The notes beneath the pieces are model-generated. The model was not told where the DNA came from. It ran no database searches and saw nothing but the letters and a program-made list of their open reading frames with translations. Position numbers and translations under genes: made by a program. From Panagrolaimus kolymaensis (lineage: Eukaryota > Nematoda > Chromadorea > Rhabditida > Panagrolaimidae), in NCBI GenBank assembly GCA_028622995.1, contig JAJQJQ010000049.1, forward strand, positions 1,178,001-1,242,000: 64,000 nt of DNA, written 5' to 3'. Shown here piece by piece: positions 1 to 64,000 of the stretch. Each line of letters opens with the position of its first letter. Position 1 is the stretch's first letter.

Positions 1-3000
1 TTTTGTGACGATACATAGAATTTTATCGAATTACAAAGAGTATGAAATCAAGAAAATAAAAAGCAAATAAAGCAACACACTCTTCTTTTAGTTAAAGAAA
101 AGTGGAAGTTAAAGAGACACGAAAAAGAAAGTTAGTAACTTCCTTGGCAACTTAAAATGAGTTTAAAAATGTCAAAAAAAGATGAAAGAAAATAAAAATT
201 AAACAAGGAAGATGGATTTTTTTTCTAAAGGGCATTAAGAATTTCTTATTCCATATGAAATGGTTTGCTTTTATAAAAGAAAAAGTAAAAAAGAAATGAA
301 GAAATTTAGTTTTGATTAAAAAAATTTAGTCATTCGTATTTTTGCTTTCTTCATTTTTTATTTATAAATTAAAAATGGTTATAATTTTAAAAACGATATA
401 ACTTTAACAAGACTTACGATATTTTTAGCATAAAAATAACGGTTTTAAAAAAACATTTAATAAAATGCTTAGCTCGCAGTAACGGTTGTAAATATTCTTA
501 AAACATTTATTTCACAACTTCATTATGCGTGCTTTGCTTTAAATTAAATGCAAATTAATTAACGAAAATGCGATATAACATTATATGAATTTGAATCGAT
601 CCCAGATCAGAAAATAGCAACCAAAAAGATAAAATAATATCCAAAGTCAAACACGACTTAATTTGGTCCCTTGACAAATTAAGAATTTTTATATTATTTC
701 TCTCTTAATTTTTACAAGGATCCCAATTAAGTTCATGGTTAACAATCAGCAACCATTTCAAGCGATGATAAATTAGTTGAGTTGGGCCACCACACAATCA
801 GAAAGAAATTAAATAATTTAAAAACATTTTTGTATTAAAACATTTTTTTCCTTGACTTAAAAGGTGTACTAAATATATAAAATTTTACAGCGCAACTTAA
901 AAGTAAGGAAAAAAATATTAAAAAATTCATATTCTTATTTTTTTAAGAAATATCCAAAGTTTTGGCACACAAATTCATGGAAAATTGAGATATGAAAATA
1001 AAAATGAATGACTTACTAAAAATAATATTTTATCATGCAAAAAAATATTCGGCCTGCCTAAAATGAACTAAATTTGCAACGCAACGGGGCCAAAATTTTT
1101 TAACTTTTTATTTTCTTGACCAACGCAAGGTCGCAAATTTAGGCCAAATCGACACCTTTTTTTAAACTTTTCTTTTCCATCCAAAAGAATTCTAATTTAA
1201 AACAAAAGTCTAACAATCGCTCAATTTGCAACATTACAACCAAAAAAATTCTTTTTTAATTAATTAATTATTTTTTTCTTCTTTGATGTATAATGTCACA
1301 ATTTAAGCAAATTTGTTGACGAAGAAAATGGCATCAGGGTGTTGAGACAAATAAAAAATGTAAAATTAAGAATGATCACATTATCGAAGCACCTACTGAT
1401 TTTTATTTAAATTTAAAAAAATTATGGTACAGAAGATGCATGGACAAGTGATCATCCTCAAACCATACACAAATAAATGGACGTTGCTGCATAAATTTAG
1501 AGTAATACAAAATTAACTTTTTTAAACACAAATTGTTATTTTTAAAAACAACGATGTCCATGACTAAATTCACATTTCTTGAAAGTTAAAAAAATTTAAT
1601 TACCCATTTCAACTTTAAAAAAAGGCGAATTAAATCTGTGATCAACCATGCCTTTTGAAAAATGATAGCTTTTTTAGGACATCGATGGATTCGTTTAGAC
1701 AATAGCGGCCTTGGTATATTAAAAAAATAGTTTAACATAGTCTCAATTTATAACGCAAAACGCAATAAATTTTTAGGAAAAAATAATATTATTCATTGCG
1801 GTTAAGCGTTATAAATTAAGAAAATGCTAACCTCTGAGATACGTTGTTCTGAATTTCCATTTATGGCTCTAATTTATTTTTTCGTAAGCGGGTCTCGTTT
1901 GATAATTATGGTTTTTAATAAAATTATTGAATTAAAAATATTACTTTGCCGTGGATATTTGTCAATGGTTGGAATAAGCCTTACCGTAATCTTGATGCAT
2001 CCAACAATGACAGAATTTTAGGGTAATTAACAAACCAAGGATGAATTCCATAATTGATTGAAGTAACGCAAAAAAGTGTGATGAAACCTAAGGTACCTAA
2101 TTCTCACATTGGATTTGGAAAAATAACCATAAATTTTCATTATTTAATGTCAAAGTAGAAAAATGCTAAAGAAAAACAAAGTCTAACATACTCTTGATTG
2201 AGAATATTAAGACGTCAAAAAGATTTCAATTATTTTGTTGACCCTCGATATCCTCAATCAAGAAAATGTTGAATGGGTAATTTTTTGATTTCCAAATGCA
2301 ATATTGGCAGAAATTTTTTTATAGGCGCTGGAAAATTAAAATTCGGGCATGCGAAGAAAATGTAAAATACTAAAAAAAGCTGATGATACAACAACAAAAA
2401 AAACTACGCCTTTCAAAAACAAAAAAGAAAGTGGTGTGCTATTAGAATGCAGAGCAAAGAAAAAAATGGCTGTTGTATTTTTTTCGATGAAAAAATAAAA
2501 ACAAAAAAAAATACTTCCGCTTTTCGTTTTCTTTTTCTTTCTCGATCGAACCAATCGTTGATCGAATGCTTCGAACGTTCGTCATTGGTAGAAAAATATT
2601 CTATTTTAAGAAAAAAATAAAGCTTCATTTTTTTCATAACACAAAGAAATTTTACAGTAAACTAAGAAATGGTTTTTTTGCAAACTATTTAAAAAAACTT
2701 ATGCATAATTTTGAGCGCTTGTAATACTGTAAACTAATGGCGGTGGAGGTCCATGTGATTTACAAAAAAAAGCTGAATAAAGGTCAAATTTTTGTTAACG
2801 AAAAAATAAATTCATAAATTGGACTTTATAAAAATAAAAAGTATTTTTCATAAAATCTTAAATAAACAATGCTCGCTTGTAATTCTGATAAAAACGAAGA
2901 AAAAAAAATTACTTTTTCATTATTTAAAATATATTTGAACCATAAATAAATAAAAAATTAATAATACAAAACAAAAATAAACCAAAAATATAAAATGATA

Positions 3001-4885
3001 TTAGATTATTTAATGGTTTACCTTAATATCAAAATATATTTTTTGTTCATCCATGTTTTCAACATTTTTCTTAACTTTAACCTCCGACTTCCAAGAATGA
3101 GCCGCTTTCATTCTTTAAAACCAATCTAAATAAATCAGAGATTTTTTACTGTAAATGCTTAAAATCGCCGATCATTTTTTTTGCCATTTTTTAGAGCCCA
3201 AAACATAAAATTGTACGAAAACCATTTATTTCTATGTTTTTTTTTATGTACGAAAAAAATTCAAAGCCAAAATAAAAAATGCTAATGGCTGTCGAAATTT
3301 TTACAGAAAAAAAACTTTAAAGCTCCAGATGTGAGATTGAGATGCTTTTGTGAAAATTTATTATTTCATCAAAGAAATTTTTCCGCTCTGCATTTATAAA
3401 ATAGGGCAACAATAATCATAAGAAAAAAAGAAGACCATCTCCATAACTTCGATGCCTAAGAAGAAGAAAAAAAAATTATTTTGAAAAGGTCAAGAAGCCG
3501 GCATAGGCATAGGCAAAGCAAAAAAAATTAGCAGACGATGCAATGAAAAAAATAAATTGTTTGAGAGAGAAATAAACAATGTTTTTTTTATTTTTTCATT
3601 GCTTTCCTTTTTTTTGTATTTCATCAAACCAGCAAGCAATATTATCCCTTTTTTATTTTTCTTAAGCTCACTCTTTTTTTTTATACGAAAACTGTATTTG
3701 ACCGAACAACACGCTTTTAGCTAGCAAGGTTAGTTGCAAAAAGAAAAAAATTCTTCAATGTTGAATCACAAAATAAAAAATATTTTTTTTATACAACAAA
3801 AAGCCCAGCCCACACACAGAAAAAAAGATAGATACGATGGAATGAATGATTTTTGGTTTTTTTGGTTTTTGGATCATCTTTCAAAGAAAGTTGAAACAAA
3901 TGAAAAAAAAGTCATAAAGGAAGAAAAAGAAAATTTATGCAAAATCAAAAAATCAAAAGCAAAGACAAAGAAAAAAGTTTTTTTTCGATCCTTATCTTTA
4001 CTTCTCAAAACCATCGATCGCCACATGTTAAGGCTGCAGTTATGGGTCAGTCAAAAAGGCGTGAAAAAAAAGTGCCATATTTTTTTTGGCATTTTTTGAT
4101 TCATTCAAAGTTTGCTGTAACGAAGTTGTGATTTCAAAAAAAAATATTATTAGTCGACTTTTTTTTGTTAGAAAAAATTTGAAAAATGCTTATAATTTCT
4201 TCGCTACAATACACCACTGAATTCAATGTTTTTAAAAAGTTTCATCGAATCAGCTTTGGTGTATTGTAATGGAATTTTTATGCAAATCAAAAAATATTTT
4301 ATTTGCTGTGAAAGAATATGGTTGGGAATGTTTTTTATGAATTGTAAGTAAATAAAAATTAAACAAAAAATCATTGAAAATTTTATCACTAAATTATAAT
4401 ATTAAATATTTACAAATTTGGTCATTTAAAAAAAGGTATGGCTATATTTTTTTCGACACCTGATAATACTTTTCTTGGATAGTTATAAAAATTCCAAAAC
4501 TCCAGAATTTCCTTTTCTAAGGTTTTTAGTACAAAAAAATTATGACTAAATATTCCTTTAGAAAAAATTGTTTTAGACCAAAATCAAAGAATAAAAGTGG
4601 CATTAAAAATATGAGAGAAGCGAGAGGATGTTTGGGATTCAAAATACCACATACAATATAAGATATACTAGACGCTACGTGGACCTTCGGTCCGCAATGA
4701 AGCTTGTTTTATGCAAATTATTACGAAGATTTTGTAATTAATGATTTTATCCTTACTCTGGAAGATAAGATCGTCATCTCCGCAGCCTCCAATGCTAATT
4801 TACTTCTTTAAGATCCTCTAAACTTATTATAAATTGCTCCTAACAATTCCCTTAGCGTACACATCAATTAATAATAATTTCTCAG
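1..4885. other. AT-rich region, no supported gene
   Basis: Dominated by A and T homopolymers and simple tracts. The short open frames on both strands are Lys/Phe/Ile-rich, have no family signature and do not link by splice signals into a longer protein. The only distinct structure is the GC hairpin near 4.66-4.70 kb, listed separately. Unresolved 5' exons of the dCMP deaminase gene may lie in the last few hundred bases. Confidence 0.6.
4664..4694 (+). repeat. TATACTAG plus GC hairpin, copy A
   Basis: TATACTAG at 4664-4671 is followed by an inverted repeat, GGACC (4681-4685), loop TTC, GGTCC (4689-4693), which extends by a T-G and a G-C pair. A second locus at 26259-26291 has the same leader and a 3-nt-loop hairpin with a different stem. 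The shared architecture suggests the end of a mobile element family; that assignment is inference. Confidence 0.45.
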
Positions 4886-5781
4886 CATTCGGTCAATTTG
4901 AATCCTATAAAACCATTTTCAAAGATCCCAAATTATTTAACGTGCCTCAAAGTAAACAACCACCTGTAACTCAAGTAAGCTTTTTTGTTTGTTTTTTTGT
5001 TTAAAAAAAGGCCACTTTTTTTCCTGAAAATTAGTAATTTTTATTATTGAAACTTTGAGAAAAAACTTTCATTGAAAAAATTTTTTTAAGGAAAATTAAA
5101 AACAATTATAATTTTTTAAGGTTGGATGTTCGATAATTCAAGAGAATCATATCTTGAATTCCATTGGATACAATGGAATGCCACGGGGCTGCCATGATGA
5201 TGAATTCCCTTGGGGAAAACATCCTGATCGCCCATTTCTCAATAAGCATTCATATGTCTGCCACGCAGAAGAGAATGCGATTCTCAATGCTAAAGACTCC
5301 CTTACAGGCAATGTTTTATATTCAACTTTATTTCCGTGCAATCGGTGCGCGAAGATGATAATCCAGGTTTCTTTTATTTATTTTGTAAACTAAAAAAGTT
5401 CTCTAAATTTTAACAATTTTTTCTAATCTTAAAAATACTTTATTGGAGAGATTTTTTTTTTTTTCGAGGGAAAAACCTTTATTATTTAAAGTGTTAGATT
5501 TTTACGGCATTTTTGTAAACAAAAAAAAATTCATTTTGTGTGTTTTCTCCTTTAAAGTTTAAACCAATATTTTTTTAGGTTGGAATTTCTGAAGTCATTT
5601 ATCTTAGTTGCAAGCCCGACAACGATGAAGTGTTAGCTGCGAAGCTAATGTTCGCTAAAGCTGGAATTAAAATAAAGTAATTTTGATTCCTTTCTTCCAT
5701 TTTTTTTCAAACTTAAAAAGAAAATTTTTTTATAGAAAATTTGTTTCTGAACAAAAACAAATCGTGTTGAATTTTCCTTGA
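4886..5781 (+). CDS. dCMP deaminase (5' end unresolved)
   Basis: Deoxycytidylate deaminase converts dCMP to dUMP for thymidylate synthesis and uses a zinc ion. Exons: about 4886-4974 (tentative), 5121-5366, 5579-5676, 5736-5781, stop TGA at 5779. The second exon reads VGCSII...GYNGMPRGC and holds the catalytic CHAEENAI (zinc His and proton-shuttle Glu) and PCNRCAKMIIQ (PCxxC zinc cysteines). The next exon reads GISEVIYLS, as in the human enzyme after its LIIQA segment. Phases fit across the last three introns, with acceptors TTTTTAAG, TTTTTAG and TTATAG. The tentative first exon ends PPVTQ, which fits the 'RSKDPxTQVG' junction of the family, but the residues before it do not resemble the usual N-terminal helix and no start codon could be fixed. 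The zinc-site exons are undamaged. Confidence 0.8.
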
Positions 5782-8088
5782 AGCAGCAGCCAGCCAAATT
5801 GAAAATGTGATTATGAAGCTTTAAAATTTAAATTAATGGAATTTGTATTTCTTTTTTAAAAAAATAAATTATTGAAAATATTTATTATCAAAGTGGTAAA
5901 ACATTTTACTTTTTTTGTAAAGTTTTTCTTTGGAATAAAAAATTTGGTATGGGAGATGAGCATTTTAATAATTTAAAGATTTATCATTCTTGATCCAAGT
6001 TTTTCAAACCGTTGATTTTCAATATTAGAATTAAAAAAATCCATTGATTGCGTAAAATGATAAAATAAATATTTAAGTATTAAAATTAATTTAAATAAGA
6101 TTTGGAATAAGACATGCTATTGAATTTATAAATATTATCTGCGATAACAATGTCTCATCCCAGAACTCATTAAAATAATCCACTTTTTTTTGTTGGAAAA
6201 ATAAACATAAAATTTTAACAAAAAATCAATAAATTGTTGCTGCGGCATTAATGGAATGTTCCAGTTACAGAAAAGATCCAACATTAAAATCCACAGTGAT
6301 TTAATTTACGGGATTTTTTAAATTCGAAACCATTTTGCCCTGAATTTAAAATTTTGACAGCTTCCAACTTTGATCAATCTACTTAGTAGAATAGTTCCAA
6401 GTATTTGGTATCTGATACTTTAAAACCATATTTTAAAAATATATGTATTTAATTCCAGCAAAATTTAATTATTCGATTTTTCAAAAAAAAAATATTCACC
6501 AGTAAATCCAACAAACTAAATCCTAAATCCATTTTTTTTGCCGACAGTGGAAAAAGAAAATTTCAGGAACCTCCCGAAAATATTCTTACTTTTTTCAAAA
6601 CTGATTTTCTCATCTTTCCATCTTCTATTTTCCTGGGAGAAAATCATTCAATTTTTCAGGGGTGGAGAATAAAAAAAATTCGGCGCGCAATAATCATTCA
6701 TCGTCTAGACGACAGACGTACAAAGAAGAAGAAGAAAAAAACTAACGGCTGCAGTGGCAGCGACGGTGGCAATAAAAAAAAGATGATGGCAGTCCAGGAA
6801 CATAGCAGACGAGGCAGGGAAAAATAAAAAATCACAGAAATATGAACTAAAAAAAAGAAATGCTCTTTTAGAATGACCAAAAATAAAAAAATAAAAGGTA
6901 TGAACCATTTTTTTTTCTGGAGAAGAAGGAAGAATGAAAAAATGCTGCGCAGAATAATGTCTTCTTGTTGTTGCTGCCATTCTTCTTTCTTTTTTCACTG
7001 ACATTTTTTTTTTCACATAAAAAATATTTTTTTTTCTTTCATTCTTGTTTTTTGAATTGAATTTTCATATTTATTTCCCAGGCAACACAAAAAGAAAAAC
7101 CTTTAAAACCTTCTTTTTTTCATTCAATGTTTCTAATTTCTTTTTTTTCTTCTTTTTGACTCTTTGAATGAATGAAGAAATATGATTTTTTTTGTGAAAA
7201 TGCCAAAAAATTTTAGGAAATATTAAGCTTTTTAGGAACCAAAAAGAATAATAGTTACGTAAAAAAATCTTTTTTGGGTTTCAAATCTAAAACTATGCAA
7301 CCCAGAAAAAAAGCCATCATCATTTTTGAAACTTTTTTTCTGAAATCATTTTCCACTCTCCTTTTTTTATGACTTTTTTGTCTACTTTTTTATTTTTGTT
7401 TCCGCTACCCCAGAAAAAAATTTTTTTCGTCTGGATTCAAAAAAAAGGATGGGAAGAAGAAAGAAAGAAGAGATATCGTAAAACAAGGTCAAAGAAAAAA
7501 TTAAAGGAATCTTTTTTTTTCGGAAGAAATATTTAAAGTGAGAAAGAAAGATTTTTGATTTTCTTGATTTTAGAATAGATGGATTTAAAAGTGCAAATGC
7601 AGACAACCTTATTTTTAAAATAAGAAAAAAAAAGAAATGATAATTTTTATGCAATAAAATATATTTGACGACGGAGAAAAAAACGAAAAAAAGTTACGTC
7701 AGATAAATAAAAATTAAAGAACGATCAAAAACATTTTTAATTTATGATTTTTAAAAGTTTGGTTAAAAAATTTTTTTCTCTAAAAATCAAAAATAAAAAC
7801 AAGATCATAATTTTTTTTAATTAGATGATGGATTTCTCAACGAAAATAAATTTTCTAAAAAAATAGAGTTCCTCTTGAGATTCCCAGTTACTTTATGTGA
7901 CAGTATTAAAATTTTTTACAAAAAAACAAACATAGCTTTTATTTATTTAAAAATTTTTTTCAACAATTTTTATCATTAAATTACAATAAAATAATAATAT
8001 TGATAATAAAAAAATACACATATTAAAAAAGGCACAAAAAATTAAGTCGAATTTAAACAAATCAAAAAATTAAAAATTATAGTTTTTT
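5782..8088. other. Intergenic, low complexity
   Basis: A likely AATAAA lies close after the dCMP deaminase stop (about 5.87 kb). The rest is poly-A/poly-T and GAA/TTC-rich sequence. Apparent minus-strand frames at 6.7-7.0 and 7.4-7.65 kb are Phe-rich translations of those tracts, and I see no supported gene. Confidence 0.6.
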
Positions 8089-9161
8089 TCAAACAAATTC
8101 ATCGTCATTTGTTGATGAAGAAGATGAGCGTCGAACCCAAATAATAACTAAAGCAATAATAAAAATTAATCCCAGTGGAACCAATAATAAAAGAAATTGA
8201 TTATCAAATGGAATAGAAAATGATGAAGTTTGTTGGGTCACCGCATTCGAGGATGAAACAATTTCAGATGATTGCTGAAAAAAAAAATTGGAATAATCAT
8301 GGCTGTTTTTAAAAAACTATCAAGTTTTGACGAAAAAAAATAAAGAAATTATATATTTCCAATAAAGTTTTTCGAAACGAAAATGAAGAAAATTTATAAT
8401 TAAATTAAATTAAAATTAGTTTTAGAGTAATTTTCTAAAAAAAACTTTGTTCCACACCGCTAAAAAATTTTTTATTAGTGAATTTATTTTGGCACATTAA
8501 TTTTTTATTCGTTAATATTTTGCTTTGAGAATTATCGTTTGAAAGCTATTTTATGAAATTTTTTTGTAAATTAAAAAAAACATTTTATGTGTCCAAACGA
8601 AAATACATATATTAACTTTTTCTGACTCGGTTTTTCGGATTTTGTTCACAAATCCTTGAACCTTCTTGGTGATACACTTGGCTACGGTAAAAGCTATTTA
8701 TCTATGAGACATTTTTTTTAAAAATAAATATATAAATTTCAAACCTGTGATGAAGGGCAAATCCATCGAGGCATCATTAAATCTTCAACATTTTGAATTA
8801 CACATGGCAACGCGCATCTTCGCATACACGAGCCTTGAGTTTCAAAAGTATGTACTAGAGGTTGTTGACCATATAAATATCCAACCCCACTGCCTCCAGA
8901 TTGTTGTTGGCGCCTATCTGTGGAGGAAGAAGCAGCATAGCCTTTTCGATTATCTCCTCCACCTCCGCCGCCGCCGCCATGTTGATGATGGGTATCTTGA
9001 TAATCTCTTGAAAGCCTACCATAAATTAATTCTTCCGCTGATGAAGAAGGTAAAGATGAAAGAATTTCAAATGCTCCAGCAATTAAAGGTAATCCATTTT
9101 TATACCAAAAAAAAATATTTTTATTTCGCTCTTTCCCCATTTTGTGATTGTCGCCAAAATA
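8089..9161 (-). CDS. Small cysteine-containing single-pass membrane protein
   Basis: Two exons are clear: 8745-9161 (first ATG at 9138-9140, though the frame stays open upstream to an acceptor at 9161, so a 5' exon may exist) and 8089-8274. They join in phase at PSSQ/QSSE across a GT-AG intron. The protein has a polar low-complexity middle with eight Gly in a row, then a compact Cys segment (CMRRCALPC ... MMPRWIC), a Ser/Thr linker, one strong membrane helix (LLLLVPLGLIFIIALVII) and a short basic-acidic tail ending DDEFV. No family is recognised. The lack of a clear signal peptide in the visible first exon supports a missing 5' exon. The Cys cluster just outside the helix suggests a surface or secretory-pathway protein, which is inference. 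Confidence 0.6.
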
Positions 9162-12100
9162 CTAAAAAATAAAGTAAAGTAAAAAAGTATATTTAAATTT
9201 TATTTTTTCAAAAAATTTTTAAAGAGTAAATGTTCAAAAACTCGACAAGCAAAAACAAGTAAGTATATAAGAAAAAAAAATAAAAGACTTATCGATGCAT
9301 AAAAAATTTGAGGGATCTTGTTCGAAGGAAGAAAAAATATATGGCATCTAAAATGTAAGTGAGAAAGAAAAAAATAATAGAAAATAATGCTTCGGAAAAT
9401 GAAGAAAAATAAGTTAGTTTAGTTTTAAAAAATTATATGCTTTTTAAATTTATATTAATATTAATAAAAGTTTAAAAAGTAATGAGAATGTGAAATTATA
9501 AAAAAGTCTTTTAAATAATTTAAAAGTGTTTTGTCAAAGGTTCTTCAAAATAATTAATAAAACTTTAAATAAAAAAATGTAACCTCAAAAAAATTTGGAA
9601 GTTTTTCAAGGAAAACTTAAGATTTTGATTTTCGATATTTATAAAATTTCTAAACCGCTAGTTAAACCCCTAATTCTAAATTTAACCCCATTCAGAGAAA
9701 AAAAATGTAAGAGTTTATTTTATTTTAAAGTAAAAACAAAATTTAAATCATGGGTTAGAAATGAATTAAATAAGCGCATAAACATTAGTATTTATTTTTT
9801 TATATTTTTTTGTTGAAAAAATATATAGCATTTTTTTGCAACTGACACTTTAGTAGCTAACAAAAAAAAGCCATAATAGGCATCGCTGTTTGTTATATTC
9901 AGAACAGGTGATTTTGACAAATTTGTTTTCAAAAAATATAATTTCCATATTTGAGAAAAGTGGCAATTTTTTTTAACATGGACAAAAAAATGTATCATAA
10001 AAATAACATTAAACTTTAAAAAAGCAGTCAAAAAATGCAAAATTATGGCTTGAATATTTCTAATTTAAAAAAAAAGTAAAATTATAATTTCAAGATTTTT
10101 ACCATGACTTCATAATTTTAATTATCACTAGATTACCTACTAAATGTACCTATTTTCTTCTACCAACAAAATAAAACTTCTTTATTTTCAAATTTCTTCT
10201 TCGCGCCCCAATAACAAAAAGATTCAGCATTGCAAAGGAGAAAGAAGAAAAAGAGAATGGAAAAAGTAGCAACAACGTTTATGCAAACGAAGCTAGCTAA
10301 AGGAACTTCAGCACGGCCAATTCGATATATACTTTTTTCTTAAAACATTTTTGCGATAACTCAATTTTATTTATTTTCTATCCAAAAACCTTAAAGACAG
10401 TGAAAAAAAAAAACGAAAGAATAAAATTAAACGTTCATAGCAAAGAAAGGAGACAGAGAAAAACTTGAAAAATAAAAAAAGGTTGGTTGTTATTGGTAGA
10501 ATTAACTAATGTAAAGGCGTGAAAGAAGTTTGAAAGATTAAAAATAAATTTTATTAAAATGTCTCGAAGGTTGAAAAAAATTTTTTAAATGAAAATGATC
10601 AAAAAAATATGAAAGTTTCAGATTTTTTTGGAAATTAAAAAATATTTTCAAAAGTTTATTTTGTTTGAAATTTAAATATTTTTGAATCTTTCATGGTGAA
10701 AATCCGAGTTACGTTGCTTTTTTCTAAAATATTCTCACAAATTTTCAAAGCACGGCAAAGCGGCTGAATGAAATTTAAAAAGCGTAAAAAATGCGTTCCT
10801 TTAAAATTACATATTTTATAAGAAAATTAGCAATTTCCGCTTTTTTCCTTAATCAAATTTAAACGCGTTCGTTCCCACATAATATTTCAAAAATTTAAAT
10901 ATTTCAGACTAATAATTCCCAATTATTACAGCTTCATAAGTGGCGAGCTACAAAATCAAATCCAAAATAAAAATTTGTGATATCACTAATATTATTTTGT
11001 TTCCAATCCAGAATAAAAAGAATGGCTTAAAAATGTTTAAAAACTTTTTTTTATTATGCAAAAAAATAACAAAACCACACCCTCTGAATTCTAAATATGC
11101 CTCTTTTATTTTATTTTTTTTCTAACGGAAACAAAGCTTTTTTTCCATCCATCTTTCTAATCCTTGCTTGCTGCAGCTATTGGCTCTGGAGAAGAAAAAA
11201 AAAACAAGAGATGGAAATGTTCCATTTTTTATGGCGCAAAAAAAAAATAGAAGGAAATGCAAAATAGAAAATAAAAGAAAAAAACTTAATTAAAATTAAC
11301 TTTCTTTCCTCCTCTTTTTTTTATTCTAAAAAACAAAAACAAAAAAAATAGTCAATAAACCAAATATCTCTCTTCCTTATTTTTTTTTAATTTAAATCTT
11401 TTTTCCTTTATTCTTCTGTTTTATTTTTTTGGCCAAGAAAAAAAAAAGAGGATAGTTTTTTTACTCCGGAAATATCCTCATTTTTTTGTTTGTTAGAGTT
11501 GATTAGATTTTTATTTTGAAGGAAACAAACAACCAAGCAAAAAACTTTAACAAATTTGTGTCTGGTGTTTTTTTTTATGAGTTTTTGTTTACTAATTTTT
11601 TTTGAAGTTAAACAGCGGAAATAAATTAGTATTTAACAGTAATAAAATTAAAATTAATAGAAGGAAGATTCAAAAAAAAATATGTATTGTAACATTATGA
11701 TTTTGATAATAAAATTTAAAAATTTAGAAAAAAGTTAGGACTGGAAAGGATAAAAACTTTGGGCAAGCATGGAAAAGATTCGAAAAAACACTATATGTAG
11801 TATGTATGACACAAAAGATGTTCAAAAATATTATTGTAATTTTTTACTTCAAGGCTTTTTAGTTCAAGCTCGATCCACATCCATCTCAAAGTGAACATAC
11901 ATAAAAATTAGAGGACAAATAAATTCATTAAAAGACAAAGTAAATAAAATTTAGTGAATCTCTTGGATACTTATAAACGGATTTTTCAATCAGATAAAAA
12001 TATTGAGATCTCTTTTGAAAGCTGCAATCCCGAAGAACTAATTTAAAAAAACTCGAACTATATTTTTACATAATTTCTTGAATTTTTGTTTTAACAAATG

Positions 12101-13626
12101 CGAGAGAGAATAAAATAAACATATTTAATGAATCAGTCTCATGTCATTTTTTTTTAATTTTAGAAATGAAACAAGAACTTTGACATTTTTACTTTTTTTA
12201 AAAACTTTTTTAGAGCTACAACTTTTTAAGTTCGAAGACAAATAACTTTTTTTTCTTGGTGCATTTCAAAAAAGGAACAAGGAATGTCAAACTTTTTGTT
12301 TGACTGTCTATTTTTTTTTCTTTCATCATCCCAAAAAAATTGGCCATTTAAAAAAGAGCCAACACCGCGCAGAAAATGTTTCAGCAACCTTTTTAGCTGC
12401 TAACAAAAAAAAACTCATCCATCTTTTTATTTTCGTTTTTTCTTTTAAATCTCCCATCATTTTTTTTAAAGCGGCTATAATATAAAAAACATATATATAT
12501 TTATTTTTGGGTTTTTTTTGTTGGTGAAAAGTGTTAGTAGCAGCAGTATCGCGATAACTACTCCTTTGGGGGATAAATGAGAATGGATATTTATAAAAAA
12601 AAAGTTTAACAAAACACACAAACAAACAAAAAACATTCACCATCCGAGCAAGCAAGAACCGGAAAAAAAGAAGATGGGTGGCGAAGAAGAAAAAAGGGAA
12701 AACGGAAAAAATGTGCCAAATATAACAGAAAATTTCAGACAATTGTTGTAATGTTTCATTTTGTTATTTTCTTAGAAAAAAAAATTGCGAAGAATGGGTG
12801 AAACTACTAACATATACATATATATGAGTGTCAATGACATGGGCTCAAGAAGAAACAAGTAAGAGTAAAAAGAAGAAGAAGAAAAAAAATGAATGAACAC
12901 AAAAAAAAAAGTTTCTTATACATACTAATAAATTATTTCTAGTTCGATGAATTTTTTAAAAAAGAAAAATTCTAACACGGACTTAAAATTATTATGGGAT
13001 TTTCTAACAACAAAACTACAAAGAAAACGGTTATTAAAAATTGGTGGTTGATTGATTCTCGATCAAAATGAATATTTTTGCCAAAAAAAAAATCAAGGGC
13101 AATTTGTAAACCTCGAGGTTCAAGAAAATATTCTCTTTTTTTAAATGAAAAGTAAACTTTAAAATCAAAAAATTCAATTTTTTATATTTTCTAATTTTGG
13201 AGAATTTTTAAGATCCTTTTTAATTTTTCGAATCTATGAAATTTATTAAAATAAAAACTTCTTGAAAAAATTATTTTACTATTATAAAAGCCGTTGTTGT
13301 TCGCCTTTTTCGATCCATATATTTTTATAAAAATAAATCTTTGAGAAAGAAAAAAACCGCTACCAAAAAAATGGAAAAAAAAAGTGTGGTGCAAAGTGAA
13401 AATTTTAGTTAAATATGGACGAAAATAAACAAGAAGATAAAACCTCAAACAACTTCGAATGAAGCATCATACTTCACATCAAAAGAAAACAAAAACACAC
13501 AAAAATTAGTCAGTTTAATTTATTAATCCTAATAATCAGTGCGAGAATAAAAAAATGAAAAGACAAAAGTATACAAAAGAAGAATGTAGTTGTTTCATAG
13601 TTGTCGAAGATCATGAAAAGTTGTTA
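9162..13626. other. Long gene-poor AT-rich region
   Basis: Both strands were read. There are only homopolymer-driven open frames, no exon chains and no tRNA-like boxes. Simple ATATATAT tracts occur near 12.49 and 12.82 kb. Any regulatory content cannot be told from composition. Confidence 0.55.
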
Positions 13627-15402
13627 TCATTGTTCCAATTGAATAATACCCATACGATCTAAGAATTCATCACGAGACAAAATTACACCATCCCATAGAT
13701 ACACCCGAGATAAAGTTGATGAAGATTTAGGTACAACAGTAGTAGCATTTGAAATAATTTGAATTTGAGCAGCAATATTTCGAACAACCGTAAGAGGTGA
13801 AGTACCACGTAAACGACCAAGTTGAATTGTTAATTTTCGATGAATTCGATTACATTCAAATTGAAGCATCTAAAAAACAAATACATGGTTAATATGAAAA
13901 TGAAAGAATCAACTTACTTCATGATTATTACCAGTGAAGAGTTTATCTATTGCTAGAGTTGAACCATGAGATAGTAGGATCATATCACCTCGAATGTATA
14001 AAGTATCAGTGATCACCAAAGTTTCACAGGATGGTGGCAAATGATCGACGATATTGACAAGAGCGGATAAATGCATAACTTCAAATGATATCTTTCTAAG
14101 TTCAGTCAAATTTCGCAAAAGAGGAAGACTTCTATCGAACGTTGAATGCTAAAAAATGAATATGATTAACTTAACAATGAAAGCAATGCACAAAACAAAC
14201 CTTTGAAACAACACTAGGAATATGAAATTCAATCAAACCAGGAAGCTTTGAAGTAACAGCTGGAATCAATTCTCCACCAACATTAGCGCTAATAGGCATA
14301 AATGATCGAAGAGTTGAAAAATCCAAGGATTTTAGAGTTGGTGCAAAGGCAGCCAAGAAATCTCCAAGCTTATCATGGTTTCGGTAGGCGATGGACATTC
14401 GAAGGTGTTCAATTGGAGCAGTGATGAGTCCAGATTCAGGTAAAATAAAATCAGCACGAAGTTCACGAACATGAAGAGTTTTGAGTTTTGACAATGCAAG
14501 AAGTTCATACAAGTTGTAACGGAGACTAAAAAGGAAGCTAAAGTAAGACAAGGAACATCTCTTGAAACAATAAACTAACCTCAAATTTTCAGAAACATTG
14601 CAAATTTTGATACTTTCTAATATTGGAAAATTTGAGAAGAAACCATTTTGAAGAGGGATACGATTGCATTGAGTTGAAATTCCATTCAAGTTTGATTCAA
14701 TCATCATTTGTTTCACATGAGAAAGAGATGAAGCCATAGCAACAAGATTTTCACTTGAGAAGGATGGAACAGCATGAGAATTTGTACGAACCAAATATGT
14801 TTGAGGAATGATCTAAAAAACCAACAGCTTAGAAGCTTAGACAAAGAAGTAATACAAACATACCGTAGCTTTAGGAAGTTGTTGAATAGGTGTTCGAGTG
14901 ATGTAAAGTGAAGTAACATCCTTCCATATACGGTATCGTTGTTGAAAGAAGAAACTAGTTGCAGCAAGATTGAGTCGAGTTTTAGCTGAGCAATGCTTGA
15001 AAATTCCATCAAAAAGTTCAACAGGAAAGATGAGATCTTTTGGCGCCTAAAAAACAAAGAAAGTGAAAATAAGTACATGTAAAGCAACAGTTAACTAACC
15101 TCATCAGCATTATCATCAACTTTAAGAGCAGTACTATCAAGTTTCTTTTTCAATTCATCAATCACCGTATCACGTTCACCCAAGCGCTTATTTGATCGTT
15201 CAAGACGAGACATCAAATCACGAATTTGATTATTCTTTGCATCCAAATCATCATGCTTTTCTTTAATCACCGAAACCAAATTATCTACCACTTCACGATA
15301 TTCAGCATTTCCAGGTTGTTGAGGAGGAGGAGGAGTTGTTGTTCCATTTGGTTGTTGTTGTCCATTTGAAGCGCTTCCATTGTTGTTGTTGTTTTCATCC
15401 AT
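13627..15402 (-). CDS. F-box protein with N-terminal coiled coil and LRR-like C-terminus
   Basis: Six exons, in transcript order: 15100-15402, 14864-15046, 14580-14812, 14201-14525, 13918-14148, 13627-13869. Phases agree throughout and give 505 aa. Residues 1-35 are Asn/Gln/Pro-rich. Residues about 38-100 form a charged heptad-like coiled coil (DNLVSVIKEKHDDLDAK...). Exon 2 encodes an F-box (LIFPVELFDGIFKHC, then LNLAATSFFFQQRYRIWKDV). The remainder is a run of short Leu/Ile-rich repeats like the LRR-type C-terminus of many F-box proteins. F-box proteins are substrate adaptors of SCF (Skp1-cullin) ubiquitin ligases; the substrate is unknown. The third intron is 54 nt and would stay in frame if retained. 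A coiled coil before the F-box is less common than a bare F-box. Nematodes have many such proteins, so orthology is uncertain. Confidence 0.8.
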
Positions 15403-15546
15403 TTTCTACTTTCTTCTTCTTCTTCTTTTGTCAATCACACAATAATATTCTCAGCAAAAAAAGTCAGTTGAAAAATCAGTCGTCGTCGTCAATCTACCTC
15501 AGCAATTTAGAGGGATGAATGAAAGAAAATTGTGTCGAAGCATTGC

Positions 15547-15553
15547 TTTTATA
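15547..15553 (-). promoter_or_regulatory. TATA box-like element of the F-box gene
   Basis: Read on the minus strand this is TATAAAA followed by GC, about 145 bp upstream of the F-box gene's ATG. It is distinctive against the surrounding poly-A tracts, but its use is unproven. Confidence 0.35.
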
Positions 15554-16046
15554 GGGATTGATGGATGAAGGTTATGCAAATTTTTCAAAGTTTGAAAGAT
15601 GCATTTGAAACTTCGAGAACTTTTCGAATGACTGGGAAAATATTTTAGGATGGAAAGATCCATTAATTTTTTGACTTTCAAGTTTATGATTTTTTACTGT
15701 ATTTTTTATGTCAATGACATTTTCCGAAGATGCAATGTAAATGTTCAAATGATGAATTTGTTAATAAAACTCTTTAGCATCCCATAACAAAGAGACTTCT
15801 TGCATTTTTACTTACACTTTGATTATTATAGTTCCATATATTTTTTTTAAATTTACACATCATTCTTCTTTTTTTAAGTGTAGGTGCCTGACTAATATTT
15901 TAGTATGAAAAATTTTTTTGCGGCATATTTTTTTTTTATAACCCGTGAAGAAGAAATTTTCTTTTAACAGAGAGAATTAATAAATTTAATGTACAATTTA
16001 AAAACAATAATTTTTTGTTGATTTGTTTGGACGAAAGACATTTTTA

Positions 16047-16683
16047 TTAATGTCGAAAAGGTTCCTCCTCATAATGAACAATTCCAGCTTGATTTTGTTG
16101 TTGAATTCGTTGAACACGATTGGAATCCATTTTGCGATTTAATGGACAATTAGGTAAAAACCAACATGAAAAAAATGTAAATACTAAAAATTTACTCTTT
16201 ATTCTTTTTACTCATTTTTTTATAAATGGATTTTTTCAAAGTCAAAAAATGGAGCGATTGCTTTTGTACTTTTTTTACTCTTTTTTTGTTTTGAAAAATG
16301 TGTTCAATACTTTTTCGCAAAAACTAAAAAAAAGGATGCGGAACGGGAAAAAAGGTAGGAACGCCGCCAGCGGCTAGAGTAAACAAATAACTTACATGCA
16401 AGTAAAACAATACAACCAAAAATAATTGCAATAATATTCCAAATTGAAATCGCTAAATAACAACAACTTGGAGCTAATGAGCCACCAATAAAAAATCTTG
16501 TACAACAATGAGTGTATGAAGGATCATTGCCAGGTTGAGGACAATAAGCAGGATATCCTGAAATTAAAAATGCTTTTTAGAAATTGGAGGAGTCACAAAT
16601 GGGTTTTTTTCTTTACCTTCTCCCGATGGACACCAATTTATTTCTCTTTCATAACTTCCACCAGCATTTGGAAAACCGCTCAT
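16047..16683 (-). CDS. Small Cys-rich membrane protein, paralogue 1
   Basis: Three exons on the minus strand: 16617-16683, 16396-16557, 16047-16183, giving 121 aa with consistent phases. The N-terminus is short (MSGFPNAGGSYEREINWCPSG). It is followed by YPAYCP, a YTHCC pair, FFIGG, a second CC pair, one membrane helix (about AIIFGCIVLLAL), then CWFLPNCPLNRK and a conserved tail (IVHYEEEPFRH). Nearly every landmark recurs in the plus-strand gene at 19.5-20.5 kb, and the last coding exon is exactly 137 nt in both. The Cys-pair/helix/Pro-rich tail plan recalls Shisa- or CYSTM-type small membrane proteins, but no assignment is made. This copy has a shorter N-terminus and lacks the Gly/Tyr repeats of its partner. 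Confidence 0.8.
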
Positions 16684-19494
16684 TTTTAAAGGTGGATTTG
16701 AAAATTCTGAAGAAGAAGAAAAGATTTATTAAAAAAACAGCCAAACGAAAAAACAAAAGGAAAAAGATTTTCCTCGAATTTCAAAGAAAGCGTCAAAAGA
16801 AAAAATTAATTAATTAACGCAAGTTTATAATTTCCTAAAATGGATTTAAAAAACTCATAAATGTCACACTCTGTGATTTGGGATCCATAGTTATAATTTT
16901 ATTAATTTGCTAAAAAAAACTCCAAAAATTATTTGCTTTAACTTTAAAAAACTTTAAACAAAAATTAAAAATAACAAAGAAATTTTGAAATTCTTCCAGC
17001 CCTCATAAAAAAAGTATCACGCTTTTTCACTCATTGATTTTGATCTTGATCCAGAACCTTTACTTAGATGATTCAGAGTTCAGAATCATAAGATTTTTTG
17101 TTGATTTAAAAAAATAAATAGTAGCTATTTCAAAACTTTTTTCAACTTTATTTTAAAAAAAACTAAGTTTTCTTCTTCTTCAAGTTGTACACTCTTTTAC
17201 TTATAACTCCTATTTATTTGTTTGTTTTTTGATCAAACAACAACAATCATTAATGCTTTTGATTTTAACTTTCTTCTTTTTTTTGCTTTTTGATTTGACA
17301 AAAGAAAAGTAAAAACAAGAAAAATGAAAGAAAAGTATATTTTTTTAAATTTTTCTCTTTAAACAATCATCCTCAATACAAAAATACATATATAAAAAAG
17401 AAAAGATAGCGTCACACAATCACGTCCTCCGTCCTTTGCTTGTTTGTGTGCTTGTAAAAAATTAGAGAGTTGACAAAAAAAAGAAGACGAGAAAGTGCGT
17501 GAGTGACATTCTTCTTTTTTCAGCAAGAGAAGAAAAAAAATAATAATAAGGAAAACATTTGATTCATGCCTCATTGATTTTTTTCATTCTCGTACATATA
17601 TTTATTTGCTTGCTTTATTCTATAAAAAAAAACGTGAAACTTCGAAGGAGGAATGAAAAAAAGAAATGAGTGATAAAAAAATATATAATATAACAACAAC
17701 GACGACGAAAACATCAGCAAGCAAGAAAGAAAAAAAATCATAACATTTTTAGTTTTCTTTTTTTTTTTTGGTTGTTGTTGCTTGCCAAAAAATTATTTTG
17801 TACAAAGTTTTTTTGCTTTTTTTTCCAACATGAGCAATCAGAAGGGAAAAGTTTCTCGAATAATAATCACGTGGTGCTTATGTTTGCTGATGATGATTTT
17901 TTTTATTGCCGCCTCTGGCAAGCAACAAGAAATATTCAGCAACACCATCATCATCACGTTGTTGCCTGCCAGAAGCGATGGAAAAAAGAAAAGCAATCAA
18001 ACCAAAAAAAACTCGAACCTCGAAAAACCTCTTTTTTCAAATTCCTTCAATTTTCGAGTTTAAGAAAAAATACATACAATATTTATATTTATATATTTTT
18101 GGAGAGAAGAAAAAAATTTATATAGCAAACATAAAAATAAAAAAGATCGTGGTTTTCAATATATTTTTTTTTCTTCTTCTTCGTCTCCTTCTTCTTCTGG
18201 GTATATTTTTGTTTTGTTTGTATTTGTTTTTGCCTTTTACAAAAACATGCGCAGAAAAAAAAATAGGAGGGATGCTTTTTATTTATTTTTGATTTTGAGG
18301 TTGTCACTTGCTTTGCTTGGTTGGTGGTTGGCTGCTCTTACTCACCTTTTTTTCTTCTCCACCAAGCCATCCTCCATCTATTCATCCATCCATCCATCCA
18401 TATTCTTCTTCGTCTTCTTCTTCCCTGAGAAACGAGAAAGAGAGGAAAAAAAGGTTTTTTCAAAAAAAAAATTCATCAAAGCGTTCGTTGTCGTCGTCGC
18501 CGCCGCAGCTTCTCGCAACAGCATGCAGCTTTGTACTATAAAACGTAAAGTTTTAAGTTTTAAAATATTTTTCTTTTTTAATTCGAATTTCGAAGGATGA
18601 AATAAAAAAAAGAAGAGTCATATTTTTTTTCTTTCGTTTGCTTTCTTCGATTTTTTCATTTCTTCTTTGATCGTCCTCGTTTTCGATTAATAATAATAAT
18701 ATTTTATATGGATCTTATTTTTTTCCATCTTTTTTTTGAGAATCGCGATATACCTTTTTTGGGGTGCTTTTTTAGTACTAAAGTTTGCTCACTTGCTTGC
18801 TTGAATGATTTTTTCTTTCTTCTTTGTTGCTTGGAGTTAAAAAGGTAGTATTGCTTTCTTTATTTTCCCTCCATTCTTTTTTTCTCGAAAATTTTGCTAG
18901 AAAAATTTGAAAGGTATAACTTTCTTTTTCTTTTCTTTTTTTTGGTTTGAAGATCGTACAAAAAAATGTTTATGGAGAATCAATATTTTTTTATTTTGTT
19001 ATTTAAAAAAAAATTAAAGCCTTCACTGACCAAGAATTCAATGTTTTTCTATAACGAGTGTTTCGAGTTTAAAAAAATGCCATAAATTTTTTTATAATAA
19101 TTTTTTTATAAAATTCATTTAATCTGGCTAAAAATTTAATAACTTTTATGGCCAAGAAAAAAAATACGGTTAAGAAACTGGTTTTGAAAAGAGTAAGAAA
19201 AATCTTTTAGTATTTGCATTTTTTCTTCTTCGATTCTTGCTTTTCTTTACCTTTACCTATCTTTTTTTGATCAGAAAATTGTTTTATCTTAGAGGAAACT
19301 AATATGAAACAACAAATACCCTCGATTTTAATCAAAAAATTTCATCGCGTTTTCAATAATCTTTTTTTTTTTGACTATTTTTATTTCAAATCCGAAATAA
19401 AACTTTTTTGTTATCAAGCGGCTTTGGCTTCTGCTTTTAGATATCAATTTTTTTTAAATTTTGCAGGTTCTGAAATCTATTTCCCTTTAAAGAA
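16684..19494. promoter_or_regulatory. 2.8-kb spacer between divergent paralogues
   Basis: This region separates the two start codons of the head-to-head paralogue pair and must hold both promoters or trans-splice sites. It is made of homopurine/homopyrimidine runs, (CTT)n and a CATC repeat near 18.38 kb (five CATC/CCAT units). Many apparent open frames occur on both strands, but none has a family signature or splice partner. Confidence 0.4.
18381..18403 (+). repeat. CATC tetranucleotide microsatellite
   Basis: A short tandem run of CATC/CCAT units is followed by TTCTTCTTCGTCTTCTTC-type triplets. It is a simple repeat and the frames through it are not genes. Confidence 0.7.
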
Positions 19495-20498
19495 ATGAGT
19501 TACGGCGGCTATGGAGGCGGAGGCTATGGAGGAAGCATAGGCGGATATAGCGGTAATTTTGGTGGAGGTCGACAAAATTATGTAAAATTTTAACATTATC
19601 CACTAAACATTTTTACTTTTATTTTTTTAGGGCTTTGGAGGTTATGGAGGTTATGGAGGTTATGATGGCTCACAATATGGACGAGAAACAAATTGGTGTC
19701 CTTCTGGAGAAGGTAAAAAATAAAATAAAAACCATTTTTGGAACTCTTAAATTAGTTTATAAAAAAACTTTTTTTTTGGCTTTAGGATATCCAGCATATT
19801 GCCCTAGTTCAGGCCAAGATTATTCTTACACTCATTGTTGCCAAACATTTTTCATTGGTGGTTCAGGAAGTTGTTGTTATTTTGAAATTTCAGCTGGAAA
19901 TATAGCTGCAATTGTTATTGGTATTATTATTTTACTTACATGTAAGTTATTTACTTTTTTTTTGTTTACACAAGCCCCTTGGCGGCGTTCTTTATTTTTC
20001 TTTTCCCGTTCCTTTTCCTTCTTTTTTTGGTTGTTCCAAAAAGGATTAAACTTCTTCGAAAAAAAGAAAGAGTAAAAAGAAAAAATATAAAAACAATCGA
20101 TTCATTTTTTAGTTTTGAAAAAAAAAGTATCAGAAGCATCTATGAAATTAAATTAAAAAAAGCCTTTTTAATTTTGGATAAAAGCCTTGCCAAGTTTTAG
20201 TTGATTAAAGAATTTTATTTAAAAAAAACTTTTTGCAACCCAAAAAAATCCATGTGACATTTATCTTTTTGGAAAGCTAAAGCTTAATCGAGCCTTTTTC
20301 ACTCTCAAAAAAGTAATCCAACAAAACTGAATAAAACTAAAATTTCTTCAATTTTTTTTAGTACTCGTATGTTTACCATGTTGGTGTATGACAAGTTGTC
20401 CATTAAATCGTAAAATACATGCACGACGCGTTCAACGAGTTCAACAACGACAAGCTGGCATTGTTCATTATGAGCAGGAACCATTTCGACATTATTAA
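19495..20498 (+). CDS. Small Cys-rich membrane protein, paralogue 2, with Gly/Tyr-rich N-terminus
   Basis: Four exons: 19495-19581, 19631-19712, 19786-19941, 20362-20498, giving 153 aa with consistent phases. Residues 1-45 are GGY repeats (YGGYGGGGYGG..., then GYGGYGGYDG). Next come NWCPSGEGYPAYCP, YTHCC, FFIGG, CC, a single membrane helix (AAIVIGIIILLTL), a Cys-rich juxtamembrane segment (VCLPCWCMTSC), CPLNRK and a tail ending IVHYEQEPFRHY. An out-of-frame reading of exon 2 gives a spurious MEV repeat. It is clearly a duplicate of the minus-strand gene at 16.0-16.7 kb in inverted orientation. The tail VQRxQQxQAGIVHYEQEPF is the best conserved part, suggesting a cytoplasmic binding motif (inference). 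Confidence 0.82.
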
Positions 20499-21205
20499 TA
20501 TTATAAAAAAAATTATTCCATCCATCCATCCTCCTCCATCCACAATGTTTCAAAAACAAAATTTGTACATTTACGTAAAATATTTTTTACTTTTAAAATT
20601 TTCTAAAAAAAAATATTTTTGTTATCCTTCTTTTACTTATATCTATCTATCAATTATTACCCCTAAAGAACTCAACTCATTTCATATTTTATTTTATTGT
20701 TTACACTTTTAATTAAAAGAAATTTACCCAGTTAGGTGTTGATGATTTTAAAATTGTAATTAATTTTATAGTTTTTTGCTTAAAAATTCTGAAAGTTGCT
20801 TAAAAATTTACTGTGTTCCTCTATTAAAGTTATATTATTATCATTATTTACTCATGAAGTTAAAAAATTAAAGCTTGATAACGAAAGAAAAAGCGTATTT
20901 ATAAAAAAATAAATTTTCCGTACCGTTAATATGTAGCTAATACTTGAAGATTAAAAAATCGGCACAAATCAATGATTGGAAAATTTTTTTTATGTAATCC
21001 AGCAGCATACTACGGTAAAAGCTGGCAAAAAGCCCAAATAACCAAGAAGCAGCTTTCATCGATGAAAAAATTTGCAAGAAAAAATAAAAAGTTTAATGCA
21101 AATTTTGTTTGTCATTTTTTTTTCATCTTCAAATGCCGCCGTTTTCCTACATAAGTCAAACGTTTCATCATTTTCAAAGCCATTTGTTCATTTTTGAAAA
21201 GTGAA
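20499..21205. other. Intergenic, AT-rich
   Basis: This stretch holds the 3' flank of the membrane-protein gene and the upstream region of the next plus-strand gene. No coding sequence is supported. Confidence 0.6.
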
Positions 21206-23519
21206 ATGATGTCGTCTTCGTCGCATTATAGCGTCTTCTTCCTGACTCTTCTCTTGATCCTTCCATCGTCTTCATGGGCTCTTCTTCGATCGAATCGAAA
21301 TGCTTTTGCTTCAAATGATACCGTGGTTATTTCATCCGTCAACGCGAAAGAAAACGTCAAAGATGAACTTGATTATCTCTCATCCGATGATGAACCTCTT
21401 TCTATTGGAACTCAACATGGTCCTGATGTGGATATAGCAAGTCGTGGTAATATTGAAGTTATCCTGGATGGTGATTTGACATTTGAAATTTGTACTCGAA
21501 CATGCAATTTGGCAGAGTAAGTATTTATTATATTTATAGACTTTTATAACTTTGTTTTGTTTTCAGAGTACGTGTATCATTCGATGGAACTCCTGCTCCT
21601 GGTTCTTCAAATCCATGTTCATTTATTGCTGGCGTCAGTCAAAGTCTAATATGGTTTATTGAAAAAGGAACAGGTTTTGCTTCAACATTTCGTATTTCTT
21701 CATATTTTTTAATTTTTCAGGATATGATAAAAACATATATTCTGGATGTGGACAAGCTACTATTCGTTTACCTGACATGAAGTTTATTATGGATGGTCAA
21801 GACAAGCTTCGTGCTCAACCTGGTTGTCATCCTAAAGTTGGGAGTGATAAAAGTATTAAACTGAATGTCCAAAGTGCTTCACCATCATGTGTTCTTATTG
21901 TGGTATGTCATTGTTACAAATCTTTAGCTATTAATGTTTTGCTTTATAGAAAAATGCAAAGATCAAGCCGCCACCCTCATCTGTTTCAACAACAACCGTA
22001 TCTGAAGAACCATCATCAATTACAGCATCGACAGCGTCAACAGAAGAAGGTGGAATGCCTATTTATGGATGGATACTCATCGGAGTTTTTGTTTTCCTTA
22101 TCTTCATTGGTCTTTGTATACTCGGGTAAGTTTATGTGTGATTTTTTGGCTACTAAAACCTTTTGCTTTTTAGGGTATGGTTGGTTATGAAAAGAAAATC
22201 AAAGAAGCATGGTCCTCCTGAAGGTCAATACAAAGCTGTAGCAATGGGAACAAAAAAGGTCGTAATTGAAATGCCTGAATCACCCAAAAAGAACATTCAA
22301 GCAGAAATTGAAAACAAAGAAGTTGAACATGTTGTTAAAGAATCTATGAAGCCAACCGTGGATTCGAAAATTGATCAAGTTAAAGAAGCTGCTCCTGAGA
22401 AAAAGACAATGGAAAAAGAAGAACAAGTCGAAGCTCCGATTCCTCAACAATCTGCTGAAAAGATTGCTCCTGTCATCGTCGTCAAAGCAAAAAAGATCAA
22501 AGTTCCTAAAAATCCTCATGTTCCATATCCAATGGCATTTCGATCAGAATACAACAAAGCAAAATCTCTCAAATCTGGTACTCATTCGGTTTCTGACAAA
22601 ATGGTTCTTAACAAAGAAGCTCTCATGGAATCTCATGTTGATTCACTTTCTCGTCATGGATGCCTTGAAAAAGTGTCACACACAGAAGCTGCACAAATGA
22701 GAAAGTTAGTTTTGAAACTATTAGTAAACTTATAATAACACAATTCTTTTTTAGAAATTATCCTATAGTCAAAGGCAGAAAAGTTCAAGAAAGTGAAGTC
22801 AACCTCTTCCTCCTCTCCATCTCTGAAATGTATGCTGAATTGAATCGAATGATGTTTGTCTTTACATAATCCTTTTTCGTTATAACTATTTACGTTTAGT
22901 GTTGAAGCTGAAAAAGTTCTTGTTGAATGCGGCGTTCAATTCGATGATAAAAAACAAATTACAAAGATGACAGAAATGGCTCGTGATTATCTCAAACACC
23001 GTTCAACTCCTGAAATTCATGTTTACTTTGCTTTCGGTGCGGAATACTCTCAACATATCACATCTGATTTGGACATGATTCACAAATTCTCACTTCCTTT
23101 GCTTATGGTCATTGCTTTGATGCCTCGTTTTCCTGAATTCAATCGTCGAAAAGCTTGTACTTGGATTCGGTAGCTTATTTTTATGTTTTCTGTCTTTTTA
23201 TTTATGATTCCTTTTTAGTCGTCAAGCTCCTACAATTCGTAAAGAATGTCCTCTTCGTGATAGAGCATCAAAACCATTTCCAATCCACATTCTTGAAAGA
23301 GCCTATTTCAAGAGTATCAAGGATTTTACGAATATCGATGGTCTTGACACTGATTCAACTTCTGGAGAAAAGCAGCCATCAAATCAATCTCAAACCAACA
23401 ATCAATCATCGGTCATCGATCCTAAGAAAATCCCAGCTGAAGACGTCACTCAAGAAAGCAAAACAAAGAAGAAGATCAACAACAAGAAGCAAGACAAAGG
23501 AAAAAAGAATAAAAAATGA
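21206..23519 (+). CDS. Type I membrane protein with large cytoplasmic domain
   Basis: Eight exons: 21206-21516, 21567-21673, 21721-21902, 21950-22125, 22174-22704, 22755-22853, 22900-23169, 23219-23519. All phases agree and give 658 aa. The start is the first of two adjacent ATGs, followed by a signal peptide (VFFLTLLLIL...SSWA). The extracellular part (to about 200) holds 'GNIEVILDGDLTFEIC' and scattered Cys (CTRTC, NPC, SGCG, PGCH, PSC), suggesting a small disulphide-bonded beta domain, then a Ser/Thr/Pro stalk. The membrane helix is at about 238-260 (WILIGVFVFLIFIGLCILG), with the stop-transfer MKRKSKK. About 395 cytoplasmic residues follow: an acidic/Lys-rich linker, a better-conserved-looking segment (FLLSISEMYAELNRMIVEAEKVL ... 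PLLMVIALMPRFPEF) and a Lys-rich tail. I recognise no family. It reads as a surface receptor or adhesion protein, which is inference. Confidence 0.75.
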
Positions 23520-24137
23520 ACATGTTTTATTTCATTTTTTGTTTTGTACCATTTTTACTGATCATGTTTTATTTCACTTTTAATTTTATGTGTGAATAAA
23601 AAATAAATAATTACAAAAACAATTTATTGGCATTTTGCTTATTTCGTAGTTACTCATACCTTTCTGTTTTTTTTTTTGCTAAAATATATTAGAGAAATTT
23701 CTCAAATCTTTTTTGTTTATTTTTGGTTTGTTTTACCAACTTTATTCAATCCCTTCATGTCTCATTTCCCATAAATAAATGTACGCAATGATCACGAAAC
23801 ATAATCCTATTACATAAAAAACTTTGTATACACCAAAAAAAAAATGAAATTGAATTAAATTAAACTTTTGTACCTTTTTTTCATTTGAAAAATTTTTTCA
23901 TACATTCTTTCACTCATCAAATTTGTTACTTTTTTTGTTCGTTATTCTTATTCAACAACAACAAAACTTCGATAACATCTTTTTTTTAAATTTATTTTAT
24001 TTTGTTGTTTTTTGTTTCAAACCTATTAGACGTCAGATAAAAGACGACGAAAACTATCGGCTGGCTGCTACTTTTAATTTCATTGACTACAAATTATTTT
24101 TAACCTTCTTTTATTTTTCAAAGTTCAAAAAAAAAGC
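23520..24137. other. Intergenic
   Basis: An AATAAA just after the stop (about 23.6 kb) is a likely polyadenylation signal. The rest is T-rich with no gene seen. Confidence 0.6.
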
Positions 24138-26217
24138 ATGGAAATATTTGGAATAAATCGATTTCATTTAATTGTACTTTGCACTTGGCAACTAAGTTTG
24201 ATATTTGTAACTCAATTAATATTTCCAATATTTTTAAATTATGTTCCTCGATGGCGTTGTTTACCAACAGAAAATTTTGGGAAGGATTGTTTGATTTATA
24301 AAAGTTGCAATGAAACAACAAAAATAGAATTTGAAAATACATTTTTTTATTCCATGGCTTTAGAATTTGATTGGATTTGTGGGTCTAAAGCTTATTTAAC
24401 AGCTTTATTAAGTCAAGTACAATTTGCTGGAGTTTTAATTGGAACTATAGCGAATGGAAGTTTATCGGATTTATTTGGAAGGAAATGGACTTCATTAGCT
24501 AATATGTTATTGGCTTTAGCTATGATGCTTTTAAGTGGTAAGGAATTTTTGCTATTCTCATAAAAAAAATATTCTAATTTTACTGAAGTAAATTACACGG
24601 AATCTTTAATGGAAATTTTTGAATATATTTTTAGTTGTTGCACCAAATTGGAGATTTCTTTTTGTTTGCCGATTTATTTTGGGTTTTTCCATTGGTGGAA
24701 TTGTTGTGGTTTTATACACTTTTATTATGGAATTAATTTTGCCCACTCAACGAATGATTCTTCGATGCATTTTTAATTGGGTTTGAAATTGCTAAATTTA
24801 AATAATTATTTATTTCATTAATGATTAAATATTTTTAGGGAATTGGAAGAATTTTAATGACTGTTACATGTTATTATTTTACTGATTGGCGGTCAGCTAC
24901 GATAGCGTCAGTGATTTTTGCATTTCCTTCCGTTCTCATTGTTTTCTTTTTATTTCCTGAAAGTCCCACATGGTTACATTATAAAGTAAGATTCTTCTTT
25001 TTTTTAAATAAAAAGAGCTCTCAAAATTAAATAATAATGTTTTTGGGATTTCAAACACGAAAATAAAATAAAAAATGAAAGGTTTTTGTTGCTAAAATCC
25101 AAAAACTTTTGAAAGTGTTTTTAATAATAATTTTGGTTATAAAAATTGATTTAATTTTTTAAGGGAAAACTTGAAACCATGAAAAAAAGTGAACGAAAGA
25201 TAGCTAACATTGCTGGAATTGAATATCAAGAAATTCAACATGATCCCGTGATTGAAAAGAAAAGCATTTTGTAAAACTTTTTTTTTATTTTTTTCATTTC
25301 TTTGTTTGATGCATATTTTTTTAGAGACATAATTCGAGATCGAAATGTTTTTAAACGTGTAATAGTTTTATGGGTGATGTGGTTTGTTGCAAGTCTTTCA
25401 TCATATGGCATTGATTTAAATAGTAATAATATAAGTGGAAATATATTTATTAATCAAATTTGTTTTGCTATTGTTATAACTATTTCCAAATATGTAAGCT
25501 AGCTTCCTTCAAACATTTTCATGTCGTCGTCGGATTTTTATTTTATTATTTTAGTGTTTATTAATTTTGGACACAACTTTCCCAAAATTTAGTCGTCGAA
25601 ACCTTCATCAATGCTCTCAACTTGCTGCAATGATTTGCTTCGTGGCTTTGGTAGTTTTAACAAAATTTAATTTCGAAGTTTGTTTTTTTTTCAGAAATTT
25701 TTTTTTAAGAAAATTATTAAATAATCTTTAGGGAATTCCAATTTTAATTCTAAATTTATTAGGAATAGTATTTATTGAACATACATGGGTAATTCAAAAA
25801 TTTTTTATTTTAGAGAATCGTTTTTTTCCTTCAAACTAAAATTTTTTTAGGATGCCTGTTATCTTTGTGGAATCGAAGTTGTGCCCACTCCTATGCGAGC
25901 ATCGACTCTAGGGTCATGTTCATTAATCGCTCGAGTTGGAGCACTTTTATCTCCAATTGTAAGTCCTTTACCGTTAAAATTTTCACTGGCATTTTTTACC
26001 ACCAAAAACTCTTTTTATTAAGGTTGCCATCCTTCATCATCATTCACCTGAAAGTGTTTATGCAGTAATTTTGGGTTTTTCAACCATAAGTTTAATAATG
26101 TCATATTTATTTTTGATTGAAACAAAAGGTAATAATTTGGATCATGTGATGATTGCTGTTGTTGAAAAAGAAGACGACATTGCGAAAGTTGATGAAGAAA
26201 CAACAAAGTTTATGTAA
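24138..26217 (+). CDS. SLC22-like organic ion transporter (MFS)
   Basis: Nine exons: 24138-24537, 24635-24780, 24839-24985, 25164-25270, 25325-25493, 25555-25677, 25732-25788, 25851-25958, 26023-26217. Phases agree and give 483 aa. Family features seen: the first helix, then an extracellular loop with cysteines (WRCLP, DCLIYKSC) and FDWICGS, as in organic cation/anion transporters; the MFS motif GSLSDLFGRKW at about residues 107-117; FCRFxLGFSIGG-type helix 4; FFLFPESPTWL, the SLC22 'ESPRWL' signature, near residue 225; and a second-half segment with EVVPTPMRASTLGSCSLIARVGALLSP, matching the 'ELFPTxxRxxG' motif. Such carriers move organic cations, anions or carnitine across the plasma membrane; the substrate cannot be read. 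At 483 aa it is a little shorter than the usual 550, mainly from a short first loop. Confidence 0.9.
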
Positions 26218-26258
26218 TTTATTTCTTTGGCCGCTTTATTTTGCTATGTAATTTTATT

Positions 26259-26292
26259 TATACTAGGCGGGTGGCGCGCCTACGGCGCGCCG
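26259..26292 (+). repeat. TATACTAG plus GC hairpin, copy B
   Basis: TATACTAG at 26259-26266 is followed by a perfect 8-bp stem, GGCGCGCC (26273-26280), loop TAC, GGCGCGCC (26284-26291). It is one of the most GC-rich spots in the window and lies about 45 bp after the transporter stop codon. It shares leader and 3-nt-loop layout with copy A at 4664 while the stem differs. Confidence 0.55.
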
Positions 26293-26499
26293 AGTAAATG
26301 TTACTGTTTCGAAAATATAATGTTTTTTGATTATAGTTTATAATACGCAGTTCTTAGTAAAATAAGGTCATACATGCTACTATATCTGTGAAATCTTTGT
26401 GCATTTTACTTTTCAAAAGTCCTTAAAACTTAATCAAAAATATCCTTAAGATTTTCAATAGCATTTTTATCAATTTTGGATTATTTCATGACATTTTCT

Positions 26500-27055
26500 C
26501 GATTTTGGTCCTCGGGATAATTCATTCTACGTGTTTCAAAAAAAAGCTTGCCATCAGAGTTTTTTCTTATCTTTTCTTTGAAATCCTCAATCCATCCTTT
26601 CTAATAAGACCTTTAAATGTTTAAAGCGCTTCAAAATCAACAACCATCGTCATTGCTAACATTCCTTGCAATGCAAAGTCTATCTGCATTCGTTACATTC
26701 ATGTTTATGCAAATTTTATTGCACAAACTCAAGCCATTTTATGCAAATTTGTTATTTCGTTTATTTTGTTTTTTTGGTCATTGAAATCTTCGAATGATAT
26801 TGGGTCCTTGGATCCTCGAAATTAGGTCCTTGGATCCCTCCCTTGACTCTACTAATATTATTTCATTGGATCCTTTCTCTGAAATTAGGTCTCTACAATT
26901 CGGATCATGTGCCCTATCTCGATCCCATGCTTTCTCTGAATCCTATCATCTTTTTTTTAGTTAACCGATCCTTCACTTGATTTTGGTCCTTGGATCCTTC
27001 CCCAGCTATTATCTCTACGGATCCTTGCCTTGATATTAGATCCCTAATGTTTCAT
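26500..27055 (+). repeat. Degenerate tract of TTGGATCC-type units
   Basis: Imperfect copies of a roughly 18-nt unit close to ATTAGGTCCTTGGATCC recur at about 26.80, 26.82, 26.87, 26.98 and 27.01 kb, with weaker ones near 26.51 and 26.89 kb. The composition differs from the surrounding poly-A/T DNA. It may be a decayed satellite or part of a mobile element. No coding frame is seen. Confidence 0.5.
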
Positions 27056-27148
27056 CAAAAGAAAACAGCCACTCATCACCATTTCATTTCCATGAAATGA
27101 GAATGAAAAATCCTATTTTGCGCTTTCATTCATGTTTATGCAAATTTT
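26696..27148 (+). repeat. 22-bp direct repeat flanking the GGATCC tract
   Basis: The same 22 bases, beginning CATTCATGTTTATGC and ending AATTTT, occur at 26696-26717 and 27127-27148, 431 bp apart start to start. They bracket most of the GGATCC-unit tract and could mark the limits of a small element or an internal duplication. Confidence 0.5.
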
Positions 27149-27749
27149 TAGAAATGTCTCCTTCCTTTAGTTTTCATTCTTTTGTAACTTTCCCATGAAT
27201 AGTTTCCGAGCGCGGAATCACAACCTGTTTTAGAAGAAGGGAAATTTTTAAATAAGTTTATTTATTAGTTTTTTTATTAATTTTTTGTTTAAACTTTTGA
27301 GAATTAATAAAAATAATAAAATTTTTTTATTTGATATGTAAAATTAAAATAAAATATAAATATAATGGCTACTAAACTCCTGAAAAATAAAATAAAAATT
27401 AATTTCTAAAAAGTTATTTCTTTTTGTCGTTAAAATTCTTTGAATTTTGTAAATCGATTTTGGCTTCATTATTCCTTTTCTTGAGTGAATTAAATATGGC
27501 ACAATTAATGGCATTATCCTGATTCAATAACCCGCATCTATAATTATATTCTCAGATTTACTTTGGCAGCAAACATTGAATAAATTTCTTCTAAATTAAA
27601 TAAGCTTTTGAATTTTCAATTTTGAAAGGTAAAATTTTAGAAAACGAGTTTCAAAGAGTTACTTTTAAAACTTACTTTTTTGTTTGTATTTCATCCAAAA
27701 AAACCATGAAAATAGAAAGCATGTCTTTTTTGTCCAAATTTTTTTTGTT

Positions 27750-29626
27750 TCAAATAAATCTCAAAATAATAAAACCAATAACCCAAATAATAAAATAATA
27801 AAATTTTGAGGTTTTCATAATACCCGAATTTAATGAATTTGCTTCAGATAAAGTAATTGTAGAAATTTTTGTTGTAACTGAAGAAATCATGGACGATGAC
27901 GTCGGCGGAATCGGCTTCCATGAGGCTGTGGATGTTCGCCTAACCGAAGTCCTTTCATTTTCTTTTTCATCGCCATCAAAAAATATTTCTTTCGTCGCTG
28001 CCAGCCTTCTCTCTGAATTATTTTTAGTTTTTTGAAGATTTTGTTTATGTTTTTTGGGATCATCATCCAAATCTATCCAATAATCATCAAATCCATCGTT
28101 TTCGGCTTTTTCTTCTTCACCATCAAAAATTTCTTCATCGTCATCATCGTCTTCGTCCAATTTAGGTAAAGTTGTTGCGGAAGAAAATTTTAGCGATGGA
28201 ATTTTTGTTTGTTGTTTTTGCTGCTGTTGTTGTTTATCTCGATCTCTACCAAAATATTTATAATCATCCGTTTGTTGAAAATAACTATAATCTTCGCTTG
28301 TTGAAGAGGAGGAATCTTCAGAAAGTTGATAAAGGGAAGAAAGGGTTGAACTTAAAAAAGCTGGCGGCGATTGTGATTTCGATTGAACCAAATCACCCAT
28401 TTTTCCCGCTGAATCAGCTGAGGATTGTTGAGAATTTAAAGGAGGTGGAGCTATAGTGGTTATAATTCCCATAGGCAATGTAGTTGCCATGGATTCTTGA
28501 CATTCAGGTGGAAGCTTTAAATGTTGAGAAGAAAGTTGCAATAAGAAATTAAACGATTGTTGAATGGAATTATTTATTTTTAACCAAAGCTGAAAATGAA
28601 AGAATTTATTATTGATTTTTTTTAGATTGCAAATTTTGGTCAAATAAAAATAAAAAAAATTAAAAGTCTTCAAAACTAAATTTCAAAAATATTTTAGGTT
28701 TTAAACATTTTCCTTTCATGAAAAACTTTTTAGAAACCAATTGATTAAAAAGTTTTCTCAATTTTTCGATTCCATGACTCTCAAAATTTAAGAATGGTTT
28801 TTATTAACTTACATCACTTGCAGTGGTTGAACATTGAAATGGAACATTTATATAACATTCAGTATATTCTTGAAGTTTTTTACAAAATTCTTTTAATGAC
28901 ATTTTATCTTCCACTTTAATTAAAGGACATTTTTTCATTGTTTTATCTATGTGATGTCTTTCACACATAATAAATTCAGTGAACGCTAAAAACAAAAAAC
29001 TCTTTTGGTCTAAAATGGAAAAAATAAAAATTGTTGGAAAATAACTTGCCTGTTGGAGATTCTTTGGATGCATTACAAATAGTATTCCATTGTAAAACGG
29101 AAGCCATTCTCATTGATTTTGCATTTGATGCCGGACATCGCTGACTACATTGCTCAAAATTTGAAACGGCACTAAAAAAATAAATTTTGTCATACATATT
29201 TTTTCTAACAAAAATTAGTAATTTTTTTTTACAAAAAAAAGGCTTACAAACAAATCCATGAAATTTTTCTTGTCGCTACAGCCGTGGATCGACTTTTAAT
29301 TATGATTGAATGAAATGGAGCTAATAATTCGGTTTCAGTTTCACCTGAATGTCCAATTATTGAGACTATTGAATTTTTAAATGTATTTGTACAAGATTTT
29401 TGACATTTGGAATAACCGTAATTTAATTGAGCTTAAAAAAGAATTAATTTTAATTTCAGGAATTAACAACAAAAATTGGAAAGTTTAGAAGAACTCGATT
29501 TTTAATTTCCCAAAAACAAAATTTGATGGAAGAAATAATTTAAAGTTAAAAATAATAATAAAAAAACTAACCAAAAAATACTAAAATCCTGAGAAAATTT
29601 TTGAATATAAATAATAAATTTTTCAT
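27750..29626 (-). CDS. Secreted Cys-rich protein with acidic, GPI/TM-like C-terminus (CPG4-like?)
   Basis: Five exons in transcript order: 29572-29626, 29248-29431, 29050-29171, 28813-28985, 27750-28589. Phases agree and give 457 aa. A signal peptide (MKNLLFIFKNFLRILVFFA) is split by intron 1. About twelve cysteines follow in the first 200 residues, in the spacing KC..SC, WIC, QCSQRC, TIC, MC, KC, FC, EC, FQC, PEC, which recalls the nematode chondroitin proteoglycan 4-type domain; that assignment is from memory and tentative. Then come Ser/Gln-rich and strongly acidic stretches (a DEDDDDDEE run), SxR/S-rich segments and a hydrophobic end (YYFIIWVIGFIIL), consistent with a GPI signal or C-terminal anchor. 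Intron 3 uses a GC donor (CAG/GCAAGT). It is likely an extracellular or surface-anchored proteoglycan-type protein. Confidence 0.7.
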
Positions 29627-32600
29627 CTTTGAAATAAATTCGACGATGACTGGCAAAGATATTTATAAAAAATAGAGAATAAAATAATTTTCATTACACC
29701 TAAAAAAATTTATCTCCATAAACTCCAATTTAAAGGTGCAACAAAATTTTGACTAAAAAATGAAACAAAAAAATTACGAGGCTGAAATCCATCCATGAAA
29801 ATGACGGATTTTTTAGTTAAAAAAAGCTGACGATGTTTGATGAATGAATGAAAAAGTTTTTTTTTATTTTACAAATTTTTTTTTACAAACAACAAAAAAA
29901 AGAGGCGACTAATTGGATGCTTTTTTATTTCTATTTTATTTTTTTCGTATCCTTTATAAAATCCCAGAAGAAGAAGAAAAAAAGCAGCGGCTATAAAAAA
30001 CACAGATTTTTTTGAATGTGTGTGTTTTTATTTTTTTAATTTTTCTTCTTACATTCAAGCTTTCGGGAATAGAGAAAAGAGGGATTTTTTTATAATTTAT
30101 TTCGGCTTTGTTAAACAATAAAAAAAATAAATAGAAATCTTTTTTTTCTTCTTCTTTGGTTTTCGTTAGTTGGTTGTTGCATTGCAACAAACACTTCACA
30201 CGCAAGCCTAAAAGAAAAAAACCATAGTGGAGGTCCAGAAAAACATGATGTGATGTGTTAGATTTTTTAGTTATAGTCTTTTTTTAGATTTATTTTTATT
30301 TTATTTTTTGCCAAAGAAAGAAAAAAGAGACAACAAAAAAAAAGATGAGAACAATAGACCAAAATTTTAAGATGCTGCAAGCGGGAAATAGTGGATTAAT
30401 TGTGGGAGGTTGGGGATGGAAGAAAAAGATTATATGGAAGTTTGGTGGTCATTTGGCTTTTTTAAATCGAGAATATGAGTTTTAAAACATAATTTCAGAA
30501 AGAAATTAAAAATTGGGTATTTGGTATCAAATCTAGTCGATATAATATTTGATTACTTAAAACAAAACAAAAAGATAAAATTTAAAAGCAGTCCAGAATT
30601 TTGAAGGGCAGCAATAAATATATTTGAGTTTAAAAAAGTCCAACGTTCTTGGATCAAGCGATTGAAAAAACAAAGAAATTAAGCGTCGAAAGGCAAAAAT
30701 AAAAAAGTTTTTAATCGAAATTTTAAGAATGTCCTCTTTCGTATTACTGTAACTCTGCAAATCATAAAAAAGGGCAAAAAAGGCTATAAAAAAAAAGACT
30801 GAATAAAACTGGGTTTCATCAAAATTTAATTAATTAAGTCTTAAATAATAATAAAAAAATAAGGGTAAAATAAAATGAGTTAACAAAAAATAAATAAATA
30901 TAAAATATGAGATAATTAATACCGCCTGCGGCCTCTCTTTTTCTCCTTCGAATGGTAATTTCTCAAAAATTCTCCTTCTGGAATATCAAAAAAAAAATAT
31001 TATTATGAATTATGATTAATAAGATTTACTCATAATCACATACACACACTCCAATCAAAAAAAACACATGTGTATGTAAAAAAAAGAAGCTAGATTTATG
31101 AATGGATTTTAATTAAGGCTCATTTCTTTAAAAATCAAATTTAGTTTTATAAAAAAAAAAACATGGGAATCAAATAAGGGAGAAATAAAAAAAGGTAAGT
31201 ATAAATATTAGTAACGCCTAGGGTTGTCGAACGAGAAATTCCCGGGAAATTTCCCCATATTTCGATTTCCCGGGAAATTCGACAACCCTAGTAACGCCAC
31301 AGAAAAGAAAGAAAAAATACACCGGAAGCAAATTTTTAAAAAAATTCTGGGAAAGAAAAACTAATATTCTCACACGTTCGTTTATTATTTGTTTGAAGTT
31401 CGAAAACTTTTTTTATGTCAACAAAGAAAGAAATTTGTAAGTATTTTTTCTACGTGTTTTTTTCAAACAAAATTAATAAAAAATTCTCAAAAGAAAAACG
31501 TTTTTTTCTTATTTTTTTATTGAATAAAAGGTCGTCGTCTGCTTCTTGAGTTATTGTAGTTAGTTATTGTTGTCGTTCCGAAATAAATAATAATAAATAA
31601 AGGCACCGTCGGCACGAAATGTAGCGGGAATGAAAAAAAAACCATAAGGGTTTGTTTTTTAAGAAAAAAAAACCTTTCCAAAAATATTTAACTTTTTCAT
31701 ACTCGTTTAAAAGTTGAAAAGTAAATTATCAGAATACCCGCTTCAATTTTTTTAGAAATGTGAAGTTAAAGAACTCTCGATTTTGCTGGAACAAAGGGAT
31801 TCTAAAACGGAATACAAAAAAAGCATAAATAATCCAAATAAAAAAGAAAAAAATATATTGCAAAAATGATAATGATTTTTTATCGAACATTGGCATTCTC
31901 ATTTCACATATTTTTGTCGTTGAATATGTATTTTTGTTAAACCTATGAATATAGATTTGAAGCCGAAAAAAAGTCGCCCATCACAAGTACCATCAATGTT
32001 TTTTCAAAAAAAAAATCTATTGTTAAAAGATGCATCTTGACTTTGAAACAACAATAATAATAAAAAAGAAGATTCATTGAAGCAGAAATTGATTCCACCA
32101 AAAAAAAATATAAAGACATAACAAAATCTCTTCGCCATCTTTGCTGTTATTGTTTCGCCCACAATTCTATTTGCAAATCATGAAACAGCAAAAAATAATA
32201 CCAACAATGAACAATAAAAGGTAGTCAAGTCAGTCAGTCACTTCTTCCTCCATTATTATAAAGCTGTCAAAAAATATTATATTATTTAACTTCCTTCACA
32301 ACAACAAAAAAAGGCAAAAAAATATTGAATTTGAATTAAAAATAAAAATCTTTCAAATTTAAAAATGCTTTAAAAAAAGGAAGAAATTCCCAATTCTTTT
32401 TCTTTTGTTATGAAAAAAAGAAGGTGGCTTAGTTGCTGTTGTCGTCGGTGTCCAGAAGAAGAAAAAAATTATGAACAATCATAACAACAAAAAAATGTCA
32501 TCGAAAACTAAATAAAATAAAAAGTGGTTATTGAGAAAGCCATAGGTGGTCGTCTTTCAGAGGCATTTTGAAGTTTATTGAATAAAATTATTATAAATAA

Positions 32601-33014
32601 ATCAATTCACAACCAAGGTGAAAGGCCTTTCCGAAGCTGCTCTAAAAAAATTCATTTTTAAAAGGAAAAACCCTATTGCAGTTTATCCAATGATTTAACA
32701 GACATAATAATACTGTAAATTAAGTTATTTTATGGAATATACTAACATCCAATATGTATTTCATCATTTTTAGTTAGAAATAATGAAAATAAAAAATTAC
32801 TGTAAAAAACTTTCGAACATTGCAAAAAAATCGGGGATTCAAAAGCTTTTTAAAGCCCTTGAAACTCTTAAAACGAAAAGAAATGCAAGCGGTGAATTTA
32901 AAAATAAAACACAAAAATGGCGCAAAAAATATCTTTGCAATTTCATCAACTTTTTTTTTGAAGTTCGAACTTTGAAACTTTCAATAAATATTTTCATCGA
33001 ATTTTTCTTTGAAA
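29627..33014. other. Gene-poor AT-rich region
   Basis: No exon chains are seen. The only defined insertion is the MITE at 31219-31290. A small GC inverted repeat (CCGC/GCGG with a 2-nt loop) lies near 30925. Telomere- or satellite-like arrays are absent. Confidence 0.55.
31211..31298. mobile_element. hAT-type MITE, 72 bp, with 8-bp target site duplication
   Basis: The element at 31219-31290 begins TAGGGTTGTCGAA and ends with the exact inverse TTCGACAACCCTA. It is almost wholly palindromic, with TTCCCGGGAAAT on both sides of a short centre. It is flanked by identical GTAACGCC at 31211-31218 and 31291-31298. An 8-bp duplication and termini starting TAGGG fit hAT-superfamily non-autonomous elements. 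It has no coding capacity. The intact duplication means recent insertion. Confidence 0.88.
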
Positions 33015-34150
33015 ATGTCAACTCCATGGTAAGCATCCTTTTTTCCCTTTTTAGTATGATCTAAAACTATATTGTAATGTTTTAGGATTGAAAAATATCG
33101 ACCAAAAACTTTGAGTGATGTCGTAGGAAATAATGATACCATTGAAAGGTTGAAAGAATTTGCTCAATTGGGATATATTCCAAGTTTGATTATTTCGGTA
33201 AGTCCTTCATTTCAATAAACATTTAACTAATTAAAGCTTTTAGGGTCCACCTGGATGTGGCAAAACTACGAGCATTTGGGCTCTTGCTCGTGATATGCTT
33301 GGTCATTATGCAAAGGATGCTGTATTAGAATTGAATGCTTCAGATGATCGTGGTATTGATACTGTTCGAAATCGGATCAAAGGATTTGCTCAAAAGAAGG
33401 TTACATTACCTGATGGAAAACATAAGATTATCATTCTTGATGAAGCTGATAGTATGACGGATGGTGCTCAACAAGCTCTACGACGAATCATGGAAATTTA
33501 TTCAAGTACAACGCGTTTTGCATTTGCTTGTAATCAAAGTGATAAAATCATTGGTAGCTCTTTACTTACATTTTCAAACTTTTTGTAACTAATATCTGCT
33601 TTTAGAACCTCTTCAATCTCGATGTGCTCTTGTTAAATACAGCAAACTAAGTGATGTCGAAATGGCCAAACGAGTGGTTGAAATATGTAAAGAAGAAAAC
33701 TTGAATACTACTGAAGATGGAATCGAAGCCATACTTTTCACAGCTCAAGGAGATATGCGTCAAGCTTTGAACAATCTTCAATGTACTGCATCTGGTTATG
33801 GTCTTGTCAATGCTGAAAATGTTTACAAAGTTTGTGACGAACCTCATCCTGATTTAATGAAAGAACTTTATGAAAATTGTGCTCAAGGTGAATTCAAAGA
33901 AGCTTTTGCTGGATTGGACAAGCTGTACAAAATGGGATATTCAACGGATGATATCCTTACAACCATGAGTCGCGTGGTGAAGTTTATTGATGTTCCAGAA
34001 GCTTTAAAGCTAGAATTTATCAAAGAAGTTGCAAAAACTCATACTTTGGCTGTTCAAGGAATGAATGGACGGGTACAACTTGCTGGTCTTGCTGCAAGAT
34101 TGAGTATGAAACAAAAAGAATTGGCAGAAATGAATGAAGCTGATTTTTAA
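33015..34150 (+). CDS. rfc-2: Replication factor C subunit 2 (clamp-loader ATPase)
   Basis: Four exons: 33015-33028 (only 14 nt: MSTP plus part of Trp), 33086-33197, 33244-33553, 33606-34150, giving 326 aa. It starts [14 protein letters not shown]. Walker A is GPPGCGKTT (43-51), Walker B IILDEAD (105-111), and the clamp-loader SRC motif is at 150-152. '[10 protein letters not shown]', '[16 protein letters not shown]' and '[10 protein letters not shown]'-type segments match RFC2 (human 40-kDa subunit; yeast Rfc4) rather than the other small subunits. RFC opens the PCNA ring and loads it on primed DNA. The length is close to the usual 350. The collar domain is complete. Confidence 0.95.
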
Positions 34151-34595
34151 CTTGTTTTTTGTTTTGTATTTTGTTTATTTTATATAAATTTGATCTCATG
34201 TTTATTTTCTTTTCGTTGTTTTTAAGGGTTTTTAACCCATAGATTTATCTTCCTGAACTTTATTTTTACCATTGATTGACGCGACTTTTTGGAAACCTAA
34301 TAACTTTTTTGATATTATGCCCATAAACCACAGAAGATATTATGGAGATTTTATTCACTTCAAATCCTTTTTTCGAATACCTTCTAATGCTTGTCGTAAA
34401 GTATCTTTTTTAATAAACTTTAACCAATCATGCATTCATCCATGCTTCTCTTTTCCAACCCATGTTTATCAAGAGTATTAAAGCCATATAAAATTTGCTT
34501 GTACCGTGATCCTTCGAAAGGATGTTTCTTATTTACATATTTTTATGCATGAGAGGATTCAGCTTGACTAATAATGATTTTTATTTAAACTTCAG
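34151..34595. other. Intergenic between rfc-2 and the nucleoporin gene
   Basis: No gene is seen. It ends in TTTAAACTTCAG directly before the nucleoporin ATG, a trans-splice or 5'UTR-intron acceptor. The 445-bp spacing in the same orientation is compatible with, but does not prove, co-transcription. Confidence 0.5.
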
Positions 34596-36377
34596 ATGTC
34601 ATTATTTGGTGCACCACCTTCGAGTAATGCTAATGCAACTGCAGCCCCATTCACATTTGGTGCTAAGTCAGCAGCATCAACTACAACTCCTAATTTCTCA
34701 TCTGGACCATCTACTGGTTTATTTGGTACTCCCGTAGCTGCTACTACTGCTCCTAGCTTGACCTTTGGAATTGGCAACCCTGTAGCTGCTACCACTGCTC
34801 CGGGATTAACTCTTGGTGGTACATCATCAACAACCACTTCCTATGTTCCTGGGTTAAATCTTGGTGGTACACCAATTTCATCCGCCACTACCACTTCTGG
34901 TTTAAATTTTGGTGCAGGACCTCCAACGTCCACTGTCCCTAGTTTTGCAGCTGGGACTTCATCAGCAAGTACTACTGCTCCTGGTTTAACTTTAGGAGGT
35001 GGAGGAACTTCCGCAATAGCTTCCTCTGCATCTCATGGATCATTGTAGGTTTAAACAACGAAAAAGGCTTCCCTAGTTTTTGCAAAAACGTTATCTATTT
35101 ATTCCCAACTTTCTTTATCAAGATTTTATGTAACTCATCGTCTAATATCATGCTCATTTTTCAGACAAAACATGGACTTCACTGATTTCAACAAGATTCT
35201 CAATACTTTAACGGATGAATATGAAGATTTGAATCGTCACTTCAATGAAGATGTTGCATTCTTGAATGATTTTGATAAAGTTTTACGTGATAATCATGGA
35301 AAAGTAAGTTTATTTATTCATTATTATTTACGTTTCATAAAAAGGTTCATCACGATAAAAATATTGTCTCCAATTTGTTCCTGTTTGCATTCCAACTTCT
35401 CGAGCTTTTGTATCACATCTTGGTGGTCGAATCATTGCATCATGGATTACCATAGTTCGATAAACTTGTCGATTAATTGTGCACTAAAAAACAAGGGATT
35501 ATTCCATAAAAACTTTTATAACAAAAAACTTACGTATTCAATAGCCGTGCTTAAGATAACTAATAATAATCCAATTCCAATCAGAGATATTCCAACATAA
35601 AATAGCGATTTCTGAAAAATAAAAGGTTTAAATGTTTGATGTTTTAAAAAAAAGTTACCTCGACATCAGTAATTTCAAATGGTGGTAAAATTGCTGCAAT
35701 TGTATCGTTCGTTTTCATTGTCGTCGTCGATGAATGAATGAATGCTTTAACAAAAATTTCTTTCCGGCCAAAACCATTCGCTTCTTTGATAAATCACTAA
35801 TTTGCATGTTTATTTTTTAGATTTCTGCTGCAAATGAAGAATTAACTGAAATTGAAGGTGAAACAGGTCGATGTGCAACTGAAGCTGAATGTATTGCAGC
35901 TCAACTTAAAGATATTGATAATCTTGTTTCAACTCTTGAAAAGCAACTTGGAATCAATGATTTGGATGATGCTTTGGGTGATGTTAGCAAGAATAGTGAT
36001 GTTAAACGTCAACATATGTTAGTTTCTTACTTCTGCTTTATGTCCAATTAATGACCTGCAAGTTTTAACATACATGAATATGCTTACTCTATCGCCTTGC
36101 TTTAGCTTCTCTTATACCTTACTAATCTCTCTTCGTTTTCAGCATGCAGTTATTCTTATCAACTGATGCACAAATGCAACATTTAGAAGATGATGTTGAA
36201 GGTTTATCTCAACAAGTTGAAGCTATTGCTAAAATTACTGGTCCTGATCATAGTTCAGCTGAATCATTCGAAGATGTTCGCCAAATTCTTGCAAATCAAA
36301 TGGATCAACTTATTTATGTTGATAAACAAAGTGAAGATCTCAACAAAAAGTTGAATGATATCAAAGTCAAATTATAA
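34596..36377 (+). CDS. Nup62/Nsp1-type nucleoporin
   Basis: Four exons: 34596-35044, 35165-35303, 35821-36017, 36143-36377, giving 339 aa. Residues 1-148 are a Ser/Thr/Ala/Gly-rich FG domain (MSLFG, FTFG, GLFG, LTFG, LNFG and imperfect copies of a TTAPGLTLGG unit). Residues about 152-339 form a coiled coil starting FTDFNKILNTL and containing DLNRHFNEDVAFLNDFDKVL, which corresponds to the 'ELDRHFxEQVxxVNxWD' core of Nup62. Nup62 forms the central-channel complex of the nuclear pore with Nup54 and Nup58 and binds transport receptors through FG repeats. It is shorter than vertebrate Nup62 (about 520 aa), mainly in the FG part. The second intron (35304-35820) houses a complete antisense gene. The ATG follows directly on an acceptor TTCAG. 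Confidence 0.85.
35328..35718 (-). CDS. Small single-pass membrane protein nested antisense in the Nup62 intron
   Basis: Three exons on the minus strand: 35659-35718, 35534-35611, 35328-35483. Each has clean GT-AG borders and phase 0 junctions, giving 97 aa. The N-terminus MKTNDTIAAILPPFEITDVE is hydrophilic. Exon 2 is essentially one membrane helix (FYVGISLIGIGLLLVILSTA), and exon 3 is a basic soluble tail (CTINRQVYRTMVIHD ... NWRQYFYRDEPFYET). All three exons and both introns fit inside the 517-bp nucleoporin intron. No family is recognised. Matching exon phases and coding-like codon usage make chance unlikely. Confidence 0.75.
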
Positions 36378-36898
36378 ACCTCTTCTTTTTATTATGTGTT
36401 TCATCTTGTTTTCTTTTGTGTTTTTGTATCTTGTGAATTGAATATTTTTATTGTTTGTTACATTATAAAGTTCTTGTATCATCATTTGTGCTATTTTTGC
36501 TTTCTTCGTAACATTTTTGCAATGCTTCTCTAAGTCTGCCAAGAAGATATGAGAATCTCACACTTCTCTGAATATGGTTTGCAGCCACTGCCCTTATAAA
36601 GAAGCAGACACGATGCAGATACTGCTTTTTGCAGACTTCGAAGCCTGGAATGAGTCAACTTTTTGGATTTCTCTCATCCTTGAAGAGATGGTCGGAGAAG
36701 AAAACTCAAAATTCTGCTAACAATGTCGTTGTATCATTGGGGTTTAAACAAAATTGATTACAAACTAATTTCCACCAAATAAGCGCAAAAACAAAAAGAT
36801 CAAAAGTATGAAGTTTATTAACTCTGATAATCAACACAAAATATACTCAAAACATACACAGTATAAATAATAAATTTTAAAAAGTGAACAGCGATTAA
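36378..36898. other. Intergenic with a non-coding GC-richer stretch
   Basis: 36.5-36.75 kb is less AT-biased than its flanks but gives no family-like translation on either strand and no snRNA, tRNA or snoRNA boxes that I can identify. Confidence 0.4.
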
Positions 36899-38514
36899 TT
36901 AACAAAGATCATTTTCATCAGCATTGCGAACACAATTAAATCGACAATGTTCGAGATCATCTTGAAGAGATTTGCTTCCAGCTTCCATGAGATTGAGTTT
37001 AAGAGTTAATTGTTCAAAACCACGTTCAATAGCATATGCAGTATCATAAACATCAATACCCATATTTTGTGGATTACCTTGATGAAGGACATCTTCTTTA
37101 GCAGCAGAGAAATCACTTTCAGAGAAACCATTTGATGCAAGATAATTTGCTAGCTTTGTACGTTGACGATCAATTTGTAAATGAAGACTTTTCCATTCTA
37201 ATTGAAGAAGTTCACCTTCCTGATTTAAACAAATATTTATTTAAATTCTTAAAAATGGTTTGAAGCTTATTTATTTTTTTAAATGTATGCTTTCTACCAA
37301 CAAAAAGCAATTTTTTCTATGAGATAAATCCTCACTTTTTGTTTTGTTGACGGCTCTCACCTCCTTGAAACTCAAAGTTGTAGTGAAGTTTTTTTGGTGT
37401 GGTGGAAGTACTTTATTTTCTCCTCTTTTTTTTTCTTCAAAGAGTCTTCCTTTAGTACGTTGCTTTATTTTTGTGTTTTTAGATCTGAGACATTTAAGAT
37501 TAACGAAGTTTCACTTTTTGACTTTATGATCGCATAACTTTTTTGGTAAACATAACAAAACAAAAAATAGCTTCTGTAGAAACTTTCCATCCGATATCAA
37601 AAATTTCAAGATTTAAGAAAAAAGTTTCGATGTTGCTTTTGAGAAATTATGAAAATTAAAACAAAAACAATTTTCATCATATTTTTTTAGTATGCAAAAT
37701 GGTGGAAATGTTGGAGAAGTTCTTGAACGCCTTATCAAAGGTGTAAAAACCATTGAAACCAAAGTTCCATTCTCCCGTGATGATCGACTTGGATGGCTCA
37801 CTTTCTGCCCATCCAATCTTGGAACCACCGTTCGTGCTTCAGTTCACATCAAACTTCCCAAAATCTCAGCTAAACCTGATTTCCAATCAATTTGTGATGG
37901 ATTAAAACTTCAAATTCGTGGTATTCATGGTGAACATTCAGATTCGGTTGGTGGAGTTTATGATATCTCAAATAAGGCTCGACTTGGGTTAACCGAATTT
38001 GAAGCCGTCAAACAAATGTATGATGGAGTTAAACATCTTATTGAACTTGAAAAGAAAGCATAAAAAGTTTTAAGAAAGTAAAAAATAAAAAAAAGTATAC
38101 TAGCTTGGATCTCTTTTTAGAATAATAATAATGTGTTTAAGTTGCTGCTGAATTCCTTTTTTAGGAATATTCGCCTAGTTTTTTCCTTTTTTTTGTAATA
38201 ATAAAAAAAATCCTTAGGATAAAATTTAAAAAAATCTTCTAGCTAGTATAGTATTTTTTTGATCATCAATCTCTTTTATCTGTCTCTTTTTTTTTACCTT
38301 TGGAATGAATTCTCATCGTCCGTCCACGGTTATTTCTTTATTTTTTGTATAATTTATAAATCCATATAACTTTTTTTTCTTGTGATTTGTTTTTTTTTCT
38401 AATAATAAAAAATCTTATCGCATTAAAAAAAATAGTTAGCCTAGCTTCTTGGAAGAAGTAAACAAAGCAAAAAAGACAAAATAAAAATAAAATACCTTTT
38501 CTTACGTCTCTCAT
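36899..38514 (-). CDS. Hypothetical small protein, probable two-exon gene
   Basis: A solid open exon, 36899-37219 (minus), starts after an acceptor (AAATCAG) with [17 protein letters not shown] and runs 106 codons to TAA. It is charged and helix-rich, then [26 protein letters not shown] and a Cys-containing end. It has no ATG near its start, so a 5' exon is needed. A candidate lies at 38506-38565: it has a good acceptor (CTTCCTCCTAG), a donor GTAAG, and a first Met giving MRD in phase with the downstream exon (total about 109 aa). That join is tentative. If right, the 1.3-kb intron contains the arginine kinase exon on the opposite strand. No family is recognised. Confidence 0.5.
37691..38063 (+). 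pseudogene. Arginine kinase, orphan C-terminal exon
   Basis: The exon begins after a TTTTTTTAG acceptor and encodes the last ~120 residues of arginine kinase: [38 protein letters not shown] (substrate/ATP region), [41 protein letters not shown] and a normal stop. This matches the metazoan, especially nematode, enzyme, which makes phosphoarginine. It is undamaged, but the first ~240 residues of the enzyme (including the first catalytic domain and the phosphagen-specificity loop) were not found upstream in this window. Either it is a truncated copy, or the real gene has a very long first part interrupted by other genes. With no visible N-terminus I call it a fragment. Confidence 0.7.
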
Positions 38515-38565
38515 TAATCGACTTTTGACCCCTGAGCTCTCAGTGGAGTTCAAGTTTTTGATGAG

Positions 38566-41500
38566 CTAGGAGGAAGAGAGACTTAGAGGCTATGGCTTCA
38601 AAAAAAAATAAAGTTGAAGCAGGTAGCTAACTAATATAAAACAGTTGACGTACGTACGTAAGTAAAAAGTAAATCAAAGCAATAATGCACAACAACAAAA
38701 TAAAGCAAAAAAGAAAAAAGCTCAAATTGCAACAAACTTGAAAGTTTTTAGAAGAATTATTTCCGGTGGACATACCCAACAACAACACACATATGCTATG
38801 CTATGCGACAACCACGTTGATGATGGTTATGAACGACAACAAGCAAGTGTCGCAATTTATTTCATAGGTCAAAGTTAATCTCATAGCCTCCTCATATTGA
38901 AGTTACTGCTGCTATTACGTTTTCTATTGCTGCTGCTTCACTTTTTACTTTTTTTATATCCAACCACTTGAAAACACATACATATGCGAGATTAAAGAAA
39001 ATGAAAATTCTTTAAGAAATAAAACGAATAGAAAGAAAGAAGAAAAGAAATAATGAATTTCAAAGATCTCTGAATGAGAGATTGAGGGATTTTTTTAGTA
39101 ATGTTGCAAACATTGTATTGAAAAGTAAAAAGTAAAAAATTGATTGAAGAATTCTACTTCTTCATTCTGGAATAAAGCTTGCTTCAATTTCTAAAGAAAA
39201 AATATTGCTTTTTGAAAGTCGCAAAAAGTTCAGATTTCAAAATAAGCTTTTTCATAAATACCAATGATACGAGAAAGGATTTTTGTTGTTGTTAGTTTGT
39301 TTTAGGGAAAATCGACAGAAATTTGTCTGAAAAAATTACCATTAAAGAACTAAGGTGTCAGAAAAATTCTTGTCGGTTAGCATACTTTTGCTTCCTTTTA
39401 TCGATGGACACCAAGCTATTAGTTTTCACAATTTGCTGCCATTGTTTTTTATCAACAAAAAATTTTTCTTCCGGTTTTCAAATTGATGAATTACATATTT
39501 GCCTTTTTTCATATTTAGTGGTTTCATTTATCTTCATTTTGCTTTTGCTTCTCTTTGATTTTTATTGATTTATGCATTTTGTCGCCCATAATCCCAAAAG
39601 CATTAAACTATGTAGGTATCTCATTTCAAAAAAAAAAAGACGACGTAAGCAACCAAGAAATCAAACCAACCAACTAACCAACAACACACGTTTGTTGATT
39701 GCCCGTGCCATTATGCTTCAAACAAGTAAAAAAGCACATTGACAATTGACAACTGTGACACATTTTTTCCTTCATCTTCTTCGGCTGCTGCTGCTATTGC
39801 TTATGTAATAGAAAGAAAGAGGAAATCACTTATTTAGTTTAAGACTGAAAAAGTTGACTTTACAATGCAATGGCATGATTTTTTTGTTTAAAGGAAAAGA
39901 GATATCAACTTTGGCAAAGTTGTCTTTGATTTTAAAGTCCAACAACAGATGGTTTGAATGAAGCATTTGCAAAGAAAAAAGATCGAAAGAAAAAGAATGA
40001 GTAAGGAAAAATTATTTTGAGGGTCAATGCAAGTATGTACATAAGTTTTAATCCAATATATAGCTTTAATTGGCAATAATAATACCGTAGCATTACCGTA
40101 TTTTCGATGGACTCAATGTCATCAAAGGGAGAAGAAAAAAACAGATCATGCGAAGCGAAACAATTTTTGTCTCATTTTTTCCTTCTTTCTTCATATTGCT
40201 TTTTATATTGAAGCTGCTTGTTGTTGATAAATAGTTTAAATGTATTTGGAGGCATTGAATTGGTGTATCTTACTTTAGTGAAGCTAAATTTCACATTTTT
40301 GCTTGTTTATTTCGTTGAAGTTTTTTTGTTTCCCTTTTTTATTTTATTGAAATTTTTTACAAAATTGCTACATATAAAAACTTACAAAAAAACAGTTTAA
40401 AAAAAGTTACAAAAAGTATGATAGTAGCATTACAAAAAAAAATTAAAAAAGTTAATTACAAAAAAAGTGACAAAAGAAAAAAAAGGCAAAAAGGTTATTT
40501 CTATTAAAAGAATGTCCAATATTAATAATCTTCATCATTCATTGGTGATGGATTATGAGCTCTATGATATTGTTGTTATTGAATTCTCTTCTTTCACATT
40601 GGGCTTGATCGCGTTAGATGCTGTTGTTGAAATAAGTAGCATCCGATGAACCGATGGATTGGTGGTTGTTATTTTGAATGGCTTCTCTGACACCACAGGA
40701 ACTAAAAGCTTCAATGGTTAAAAAGCTTTTTTACATCAGAATTTTGCGACCAAACTATTTTACATGGTTTGTGCTTCTGCCAACAATCATCAAGCCATTT
40801 TAATGAAAAGAATTAAAGCTCTGAGAAAAAATATCAGATACAAATAAAAGAAACACAACCAATTTACACTTTTTATTCTTTGACAAATTTGAGTTTTTCC
40901 ATCTGCGTTCACTTTCCTTTTATATCGGTTTCATGGCCTTCAAAAAAATTTCTGTTTTGTGTTTAAAATTAAAAATATTTTTTTGTTCAATGTAAACAAC
41001 TTTGATGATGGGAGTGACCTTTCATGAATTTTTTCCTATTTATTATCATCAGTCGTCGTCAGTCAGCTGACGACTGAAATCTGTTTTCTCTATGTATGAT
41101 TTTTTTTTTTTGCAGCAGCTGCAAACCAAATACATAAAAAAATTATATCTAGAAAATTCTTGTTTTTTTTACTTTTATGATAATGGCCTTGGTGGAGATA
41201 AAAAAATCATATGTCAACATACACACACACCTTTTGACTTTTGGTTGTTGTTGTCATTTATGTATGGGCATGAAACTGTAGTAACAGAAATCACAAGTCA
41301 GCTGTTTTAGTAATAACTTTTTATTATTGCAAAGATCAGCAAAAAAAAGTTTTATCAAAGGTCGAATTGATTCTTGGGTAAAAGTATTTTTTAGCTTAGA
41401 ATAAATCCTTCTAGATTTGTTTAACCAATGAAAAATTTCAATGGAAGGAAGTGTTAAAAAATGGAAGACAAAATAGGCAAAAGATTTTTTGCAAAGCTTT

Positions 41501-41899
41501 GAATGAAAAGTAACAAGCAGCGAAAGTTTCGAAGCATCATTAATGAACGTGCAATTTTAAGCATCTCTCAAGCTTTTTTTTGCTACTTTTTGGTCACCTT
41601 TTTCCATCAAAGCATTATGACTAAATTTTATAGGGTTAATGATTGAGGTAAAATTGCATTTTGTTTAGTAAAGAATAAAGCTATATCGATGCATCAATTT
41701 TTTTATAACATTGTTCGTTTATTACTAATATCTCTAAAGCAAAGATTTCTAAGATCATAACGAATATTTAAGCTGTCGAAGCATCATAACATAACTTTTT
41801 GCTTTCGAATAAACAAACATATCAAACACACATTTATTTTTACAATCAATACAATATAAATGACAAAATATACATATGTAATGAATTAAGTAGGTTGAT
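38566..41899. other. Intergenic, no supported gene
   Basis: Simple sequence and AT-rich DNA, with a CGTACGTACGTA run near 38.65 kb and CAACAA/GCTGCT triplets. Open frames here have no splice partners and no family signature. The run could be regulatory DNA for the flanking genes. Confidence 0.5.
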
Positions 41900-42718
41900 T
41901 CATTTCTTCATTGATTTGGATTTTTGAGAGGATCCCATTTGAGATTTATTTGAAATTACTGATTTCTTTGAGTCCCCATCTTGAGCTCCACGTTTTTCTG
42001 ACATTGATTTCATAGATTTTTGAATCATTTGAGAGCCACCTTCTTTTTGGGATTGTTTGATTGATTCTTTTTGTGACATTTTGGAGTTAATACTACCACC
42101 ACGACCAATAGATTTTCTAGAAAACTTTGAGTTGTCGGCATCATCTTTTGTTGATTGTCCAGCAACAGAGGCATCAGCAGGTTTTCGAAGTAGCTTCTTG
42201 GCTCTCTTGGAATTTCGTTTACAGCAGCAAATGATGATGCTAAAAATACATAATAAATATAAGCAATGAGATAATCGTGTCTATTAGTTAGTCATATCAA
42301 ACAAGACATGGAAATGAAGAGTAACATACACAATGATTATGAAGACCAAGATGACCATTCCACCGATGAGAAAAATCCACCAATAAGTTGCCATAAATGA
42401 TGGTTCTGAAGTTGTAGTAATGAATTGACTTTGAGTTGAATTAAGCTTGATTGGTGATGTTGTTGTCGATGCTGGATCTTCACGTTTGAATCTTGCACCT
42501 CCATCCTAAAAGACATATAACATCAGTATAGTTTTTTTCAAATGTGTCAAAGAAATAAAAGACAAACAACTTACATTATCATATTTTTCTTTTTCTTGTC
42601 CACCATAAGCATTGATAGATTGATGAAATTGGCGTTGAGGTCGAATAACATCACAAAAAGTTGCACCAAATAATACAGCAACGAATATTGATAACTTCAA
42701 AAACCATTTTGCTTTCAT
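41900..42718 (-). CDS. Single-pass membrane protein with Ser/Lys-rich cytoplasmic tail
   Basis: Three exons, transcript order: 42575-42718, 42330-42505, 41900-42239, giving 219 aa with consistent phases. Signal peptide: MKAKWFLKLSIFVAVLFGATF. The short luminal part is rich in Gln/Gly/Thr. The membrane helix is at about 89-110 (WIFLIGGMVILVFIIIVIII), followed directly by CCCKR, a likely palmitoylation site. The tail repeats Ser-Gln-Lys motifs (SQKESIKQSQKEGGSQM, SQKSKSMKK), giving a strongly basic phosphorylation-prone region. I recognise no family. It is small, secretory and with a dominant cytoplasmic tail, plausibly a surface or vesicle protein. Confidence 0.78.
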
Positions 42719-43759
42719 TTTTGCAGCTTTGACGACGACGATGAGAAACTTTGAAAATCAACCAACGAACCGAATGACGAAGTTTGAAAAGCAACAAACT
42801 GACTGAAGAAAAAAAAGTTCGTCAGCGGCAATGAAAAAAATGAAGTTGAAGAATTTTTAAAATTTGCATAACTTTCCTTCCCATTAATTTTCTTTATTTT
42901 TTCGTTAGCTAATTGAGTGTTGGATTTTTTAGAAATATAAAAATAAGTATTTTCGCTACATTGAACTAATATCATTTCGCTACAAAAAATTCTAATACTT
43001 GCTTAAACGAATCGAGCTAGTTTTCCTTTTATATAAATAAAACTTTCATATTTGCTATTTTACTTCAAACTAGCTTACTTGTATTTTACGCTTTAGTGGA
43101 ATAAACTTTTTTTGGGTTCATTAATTGTAAAAATTCCATAAAAGCTCTACGAAATAATTTATTCTAAAACTTTTTGATGATTGCTTAAAAATAAAAAACC
43201 AAATACATTGTTTTTTGGATAAAAAGTGTGTGCGTTATTAGTAACATTAAAAAAAAGGCATTCCTTTAACTATTTTTTGTAGTTTTAAAAATGACACACT
43301 ATTGATATGTGTAAGTTTAAGCTGCTTGAAGCTACTAATTCTTCCTATTTACTGTATAAATTTGATAATTTTCTAAATCTTTTAACTCAAGGAACAAATG
43401 ATGATTGATTTTGATGTGAGTAAAATAAGCCAAAATTTAATCCAAAATATATTAGCCTAATAATAATTATTTGAAGAAGACAAATAAATTGTATCTCCTT
43501 CCACGATTGATTGTCCGCGCTCTTACATTTTTACTGTTGACAAAAATAGCATGTTGCATCCCAAGCTTATATCTTTTTTTTGTTGTTGTTCAAAATCCAA
43601 CAATCTTTTTTCATTCACTTTTTCTCTAAATTTATTTTAAACGACATTCTCCTATCAAATAATACCTTAAGATTTATTTCTCCCCTACCTTTTTATCCGT
43701 GTATTTAAAATATTGTGAAGAACTTTTAACCTTATCATTACTTTTCAGATTTTGGTGTT
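42719..43759. other. Intergenic
   Basis: AT-rich with no gene seen. It ends in CTTTTCAG (43741-43748) shortly before the cullin fragment's ATG. Confidence 0.5.
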
Positions 43760-44424
43760 ATGCGAAAGTCTCGTCCAACCGATAAAATGAAAATTAGAAC
43801 ATTTCCCTGTGAGTTATTTTCCATTTTGTCAAAATTGCTGTATAAACAGTTTACTTGATTTCTTTATCTTCTTAAAATGACGGAACTTTTATTTCAGTCT
43901 AACGTGGATGAACGTAATGCTGACCAACCTTGGGGAATATTGAAGAAGGCTATCAACGACATTTTGAACAAGAATAACTCCGGTTTCAGCTTTGAAGAAC
44001 TCTATCGAAATGCTTACAGCATGGTTTGTGATTTTTAAAGTTTTATCATTTTTAACTGTAGTTTCTTTATAGGTTCTCAACCGGTTTGGTGAAAAACTAT
44101 ATGATGGTGTCAAAGAATCTGTCAATTGTCATTTGGTTGATGCTGTTCGCCCCTCTGTTACTGAAGCGGCTAATACAAACTTCTTGTCTACATTAATTCA
44201 CTGTTTCAATGATCATACCGTTGCCATGGTGATGATTCGAGATATTGTTATGTTTCTTGATTGTGCTTTTGTCAGTCAAAACCGTCGTGATTTGGAACCT
44301 GTTTATAATCTGGGTCTTCAACTTTTTCGTGATCAAGTGGTCAACCAATCTTCCATCAATTATCTTTTAAAAGCAACTATGATTGAATGATTGAAAGTGA
44401 ACGAAAGAAAGAAGCTATCGATTG
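43760..44424 (+). pseudogene. Cullin-3 N-terminal fragment, frameshifted
   Basis: The exon remains are 43760-43808 (KMKIRTFP), 43898-44023 (NNSGFSFEELYRNAYSM) and 44073-44424 (VAMVMIRDIVMFLD, VYNLGLQLFRDQVV). They match the cullin-3 N-terminal repeat that binds BTB substrate adaptors in CRL3 ubiquitin ligases. Two breaks are visible. The first exon ends one base out of phase with the second, so the join runs into a stop. Near 44388 a base is missing, so the frame stops after KATMIE while the expected continuation (IESERKKEAID) is in the next frame. The remaining ~580 residues (cullin homology and neddylation domains) are not downstream. It is a truncated, decaying copy, unless the frameshifts are assembly errors and the rest lies elsewhere. 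Confidence 0.75.
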
Positions 44425-44775
44425 GTAATTTTACTTAATTCAATGATTGTCAAGGTAATTCAATTTTTTTTTATGACATTGAAAGTCGAAGGGATGTCAT
44501 TCAACGTAGTCGACAGCTCTGCTACCAAACATCACTTTTCTGAATATTACATTTTTTCGTCCATTTTCCACGACAATTCTCGTTTTAAACTTAGATTCAA
44601 CCTTTCCCATAATCAAGTAATGACTACCGTAGTATTTAAAAACATAATTAATTCAAAGTTGCTAAATAACGGGAATTTTTTTTTCGTATTCATATTTTAA
44701 AAAAGAAGAAGACACAAATACAAAAATACAAAACTTTTATTTTATATACATTTTATAATTTAAAAAAAAAAACAG

Positions 44776-45183
44776 TTAGTAAATAACTGATTTATATGCG
44801 CCTTTGGCGCTATCATCATTGACAACAGCAGGAGGAGGAGTTGGTGTTGGAGTTGGTGTTGGAGTTGGAGTTGCAGCAGGAGCATATTGACCACCAGCAG
44901 CATATTGACCAGCTTGATATTGACCTCCAGCAGCATATTGACCAGCTTGATATTGACCAGGTTGATATTGTTGACCACCAGATTGTCCAGCTTGATATTG
45001 ACCACCAGCAGCATATTGACCAGCTTGATATTGACCAGGTTGATATTGTTGACTACCAGAAGGTTGAGCAGCTTGAGATGCATCAGCAGTAGGAGGAGCC
45101 ATGTAGGCATATGTTGATTGAGAATTTTGAGGTGCATCCGCAGGTGGAGGAGCCATGTAAGCATAGGTTGATTTTGATGCCAT
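44776..45183 (-). CDS. Gln/Tyr/Gly/Ala repeat protein
   Basis: One exon, 135 aa. The start chosen is MASKSTYAYMAPP (45181-45183); an in-frame ATG ten codons upstream is preceded by an Ile/Asn run and is less likely. Two STYAYMAPP repeats are followed by tandem QYxxGQYAAGG units (residues about 55-105), a TPTPTPTP run, and a charged end (NDDSAKGAYKSVIY). There is no signal peptide or membrane helix. Such low-complexity QGYA proteins are intrinsically disordered; the function is not recognised. A TATAAAA box about 85 bp upstream supports a real promoter. The other frames through the repeat are also open on both strands because the repeats lack stops; they are not genes. Confidence 0.65.
   Translation of the reverse strand: MASKSTYAYMAPPPADAPQNSQSTYAYMAPPTADASQAAQPSGSQQYQPGQYQAGQYAAGGQYQAGQSGGQQYQPGQYQAGQYAAGGQYQAGQYAAGGQYAPAATPTPTPTPTPTPPPAVVNDDSAKGAYKSVIY
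44830..45060. repeat. Internal tandem repeats in the Q/Y/G/A protein gene
   Basis: Near-identical blocks alternate CAGCAGCATATTGACCAG- and CAGCTTGATATTGACC-type units, including a longer duplicated segment (about 44.92-44.97 and 45.00-45.05 kb). Slippage or unequal crossing-over at such a site would change protein length. Confidence 0.7.
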
Positions 45184-45269
45184 GTTGTTGATGTTGATGA
45201 TGATGATAAGCAACGTAACGAAAGCGTTTAAAATAAACTCAACTGAAGCTTTTACATTGATCGATCCGC

Positions 45270-45276
45270 TTTTATA
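45270..45276 (-). promoter_or_regulatory. TATA box of the repeat-protein gene
   Basis: On the minus strand the motif reads CAGTATAAAAGCGG, about 85 bp before the ATG, a typical core-promoter distance once a short 5'UTR is allowed. Confidence 0.5.
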
Positions 45277-45783
45277 CTGTTTTTATGTCATTTATTTAAA
45301 TGCTTTCCCATGTGAACGATGCTTGAAATGATTTTTTGCGATTTTGGGTTATCATGTTGCTTTGAATTTGTAATAGCTCGTGAATATTTTTTCCATTCTC
45401 TGTTTCACTCTGTTCATTTTTTTAGGGTTTCAACAAAATCAATAAAACCTGCACATAAAGATGATGGTATCGTTTAGTGGCACGATCACGGGGATGAGAA
45501 GAACGAATGCTTCAATTCAAACATTGTTTACTCAAAAGTATCAAGAACTTTCAAAACCTCCTGAATCAAATAATCGTCAGTTTTTCTTTTGTGTTTAATG
45601 GTAGCTCTTTTATTGCTTTGGGTAGTCATGGTTCGAAAATAGGATCGTCTTTGATTCACTCGATTGATACCATATGTTATGACTCTTTATGTGAAGTTTA
45701 CTAGTAACGTGAACTTTGACGTGTGCTTTTATTCATCATTTCTTTGTCTTTACATACCACTAACTAATTCCACTTTTTTTCAG

Positions 45784-46010
45784 CTGACGTAAAATCATAC
45801 ACTAGTGTGCTTCATTACAGAGCTGAAGACTTTGTAACATTCATCTATGAAAATCAAACCATTGCGTCAGAGAAAATTTATGTTGGTGGAATTCCATGGT
45901 CATTCATCGTGAAAGCAAAAAAAGATCAATGGTAATAATGGTGCTGCTGCTTCAAACGTCCTTGGATTCTTAGCTCGATGTGGTTATGATTTTGACAATG
46001 ATAATGATAA
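45784..46010 (+). pseudogene. MATH-domain fragment, frameshifted
   Basis: The exon lies between an acceptor (TTTTTTTCAG) and a donor (GTGAG). It reads FVTFIYENQTIASEKIYVGGIPWSFIVKAKK, the 'VGGIPW' core of nematode MATH (BATH) proteins. The frame then hits two stops near 45.93 kb. One base later the sequence continues sensibly (NNGAAASNVLGFLARCGYD). MATH-BTB proteins are adaptors for cullin-3 ligases. Flanking exons of the domain were not recognised, so it is a decayed fragment. Confidence 0.6.
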
Positions 46011-48255
46011 GTGAGTTGCTTTTGAAGTTTTTGTATGGGATATGTGCAAATTAGGATTTTGAAAAGAGAGGAAATTTTGTAATGAATTTGCTATCATTAG
46101 CATCTTTTCCATAGGAATCAAATGTTGTTAATGCATAACTTTTTCTTTATTCCCATTTTTGTTTGCTTTCTGCTTGCAGATGTTCCGCTGCAGTCGTTGT
46201 TTTTTGCCCGTCTTTCATTTTTTTAGTTTGTCGTTTTTTTACCTTTGATAGATTGTAAAAAAAATTATATGGGAAGAAAAAAACAAGCGAAAGATTGTTT
46301 GTTTTTGATGCCCATAGAAAAACACACAAATAAATGTTGCAATGGGTGTGACTTTTTTATATGGGAAGAAGCAATATTTTTTTATGAGAATAATAATTTT
46401 TTTCTTGTTTTTGAAATTAAGATATATTCAAAAATTTGTGTGAAATCTTTCATATGCTCGTTTTATTTGAAATATGAAAATATCAAAATTATGCAAGTTC
46501 AGTAAAGCCGGCGACAGAGACACATTCTTGAAAATGATGACCTAATATATAATACTTTTGTTTTTGCAACAATAATCTTTTATTTTGTTGTTTAGTGACT
46601 TTTTTAAAGTGTTTTTTTTTTCTTAGATACAACCGCCATAAGCAAAGACACTTTGAGTATCCAAGAAAAAATTACAAAAATCAATAATGGATTTTAAAGG
46701 TTTAACTTCCGTGGCTTATAATTACGGTAGCGGCGTCAGAAGTGTCATAATAATTTGGTTGTTTCTGAAAGTTGAGGTAATGCTTACTCAAACTATTCAT
46801 GAAATTAATAGGCACCAAAATAACCAAAGTTAATTTTTTAATTGTAAGAAATTTCAAAACTAAAAAACAAATAAAAGTATTTTCTTTTTTATTATCTTTT
46901 AAAATAACATACATTGGAATTAGAAAGGCCAAAAGATCTTTTATTTAACATTTAAAAAAAGTTCAATTTTTTTAAAATTCCTAAACCATCAAAAAAAAGT
47001 GAAGAAGAAACAAAATGATTGCTATTCTTTACTTGAAGCTTTTCTTTCTTGCTGCCGCTTTTGATAAAAAAAGGATATTTGCCAATGGGAGAAAAAAAAG
47101 AAAGAAGAAGAAAAGCTTGAGTTATTTTATTCCCTAAAAAATCTTTTTTTGACTTTGGTAATCGCTTTATTGGGTCGAGTTTTTTGTTCATCAATGTCCT
47201 TTTCTTTCTCCTTCCCTCTCTCTTTTTTTGTCATTTAAAGTCTCGTGAAATACTTATTTAAAATATAAACATTCATAAACATATTTCGAAATACTTCATC
47301 CAATCTTTATTCCTTTTCCTTTTTTTTTTGATTGGTTTAAAACAAAGTGTCAAAAGCGCAGATAAGAAAAAAAAAGTTGGTTAGTAAGTTACCTTATCAA
47401 TGAAATAATCAAGAGACTATAGACAACGACAAACAACAACGTGCAAGAAAAGAATAACCGCAATCATGCAACAACAACGCGACCATGGGTTTTGATTTTT
47501 GCAAGTTTTTCTTCCGGTTTTGTGTCTCTCTCATTTTTAACCTAATCTTTTTCTTCTCTCTTTTGTGCTTTTTTTATGATAGACGACAATAAAAAGGTTA
47601 TCAATCTTTGACCAAAAAAAAAGAGAATATGTGTATCATAAACTTTCCCGCAACCGCGGGTTGTTTCTGTTGCGACTACTCCTTCGCGAAATTTCCAAAT
47701 CTTTAATCTAAAAAAACCAACCACGCGAGCAGCTCATAATAAAATTCTTATGGCACATGGCGAGAGAAAAAAAAAGTTAGTTAGTGGGAGGCGGGTGAAA
47801 ATGTTAATCGGTTTACAATCACCTTCATCATCATCGAAAAAAACATTCTTGGATAAGGGTTGCCTTTTAAATTTAGTCATATTTTTATTACTGGGAGTAG
47901 TGATTTGAATAGTTTGAGAATCAGAAATGCTTTTCCTTTGCTAGCAGTAAACCTTTTTTAGGTTCAATAAGTTATAAAGAAAATCAGAATTTGTTTGAAA
48001 AATTAACTATACTTGGAAAGCCCAAATAGATTAACCGCTAAAAATTACCAAGAAAATTGGATTTACACGTTTTTGTATGTTCGCGGTTTTCGTGATTCAT
48101 AAAATTTGCATAAATTTTTACATGTTTCCATTTCATCATCGTTTTGCATTAAAAAGGACGTTTTTCAGATTTTACAGTCTTCCTTCTCCTGAGTTTCATC
48201 AATTTTTCATCAATTTGTTCGCTCGCTCGTTCGTCATCATCAAACAACAAAGAAA
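46011..48255. other. Intergenic, no supported gene
   Basis: AT-rich. A small GC inverted repeat (CAACC, loop GCG, GGTTG) sits near 47.65 kb. No coding chain was found. Confidence 0.5.
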
Positions 48256-49620
48256 ATGCTTAATCGTGTATCAATAACTCAACTTCGTTCAATTACCGCT
48301 CAAGCTAAAAATGCTACATGTGGAAGCAGTGGAAATGCATCAACTAAATATATGGAACGTGAATCTCGCTATGGTGCACACAATTATAAACCTGTTCCAA
48401 TTGTGATTGATAAAGCAAAAGGTGTACATGTATGGGATGTTGATGGTAAACAATATTATGATTTTCTATCACCTTATTCTGCAGTCAATCAAGGTCATTG
48501 TCATCCACGATTAATTAAAGTTATGCAAGATCAAGCTCAACGTGTTACTCTTACATCTCGTGCATTTTATAATTCTGTTTTGGGTGAATATGAAGAATTT
48601 ATGCATAAAATGTTTGGATATGATAAACTCTTACCAATGAATACTGGTAAGTCCTTTAATCCATTTTTTGATAATGCTAGCTATCTGCTTACAATATCCT
48701 TTAACTAAATATGAATATTTTTCAGGTGTTGAAGCATCCGAAACCGCTGTAAAACTTGCTCGTCGTTGGGCTTATGATGTCAAAGGTGTACCAAAGAATG
48801 AAGCCAAAGTTGTTTTTGCTAAAGGAAATTTTTGGGGTCGTTCTATTGCTGCCATTTCTGATAGTGATGATTCTGATAGTTATGGAGGTTATGGTCCTTT
48901 CGTTCCTGGCTTTGAATTAATTCCATATAATGATCTTCAAGCTCTTTAAGTAAGTTTCATTGTTTCTGTAAATGTGTTATAAAAGAATCGTTTAAATTTT
49001 CAGAAAGCAATCTCCGATCCAAAAACTGCTGCATTCATGGTTGAACCAATTCTAGGCCAAGCTGGAATCATGATACCATCTCCAGGATATTTACAAAAAG
49101 TTCGAGAACTTTGCACCAAATATAACGTTTTTTTCATTGCTGATGAAGTTCAAACTGGCCTTGGACGTACTGGAAAACTTTTATGCGTTCATCTTGATCA
49201 AGTTCGCTCTGATATCGTTTGTCTTGGTAAAGCTCTCTCTCTGGTGGTATGTATCCTGTTTCTGTTGTATTAGCTGATGATCAAGTTTTGTTAACCATTA
49301 AACCTGGACAAACATGGTTCATCATATGGTGGAAATCCATTAGCATGTAAAATAGCTATGGAAGCTGTTCAAATTTTAGTTGATGAAAAATTCCCTGAAA
49401 ATGCTGAAAAACAAGGTGAAAGACTTATGTCCAAACTCAAAACATTACCAAAAGAAATTGTTAAAACAACTCGTGGACGTGGTCTTCTTTGTGCTATGGT
49501 TATTAATCCTAGTATGTTTAATTTCCATATTGTTGCATTCCAAACTAACCTTCCCTCCTTTTTTTAGAATTTGTCTATGAGAATATGGCTTTGTGAAAGC
49601 TCGAACTAAGTTTTATTGCT
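48256..49620 (+). pseudogene. Ornithine aminotransferase pseudogene
   Basis: Exon remains: 48256-48646, 48726-48949, 49004-49511, 49568 onward. The product is the PLP enzyme of ornithine/proline metabolism in mitochondria, with a mitochondrial-type leader ([12 protein letters not shown]). Recognisable blocks: [59 protein letters not shown], the PLP-contact [11 protein letters not shown] and the Schiff-base region [10 protein letters not shown]. Damage: a TAA replaces the codon before the second donor (48947-48949); two extra bases follow GKALS in a CT run near 49240; an extra A lies near 49310 that would restore the frame; and the C-terminal ~70 residues have dissolved just before prefoldin. 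Splice sites are otherwise good. The mixture of a substitution and several indels argues for true decay rather than sequencing error. Confidence 0.8.
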
Positions 49621-49636
49621 CATTCTAACCTTCAAT

Positions 49637-49643
49637 TTTCAGG
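49637..49643 (+). promoter_or_regulatory. Splice-acceptor (likely trans-splice) site at the prefoldin ATG
   Basis: TTTTCAG with the ATG one base later, in a gene with no upstream coding exon. In nematodes this arrangement usually marks spliced-leader addition. The ornithine aminotransferase relic ends almost against it, which suggests a former operon. Confidence 0.45.
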
Positions 49644-50153
49644 ATGACAACACGTGAAATAAAGCTTGAAGATCTACCAAAGGTACCACCGCAGCAACTT
49701 TCTGCATTGATTCAACAATTTGAAGGTGAAATCATATTTTTTCAACAATCTTTAGCTGAATTGAAGTCTGTCGTCACAACATTCAAAAAATCTCAAGATG
49801 CTGTTAATGATATGGCTGAAATGGGTGAAAATAAAGAATGCCTTGTTCCTTTAACTGATACAATATATGTTAGTAGTCGAACTGGAACATGTGAAAAGTT
49901 TCTGATAGATATTGGTACTGGTTATTATGCTGAAATGACACCTGAAGAAGCAAACATGATGTTTTCACGCAAACGTGAATTTGTTGAAAATCAAATCAAA
50001 CAAATTGAAGGAAATCTTTTACCCAATAAGAAAATGGCTCTCGAACTTACTTCTCAAGCATTACAAAAGAAAATTGCTGAAGCTCAAGCTGCTGCAGGTG
50101 GTGGTGGATCAAATCAAGCTATAGCTGCTACTGGTGGTGGTGGTTCAAAGTAA
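49644..50153 (+). CDS. pfd-5: Prefoldin subunit 5
   Basis: A single-exon alpha-type prefoldin subunit, 169 aa. Prefoldin is a hexameric cytosolic chaperone that hands actin and tubulin to the CCT chaperonin. An N-terminal helix (QQLSALIQQFEGEIIFFQQSLAEL) is followed by the beta hairpins with the family signature LVPLTDTIYV and FLIDIGTGYYAEMTPEEA, then the C-terminal helix (FVENQIKQIEGNL). The core is complete and similar in length to human PFDN5 (154 aa). It has an added low-complexity tail (AAAGGGGSNQA...GGGGSK). The lack of introns is unusual among its neighbours. The start is fixed by the acceptor one base upstream. AATAAA at 50307 is a good polyadenylation signal. Confidence 0.92.
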   Translation: MTTREIKLEDLPKVPPQQLSALIQQFEGEIIFFQQSLAELKSVVTTFKKSQDAVNDMAEMGENKECLVPLTDTIYVSSRTGTCEKFLIDIGTGYYAEMTPEEANMMFSRKREFVENQIKQIEGNLLPNKKMALELTSQALQKKIAEAQAAAGGGGSNQAIAATGGGGSK

Positions 50154-50306
50154 TGATGATGGCTTCTTTTCTGATCCAAATCTTTTATTGTTCTTGTTTT
50201 ATTTTTGTTCTTTATTTTGATTGCATCTCATTTTGTCTCTTTTTCGAATTGTTGTTATAATAATTGTGATTATTAGATTATATTGTAATTTTCTGACGTA
50301 TCGCAA

Positions 50307-50312
50307 AATAAA
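50307..50312 (+). terminator. Polyadenylation signal of the prefoldin gene
   Basis: AATAAA lies about 155 bp after the stop, followed by a GT/T-rich stretch. Confidence 0.55.
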
Positions 50313-50662
50313 GAGTTTCAAGCTTTGTGTGTTTTTTTTTTGGTAGAGATAGCATTTCATTGGAAGAGAGGGAGTGTTAAAGTAACATTTACTATGTTTG
50401 CATATGTTGGAGTTGGTTGATAATTGAGTCGATGAAGCAGTCGTAAAGGTTGCAACTACAGTCTAATGATGGCATGATGTTAGCCAATATTGTAAGCCCA
50501 TGTTTTTGATCCCCTCTTCTATCCTTTCTTCTTTTTTTTTTCACATTTTTTGCAACTTTTTATGTTGGGAAGGATGGGCTTTAGCATGAAGCTTTTTCTT
50601 TTTATCGAAAATATTGTATTATTTTAAAAGTAAAAAACTTCTTTCAACCGCGATTGCCTTAT

Positions 50663-51041
50663 TGTGCGACTTGATCGATTAAAAAGAGATCAAATCGCAA
50701 GATTATGATTTGATGCAAGCCCTTTGCTTGCATTTTCTTTCTTTTGTATTTTTATCTTTGCACACATAGCTTGCTTCCATTTTCTCTCTCTCTAAAATGA
50801 TTTCATTTTTATTGCTTTAAATTGTATTTTATAACGAGTTTTATAATTTGATAACTGCGTGCCATAATCTTTTTCTGTTTAATTACCCAAAGTTTGAGGG
50901 GTCAATAAAGTATATCATTTGCTCCTCGTTTATTTCCAACAGCTGATTAAAGCTGGCCATCCGAAACCACCAATCATACCACAACTTATTATATTGGAAT
51001 TACCACAATTAAACCACAACACCTAAATTATTCCATTATTT
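50663..51041 (+). repeat. 5' LTR (379 bp)
   Basis: It begins TGTGCGAC and holds two successive hairpins near its 5' end (TGCGACTTGATC with GATCAAATCGCA at 50665-50699; ATGCAAG with CTTGCAT at 50713-50733), a TTATAA region near 50.83 kb and AATAAA at 50904-50909, the usual signals for transcription and RNA 3' end formation. It ends in TTATTT rather than a canonical CA. Confidence 0.93.
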
Positions 51042-51063
51042 ACATGGGGGATACACCACGAAG
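51042..51063 (+). other. Primer-binding-site-like sequence
   Basis: ACA then TGGGGGATACACCACGAAG directly follows the LTR. TGG matches the CCA end of a tRNA. The tRNA itself was not identified. The Gag ATG follows without a gap, so there is practically no leader beyond this site. Confidence 0.55.
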
Positions 51064-54000
51064 ATGGCAGCAATTAATCGTCTTAAAGCTGAATTGGATA
51101 AAGTTATTGAAAGATTGAGCAAACATGGAATCGAAGCTAATGGCAGAACGCCACCGATTAAACCCAGTGAATTTAGTACATTTGTTGATACATTAAACGC
51201 TGATATATCATATTTGGAAGCTGCACTGGGTGATATGAAGGAAGCGACCAAAAAAATCGATGATTTTGCAGAAAGAAATTATAATAACCCCGATGCTGTT
51301 GCCAAAGTTGACGCTTTAGCATTGGATGCATTGGATGGTTCAAAGAAACCTGGTTATATTTCAATTACTGATAATGCTAAAAAAGTATTAATCAACGTAA
51401 AAATAAACAAAGATTTATTCATGTCAAAAACCCCTTCGATTATTACAAACTCAATCTCTTCAACTCCTCCACCAGCACAAATTGTTATGCCTGAATTTGA
51501 TTATTCAATCTTAAATACTCAAAATCAGACTCGATTTTCTGGTGACAAACGCAAGTACGATTATTTTTGGCGAAGATTTAAACCTATCCATGATAGTGTA
51601 AAGAAAACTGATGCTGATAAACTTAATCTACTCATTGGATTACTTGATGGTGAACCTAAAGAACTTGTTGAAAAGTATGACATAATTGATAAAAATTATA
51701 CTATTGTAATCGACAAACTAAAATCCAAATATGGAAAATCATCCGAGGTTATCCAATTATTGCATGAAGATTTTGATACCTTAAAACTTCAAAATGAAAA
51801 TGTTAAAAACGTTAAAGATGCTGAAACTGTTTTTAATAAAGCTGAAATTATTTTGAATCAACTTGAAAATCATGGTGAAGATTTATCCCATTCTTCAGTT
51901 AAAATGCATTGGTTAAAGAAAATTCCAACATGGTTAAAAAAGGATTTATTCCTAAAGCATCCGGATGGTACTTTGCAGCAATGGAGAACGGAAGCAGAAA
52001 AAATTCTTTCTGTCGAAGTTAGATTGATCAGCAAAAATGATAATGACGAATCATCATCAACGATTGTGAATGCTGTAAAGACCCAAAAGAAGCGGAAGAA
52101 AAAGAATGCATGGGAAAAAGTTCTTAGTGTAAAAAATGACGCTGTCAAGAACGACAAGCCTAAAAAATGCAAGCTTTGCTCTGGTGCACATTTTAGTTCA
52201 CGGTGCAATAAATATCCTACTGTAAAAGAAAGGCTCAAAGTTTGCAACGATGAACGTTTATGCAAAAAATGCTTGAATAATAATCATGAAACCCAAGATT
52301 GTAAATGGAACAACAATTGTTTTATTTGCAAAGAAGTAAATATTCATCATACTGCATTATGCTCAAAAATTGATAATAAAAATGGCAAAACTCAAGTTAA
52401 TGTTGCTGTTGTTGAAAAGGAATCATCAGATGAAAGTGAATCTGAAACTGAAGTATCAGCTCTTACTGCTGCAACCAATAAAACCGAAGCAGTTATTTTG
52501 CCTCTTGCTGAAATAAATGTATCACACCCAAAATTGGATTCTTACGAGAAAGTTCCCGCTTTATTGGATTCTGCATCTCATTTATCTTATATTTTCAATC
52601 AATATGCTCAAGATTTAAATCTTCCTATTATTGCTCGTGAAAAATTGAAGATTGAAACATTTAATAATGATGTGCCACAATTTAAAAATGTCAATGTTTA
52701 TTCGCTTGATATGAAATATAAACATGGTCATGTTGAAACTTTATTCCTTCGTGGTGTCGATAAAATTACCAGCAAGCTTACTATGGCTAAAATGAAAAAT
52801 AATATTCTTCAATTTACCGACGTTTTGCCAAAACTCCTTATTGGAGGAGATTATTTTTGGAGCTTGGTTAAAGGGAAAAGCAAAAAATTACCATCAGGCT
52901 TATATTTATCTGATACCCAAATAGGTGATATTATTAGTGGAAAATGCTATGCTAATAATCACCTCAAAAATGTTCATACTTTAACCGCCAAGATTTCAGT
53001 TGTTGAAAGAAAAATTGTTCCTGATGCTGAATTAAATCAGCAAAATGTTAAAATTCGTGATAAAATTGTTGACTCAAATGTTTGCTCAACTAAAAAATTA
53101 ATTTTAAATTCCATCAGCGAATATGATCCACCATGGCCTCTAAAAAATGATATTTGTTGGCCAAAAGAAGTTATTACTCCTGCAGAAATAAAATTGCATC
53201 ATGAGCTTGTTAATCATATCAATGTTAATAAACACATTGATGTTGATCAAGAAAAAACAGCCCATTTGAATGTGATTCCCTGCGAGGAAAAACCAAAGGA
53301 CGACGTTAACTTTATTCACGTCTTTGTACCCGATAATAGCACATGGATTTTTTATATTCTTGTTGTTATATTTTATTTTATTACTATTTTTATTAATGGT
53401 ATTGCTAACATCGTATCTAAAGTTAAAAATATTATTGATTCGTGCTCCTTTAATTCAATTCCTCCTGGTTTAACTGCTGCTGTAAATATTATTGCTAAAA
53501 CAGCTGTTGAAAAAACTAAATCATCGAATTTCAAATCTTCCAACTTGATCAAAACTTTATTTAGTTTGGTTTTTTGTTTCATTCTTTTTGTGAATGCCAA
53601 CGCAAACTTATGCAACTCAAGCACTGAAGGCTTAAATGTTGTTTATGCTGAAACTTGCGTTTCTAATGGCATTGCCGTATTTGAAAAGCCTGATAATACT
53701 TTCTGTTATGAATATATAAATTGCAAAGATTCTCATCTTCATTTTAAACCAAACTCCGACGATTTATGTGGAGAATTATGCTCATGTCCAGATTGGAGCG
53801 ATGATTGCTCATTTCATTCTTCAAATATCACAGATGCTGAAAAATATGAATATTTGAAGCTTATTGAAGATGAAGCACCCCATTCTGATGATTACTTAAT
53901 TTATATCATCCAATTACCTGATAATACCGACCATGTAATCCGACAACTTACTTTGCTTAAAGAAGATGTTGTCGATGAAGTTAAATGTTTTGGTGATGGA

Positions 54001-56181
54001 AATATTGTAACCGGTGGCGAATTATATTGCCAAAAATTTCAATGTAGTCCTGATGCTACTAAATTTTGCTTATTTCCACATCATGAAATGGTTTATGCTA
54101 TTACTCAACATGGGAAAATTCCTATCATTGCTTGGAATTCTGTTGAAAAGAAGCCAGTAGCTAAACCAAAGTCGAAGGTAATATTAAATGTTACTTGCCA
54201 CGATGGTAAATTAATTGTTGGTAACACTGAAAATATTAGAAAAATTCAAATTAAAGCCATCAATAATTATTGGATCGTTGAACCAAATTCAACCGAAACA
54301 ATTATGTTTCTCCCAACGACTTTAATCATGGCACCACGAATGCTTGAAGTAACTGCATGGAATTTTGACGAAGTTTCAAATAAAACTGAAGTCAAGTGCA
54401 AAGAAGTTGATATTTGTCAACGATTAATTTACTGTTGGTTTTGCATCGATGAACTAATTAATCCTCAATGTCGACCAGTCAAATCCTTATTATTACTTAG
54501 CTGCATCATTAGTTGGAGTTATATTATTTTCCATAAAATTTATAAAAGATGTTGCAGCCGGCGTCAAAGAAGATATTCTTATGCCCTTATTGATAATCCT
54601 GGTGCTGGTCGAAATTTATTTAATTTCATGCGAAGAAGAGATTCGAATGAAGGTGGTCTTATTCGATTTAGACGACTTTCACGCCATATTTTTTATACAC
54701 CAACAATTATTTGTATTTTATGCATCGTTATTCCCGCTGTTGCTGCTGGTAACGATGACCTTATGCTCTCTGCTTCTGCTGAAGAATGCACTGAAGATGC
54801 ACATGGATGGGTTAATTGTAAAATTATGCAAGTTACCCAACTCACTGCAAGCACCACCAGAACTTCTAAATTGCTTATGAACTATAAAGGCAGACCATTA
54901 GGCACGATCCATATTCAACCCCAACTTCGTGCTATTTGCCAAAAATATACTCATCATTTTACAAGAATTGTTTCTGTAAAAACTGCTTCAGTAAAAATAT
55001 GCCGGCTTCGTGATATGTGTACCGGTTATGAATGTTCAGAATCCAATGAACAAACTCGTGTTCCAGCTTTTGGAAAAGCAAATTTTCTTCCAGGCAACAC
55101 AGTTTGTGTCGAATTTTGTGGATCATGGTCTTGTTATTGTTTTTGGGGCGGTGCAGCTTGCCTTTATTATCGAAATTTTGCTACTCCAATTGATGAAAGA
55201 AATTTCGAAGTATTCTCTTGCGCTGAATGGCATATTGCCGCTGTTATTAATGTTACCATTACAACCCAAAACTCCAGATCAACTCGAATGTTAAGCCTAA
55301 ATGAAGGTCATTCTGCTGAATTTTCAAAAGTAAAAATTGCATTGTTGGATTCAAATGTTGAAACTTCAATGCCCTCTGTTGATCAATATTTTATTTCATC
55401 TGGTAAAACTGTTGCTCTTCTAAATGAAGTTGGCAAAAAAGCAGCTGAAATATTAAAATGTGAAGATGAAGCTGACTCTGAATCCCTTCAAAATTGCACA
55501 TTATTACAAGATGCATGCAGGTGTTATCCAGCAGATAACACCGTATCTTGCTCTTGCCTCGAAAATGGATATTTGCTTAAAGCCATCAACAAAAACTCAT
55601 TGCCCATAAACTTTCAAGGCAAATGGCTTGAAGCATCGGAAGATCATAGAAGTGTAATAGCTCAACTATCAGCAAACCCTAGACTTCAAGTATCCGTTCA
55701 AGGGTTAACACTAAAAAGCGTGATTAACCAAAATGCATGTAAAGCAGTCGTCCACAAGCTTACTGGATGTTCACGATGCCCTGAAGGTGCTGTAGCTGAA
55801 ATTACATGCACGACTGATTTTGGAGATGCTGAAGCCCATGTTATTTGTGATGATCAAATTGCATTTCCATTAAAATGCACCAAACATGGATATATGCAGG
55901 AAGTAAATTTATTTTTTGATCAAGTTAATGTCAACTTAAATTGTTCACTTGAATGTCCTGCAAACTCAGAAAAAATTACAATTTCTGCGATTCTCCGTCA
56001 ATCAAAAACCCCAAATTTATGGTCAACTCGTGAAGCATCTGATAAAAAGGAAAATGAATCCGTATTTATTCCTATTGTACATGCCTTCACTGATTTCTTC
56101 AAGCAATCTTACATGATTATGGTGGTGACACTTATTGTAGCGGCTATCATAGCATTGGTGATCCTAAAAATTCTGATTTGA
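51064..56181 (+). CDS. Gag-retropepsin-envelope polyprotein of the LTR element
   Basis: 1705 aa with no stops. Residues 142 to about 315: BEL/Pao Gag (DUF1759-like: FSGDKRKYDYFWRRF, LLDGEPKELVEKY). Three Cys-His knuckles at 369-381, 400-413 and 419-433 for RNA packaging. A retropepsin-like domain (DUF1758 type) has active-site LLDSASH at 500-506 (Ala where Gly is usual) and LLIGGDYFW at about 591. About 100 linker residues then lead straight into the glycoprotein part: hydrophobic segment 761-785, signal-like helix about 828-850, a Cys-rich ectodomain, a membrane helix about 1140-1158 with a basic patch, a second signal-like helix about 1212-1230, then a Gc-like ectodomain with a Cys/aromatic loop at 1348-1369 (FCGSWSCYCFWGG) resembling bunyaviral class II fusion loops, and a C-terminal anchor about 1682-1705. 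No YxDD reverse-transcriptase motif, RNase H or integrase zinc/DDE region is present. Confidence 0.9.
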   Translation: MAAINRLKAELDKVIERLSKHGIEANGRTPPIKPSEFSTFVDTLNADISYLEAALGDMKEATKKIDDFAERNYNNPDAVAKVDALALDALDGSKKPGYISITDNAKKVLINVKINKDLFMSKTPSIITNSISSTPPPAQIVMPEFDYSILNTQNQTRFSGDKRKYDYFWRRFKPIHDSVKKTDADKLNLLIGLLDGEPKELVEKYDIIDKNYTIVIDKLKSKYGKSSEVIQLLHEDFDTLKLQNENVKNVKDAETVFNKAEIILNQLENHGEDLSHSSVKMHWLKKIPTWLKKDLFLKHPDGTLQQWRTEAEKILSVEVRLISKNDNDESSSTIVNAVKTQKKRKKKNAWEKVLSVKNDAVKNDKPKKCKLCSGAHFSSRCNKYPTVKERLKVCNDERLCKKCLNNNHETQDCKWNNNCFICKEVNIHHTALCSKIDNKNGKTQVNVAVVEKESSDESESETEVSALTAATNKTEAVILPLAEINVSHPKLDSYEKVPALLDSASHLSYIFNQYAQDLNLPIIAREKLKIETFNNDVPQFKNVNVYSLDMKYKHGHVETLFLRGVDKITSKLTMAKMKNNILQFTDVLPKLLIGGDYFWSLVKGKSKKLPSGLYLSDTQIGDIISGKCYANNHLKNVHTLTAKISVVERKIVPDAELNQQNVKIRDKIVDSNVCSTKKLILNSISEYDPPWPLKNDICWPKEVITPAEIKLHHELVNHINVNKHIDVDQEKTAHLNVIPCEEKPKDDVNFIHVFVPDNSTWIFYILVVIFYFITIFINGIANIVSKVKNIIDSCSFNSIPPGLTAAVNIIAKTAVEKTKSSNFKSSNLIKTLFSLVFCFILFVNANANLCNSSTEGLNVVYAETCVSNGIAVFEKPDNTFCYEYINCKDSHLHFKPNSDDLCGELCSCPDWSDDCSFHSSNITDAEKYEYLKLIEDEAPHSDDYLIYIIQLPDNTDHVIRQLTLLKEDVVDEVKCFGDGNIVTGGELYCQKFQCSPDATKFCLFPHHEMVYAITQHGKIPIIAWNSVEKKPVAKPKSKVILNVTCHDGKLIVGNTENIRKIQIKAINNYWIVEPNSTETIMFLPTTLIMAPRMLEVTAWNFDEVSNKTEVKCKEVDICQRLIYCWFCIDELINPQCRPVKSLLLLSCIISWSYIIFHKIYKRCCSRRQRRYSYALIDNPGAGRNLFNFMRRRDSNEGGLIRFRRLSRHIFYTPTIICILCIVIPAVAAGNDDLMLSASAEECTEDAHGWVNCKIMQVTQLTASTTRTSKLLMNYKGRPLGTIHIQPQLRAICQKYTHHFTRIVSVKTASVKICRLRDMCTGYECSESNEQTRVPAFGKANFLPGNTVCVEFCGSWSCYCFWGGAACLYYRNFATPIDERNFEVFSCAEWHIAAVINVTITTQNSRSTRMLSLNEGHSAEFSKVKIALLDSNVETSMPSVDQYFISSGKTVALLNEVGKKAAEILKCEDEADSESLQNCTLLQDACRCYPADNTVSCSCLENGYLLKAINKNSLPINFQGKWLEASEDHRSVIAQLSANPRLQVSVQGLTLKSVINQNACKAVVHKLTGCSRCPEGAVAEITCTTDFGDAEAHVICDDQIAFPLKCTKHGYMQEVNLFFDQVNVNLNCSLECPANSEKITISAILRQSKTPNLWSTREASDKKENESVFIPIVHAFTDFFKQSYMIMVVTLIVAAIIALVILKILI

Positions 56182-56339
56182 AATGATCCAGCTTCAATAA
56201 ATAAAAATTATTTTGGGGAGGGTAAAATAGTATTAAAAATTGTTAAGTAAATTTTAAATAATAATTTAGTCTAATTGTAAAGTAATTAATAATTGTCAGA
56301 ATAATTAATTTTATTTTTGTTTAATTTTACTTTTGGGAG
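56182..56339 (+). other. Tail of the element with polypurine tract
   Basis: TTGGGGAGGG near 56212-56222 and GGGAG directly before the 3' LTR are the only purine-rich runs; either could prime plus-strand synthesis. No coding sequence is present. Confidence 0.45.
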
Positions 56340-56718
56340 TGTGCGACTTGATCGATTAAAAAGAGATCAAATCGCAAGATTATGATTTGATGCAAGCCCT
56401 TTGCTTGCATTTTCTTTCTTTTGTATTTTTATCTTTGCACACATAGCTTGCTTCCATTTTCTCTCTCTCTAAAATGATTTCATTTTTATTGCTTTAAATT
56501 GTATTTTATAACGAGTTTTATAATTTGATAACTGCGTGCCATAATCTTTTTCTGTTTAATTACCCAAAGTTTGAGGGGTCAATAAAGTATATCATTTGCT
56601 CCTCGTTTATTTCCAACAGCTGATTAAAGCTGGCCATCCGAAACCACCAATCATACCACAACTTATTATATTGGAATTACCACAATTAAACCACAACACC
56701 TAAATTATTCCATTATTT
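56340..56718 (+). repeat. 3' LTR (379 bp)
   Basis: Read against the 5' LTR with no difference seen over the full length. It carries the same hairpins and an AATAAA about 242 bp from its start. Confidence 0.93.
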
Positions 56719-58140
56719 CTTACACTTATCTTACATCAAAAAATTTTGTGTATACAAAAAAAGATTAAAAGAAGAAGAAGCTTGCTTTTAAATGGGGAGG
56801 GTTGGTTGTTATTTTTAGTTTTATGCGAGTTTCGTAATATTTTTTAGAAGTTCGAATTTTGTTTGTCGCATTATGATTCTTTTATTTTTGTCTATTAAAT
56901 TCTGTTTAGCAACTAAAATCTTAAAAAAATAATTGATTCTTGCCTATTACTACCAAAAATCTTGTTCTCAAACAAGAAAGAAGAATTTCGATAACGATCA
57001 TTCATTCACGTGCGATCTTTTGAACTCTCAAAATTTATTCTTCTTTACTTTTTTTATGTATTTTTTTGTTTTTGTTAATTCCCTTTCCTGAATTTTTGCC
57101 TTCTTTAAATTTGGATTAGGGTTAACCTCTATAAAAGTTGTTTGTTACGATGACGTATGTTCATCATTACCACCACCCATTAATAATCTCTTAAATAACC
57201 ACCTTTTGTCGTCTTTTTAAAGCTTATTTCAAAATATCATTATTTTTCTTTTCTTTTTTATTTTTGGTCGTCTCCATCTTTTTATTTTACGTGAGTGATT
57301 GAATCACTTCTAAATTGCCTTTAACGATGATCGACCTGAATGTACCTCAACTTTTGTTTTCATTTCCTTCTCCTATTTTTTTACCTTCTCTTTTTTCTAT
57401 TTTTTTTTATGATGACGAGTAAAAACAATTGAATGCCCGCCCATCGCTGTTGTTTTGTTCTTAGTGTTAATGTCTCTTGTAACTTTTCTTTCTTTTAATA
57501 TTTTTATTATTCATTCCCTTTGGCTCTCAATTGTTATGCTGCTTCTTTTTTTGTATTGTTTGAGAGAGTCAAAGTTAAAGGCAGGCAAGAAGAATAAGAG
57601 TAGTAGCAGCTAATGCACGCGAAAACAACACAAAAAAAAAGAAGAAATAAAATATGACGAGATATGAAAACAATTTTTGGTTCATTTTTTTGCTGCTGTT
57701 TGCTTGCTTATTTTAATTTAAATTTTTTTTACAAAAAGCTTTAATGTCTCCATTTTTTATTGTTTGTTGTTTTTGATGGTGCTAATTATTTTGATATCAA
57801 TGGCTTTTTTGATAATTTGTTTTTGTTGCAATTTTTTGTGGAAAAACAATTGATTTTTACTTTCATTTTCAAAATGATTTTTGCTTTAAATTAATGACAA
57901 ATTTTGTGGATTTATTTCTTTCAAACTTTTAAGTCCATTCCAAAAATAGTCCACATTTTTGATCACTAACCCTTGTATTCATGTTGCACAATAATGCAAA
58001 ATCTTATACTTAACTTTTGTTTGCTTTCTAGAGACACCTTCTCTACAAATGCCACTCTGGCCATTCTTCCAAGGGAACCTGTCAAGGAATGGTGGTTTAT
58101 TCGGTTCAAAAAAATTCCTCAAATCTCTTCTCTTTTTTCT
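56719..58140. other. Intergenic, AT-rich
   Basis: T-rich sequence with no supported exons. A short frame near 58.02-58.13 kb (ATLAILPREPVKEWW) looks unusually protein-like but is isolated, and may belong to the retroelement relic that follows. Confidence 0.45.
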
Positions 58141-58143
58141 TTT

Positions 58144-58702
58144 AATTACAACCAATTGATAACTACGATAAATGCAAATCCAACTGCAATGAAAACAACA
58201 AATATTACGATAAAATCTACAACCACATAATTACCGGCCACAGCAAATTCATTAAAAATAAAAATCTCAAAAATTTGATAGAAAAGGGAACAAAATTCAG
58301 AGACCATAGCCAATTAACTTTCAAAGAAATTAAAAGCTGGATCAAAAATATTTTTGAAAAAGCTAAAAAAAAAGATTGGAAAATAATTATAAAATTGACG
58401 ATAAACGATTATTAAAGTTTGAAACAGAATTTTATGGTTTAATTAAAAAAACAAATTTATCCATTAATCGGCAAACATAATAATAAAAAAAAAAAATCCT
58501 AGATCAACAAGCCAAAAAGGAATTAATAAAAATTCAAAAAAAAACTTTATTATCACCAACGTCGATAAGGCTTCAAACAATTATGCCTTTATTTGCAAAA
58601 ATTTATACATCGAAATAATGAATAAAGAAATGGGAATTAAAATTAACGATAACAAAATAGCCATCACTGGCAATCACACTTATAAACAAATTCATTATTA
58701 AT
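58144..58702 (+). pseudogene. Decayed reverse-transcriptase-type retroelement fragment
   Basis: Three frames taken in turn give a continuous retroelement-like protein: YYDKIYNHIITGHSKFI and LIEKGTKFRDHS (frame 1, to a stop near 58.41 kb), KRLLKFETEFYGLIKK (frame 2), then NFIITNVDKASNNYAFICK and YIEIMNKEMGIKI (frame 3). The TGxxxII...LxxLxxKGxxFR and xVDKASNNYAxICKxxYI blocks resemble the region before the polymerase core of Penelope-like or related reverse transcriptases; the family is from memory and not certain. Stops and at least two frameshifts show it is dead. No catalytic YADD-type block follows, so the copy is truncated. Confidence 0.6.
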
Positions 58703-59528
58703 GAAAAAGACATAATTGAAACTCACAAAAAAATCATCAAATTAAATATACGTTTATTTATAAATTTTTTTTTCTCTCTTTTGATGGATCATATTTAATT
58801 CCACCATTTCGACGGTGCCAATTATTCATCTTTGTTTTTCTTCTTCTTCCGCTTTACATTCACGCATATACATGCTTATGTTCCTCTAATAATGTCATGG
58901 GAATTTCTAAAATTTGCTGCACTAATACAAACATTTTTTTGATTACTGAAATTAGCTTTAATATTTTTACATAATTTTAAAGACATATTTCTAAACAAAA
59001 TTTTATGTTTGTGTAAATGAGAAAATCTAAAACTCTTGAAGGTTTAAAAAATTTGGAAATTGTAAGTAAATTTACATCAAAACCCAATGATGAAGTTGTT
59101 GAATTAGATTTTTCTGTTACAAATTTGGACTATGCAAAATACAGAGAAAACAAATTTCACTAATAGAAAAACTCAAAAAAATTTTATATTAGAAAGGGAG
59201 ATAAATAAAAAGAGTGCCAAATTTTGTATGGAAAAATGGGATCCAAAAAGGAGTCGAAATTTTTTGCTCAAGATTTACTTTTAGGTAAAATAATGTTTTT
59301 GTTTTCTCCATTTTTTTCTAACTTTTTATGCTAGCTTTTTATTGCTGAACATTGAGATCTTTTCAAGTCTAGACGTTAGTTATCTGTCCGTCCGATCTGG
59401 TAATTTAATAAAAAGTCAAATTATTCGTAATTTTGCGCGTTTTTATATTTTGTATGCCAAAAGTAAAAAGTATTTTTTTGTAATTTGTTTTTAAATTTTT
59501 AGGATCAATTTGTCTCTTATTTCGTGAA
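58703..59528. other. Intergenic upstream of the kinase gene
   Basis: AT-rich with no gene seen. TAAATTTTTAG ends about 26 bases before the kinase ATG, a possible 5'UTR or trans-splice acceptor. Confidence 0.5.
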
Positions 59529-62500
59529 ATGTCTTATTCTCTAAGAAACAAGAAAAAGTTACACCATGGAGGACCTGCGGGTGATGCCGGTAATGAACCA
59601 ACAAAAGAAAAACGAAAAGGCGATAAACCTTTTGGTGAGTTATATTATAATATATTTTTTGGTGCTTTTTTTATTTTTAAAAAATTCTATCGATTTTACT
59701 ACTACATATTGCAATTTTTAGTGCCACCACCTGATCAATCAAATTCATCGACAGAAGATAAAACAAATGTTACAAAGCAGGGGTTAGTTTTTTTAGTTTA
59801 CTGTATTTTTCTGATATAATAATGATTTTAGTGAATTGAAAACGACCATTATCAAAACTTCAATTGCTACTGAGCTAGGAAATATCAATCATAATTTGGA
59901 CGTGCTTTACCAAAACATTCAAGAAAATGTTGAAAAATTTAATGAAAGTACAATACTCACCATGATTGATGTTGGTAGAACATTGGTCTCTGCAATGTAA
60001 ATATTTTTTATTTTTTTTAATTACTCTGAAAATTATTTTTAGATCAAAGATCGAATATCGTATTATTTGCAAAATTGGATATGGTGGTTTCTCTGTGGTT
60101 TGGCTCATCATTGATAGGAGTAGCAAGGAATTCAAAGTTGCAAAAGTTTTTAAATATAATTATGGAATTTTAAAATTAGAGAGAGAAGTGAGTTTGATTA
60201 TTAAATAAAATGGGTAAATCAATAGAAAACATTGCCTCTTTTAATGCTTTAAAAACTACTTGTTTTTAAGGAGATTGAGCTACAGTTGTGTTACTCTACC
60301 TTATCTGGGTAGAGCTACCCTACATACCATCGATCTTCCACTACTCTTATTTCCCTGCCTTCGCAATTTTTACCCTTTAAAATATGAAAATTCTCAAGCT
60401 CCAATCTTGACTAAATTACTCGGGTATCGAACTCTAAATTCAGCTTCGAAGAAATAAAAATATATAATATTATTAGTTAAAAATATGGATTTCCTTTTAA
60501 ATAAACATTTGTTTATAGCTTCTTCAACAAACTTCAAACCATCCTAATATATTGCGCTTCTATGAATGTCTCTATTTTTCAACTGGCGGAAAAGATGCAT
60601 ATGCTGCAATATATGAACCTCTTGGAAAAGATCTTCATATGTTAATGAAAGAAGCTTCAAAACATGGTGGCCTGTCAGTTCCTGTTATCAAAAAAGTGGC
60701 GAAACATGTTCTTTCGGCTCTCAAAGCTATCCATGATCTTAAAGTAATTCACACTGATATCAAACCCAACAACATTGCTACTTGTGTCTCTCAACTTAGT
60801 TTGCGTCGCGAATTTGAAGAAATTGTTAAATCTATGAAATCTGGACAAAACATCTCAAGGCTTCGAATGGTATGTCAGAAAGATATCGAAGTTAATGTGA
60901 ATAACAAAATACAGCTGTTGGAAGAAGAACTTGAAAAAGTATTAAAGCTGGAAATTAAAGATGTGACAGAGCTAATTTTTAAATTAATTGATTTTGGAAA
61001 TGCTATGGTGAGTTTGTTTAAAGCTTATTTAACAAATATAATAACCCGTTTTCAGAAAGAAGAAACAGAAAGTTCTACTGGTACTCCTGGATTTCGTCCT
61101 CCAGAATACTTTTTTGGTTCACCCTTGCTTCCATCTCATGATATTTGGTCACTTGGTGTTTCGGTAAGTTTGTTTGAACTTTCTCCAAAATAATAAGTTT
61201 GCCAAATTTTCAGATTGTTGTGTTAATCACTAACCGAAATTTTCTCGAATATGGAAATGGAAGCAAAATTGAAGACAAAGGTGAGTAGCTTGGTGCAACA
61301 AATTCTCGAATTACCACATTGAATATTTTTTCTATTAAATTTTTTAGATATTGGTGCTTCTAACTCTACATGCATCGCCGCGACCAGCCTAGCAACTGCG
61401 ATAACAGCACCCAATCGCAAAGATATCTATGAAATAACTGCTTTAAGAAATATGTTTGGCAAGCTTTCTCGACGCCATTTCAAAAATTTCAAAGATCTTA
61501 ATTGGTATAAAACGAAATTTTCTACTCGATATTATTCATCAAGAAAATCTACAAAGACAATTACAAAATTTTTGCGAACCAAATTTGATAAACTTCAAAT
61601 AGATGATAATGAACGAAAAGGTCTTATTGGTTTCTTGCTTCAAATGCTAAACACTGTTCCAAGTGAAAGAAAATCTGCTGCTGAATTGCTTCTTAATCCA
61701 TGGTTGAATGATACATCTGAGTGCGATTTCAATGGCCAAATTGATTTAACACAAACATCATCTGATTCTCTTAAAACTCAAGAACGAAATAGTTATGATA
61801 GTGCTGAAACTCCATTGGAAGATCTGTCAAGTGATGAACATATAAAACATAAAAATGCTGTAATATCTCTTACATCAAATGATCCGAAACGTTCAAAAAA
61901 TAATTGTGAAACAAAAGAAAAAACAAAAGAAGCACCAAAGAATAAGCGTAGATTTGGTAACTTTTTTTACTTTTATTTTTTATATTACAATCCTTTTTCA
62001 GATTCTTTTATTTTCAAAGAAGATAATGATAAATTCAATTTATATCACAAGTATTGGAAAATTCCACATCGAGGAAAGAACCATTTCAAATGTCCAAAGT
62101 AAGTTTTATTTTAATTTTATGTCCTATAATTTCCTTAAGTTTTATCACAAAAGATGTTTGGAAATTTTTTATTTAATGTATAAGGTTTATTACCACATGT
62201 GAAGTACAAAAATATATTAAGATTAATAAAAATTCATAGACATATGCATTTATAACAATAAAAAACTCCAAATTTTATAATCTGAATAATTGAATTTTTT
62301 TAGGTGTAATATTAATATCAACCTTGATTGTAAAATTGGATTTGTTATGGTTAGTGATAAACGTTGGCACAAGAAAAATTGTGTTGGTAAGTTTTATTTT
62401 GGTTATTTTGCTTTAGTGAATTTTATACCAAATCTTTACACCATTATTTTATAGTTGGTGACCAATCTGCACCTAAAAAAGGCCATATTATTTATCCACC

Positions 62501-62976
62501 TGCAAATCAAAAAGGATATAAGGATAATTGTGAAGTGATTACTAAAGAAGCTGTTGATCGTAAAAGAGAAATGCTTGAAAAACAAGGTTTTAAACCATTA
62601 TCTGATCCTGTTTTACCTGTTAAAATTTGTCAAAAAGAAGCTGAAATCGAAGACCTTTATTATGAGACAGATTCATATGAAACTGATGATACCGTGGATT
62701 CAGACTCAGATGACACCGAAGAAGATTCCAACAAAACAATAAGTGGTAAGTTTATTTTTTGTTTATATTTTTACTAGCTTTGATCTCTTTATCTTTTTTG
62801 TAATTACTAATTAATTCATTTTGTAGAGTTTGGTTCTGGCGAAAGTTATGTCGATGATGATGCGCCTTATGCTCCAAATGTAAGTTTTGATTATTTTTTT
62901 TTCAAATTTTTTTTATTGCATTTTATAGATGGAAAACTTTTCTGATGAGAACTTGGCATTTTGTTATAATGATTGA
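59529..62976 (+). CDS. SRPK-like serine/threonine kinase with C-terminal Cys/His cluster
   Basis: Exons: 59529-59634, 59722-59782, 59832-59996, 60043-60187, 60519-61007, 61056-61163, 61214-61280, 61348-61956, 62002-62098, 62304-62386, 62455-62745, 62827-62879, 62929-62976; about 773 aa, phases consistent. Kinase landmarks: Gly loop GYGGFSVVW (123-131), Lys145 in VAKVF, catalytic HTDIKPNN (Asp239), DFGNAM (Asp317), GTPGFRPPE in the activation segment, DIWSLGVS, and the closing SERKSAAELLLNPWL. HTDIKPxN, the FSxVWL loop and a charged insert of about 50 residues between the catalytic loop and DFG are typical of SR-protein kinases, which phosphorylate splicing factors. After the kinase come Ser/Asp-rich linkers and C614-x2-C617-x7-C625-x12-H638-x3-C642, a possible zinc site not usual in SRPKs, then acidic repeats. 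The junction 60187/60519 lacks a few residues expected before LLQQ. Confidence 0.82.
60284..60320. repeat. Inverted repeat in a kinase intron
   Basis: CTCTACC at about 60294 and GGTAGAG at about 60307 form a hairpin beside GAGCTAC-type repeats. It lies just after GAGATTGAG, which reads like a kinase exon piece, and may mark a small insertion that altered splicing. Confidence 0.35.
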
Positions 62977-64000
62977 ATTTCTGATAATACAACTTCAAAA
63001 TGTACTTTTCAAACAAGAATCAATGCACCTTCCAATCGTTAATTTGGTAAATATGTCAAATTTGCTTATGTTATATTTATTATTTTTAATGTTTTGTGTT
63101 TTATGTTGTTTTTTAAAAATAAAAAATTAGTTTATGTAATCATTTTGGAAAACTAAAAATTGATTTTTTTTTGTGGAAATAAAGAGCAGAAATGAAAGAA
63201 GGAAATTAAAAACAATGGTTAATATGCATTGAATATATGCATAATTTGTTTAGAATCATATTTGTAATAATAATGATTCAGAATATGAGTATTTGTTTGT
63301 GGTTTTAATGCAGCTGAAAACCAAACAGGTAGTCGAGCATTCAAATAATTTAAAGGTTTAAAAGTTTCAGTGCTCGAAAAAACATAATTTTGTCCATCGT
63401 AAAATTGTATAATTCATCATTTTCATTTCCATCATCGAAATCGAAGATCCACTTTTACAAAAGACTAATAAATTTTTTTTCCGTTTTGTTACCCTTTTTT
63501 CTATTTGACTCAGACTCAGAGAAATATGTTTGTATAACAGAAAAAACAGCGGGTGGTAAAAGTTGCCTGTTGTTGTGTTTTTCGGAATCAGCGTATAAAA
63601 TAAAGTCGGTATTTGACTTCTTTGGATTTTTAGTTTAATAAAAATTAATTTATATGAATTGTTTAAATTTTAAATGAACATAAGTATCAAGCTTTGAGTC
63701 AAGAAATTTAGTTTAAAACTTTTTGAATTAGAAAAAAAATTGCAGAAGAAAAGTGCTTTATTTTATCATTTTTTATGCTATTTTACATCCATTTCATATA
63801 AATTCTTTTTTCTTTTTTTCACCATTTTCTCGAAGTCTTTATTTTTATATCCTTTCAATATTTTCTGTCGAATGGATGGAATTTAAAAATATTTTTAAAG
63901 CAGAAGTCAAAAAATGAAAACATGTATTTATTTTTTTTTTTTCATGGACGTCGATGATGAAACAACTTTCCTTAGCCTTTCCTTCCACCTACTCTCATTT
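62977..64000. other. Intergenic to window end
   Basis: AT-rich, with possible AATAAA signals near 63.12 and 63.18 kb for the kinase transcript. No further gene is supported. Confidence 0.55.

What the first reader, a model, noticed from the sequence alone, without database searches (positions are those of the whole stretch)
50663..56718. Young LTR element encoding Gag-PR-Env with no Pol
One intact 1705-codon frame goes from BEL/Pao Gag and retropepsin straight into a glycoprotein precursor. The gap between the protease motif (~600) and the first envelope hydrophobic segment (~761) is too small for reverse transcriptase, RNase H and integrase (normally >1000 aa), yet the LTRs look identical. 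So a Pol-less, envelope-keeping genome was mobilised recently, presumably with Pol supplied in trans. Non-autonomous Gag-only elements are known; one that keeps envelope fused in frame to Gag is, as far as I know, not described.
Basis: partly seen in the sequence, partly recalled or inferred. Interest (0 to 1): 0.93.

Follow-up and report, generated by a model that had tools for sequence, protein, structure and literature searches.

The report
Satellite-like nematode retroelement lacking its polymerase
This is a recently inserted virus-like retroelement, probably of a roundworm, that kept its capsid, protease and envelope genes but lost the enzymes that copy and insert it, so it most likely moved with enzymes borrowed from relatives; similar hitchhikers are known in mammals, so it is a variant of a known kind.

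Summary
At 50663-56724 lies a BEL/Pao (belpaovirus) insertion with a 5-bp target duplication, LTRs without substitutions (one 3-bp gap) and an intact 1705-codon Gag-protease-Env frame with no room for RT, RNase H and integrase. Env is of the Atlas-virus type. Three corrections. Env in frame with Gag is the normal layout of such nematode elements (Atlas: one 2828-aa Gag-Pol-Env); only the missing Pol is unusual. A Pol trace remains: the RNase H-integrase linker. The Pol-less join is not private: one diverged, truncated locus (C43, 81% identical around the protease) has it too, so it probably predates this insertion. The only other two-LTR relative found (C23) matches the window's LTR, Gag start and Env at 93-98% but has a different centre (RNase H tail, integrase; no protease or RT). 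So the window element is a mosaic: young flanks around an older Pol-less centre, the pattern reported for bovine ERVK D-type and koala RecKoRV. No Pol-complete partner with these LTRs was found. Recent mobilisation with Pol in trans is the best reading, not proven: this exact structure is a single copy. In passing: the LTRs carry the host spliced-leader (SL1) sequence.

The parts
50658..50662 (.). 5' copy of target-site duplication CTTAT
50663..51044 (+). 5' LTR (382 bp, TG...CA; 3 bp shorter near its end than the 3' LTR)
50877..50898 (+). SL1-like sequence (one extra A) shortly upstream of AATAAA in the 5' LTR
51045..51062 (+). candidate primer-binding site (begins TGG directly after the LTR); tRNA not identified
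   Evidence: sequence; inference
51064..56181 (+). single intact Gag-PR-Env frame, 1705 aa
51535..51927 (+). DUF1759, Gag (the name Gag is recalled)
52537..52947 (+). retropepsin-like protease, DUF1758
53104..53427 (+). trace of Pol: RNase H-integrase linker and pre-integrase helix, shared with C43
   Evidence: 0 of 1000 shuffles reach the score against C14, C23 and C43 each; stretches chosen by eye
53347..53403 (+). hydrophobic segment within the Pol trace (aa 762-780)
53536..53592 (+). signal-peptide-like segment (aa 825-843) at the start of Env; about here close identity to C23 begins
54763..55677 (+). Phlebovirus_G2 (Gc) fusion glycoprotein; closest solved chain 7a4a
56122..56178 (+). C-terminal hydrophobic (transmembrane-like) segment of Env
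56335..56339 (+). short purine run (polypurine-tract candidate) before the 3' LTR
   Evidence: sequence; inference
56340..56724 (+). 3' LTR (385 bp), SL1-like sequence at 56554-56575
56725..56729 (.). 3' copy of target-site duplication CTTAT

Best explanation
A non-autonomous, recombinant belpaovirus (BEL/Pao element with a phlebovirus-like Env). Its outer parts (LTRs, Gag start, Env) belong to a lineage also represented by the C23 copy; its centre (protease, Pol-deleted linker, probably the Gag end) belongs to an older Pol-less lineage also represented by C43. Shown: the mosaic pattern, the shared Pol-less join, the target duplication, the substitution-free LTRs, the intact frame. Inferred: its RNA was packaged in particles, copied and integrated by Pol supplied in trans by a Pol-containing BEL element, and the centre was swapped in by template switching between two co-packaged RNAs. 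Its own protein would supply Gag, protease and Env but no replication enzymes.
For: No Pol families and no room for them. Perfect 5-bp duplication, 0 LTR substitutions. C23: LTRs 379/379 identical, duplication ATTAT, LTR 96.6%, Gag start 93%, Env 96-98% identical to the window, but no protease or RT and a different centre. The window centre 51978-53573 has one other DNA match in the genome, C43, 81% over 569 bp (reciprocal search); C43 also runs from protease straight into the linker, and the linkers match with the protease excluded (score 105, best of 1000 shuffles 74). The window linker resembles the C23 counterpart only at 35% over 48 aa (E 0.02) while the flanks are 93-98% alike, so recombination is needed. 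dN/dS below 1: Gag 0.20, Env N 0.27, Gc 0.19 (window/C23), protease 0.22 (window/C43); upper bootstrap limits 0.36 to 0.61. Pol-containing BEL loci with long open frames, up to 2848 aa, exist as possible helpers.
Against: The exact structure is single-copy. No Pol-complete element with this LTR or with close Pol was found (best other integrase 43% aa among 66 matches), so the helper is unnamed and use of its enzymes across families is assumed. Low dN/dS may reflect intact ancestors rather than selection on the Pol-less form. C43 appears 5'-truncated, lacks most of Env, and its linker differs from the window's by several indels. Own-genome protein searches with three pieces did not complete. 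No expression data.
Confidence: 0.62

Rival explanations
1. One-off: Pol was lost during the single reverse-transcription event that made this insertion, or after it, from a full Gag-Pol-Env parent. No Pol-less RNA was ever mobilised.
For: Single copy of the exact structure. C23 shows that a different internal loss also occurred in a young copy. Such deletions are common in reverse transcription (recalled).
Against: C43 has the same protease-to-linker join at 81% identity around the protease, so the loss looks older. The centre differs from the C23 centre too much for a plain deletion from a C23-like parent.
Confidence: 0.2
2. Host-used gene: the frame is kept intact because the host uses the Gag-protease-Env protein or its fusogen.
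For: Intact 1705-codon frame; low dN/dS.
Against: Substitution-free LTRs and an intact target duplication leave little time; Env of the C23 relative is interrupted by a 401-bp replacement. No orthologue was sought.
Confidence: 0.08
3. Assembly artefact: a collapsed or misjoined Pol region.
For: Reads were not available here.
Against: Continuous open frame, matched LTR ends and duplication, and a second locus with the same join.
Confidence: 0.05

Closest known systems
Atlas virus (Ancylostoma ceylanicum; Belpaoviridae), PMC9094657
   Same: Single polyprotein frame with Gag first and phlebovirus-like Gn-Gc last; identical LTRs reported there too (abstract and section 6 read). The Gc piece here matches solved chain 7a4a at 4.8e-38; that 7a4a is Atlas Gc is recalled.
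   Different: Atlas has complete Pol (2828 aa, 9204 nt); the window element does not (1705 aa, 6.06 kb).
Bovine ERVK[2-1-LTR] D-type, koala RecKoRV and mouse ETn, PMC10924933
   Same: Central segment of a competent element swapped for an old piece of retroelement, flanks with LTR and parts of gag and env (gag and pol for MusD/ETn) kept; complementation in trans (passages read).
   Different: Vertebrate elements with known competent partners; D-type elements lack functional genes; here Gag-PR-Env is one intact frame and no competent partner is known.
Friend spleen focus-forming virus
   Same: Replication-defective retrovirus in a complex with a competent one (start of the abstract of PMC9758943 in the listing); that it keeps env and needs a helper's Pol is recalled.
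   Different: Exogenous murine virus, not BEL/Pao (recalled).
C23 element of the same genome (L009)
   Same: LTR, Gag start and Env 93-98% alike; own LTRs 379/379 identical, 5-bp duplication.
   Different: RNase H tail and integrase instead of Gag end and protease; Gag frame shifted, Env interrupted.

Membership tests
Belpaoviridae (features from PMC8742986, read whole) | LTRs of 0.2-1.2 kb, genome 4.2-10 kb | tested here: met
   382 and 385 bp, 50663-56724 = 6.06 kb
Belpaoviridae | BEL/Pao-type Gag and protease (DUF1759 and DUF1758 as their markers: recalled) | tested here: met
   3.5e-16 and 4.2e-8
Belpaoviridae (PMC8742986) | Pol with RT, RNase H, integrase | tested here: not met
   no such family at E up to 1 and no room; only a linker trace. 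So: a belpaovirus-derived defective element, not an autonomous member
Belpaoviridae (PMC8742986) | PBS complementary to tRNA-Arg or tRNA-Gly | not tested
   candidate PBS at 51045; tRNA genes were not scanned
Nematode belpaoviruses with phlebovirus-like Env (Atlas type) | Gc-like fusogen at the C-terminus of one polyprotein | tested here: met
   Phlebovirus_G2 4.3e-55; 7a4a 4.8e-38
Trans-mobilised non-autonomous LTR element | lacks replication enzymes but keeps LTR ends and inserts with target duplication | tested here: met
Trans-mobilised non-autonomous LTR element | several copies with the same internal structure | tested here: inconclusive
   Pol-less join in 2 loci by DNA search, the second truncated and diverged; protein searches for more did not complete
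Trans-mobilised non-autonomous LTR element | autonomous partner with matching LTRs in the same genome | tested here: not met
   none seen among 40 LTR matches (a lower bound) with 12 regions fetched and compared; best other integrase 43%
Trans-mobilised non-autonomous LTR element | mobilisation in trans demonstrated | not testable with these tools
   needs experiment

The most novel reading that the evidence does not exclude
A long-lived Pol-less belpaovirus lineage (window and C43 share the join at 81% identity) that behaves as a satellite: it carries its own Gag, protease and fusogenic Env, borrows reverse transcriptase and integrase from other BEL families (integrases about 40% alike), and renews its LTRs and Env by recombination.
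Probability: 0.3. Interest if true: 0.78.

Novelty: new variant of a known kind. Interest (0 to 1): 0.52.

Why it matters
It extends to BEL/Pao elements, with a preserved fusion glycoprotein, the pattern of helper-dependent elements made by swapping the centre of a competent element, known from mammals. It gives a natural case to ask why an element without Pol keeps Gag, protease and Env, and whether BEL enzymes act across families.

Tried and rejected
Rejected: plain in-frame deletion from a C23-like parent (the linker differs too much); assembly artefact as main reading; the hydrophobic segment at about 761 as the first Env segment (it lies in the Pol trace). Results against or without help: Pfam gave no RT family for the Pol-containing control C14; protein search with the first 832 residues found nothing at E up to 0.001 (7994 candidates scored); Rfam gave 2 weak matches, both far below gathering score; an RT N-terminus was not recognisable in the window linker (88 of 1000 shuffles reach the score), and the C43 linker did not match C14 (107 of 1000) though it matched C23 (1 of 1000). 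The first dN/dS run had envN out of frame; the values used are. L021 and L022 were fetched and not analysed. Of the 40 LTR matches, 12 regions were fetched and compared; matches such as C29, C53 and C785 are about 41-bp hits on the SL1 stretch.

The host is called a nematode by inference: 61 exact copies of the SL1 21-mer, 0 of the reversed control; that this is SL1 also stands in PMC3315495 (primer in a passage). That TG...CA ends and 5-bp duplications are BEL traits is recalled.

Full report
What is there. The window carries an LTR element at 50663-56724 with a single 1705-codon frame at 51064-56181. The repeat finder shows the LTR pair. Comparing with the C23 relative puts the LTR ends at 51044 and 56724; the LTRs then begin TG and end CA, measure 382 and 385 bp, show 0 substitutions and one 3-bp gap, and are flanked by CTTAT on both sides. 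It is a genuine insertion with young LTRs. Zero substitutions in about 380 bp sets only a loose age limit: at a rate of a few per billion sites per generation (recalled for C. elegans) about a million generations remain possible.

What it encodes. Four pieces were scanned separately against Pfam: DUF1759 (Gag), DUF1758 (protease), nothing in the third piece, Phlebovirus_G2 in the fourth; no RT, RNase H or integrase family at E up to 1. Controls from the same genome show other Pol families: Peptidase_A17, Integrase_H2C2, DUF5641 and a sub-cut-off rve in C14, H2C2 and DUF5641 in C23; no RT family was found in C14 either, so the absence of RT is argued from space (about 200 residues between protease and Env). 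The Gc piece matches 11 distinct PDB sequences at E up to 0.001, best 7a4a (4.8e-38), others named SFTSV or RVFV Gc and envelopment polyproteins. Atlas virus, a hookworm belpaovirus, encodes Gag-Pol-Env as one 2828-aa frame with the same kind of Env (PMC9094657, section 6 read), and this genome holds other BEL loci with open frames of 2796 aa and similar. So Env fused in frame with Gag is ordinary; the missing Pol is not.

The trace of Pol. Window residues 681-800 match the RNase H-end to integrase linker of C14 (score 57, best of 1000 shuffles 53) and of C23 (79, best 62) (stretches chosen by eye). Env proper starts with the signal-like segment near residue 825, where close identity to C23 sets in.

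Relatives in the genome. One search gave 40 matches to the LTR and leader (a lower bound by the tool's own words). Twelve regions were fetched and compared: all 12 hold LTR sequence; only C23 holds another element with two full LTRs; C107 holds a Gc fragment (96%) next to a split LTR, C56 a 95-bp leader piece, C66 an 81-bp Env end. C23 has LTRs 379/379 identical and a duplication ATTAT. Its Gag start is 93% and its Env 96-98% identical to the window, but between them it has an RNase H tail and integrase, and no Gag end, protease or RT; its Gag frame shifts at the junction and a 401-bp stretch stands in place of 92 bp of Env. Its integrase has no close match elsewhere: 66 matches, best other 43% aa. 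So I found no Pol-complete partner of this LTR family in the genome as assembled.

The centre. Window 51978-53573 has one other DNA match, C43 at 81% over 569 bp; searching back with C43 finds only itself and the window. C43 appears cut off inside Gag at its 5' side, runs from protease into a linker and a hydrophobic segment, and then stops; an LTR-like stretch with the SL1-like sequence begins about 370 bp further on. The two proteins run in parallel through the place where RT should be, and with the protease left out the linkers still match (105 against a best of 74 in 1000 shuffles). Both thus probably go back to one Pol-less ancestor; two losses at nearly the same place are the less likely alternative.

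Mosaic. The window and C23 are 93-98% alike in the flanks but in the linker only 35% over 48 aa. Synonymous divergence also differs along the element: Gag start 0.167 (0.106-0.233), Env N part 0.090 (0.048-0.144), Gc 0.060 (0.035-0.088). Recombination between lineages explains this; the 5' breakpoint cannot be placed because C23 lacks that part. dN/dS is 0.20 (Gag), 0.27 (Env N), 0.19 (Gc) against C23 and 0.22 (protease) against C43: proteins under constraint for most of their history, though not necessarily since Pol was lost.

How it works, most likely. Its RNA makes Gag, protease and Env; Pol comes from another BEL element in shared particles; template switching there made the mosaic. The parallel in print is close: bovine ERVK D-type, koala RecKoRV and mouse ETn share a swapped centre with conserved flanks and are complemented in trans (PMC10924933, passages read). 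What differs here is the intact Gag-PR-Env frame and the lack of a known competent partner.

Limits. Single copy of the exact structure; no reads, no expression; own-genome protein searches with the Gag, protease-linker and Gc pieces did not complete. Literature searches (titles and abstract starts of 20 of 100, 20 of 27 and 15 of 5,525 papers) showed no Pol-less Env-keeping BEL/Pao element; the library lacks most subscription journals. In PMC3118150 only passages were seen (no occurrence of non-autonomous or deletion).

Noticed in passing
window 50877-50898 and 56554-56575; L009 1161 and 7707; L049 2104 (-): The LTRs carry the nematode spliced leader SL1: exact 21-mer in C23 and in seven further single LTR loci like the window's (C7, C28, C32, C41, C58, C61, C62), one extra A in the window, C43, C14 and others, shortly upstream of AATAAA in most. 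Genome-wide 61 exact copies, 0 of the reversed control; 15 of 61 lie within 10 kb of a BEL integrase match (36 of the 66 matches were used; 0.27% of the genome lies that near), 10 in LTR matches (one of them, C26, a 44-bp match only), 23 of 61 either. Apparently several BEL families share it. It may be a borrowed start element of SL RNA genes, or let trans-spliced RNA complete strand transfer. In C. elegans, Cer1's spliced mRNA gets SL1 by trans-splicing while its 8-kb RNA does not (PMC3315495, passages). Searches (4 papers; 15 of 30 shown; 0) showed no report of SL1 inside LTRs.
   Followed up: partly
L009 (G000:C23:1699500-1708500): A second young element of the family with a different internal loss (keeps integrase, lacks protease and RT), inserted beside or inside a gene that reads like NAA35 (recalled).
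   Followed up: yes
L004-L008, G000:C28, C61, C32, C7, C62: Five LTRs share nearly the same flanks (20 and 30 bp seen; one base differs in L004), so one solo LTR may have been multiplied with its surroundings.
   Followed up: no
window 48256-48708 and 49644-50153: Neighbouring upstream frames read like ornithine aminotransferase and prefoldin subunit 5 (recalled, no search made); the element lies about 500 bp downstream of the latter, same strand.
   Followed up: no
G000:C15, C21, C47, C142: BEL loci with open frames of 2796 aa and equal match scores; those of C15 and C21 are bracketed by two exact SL1 copies about 9.26 kb apart: apparently recent copies and possible helpers.
   Followed up: partly
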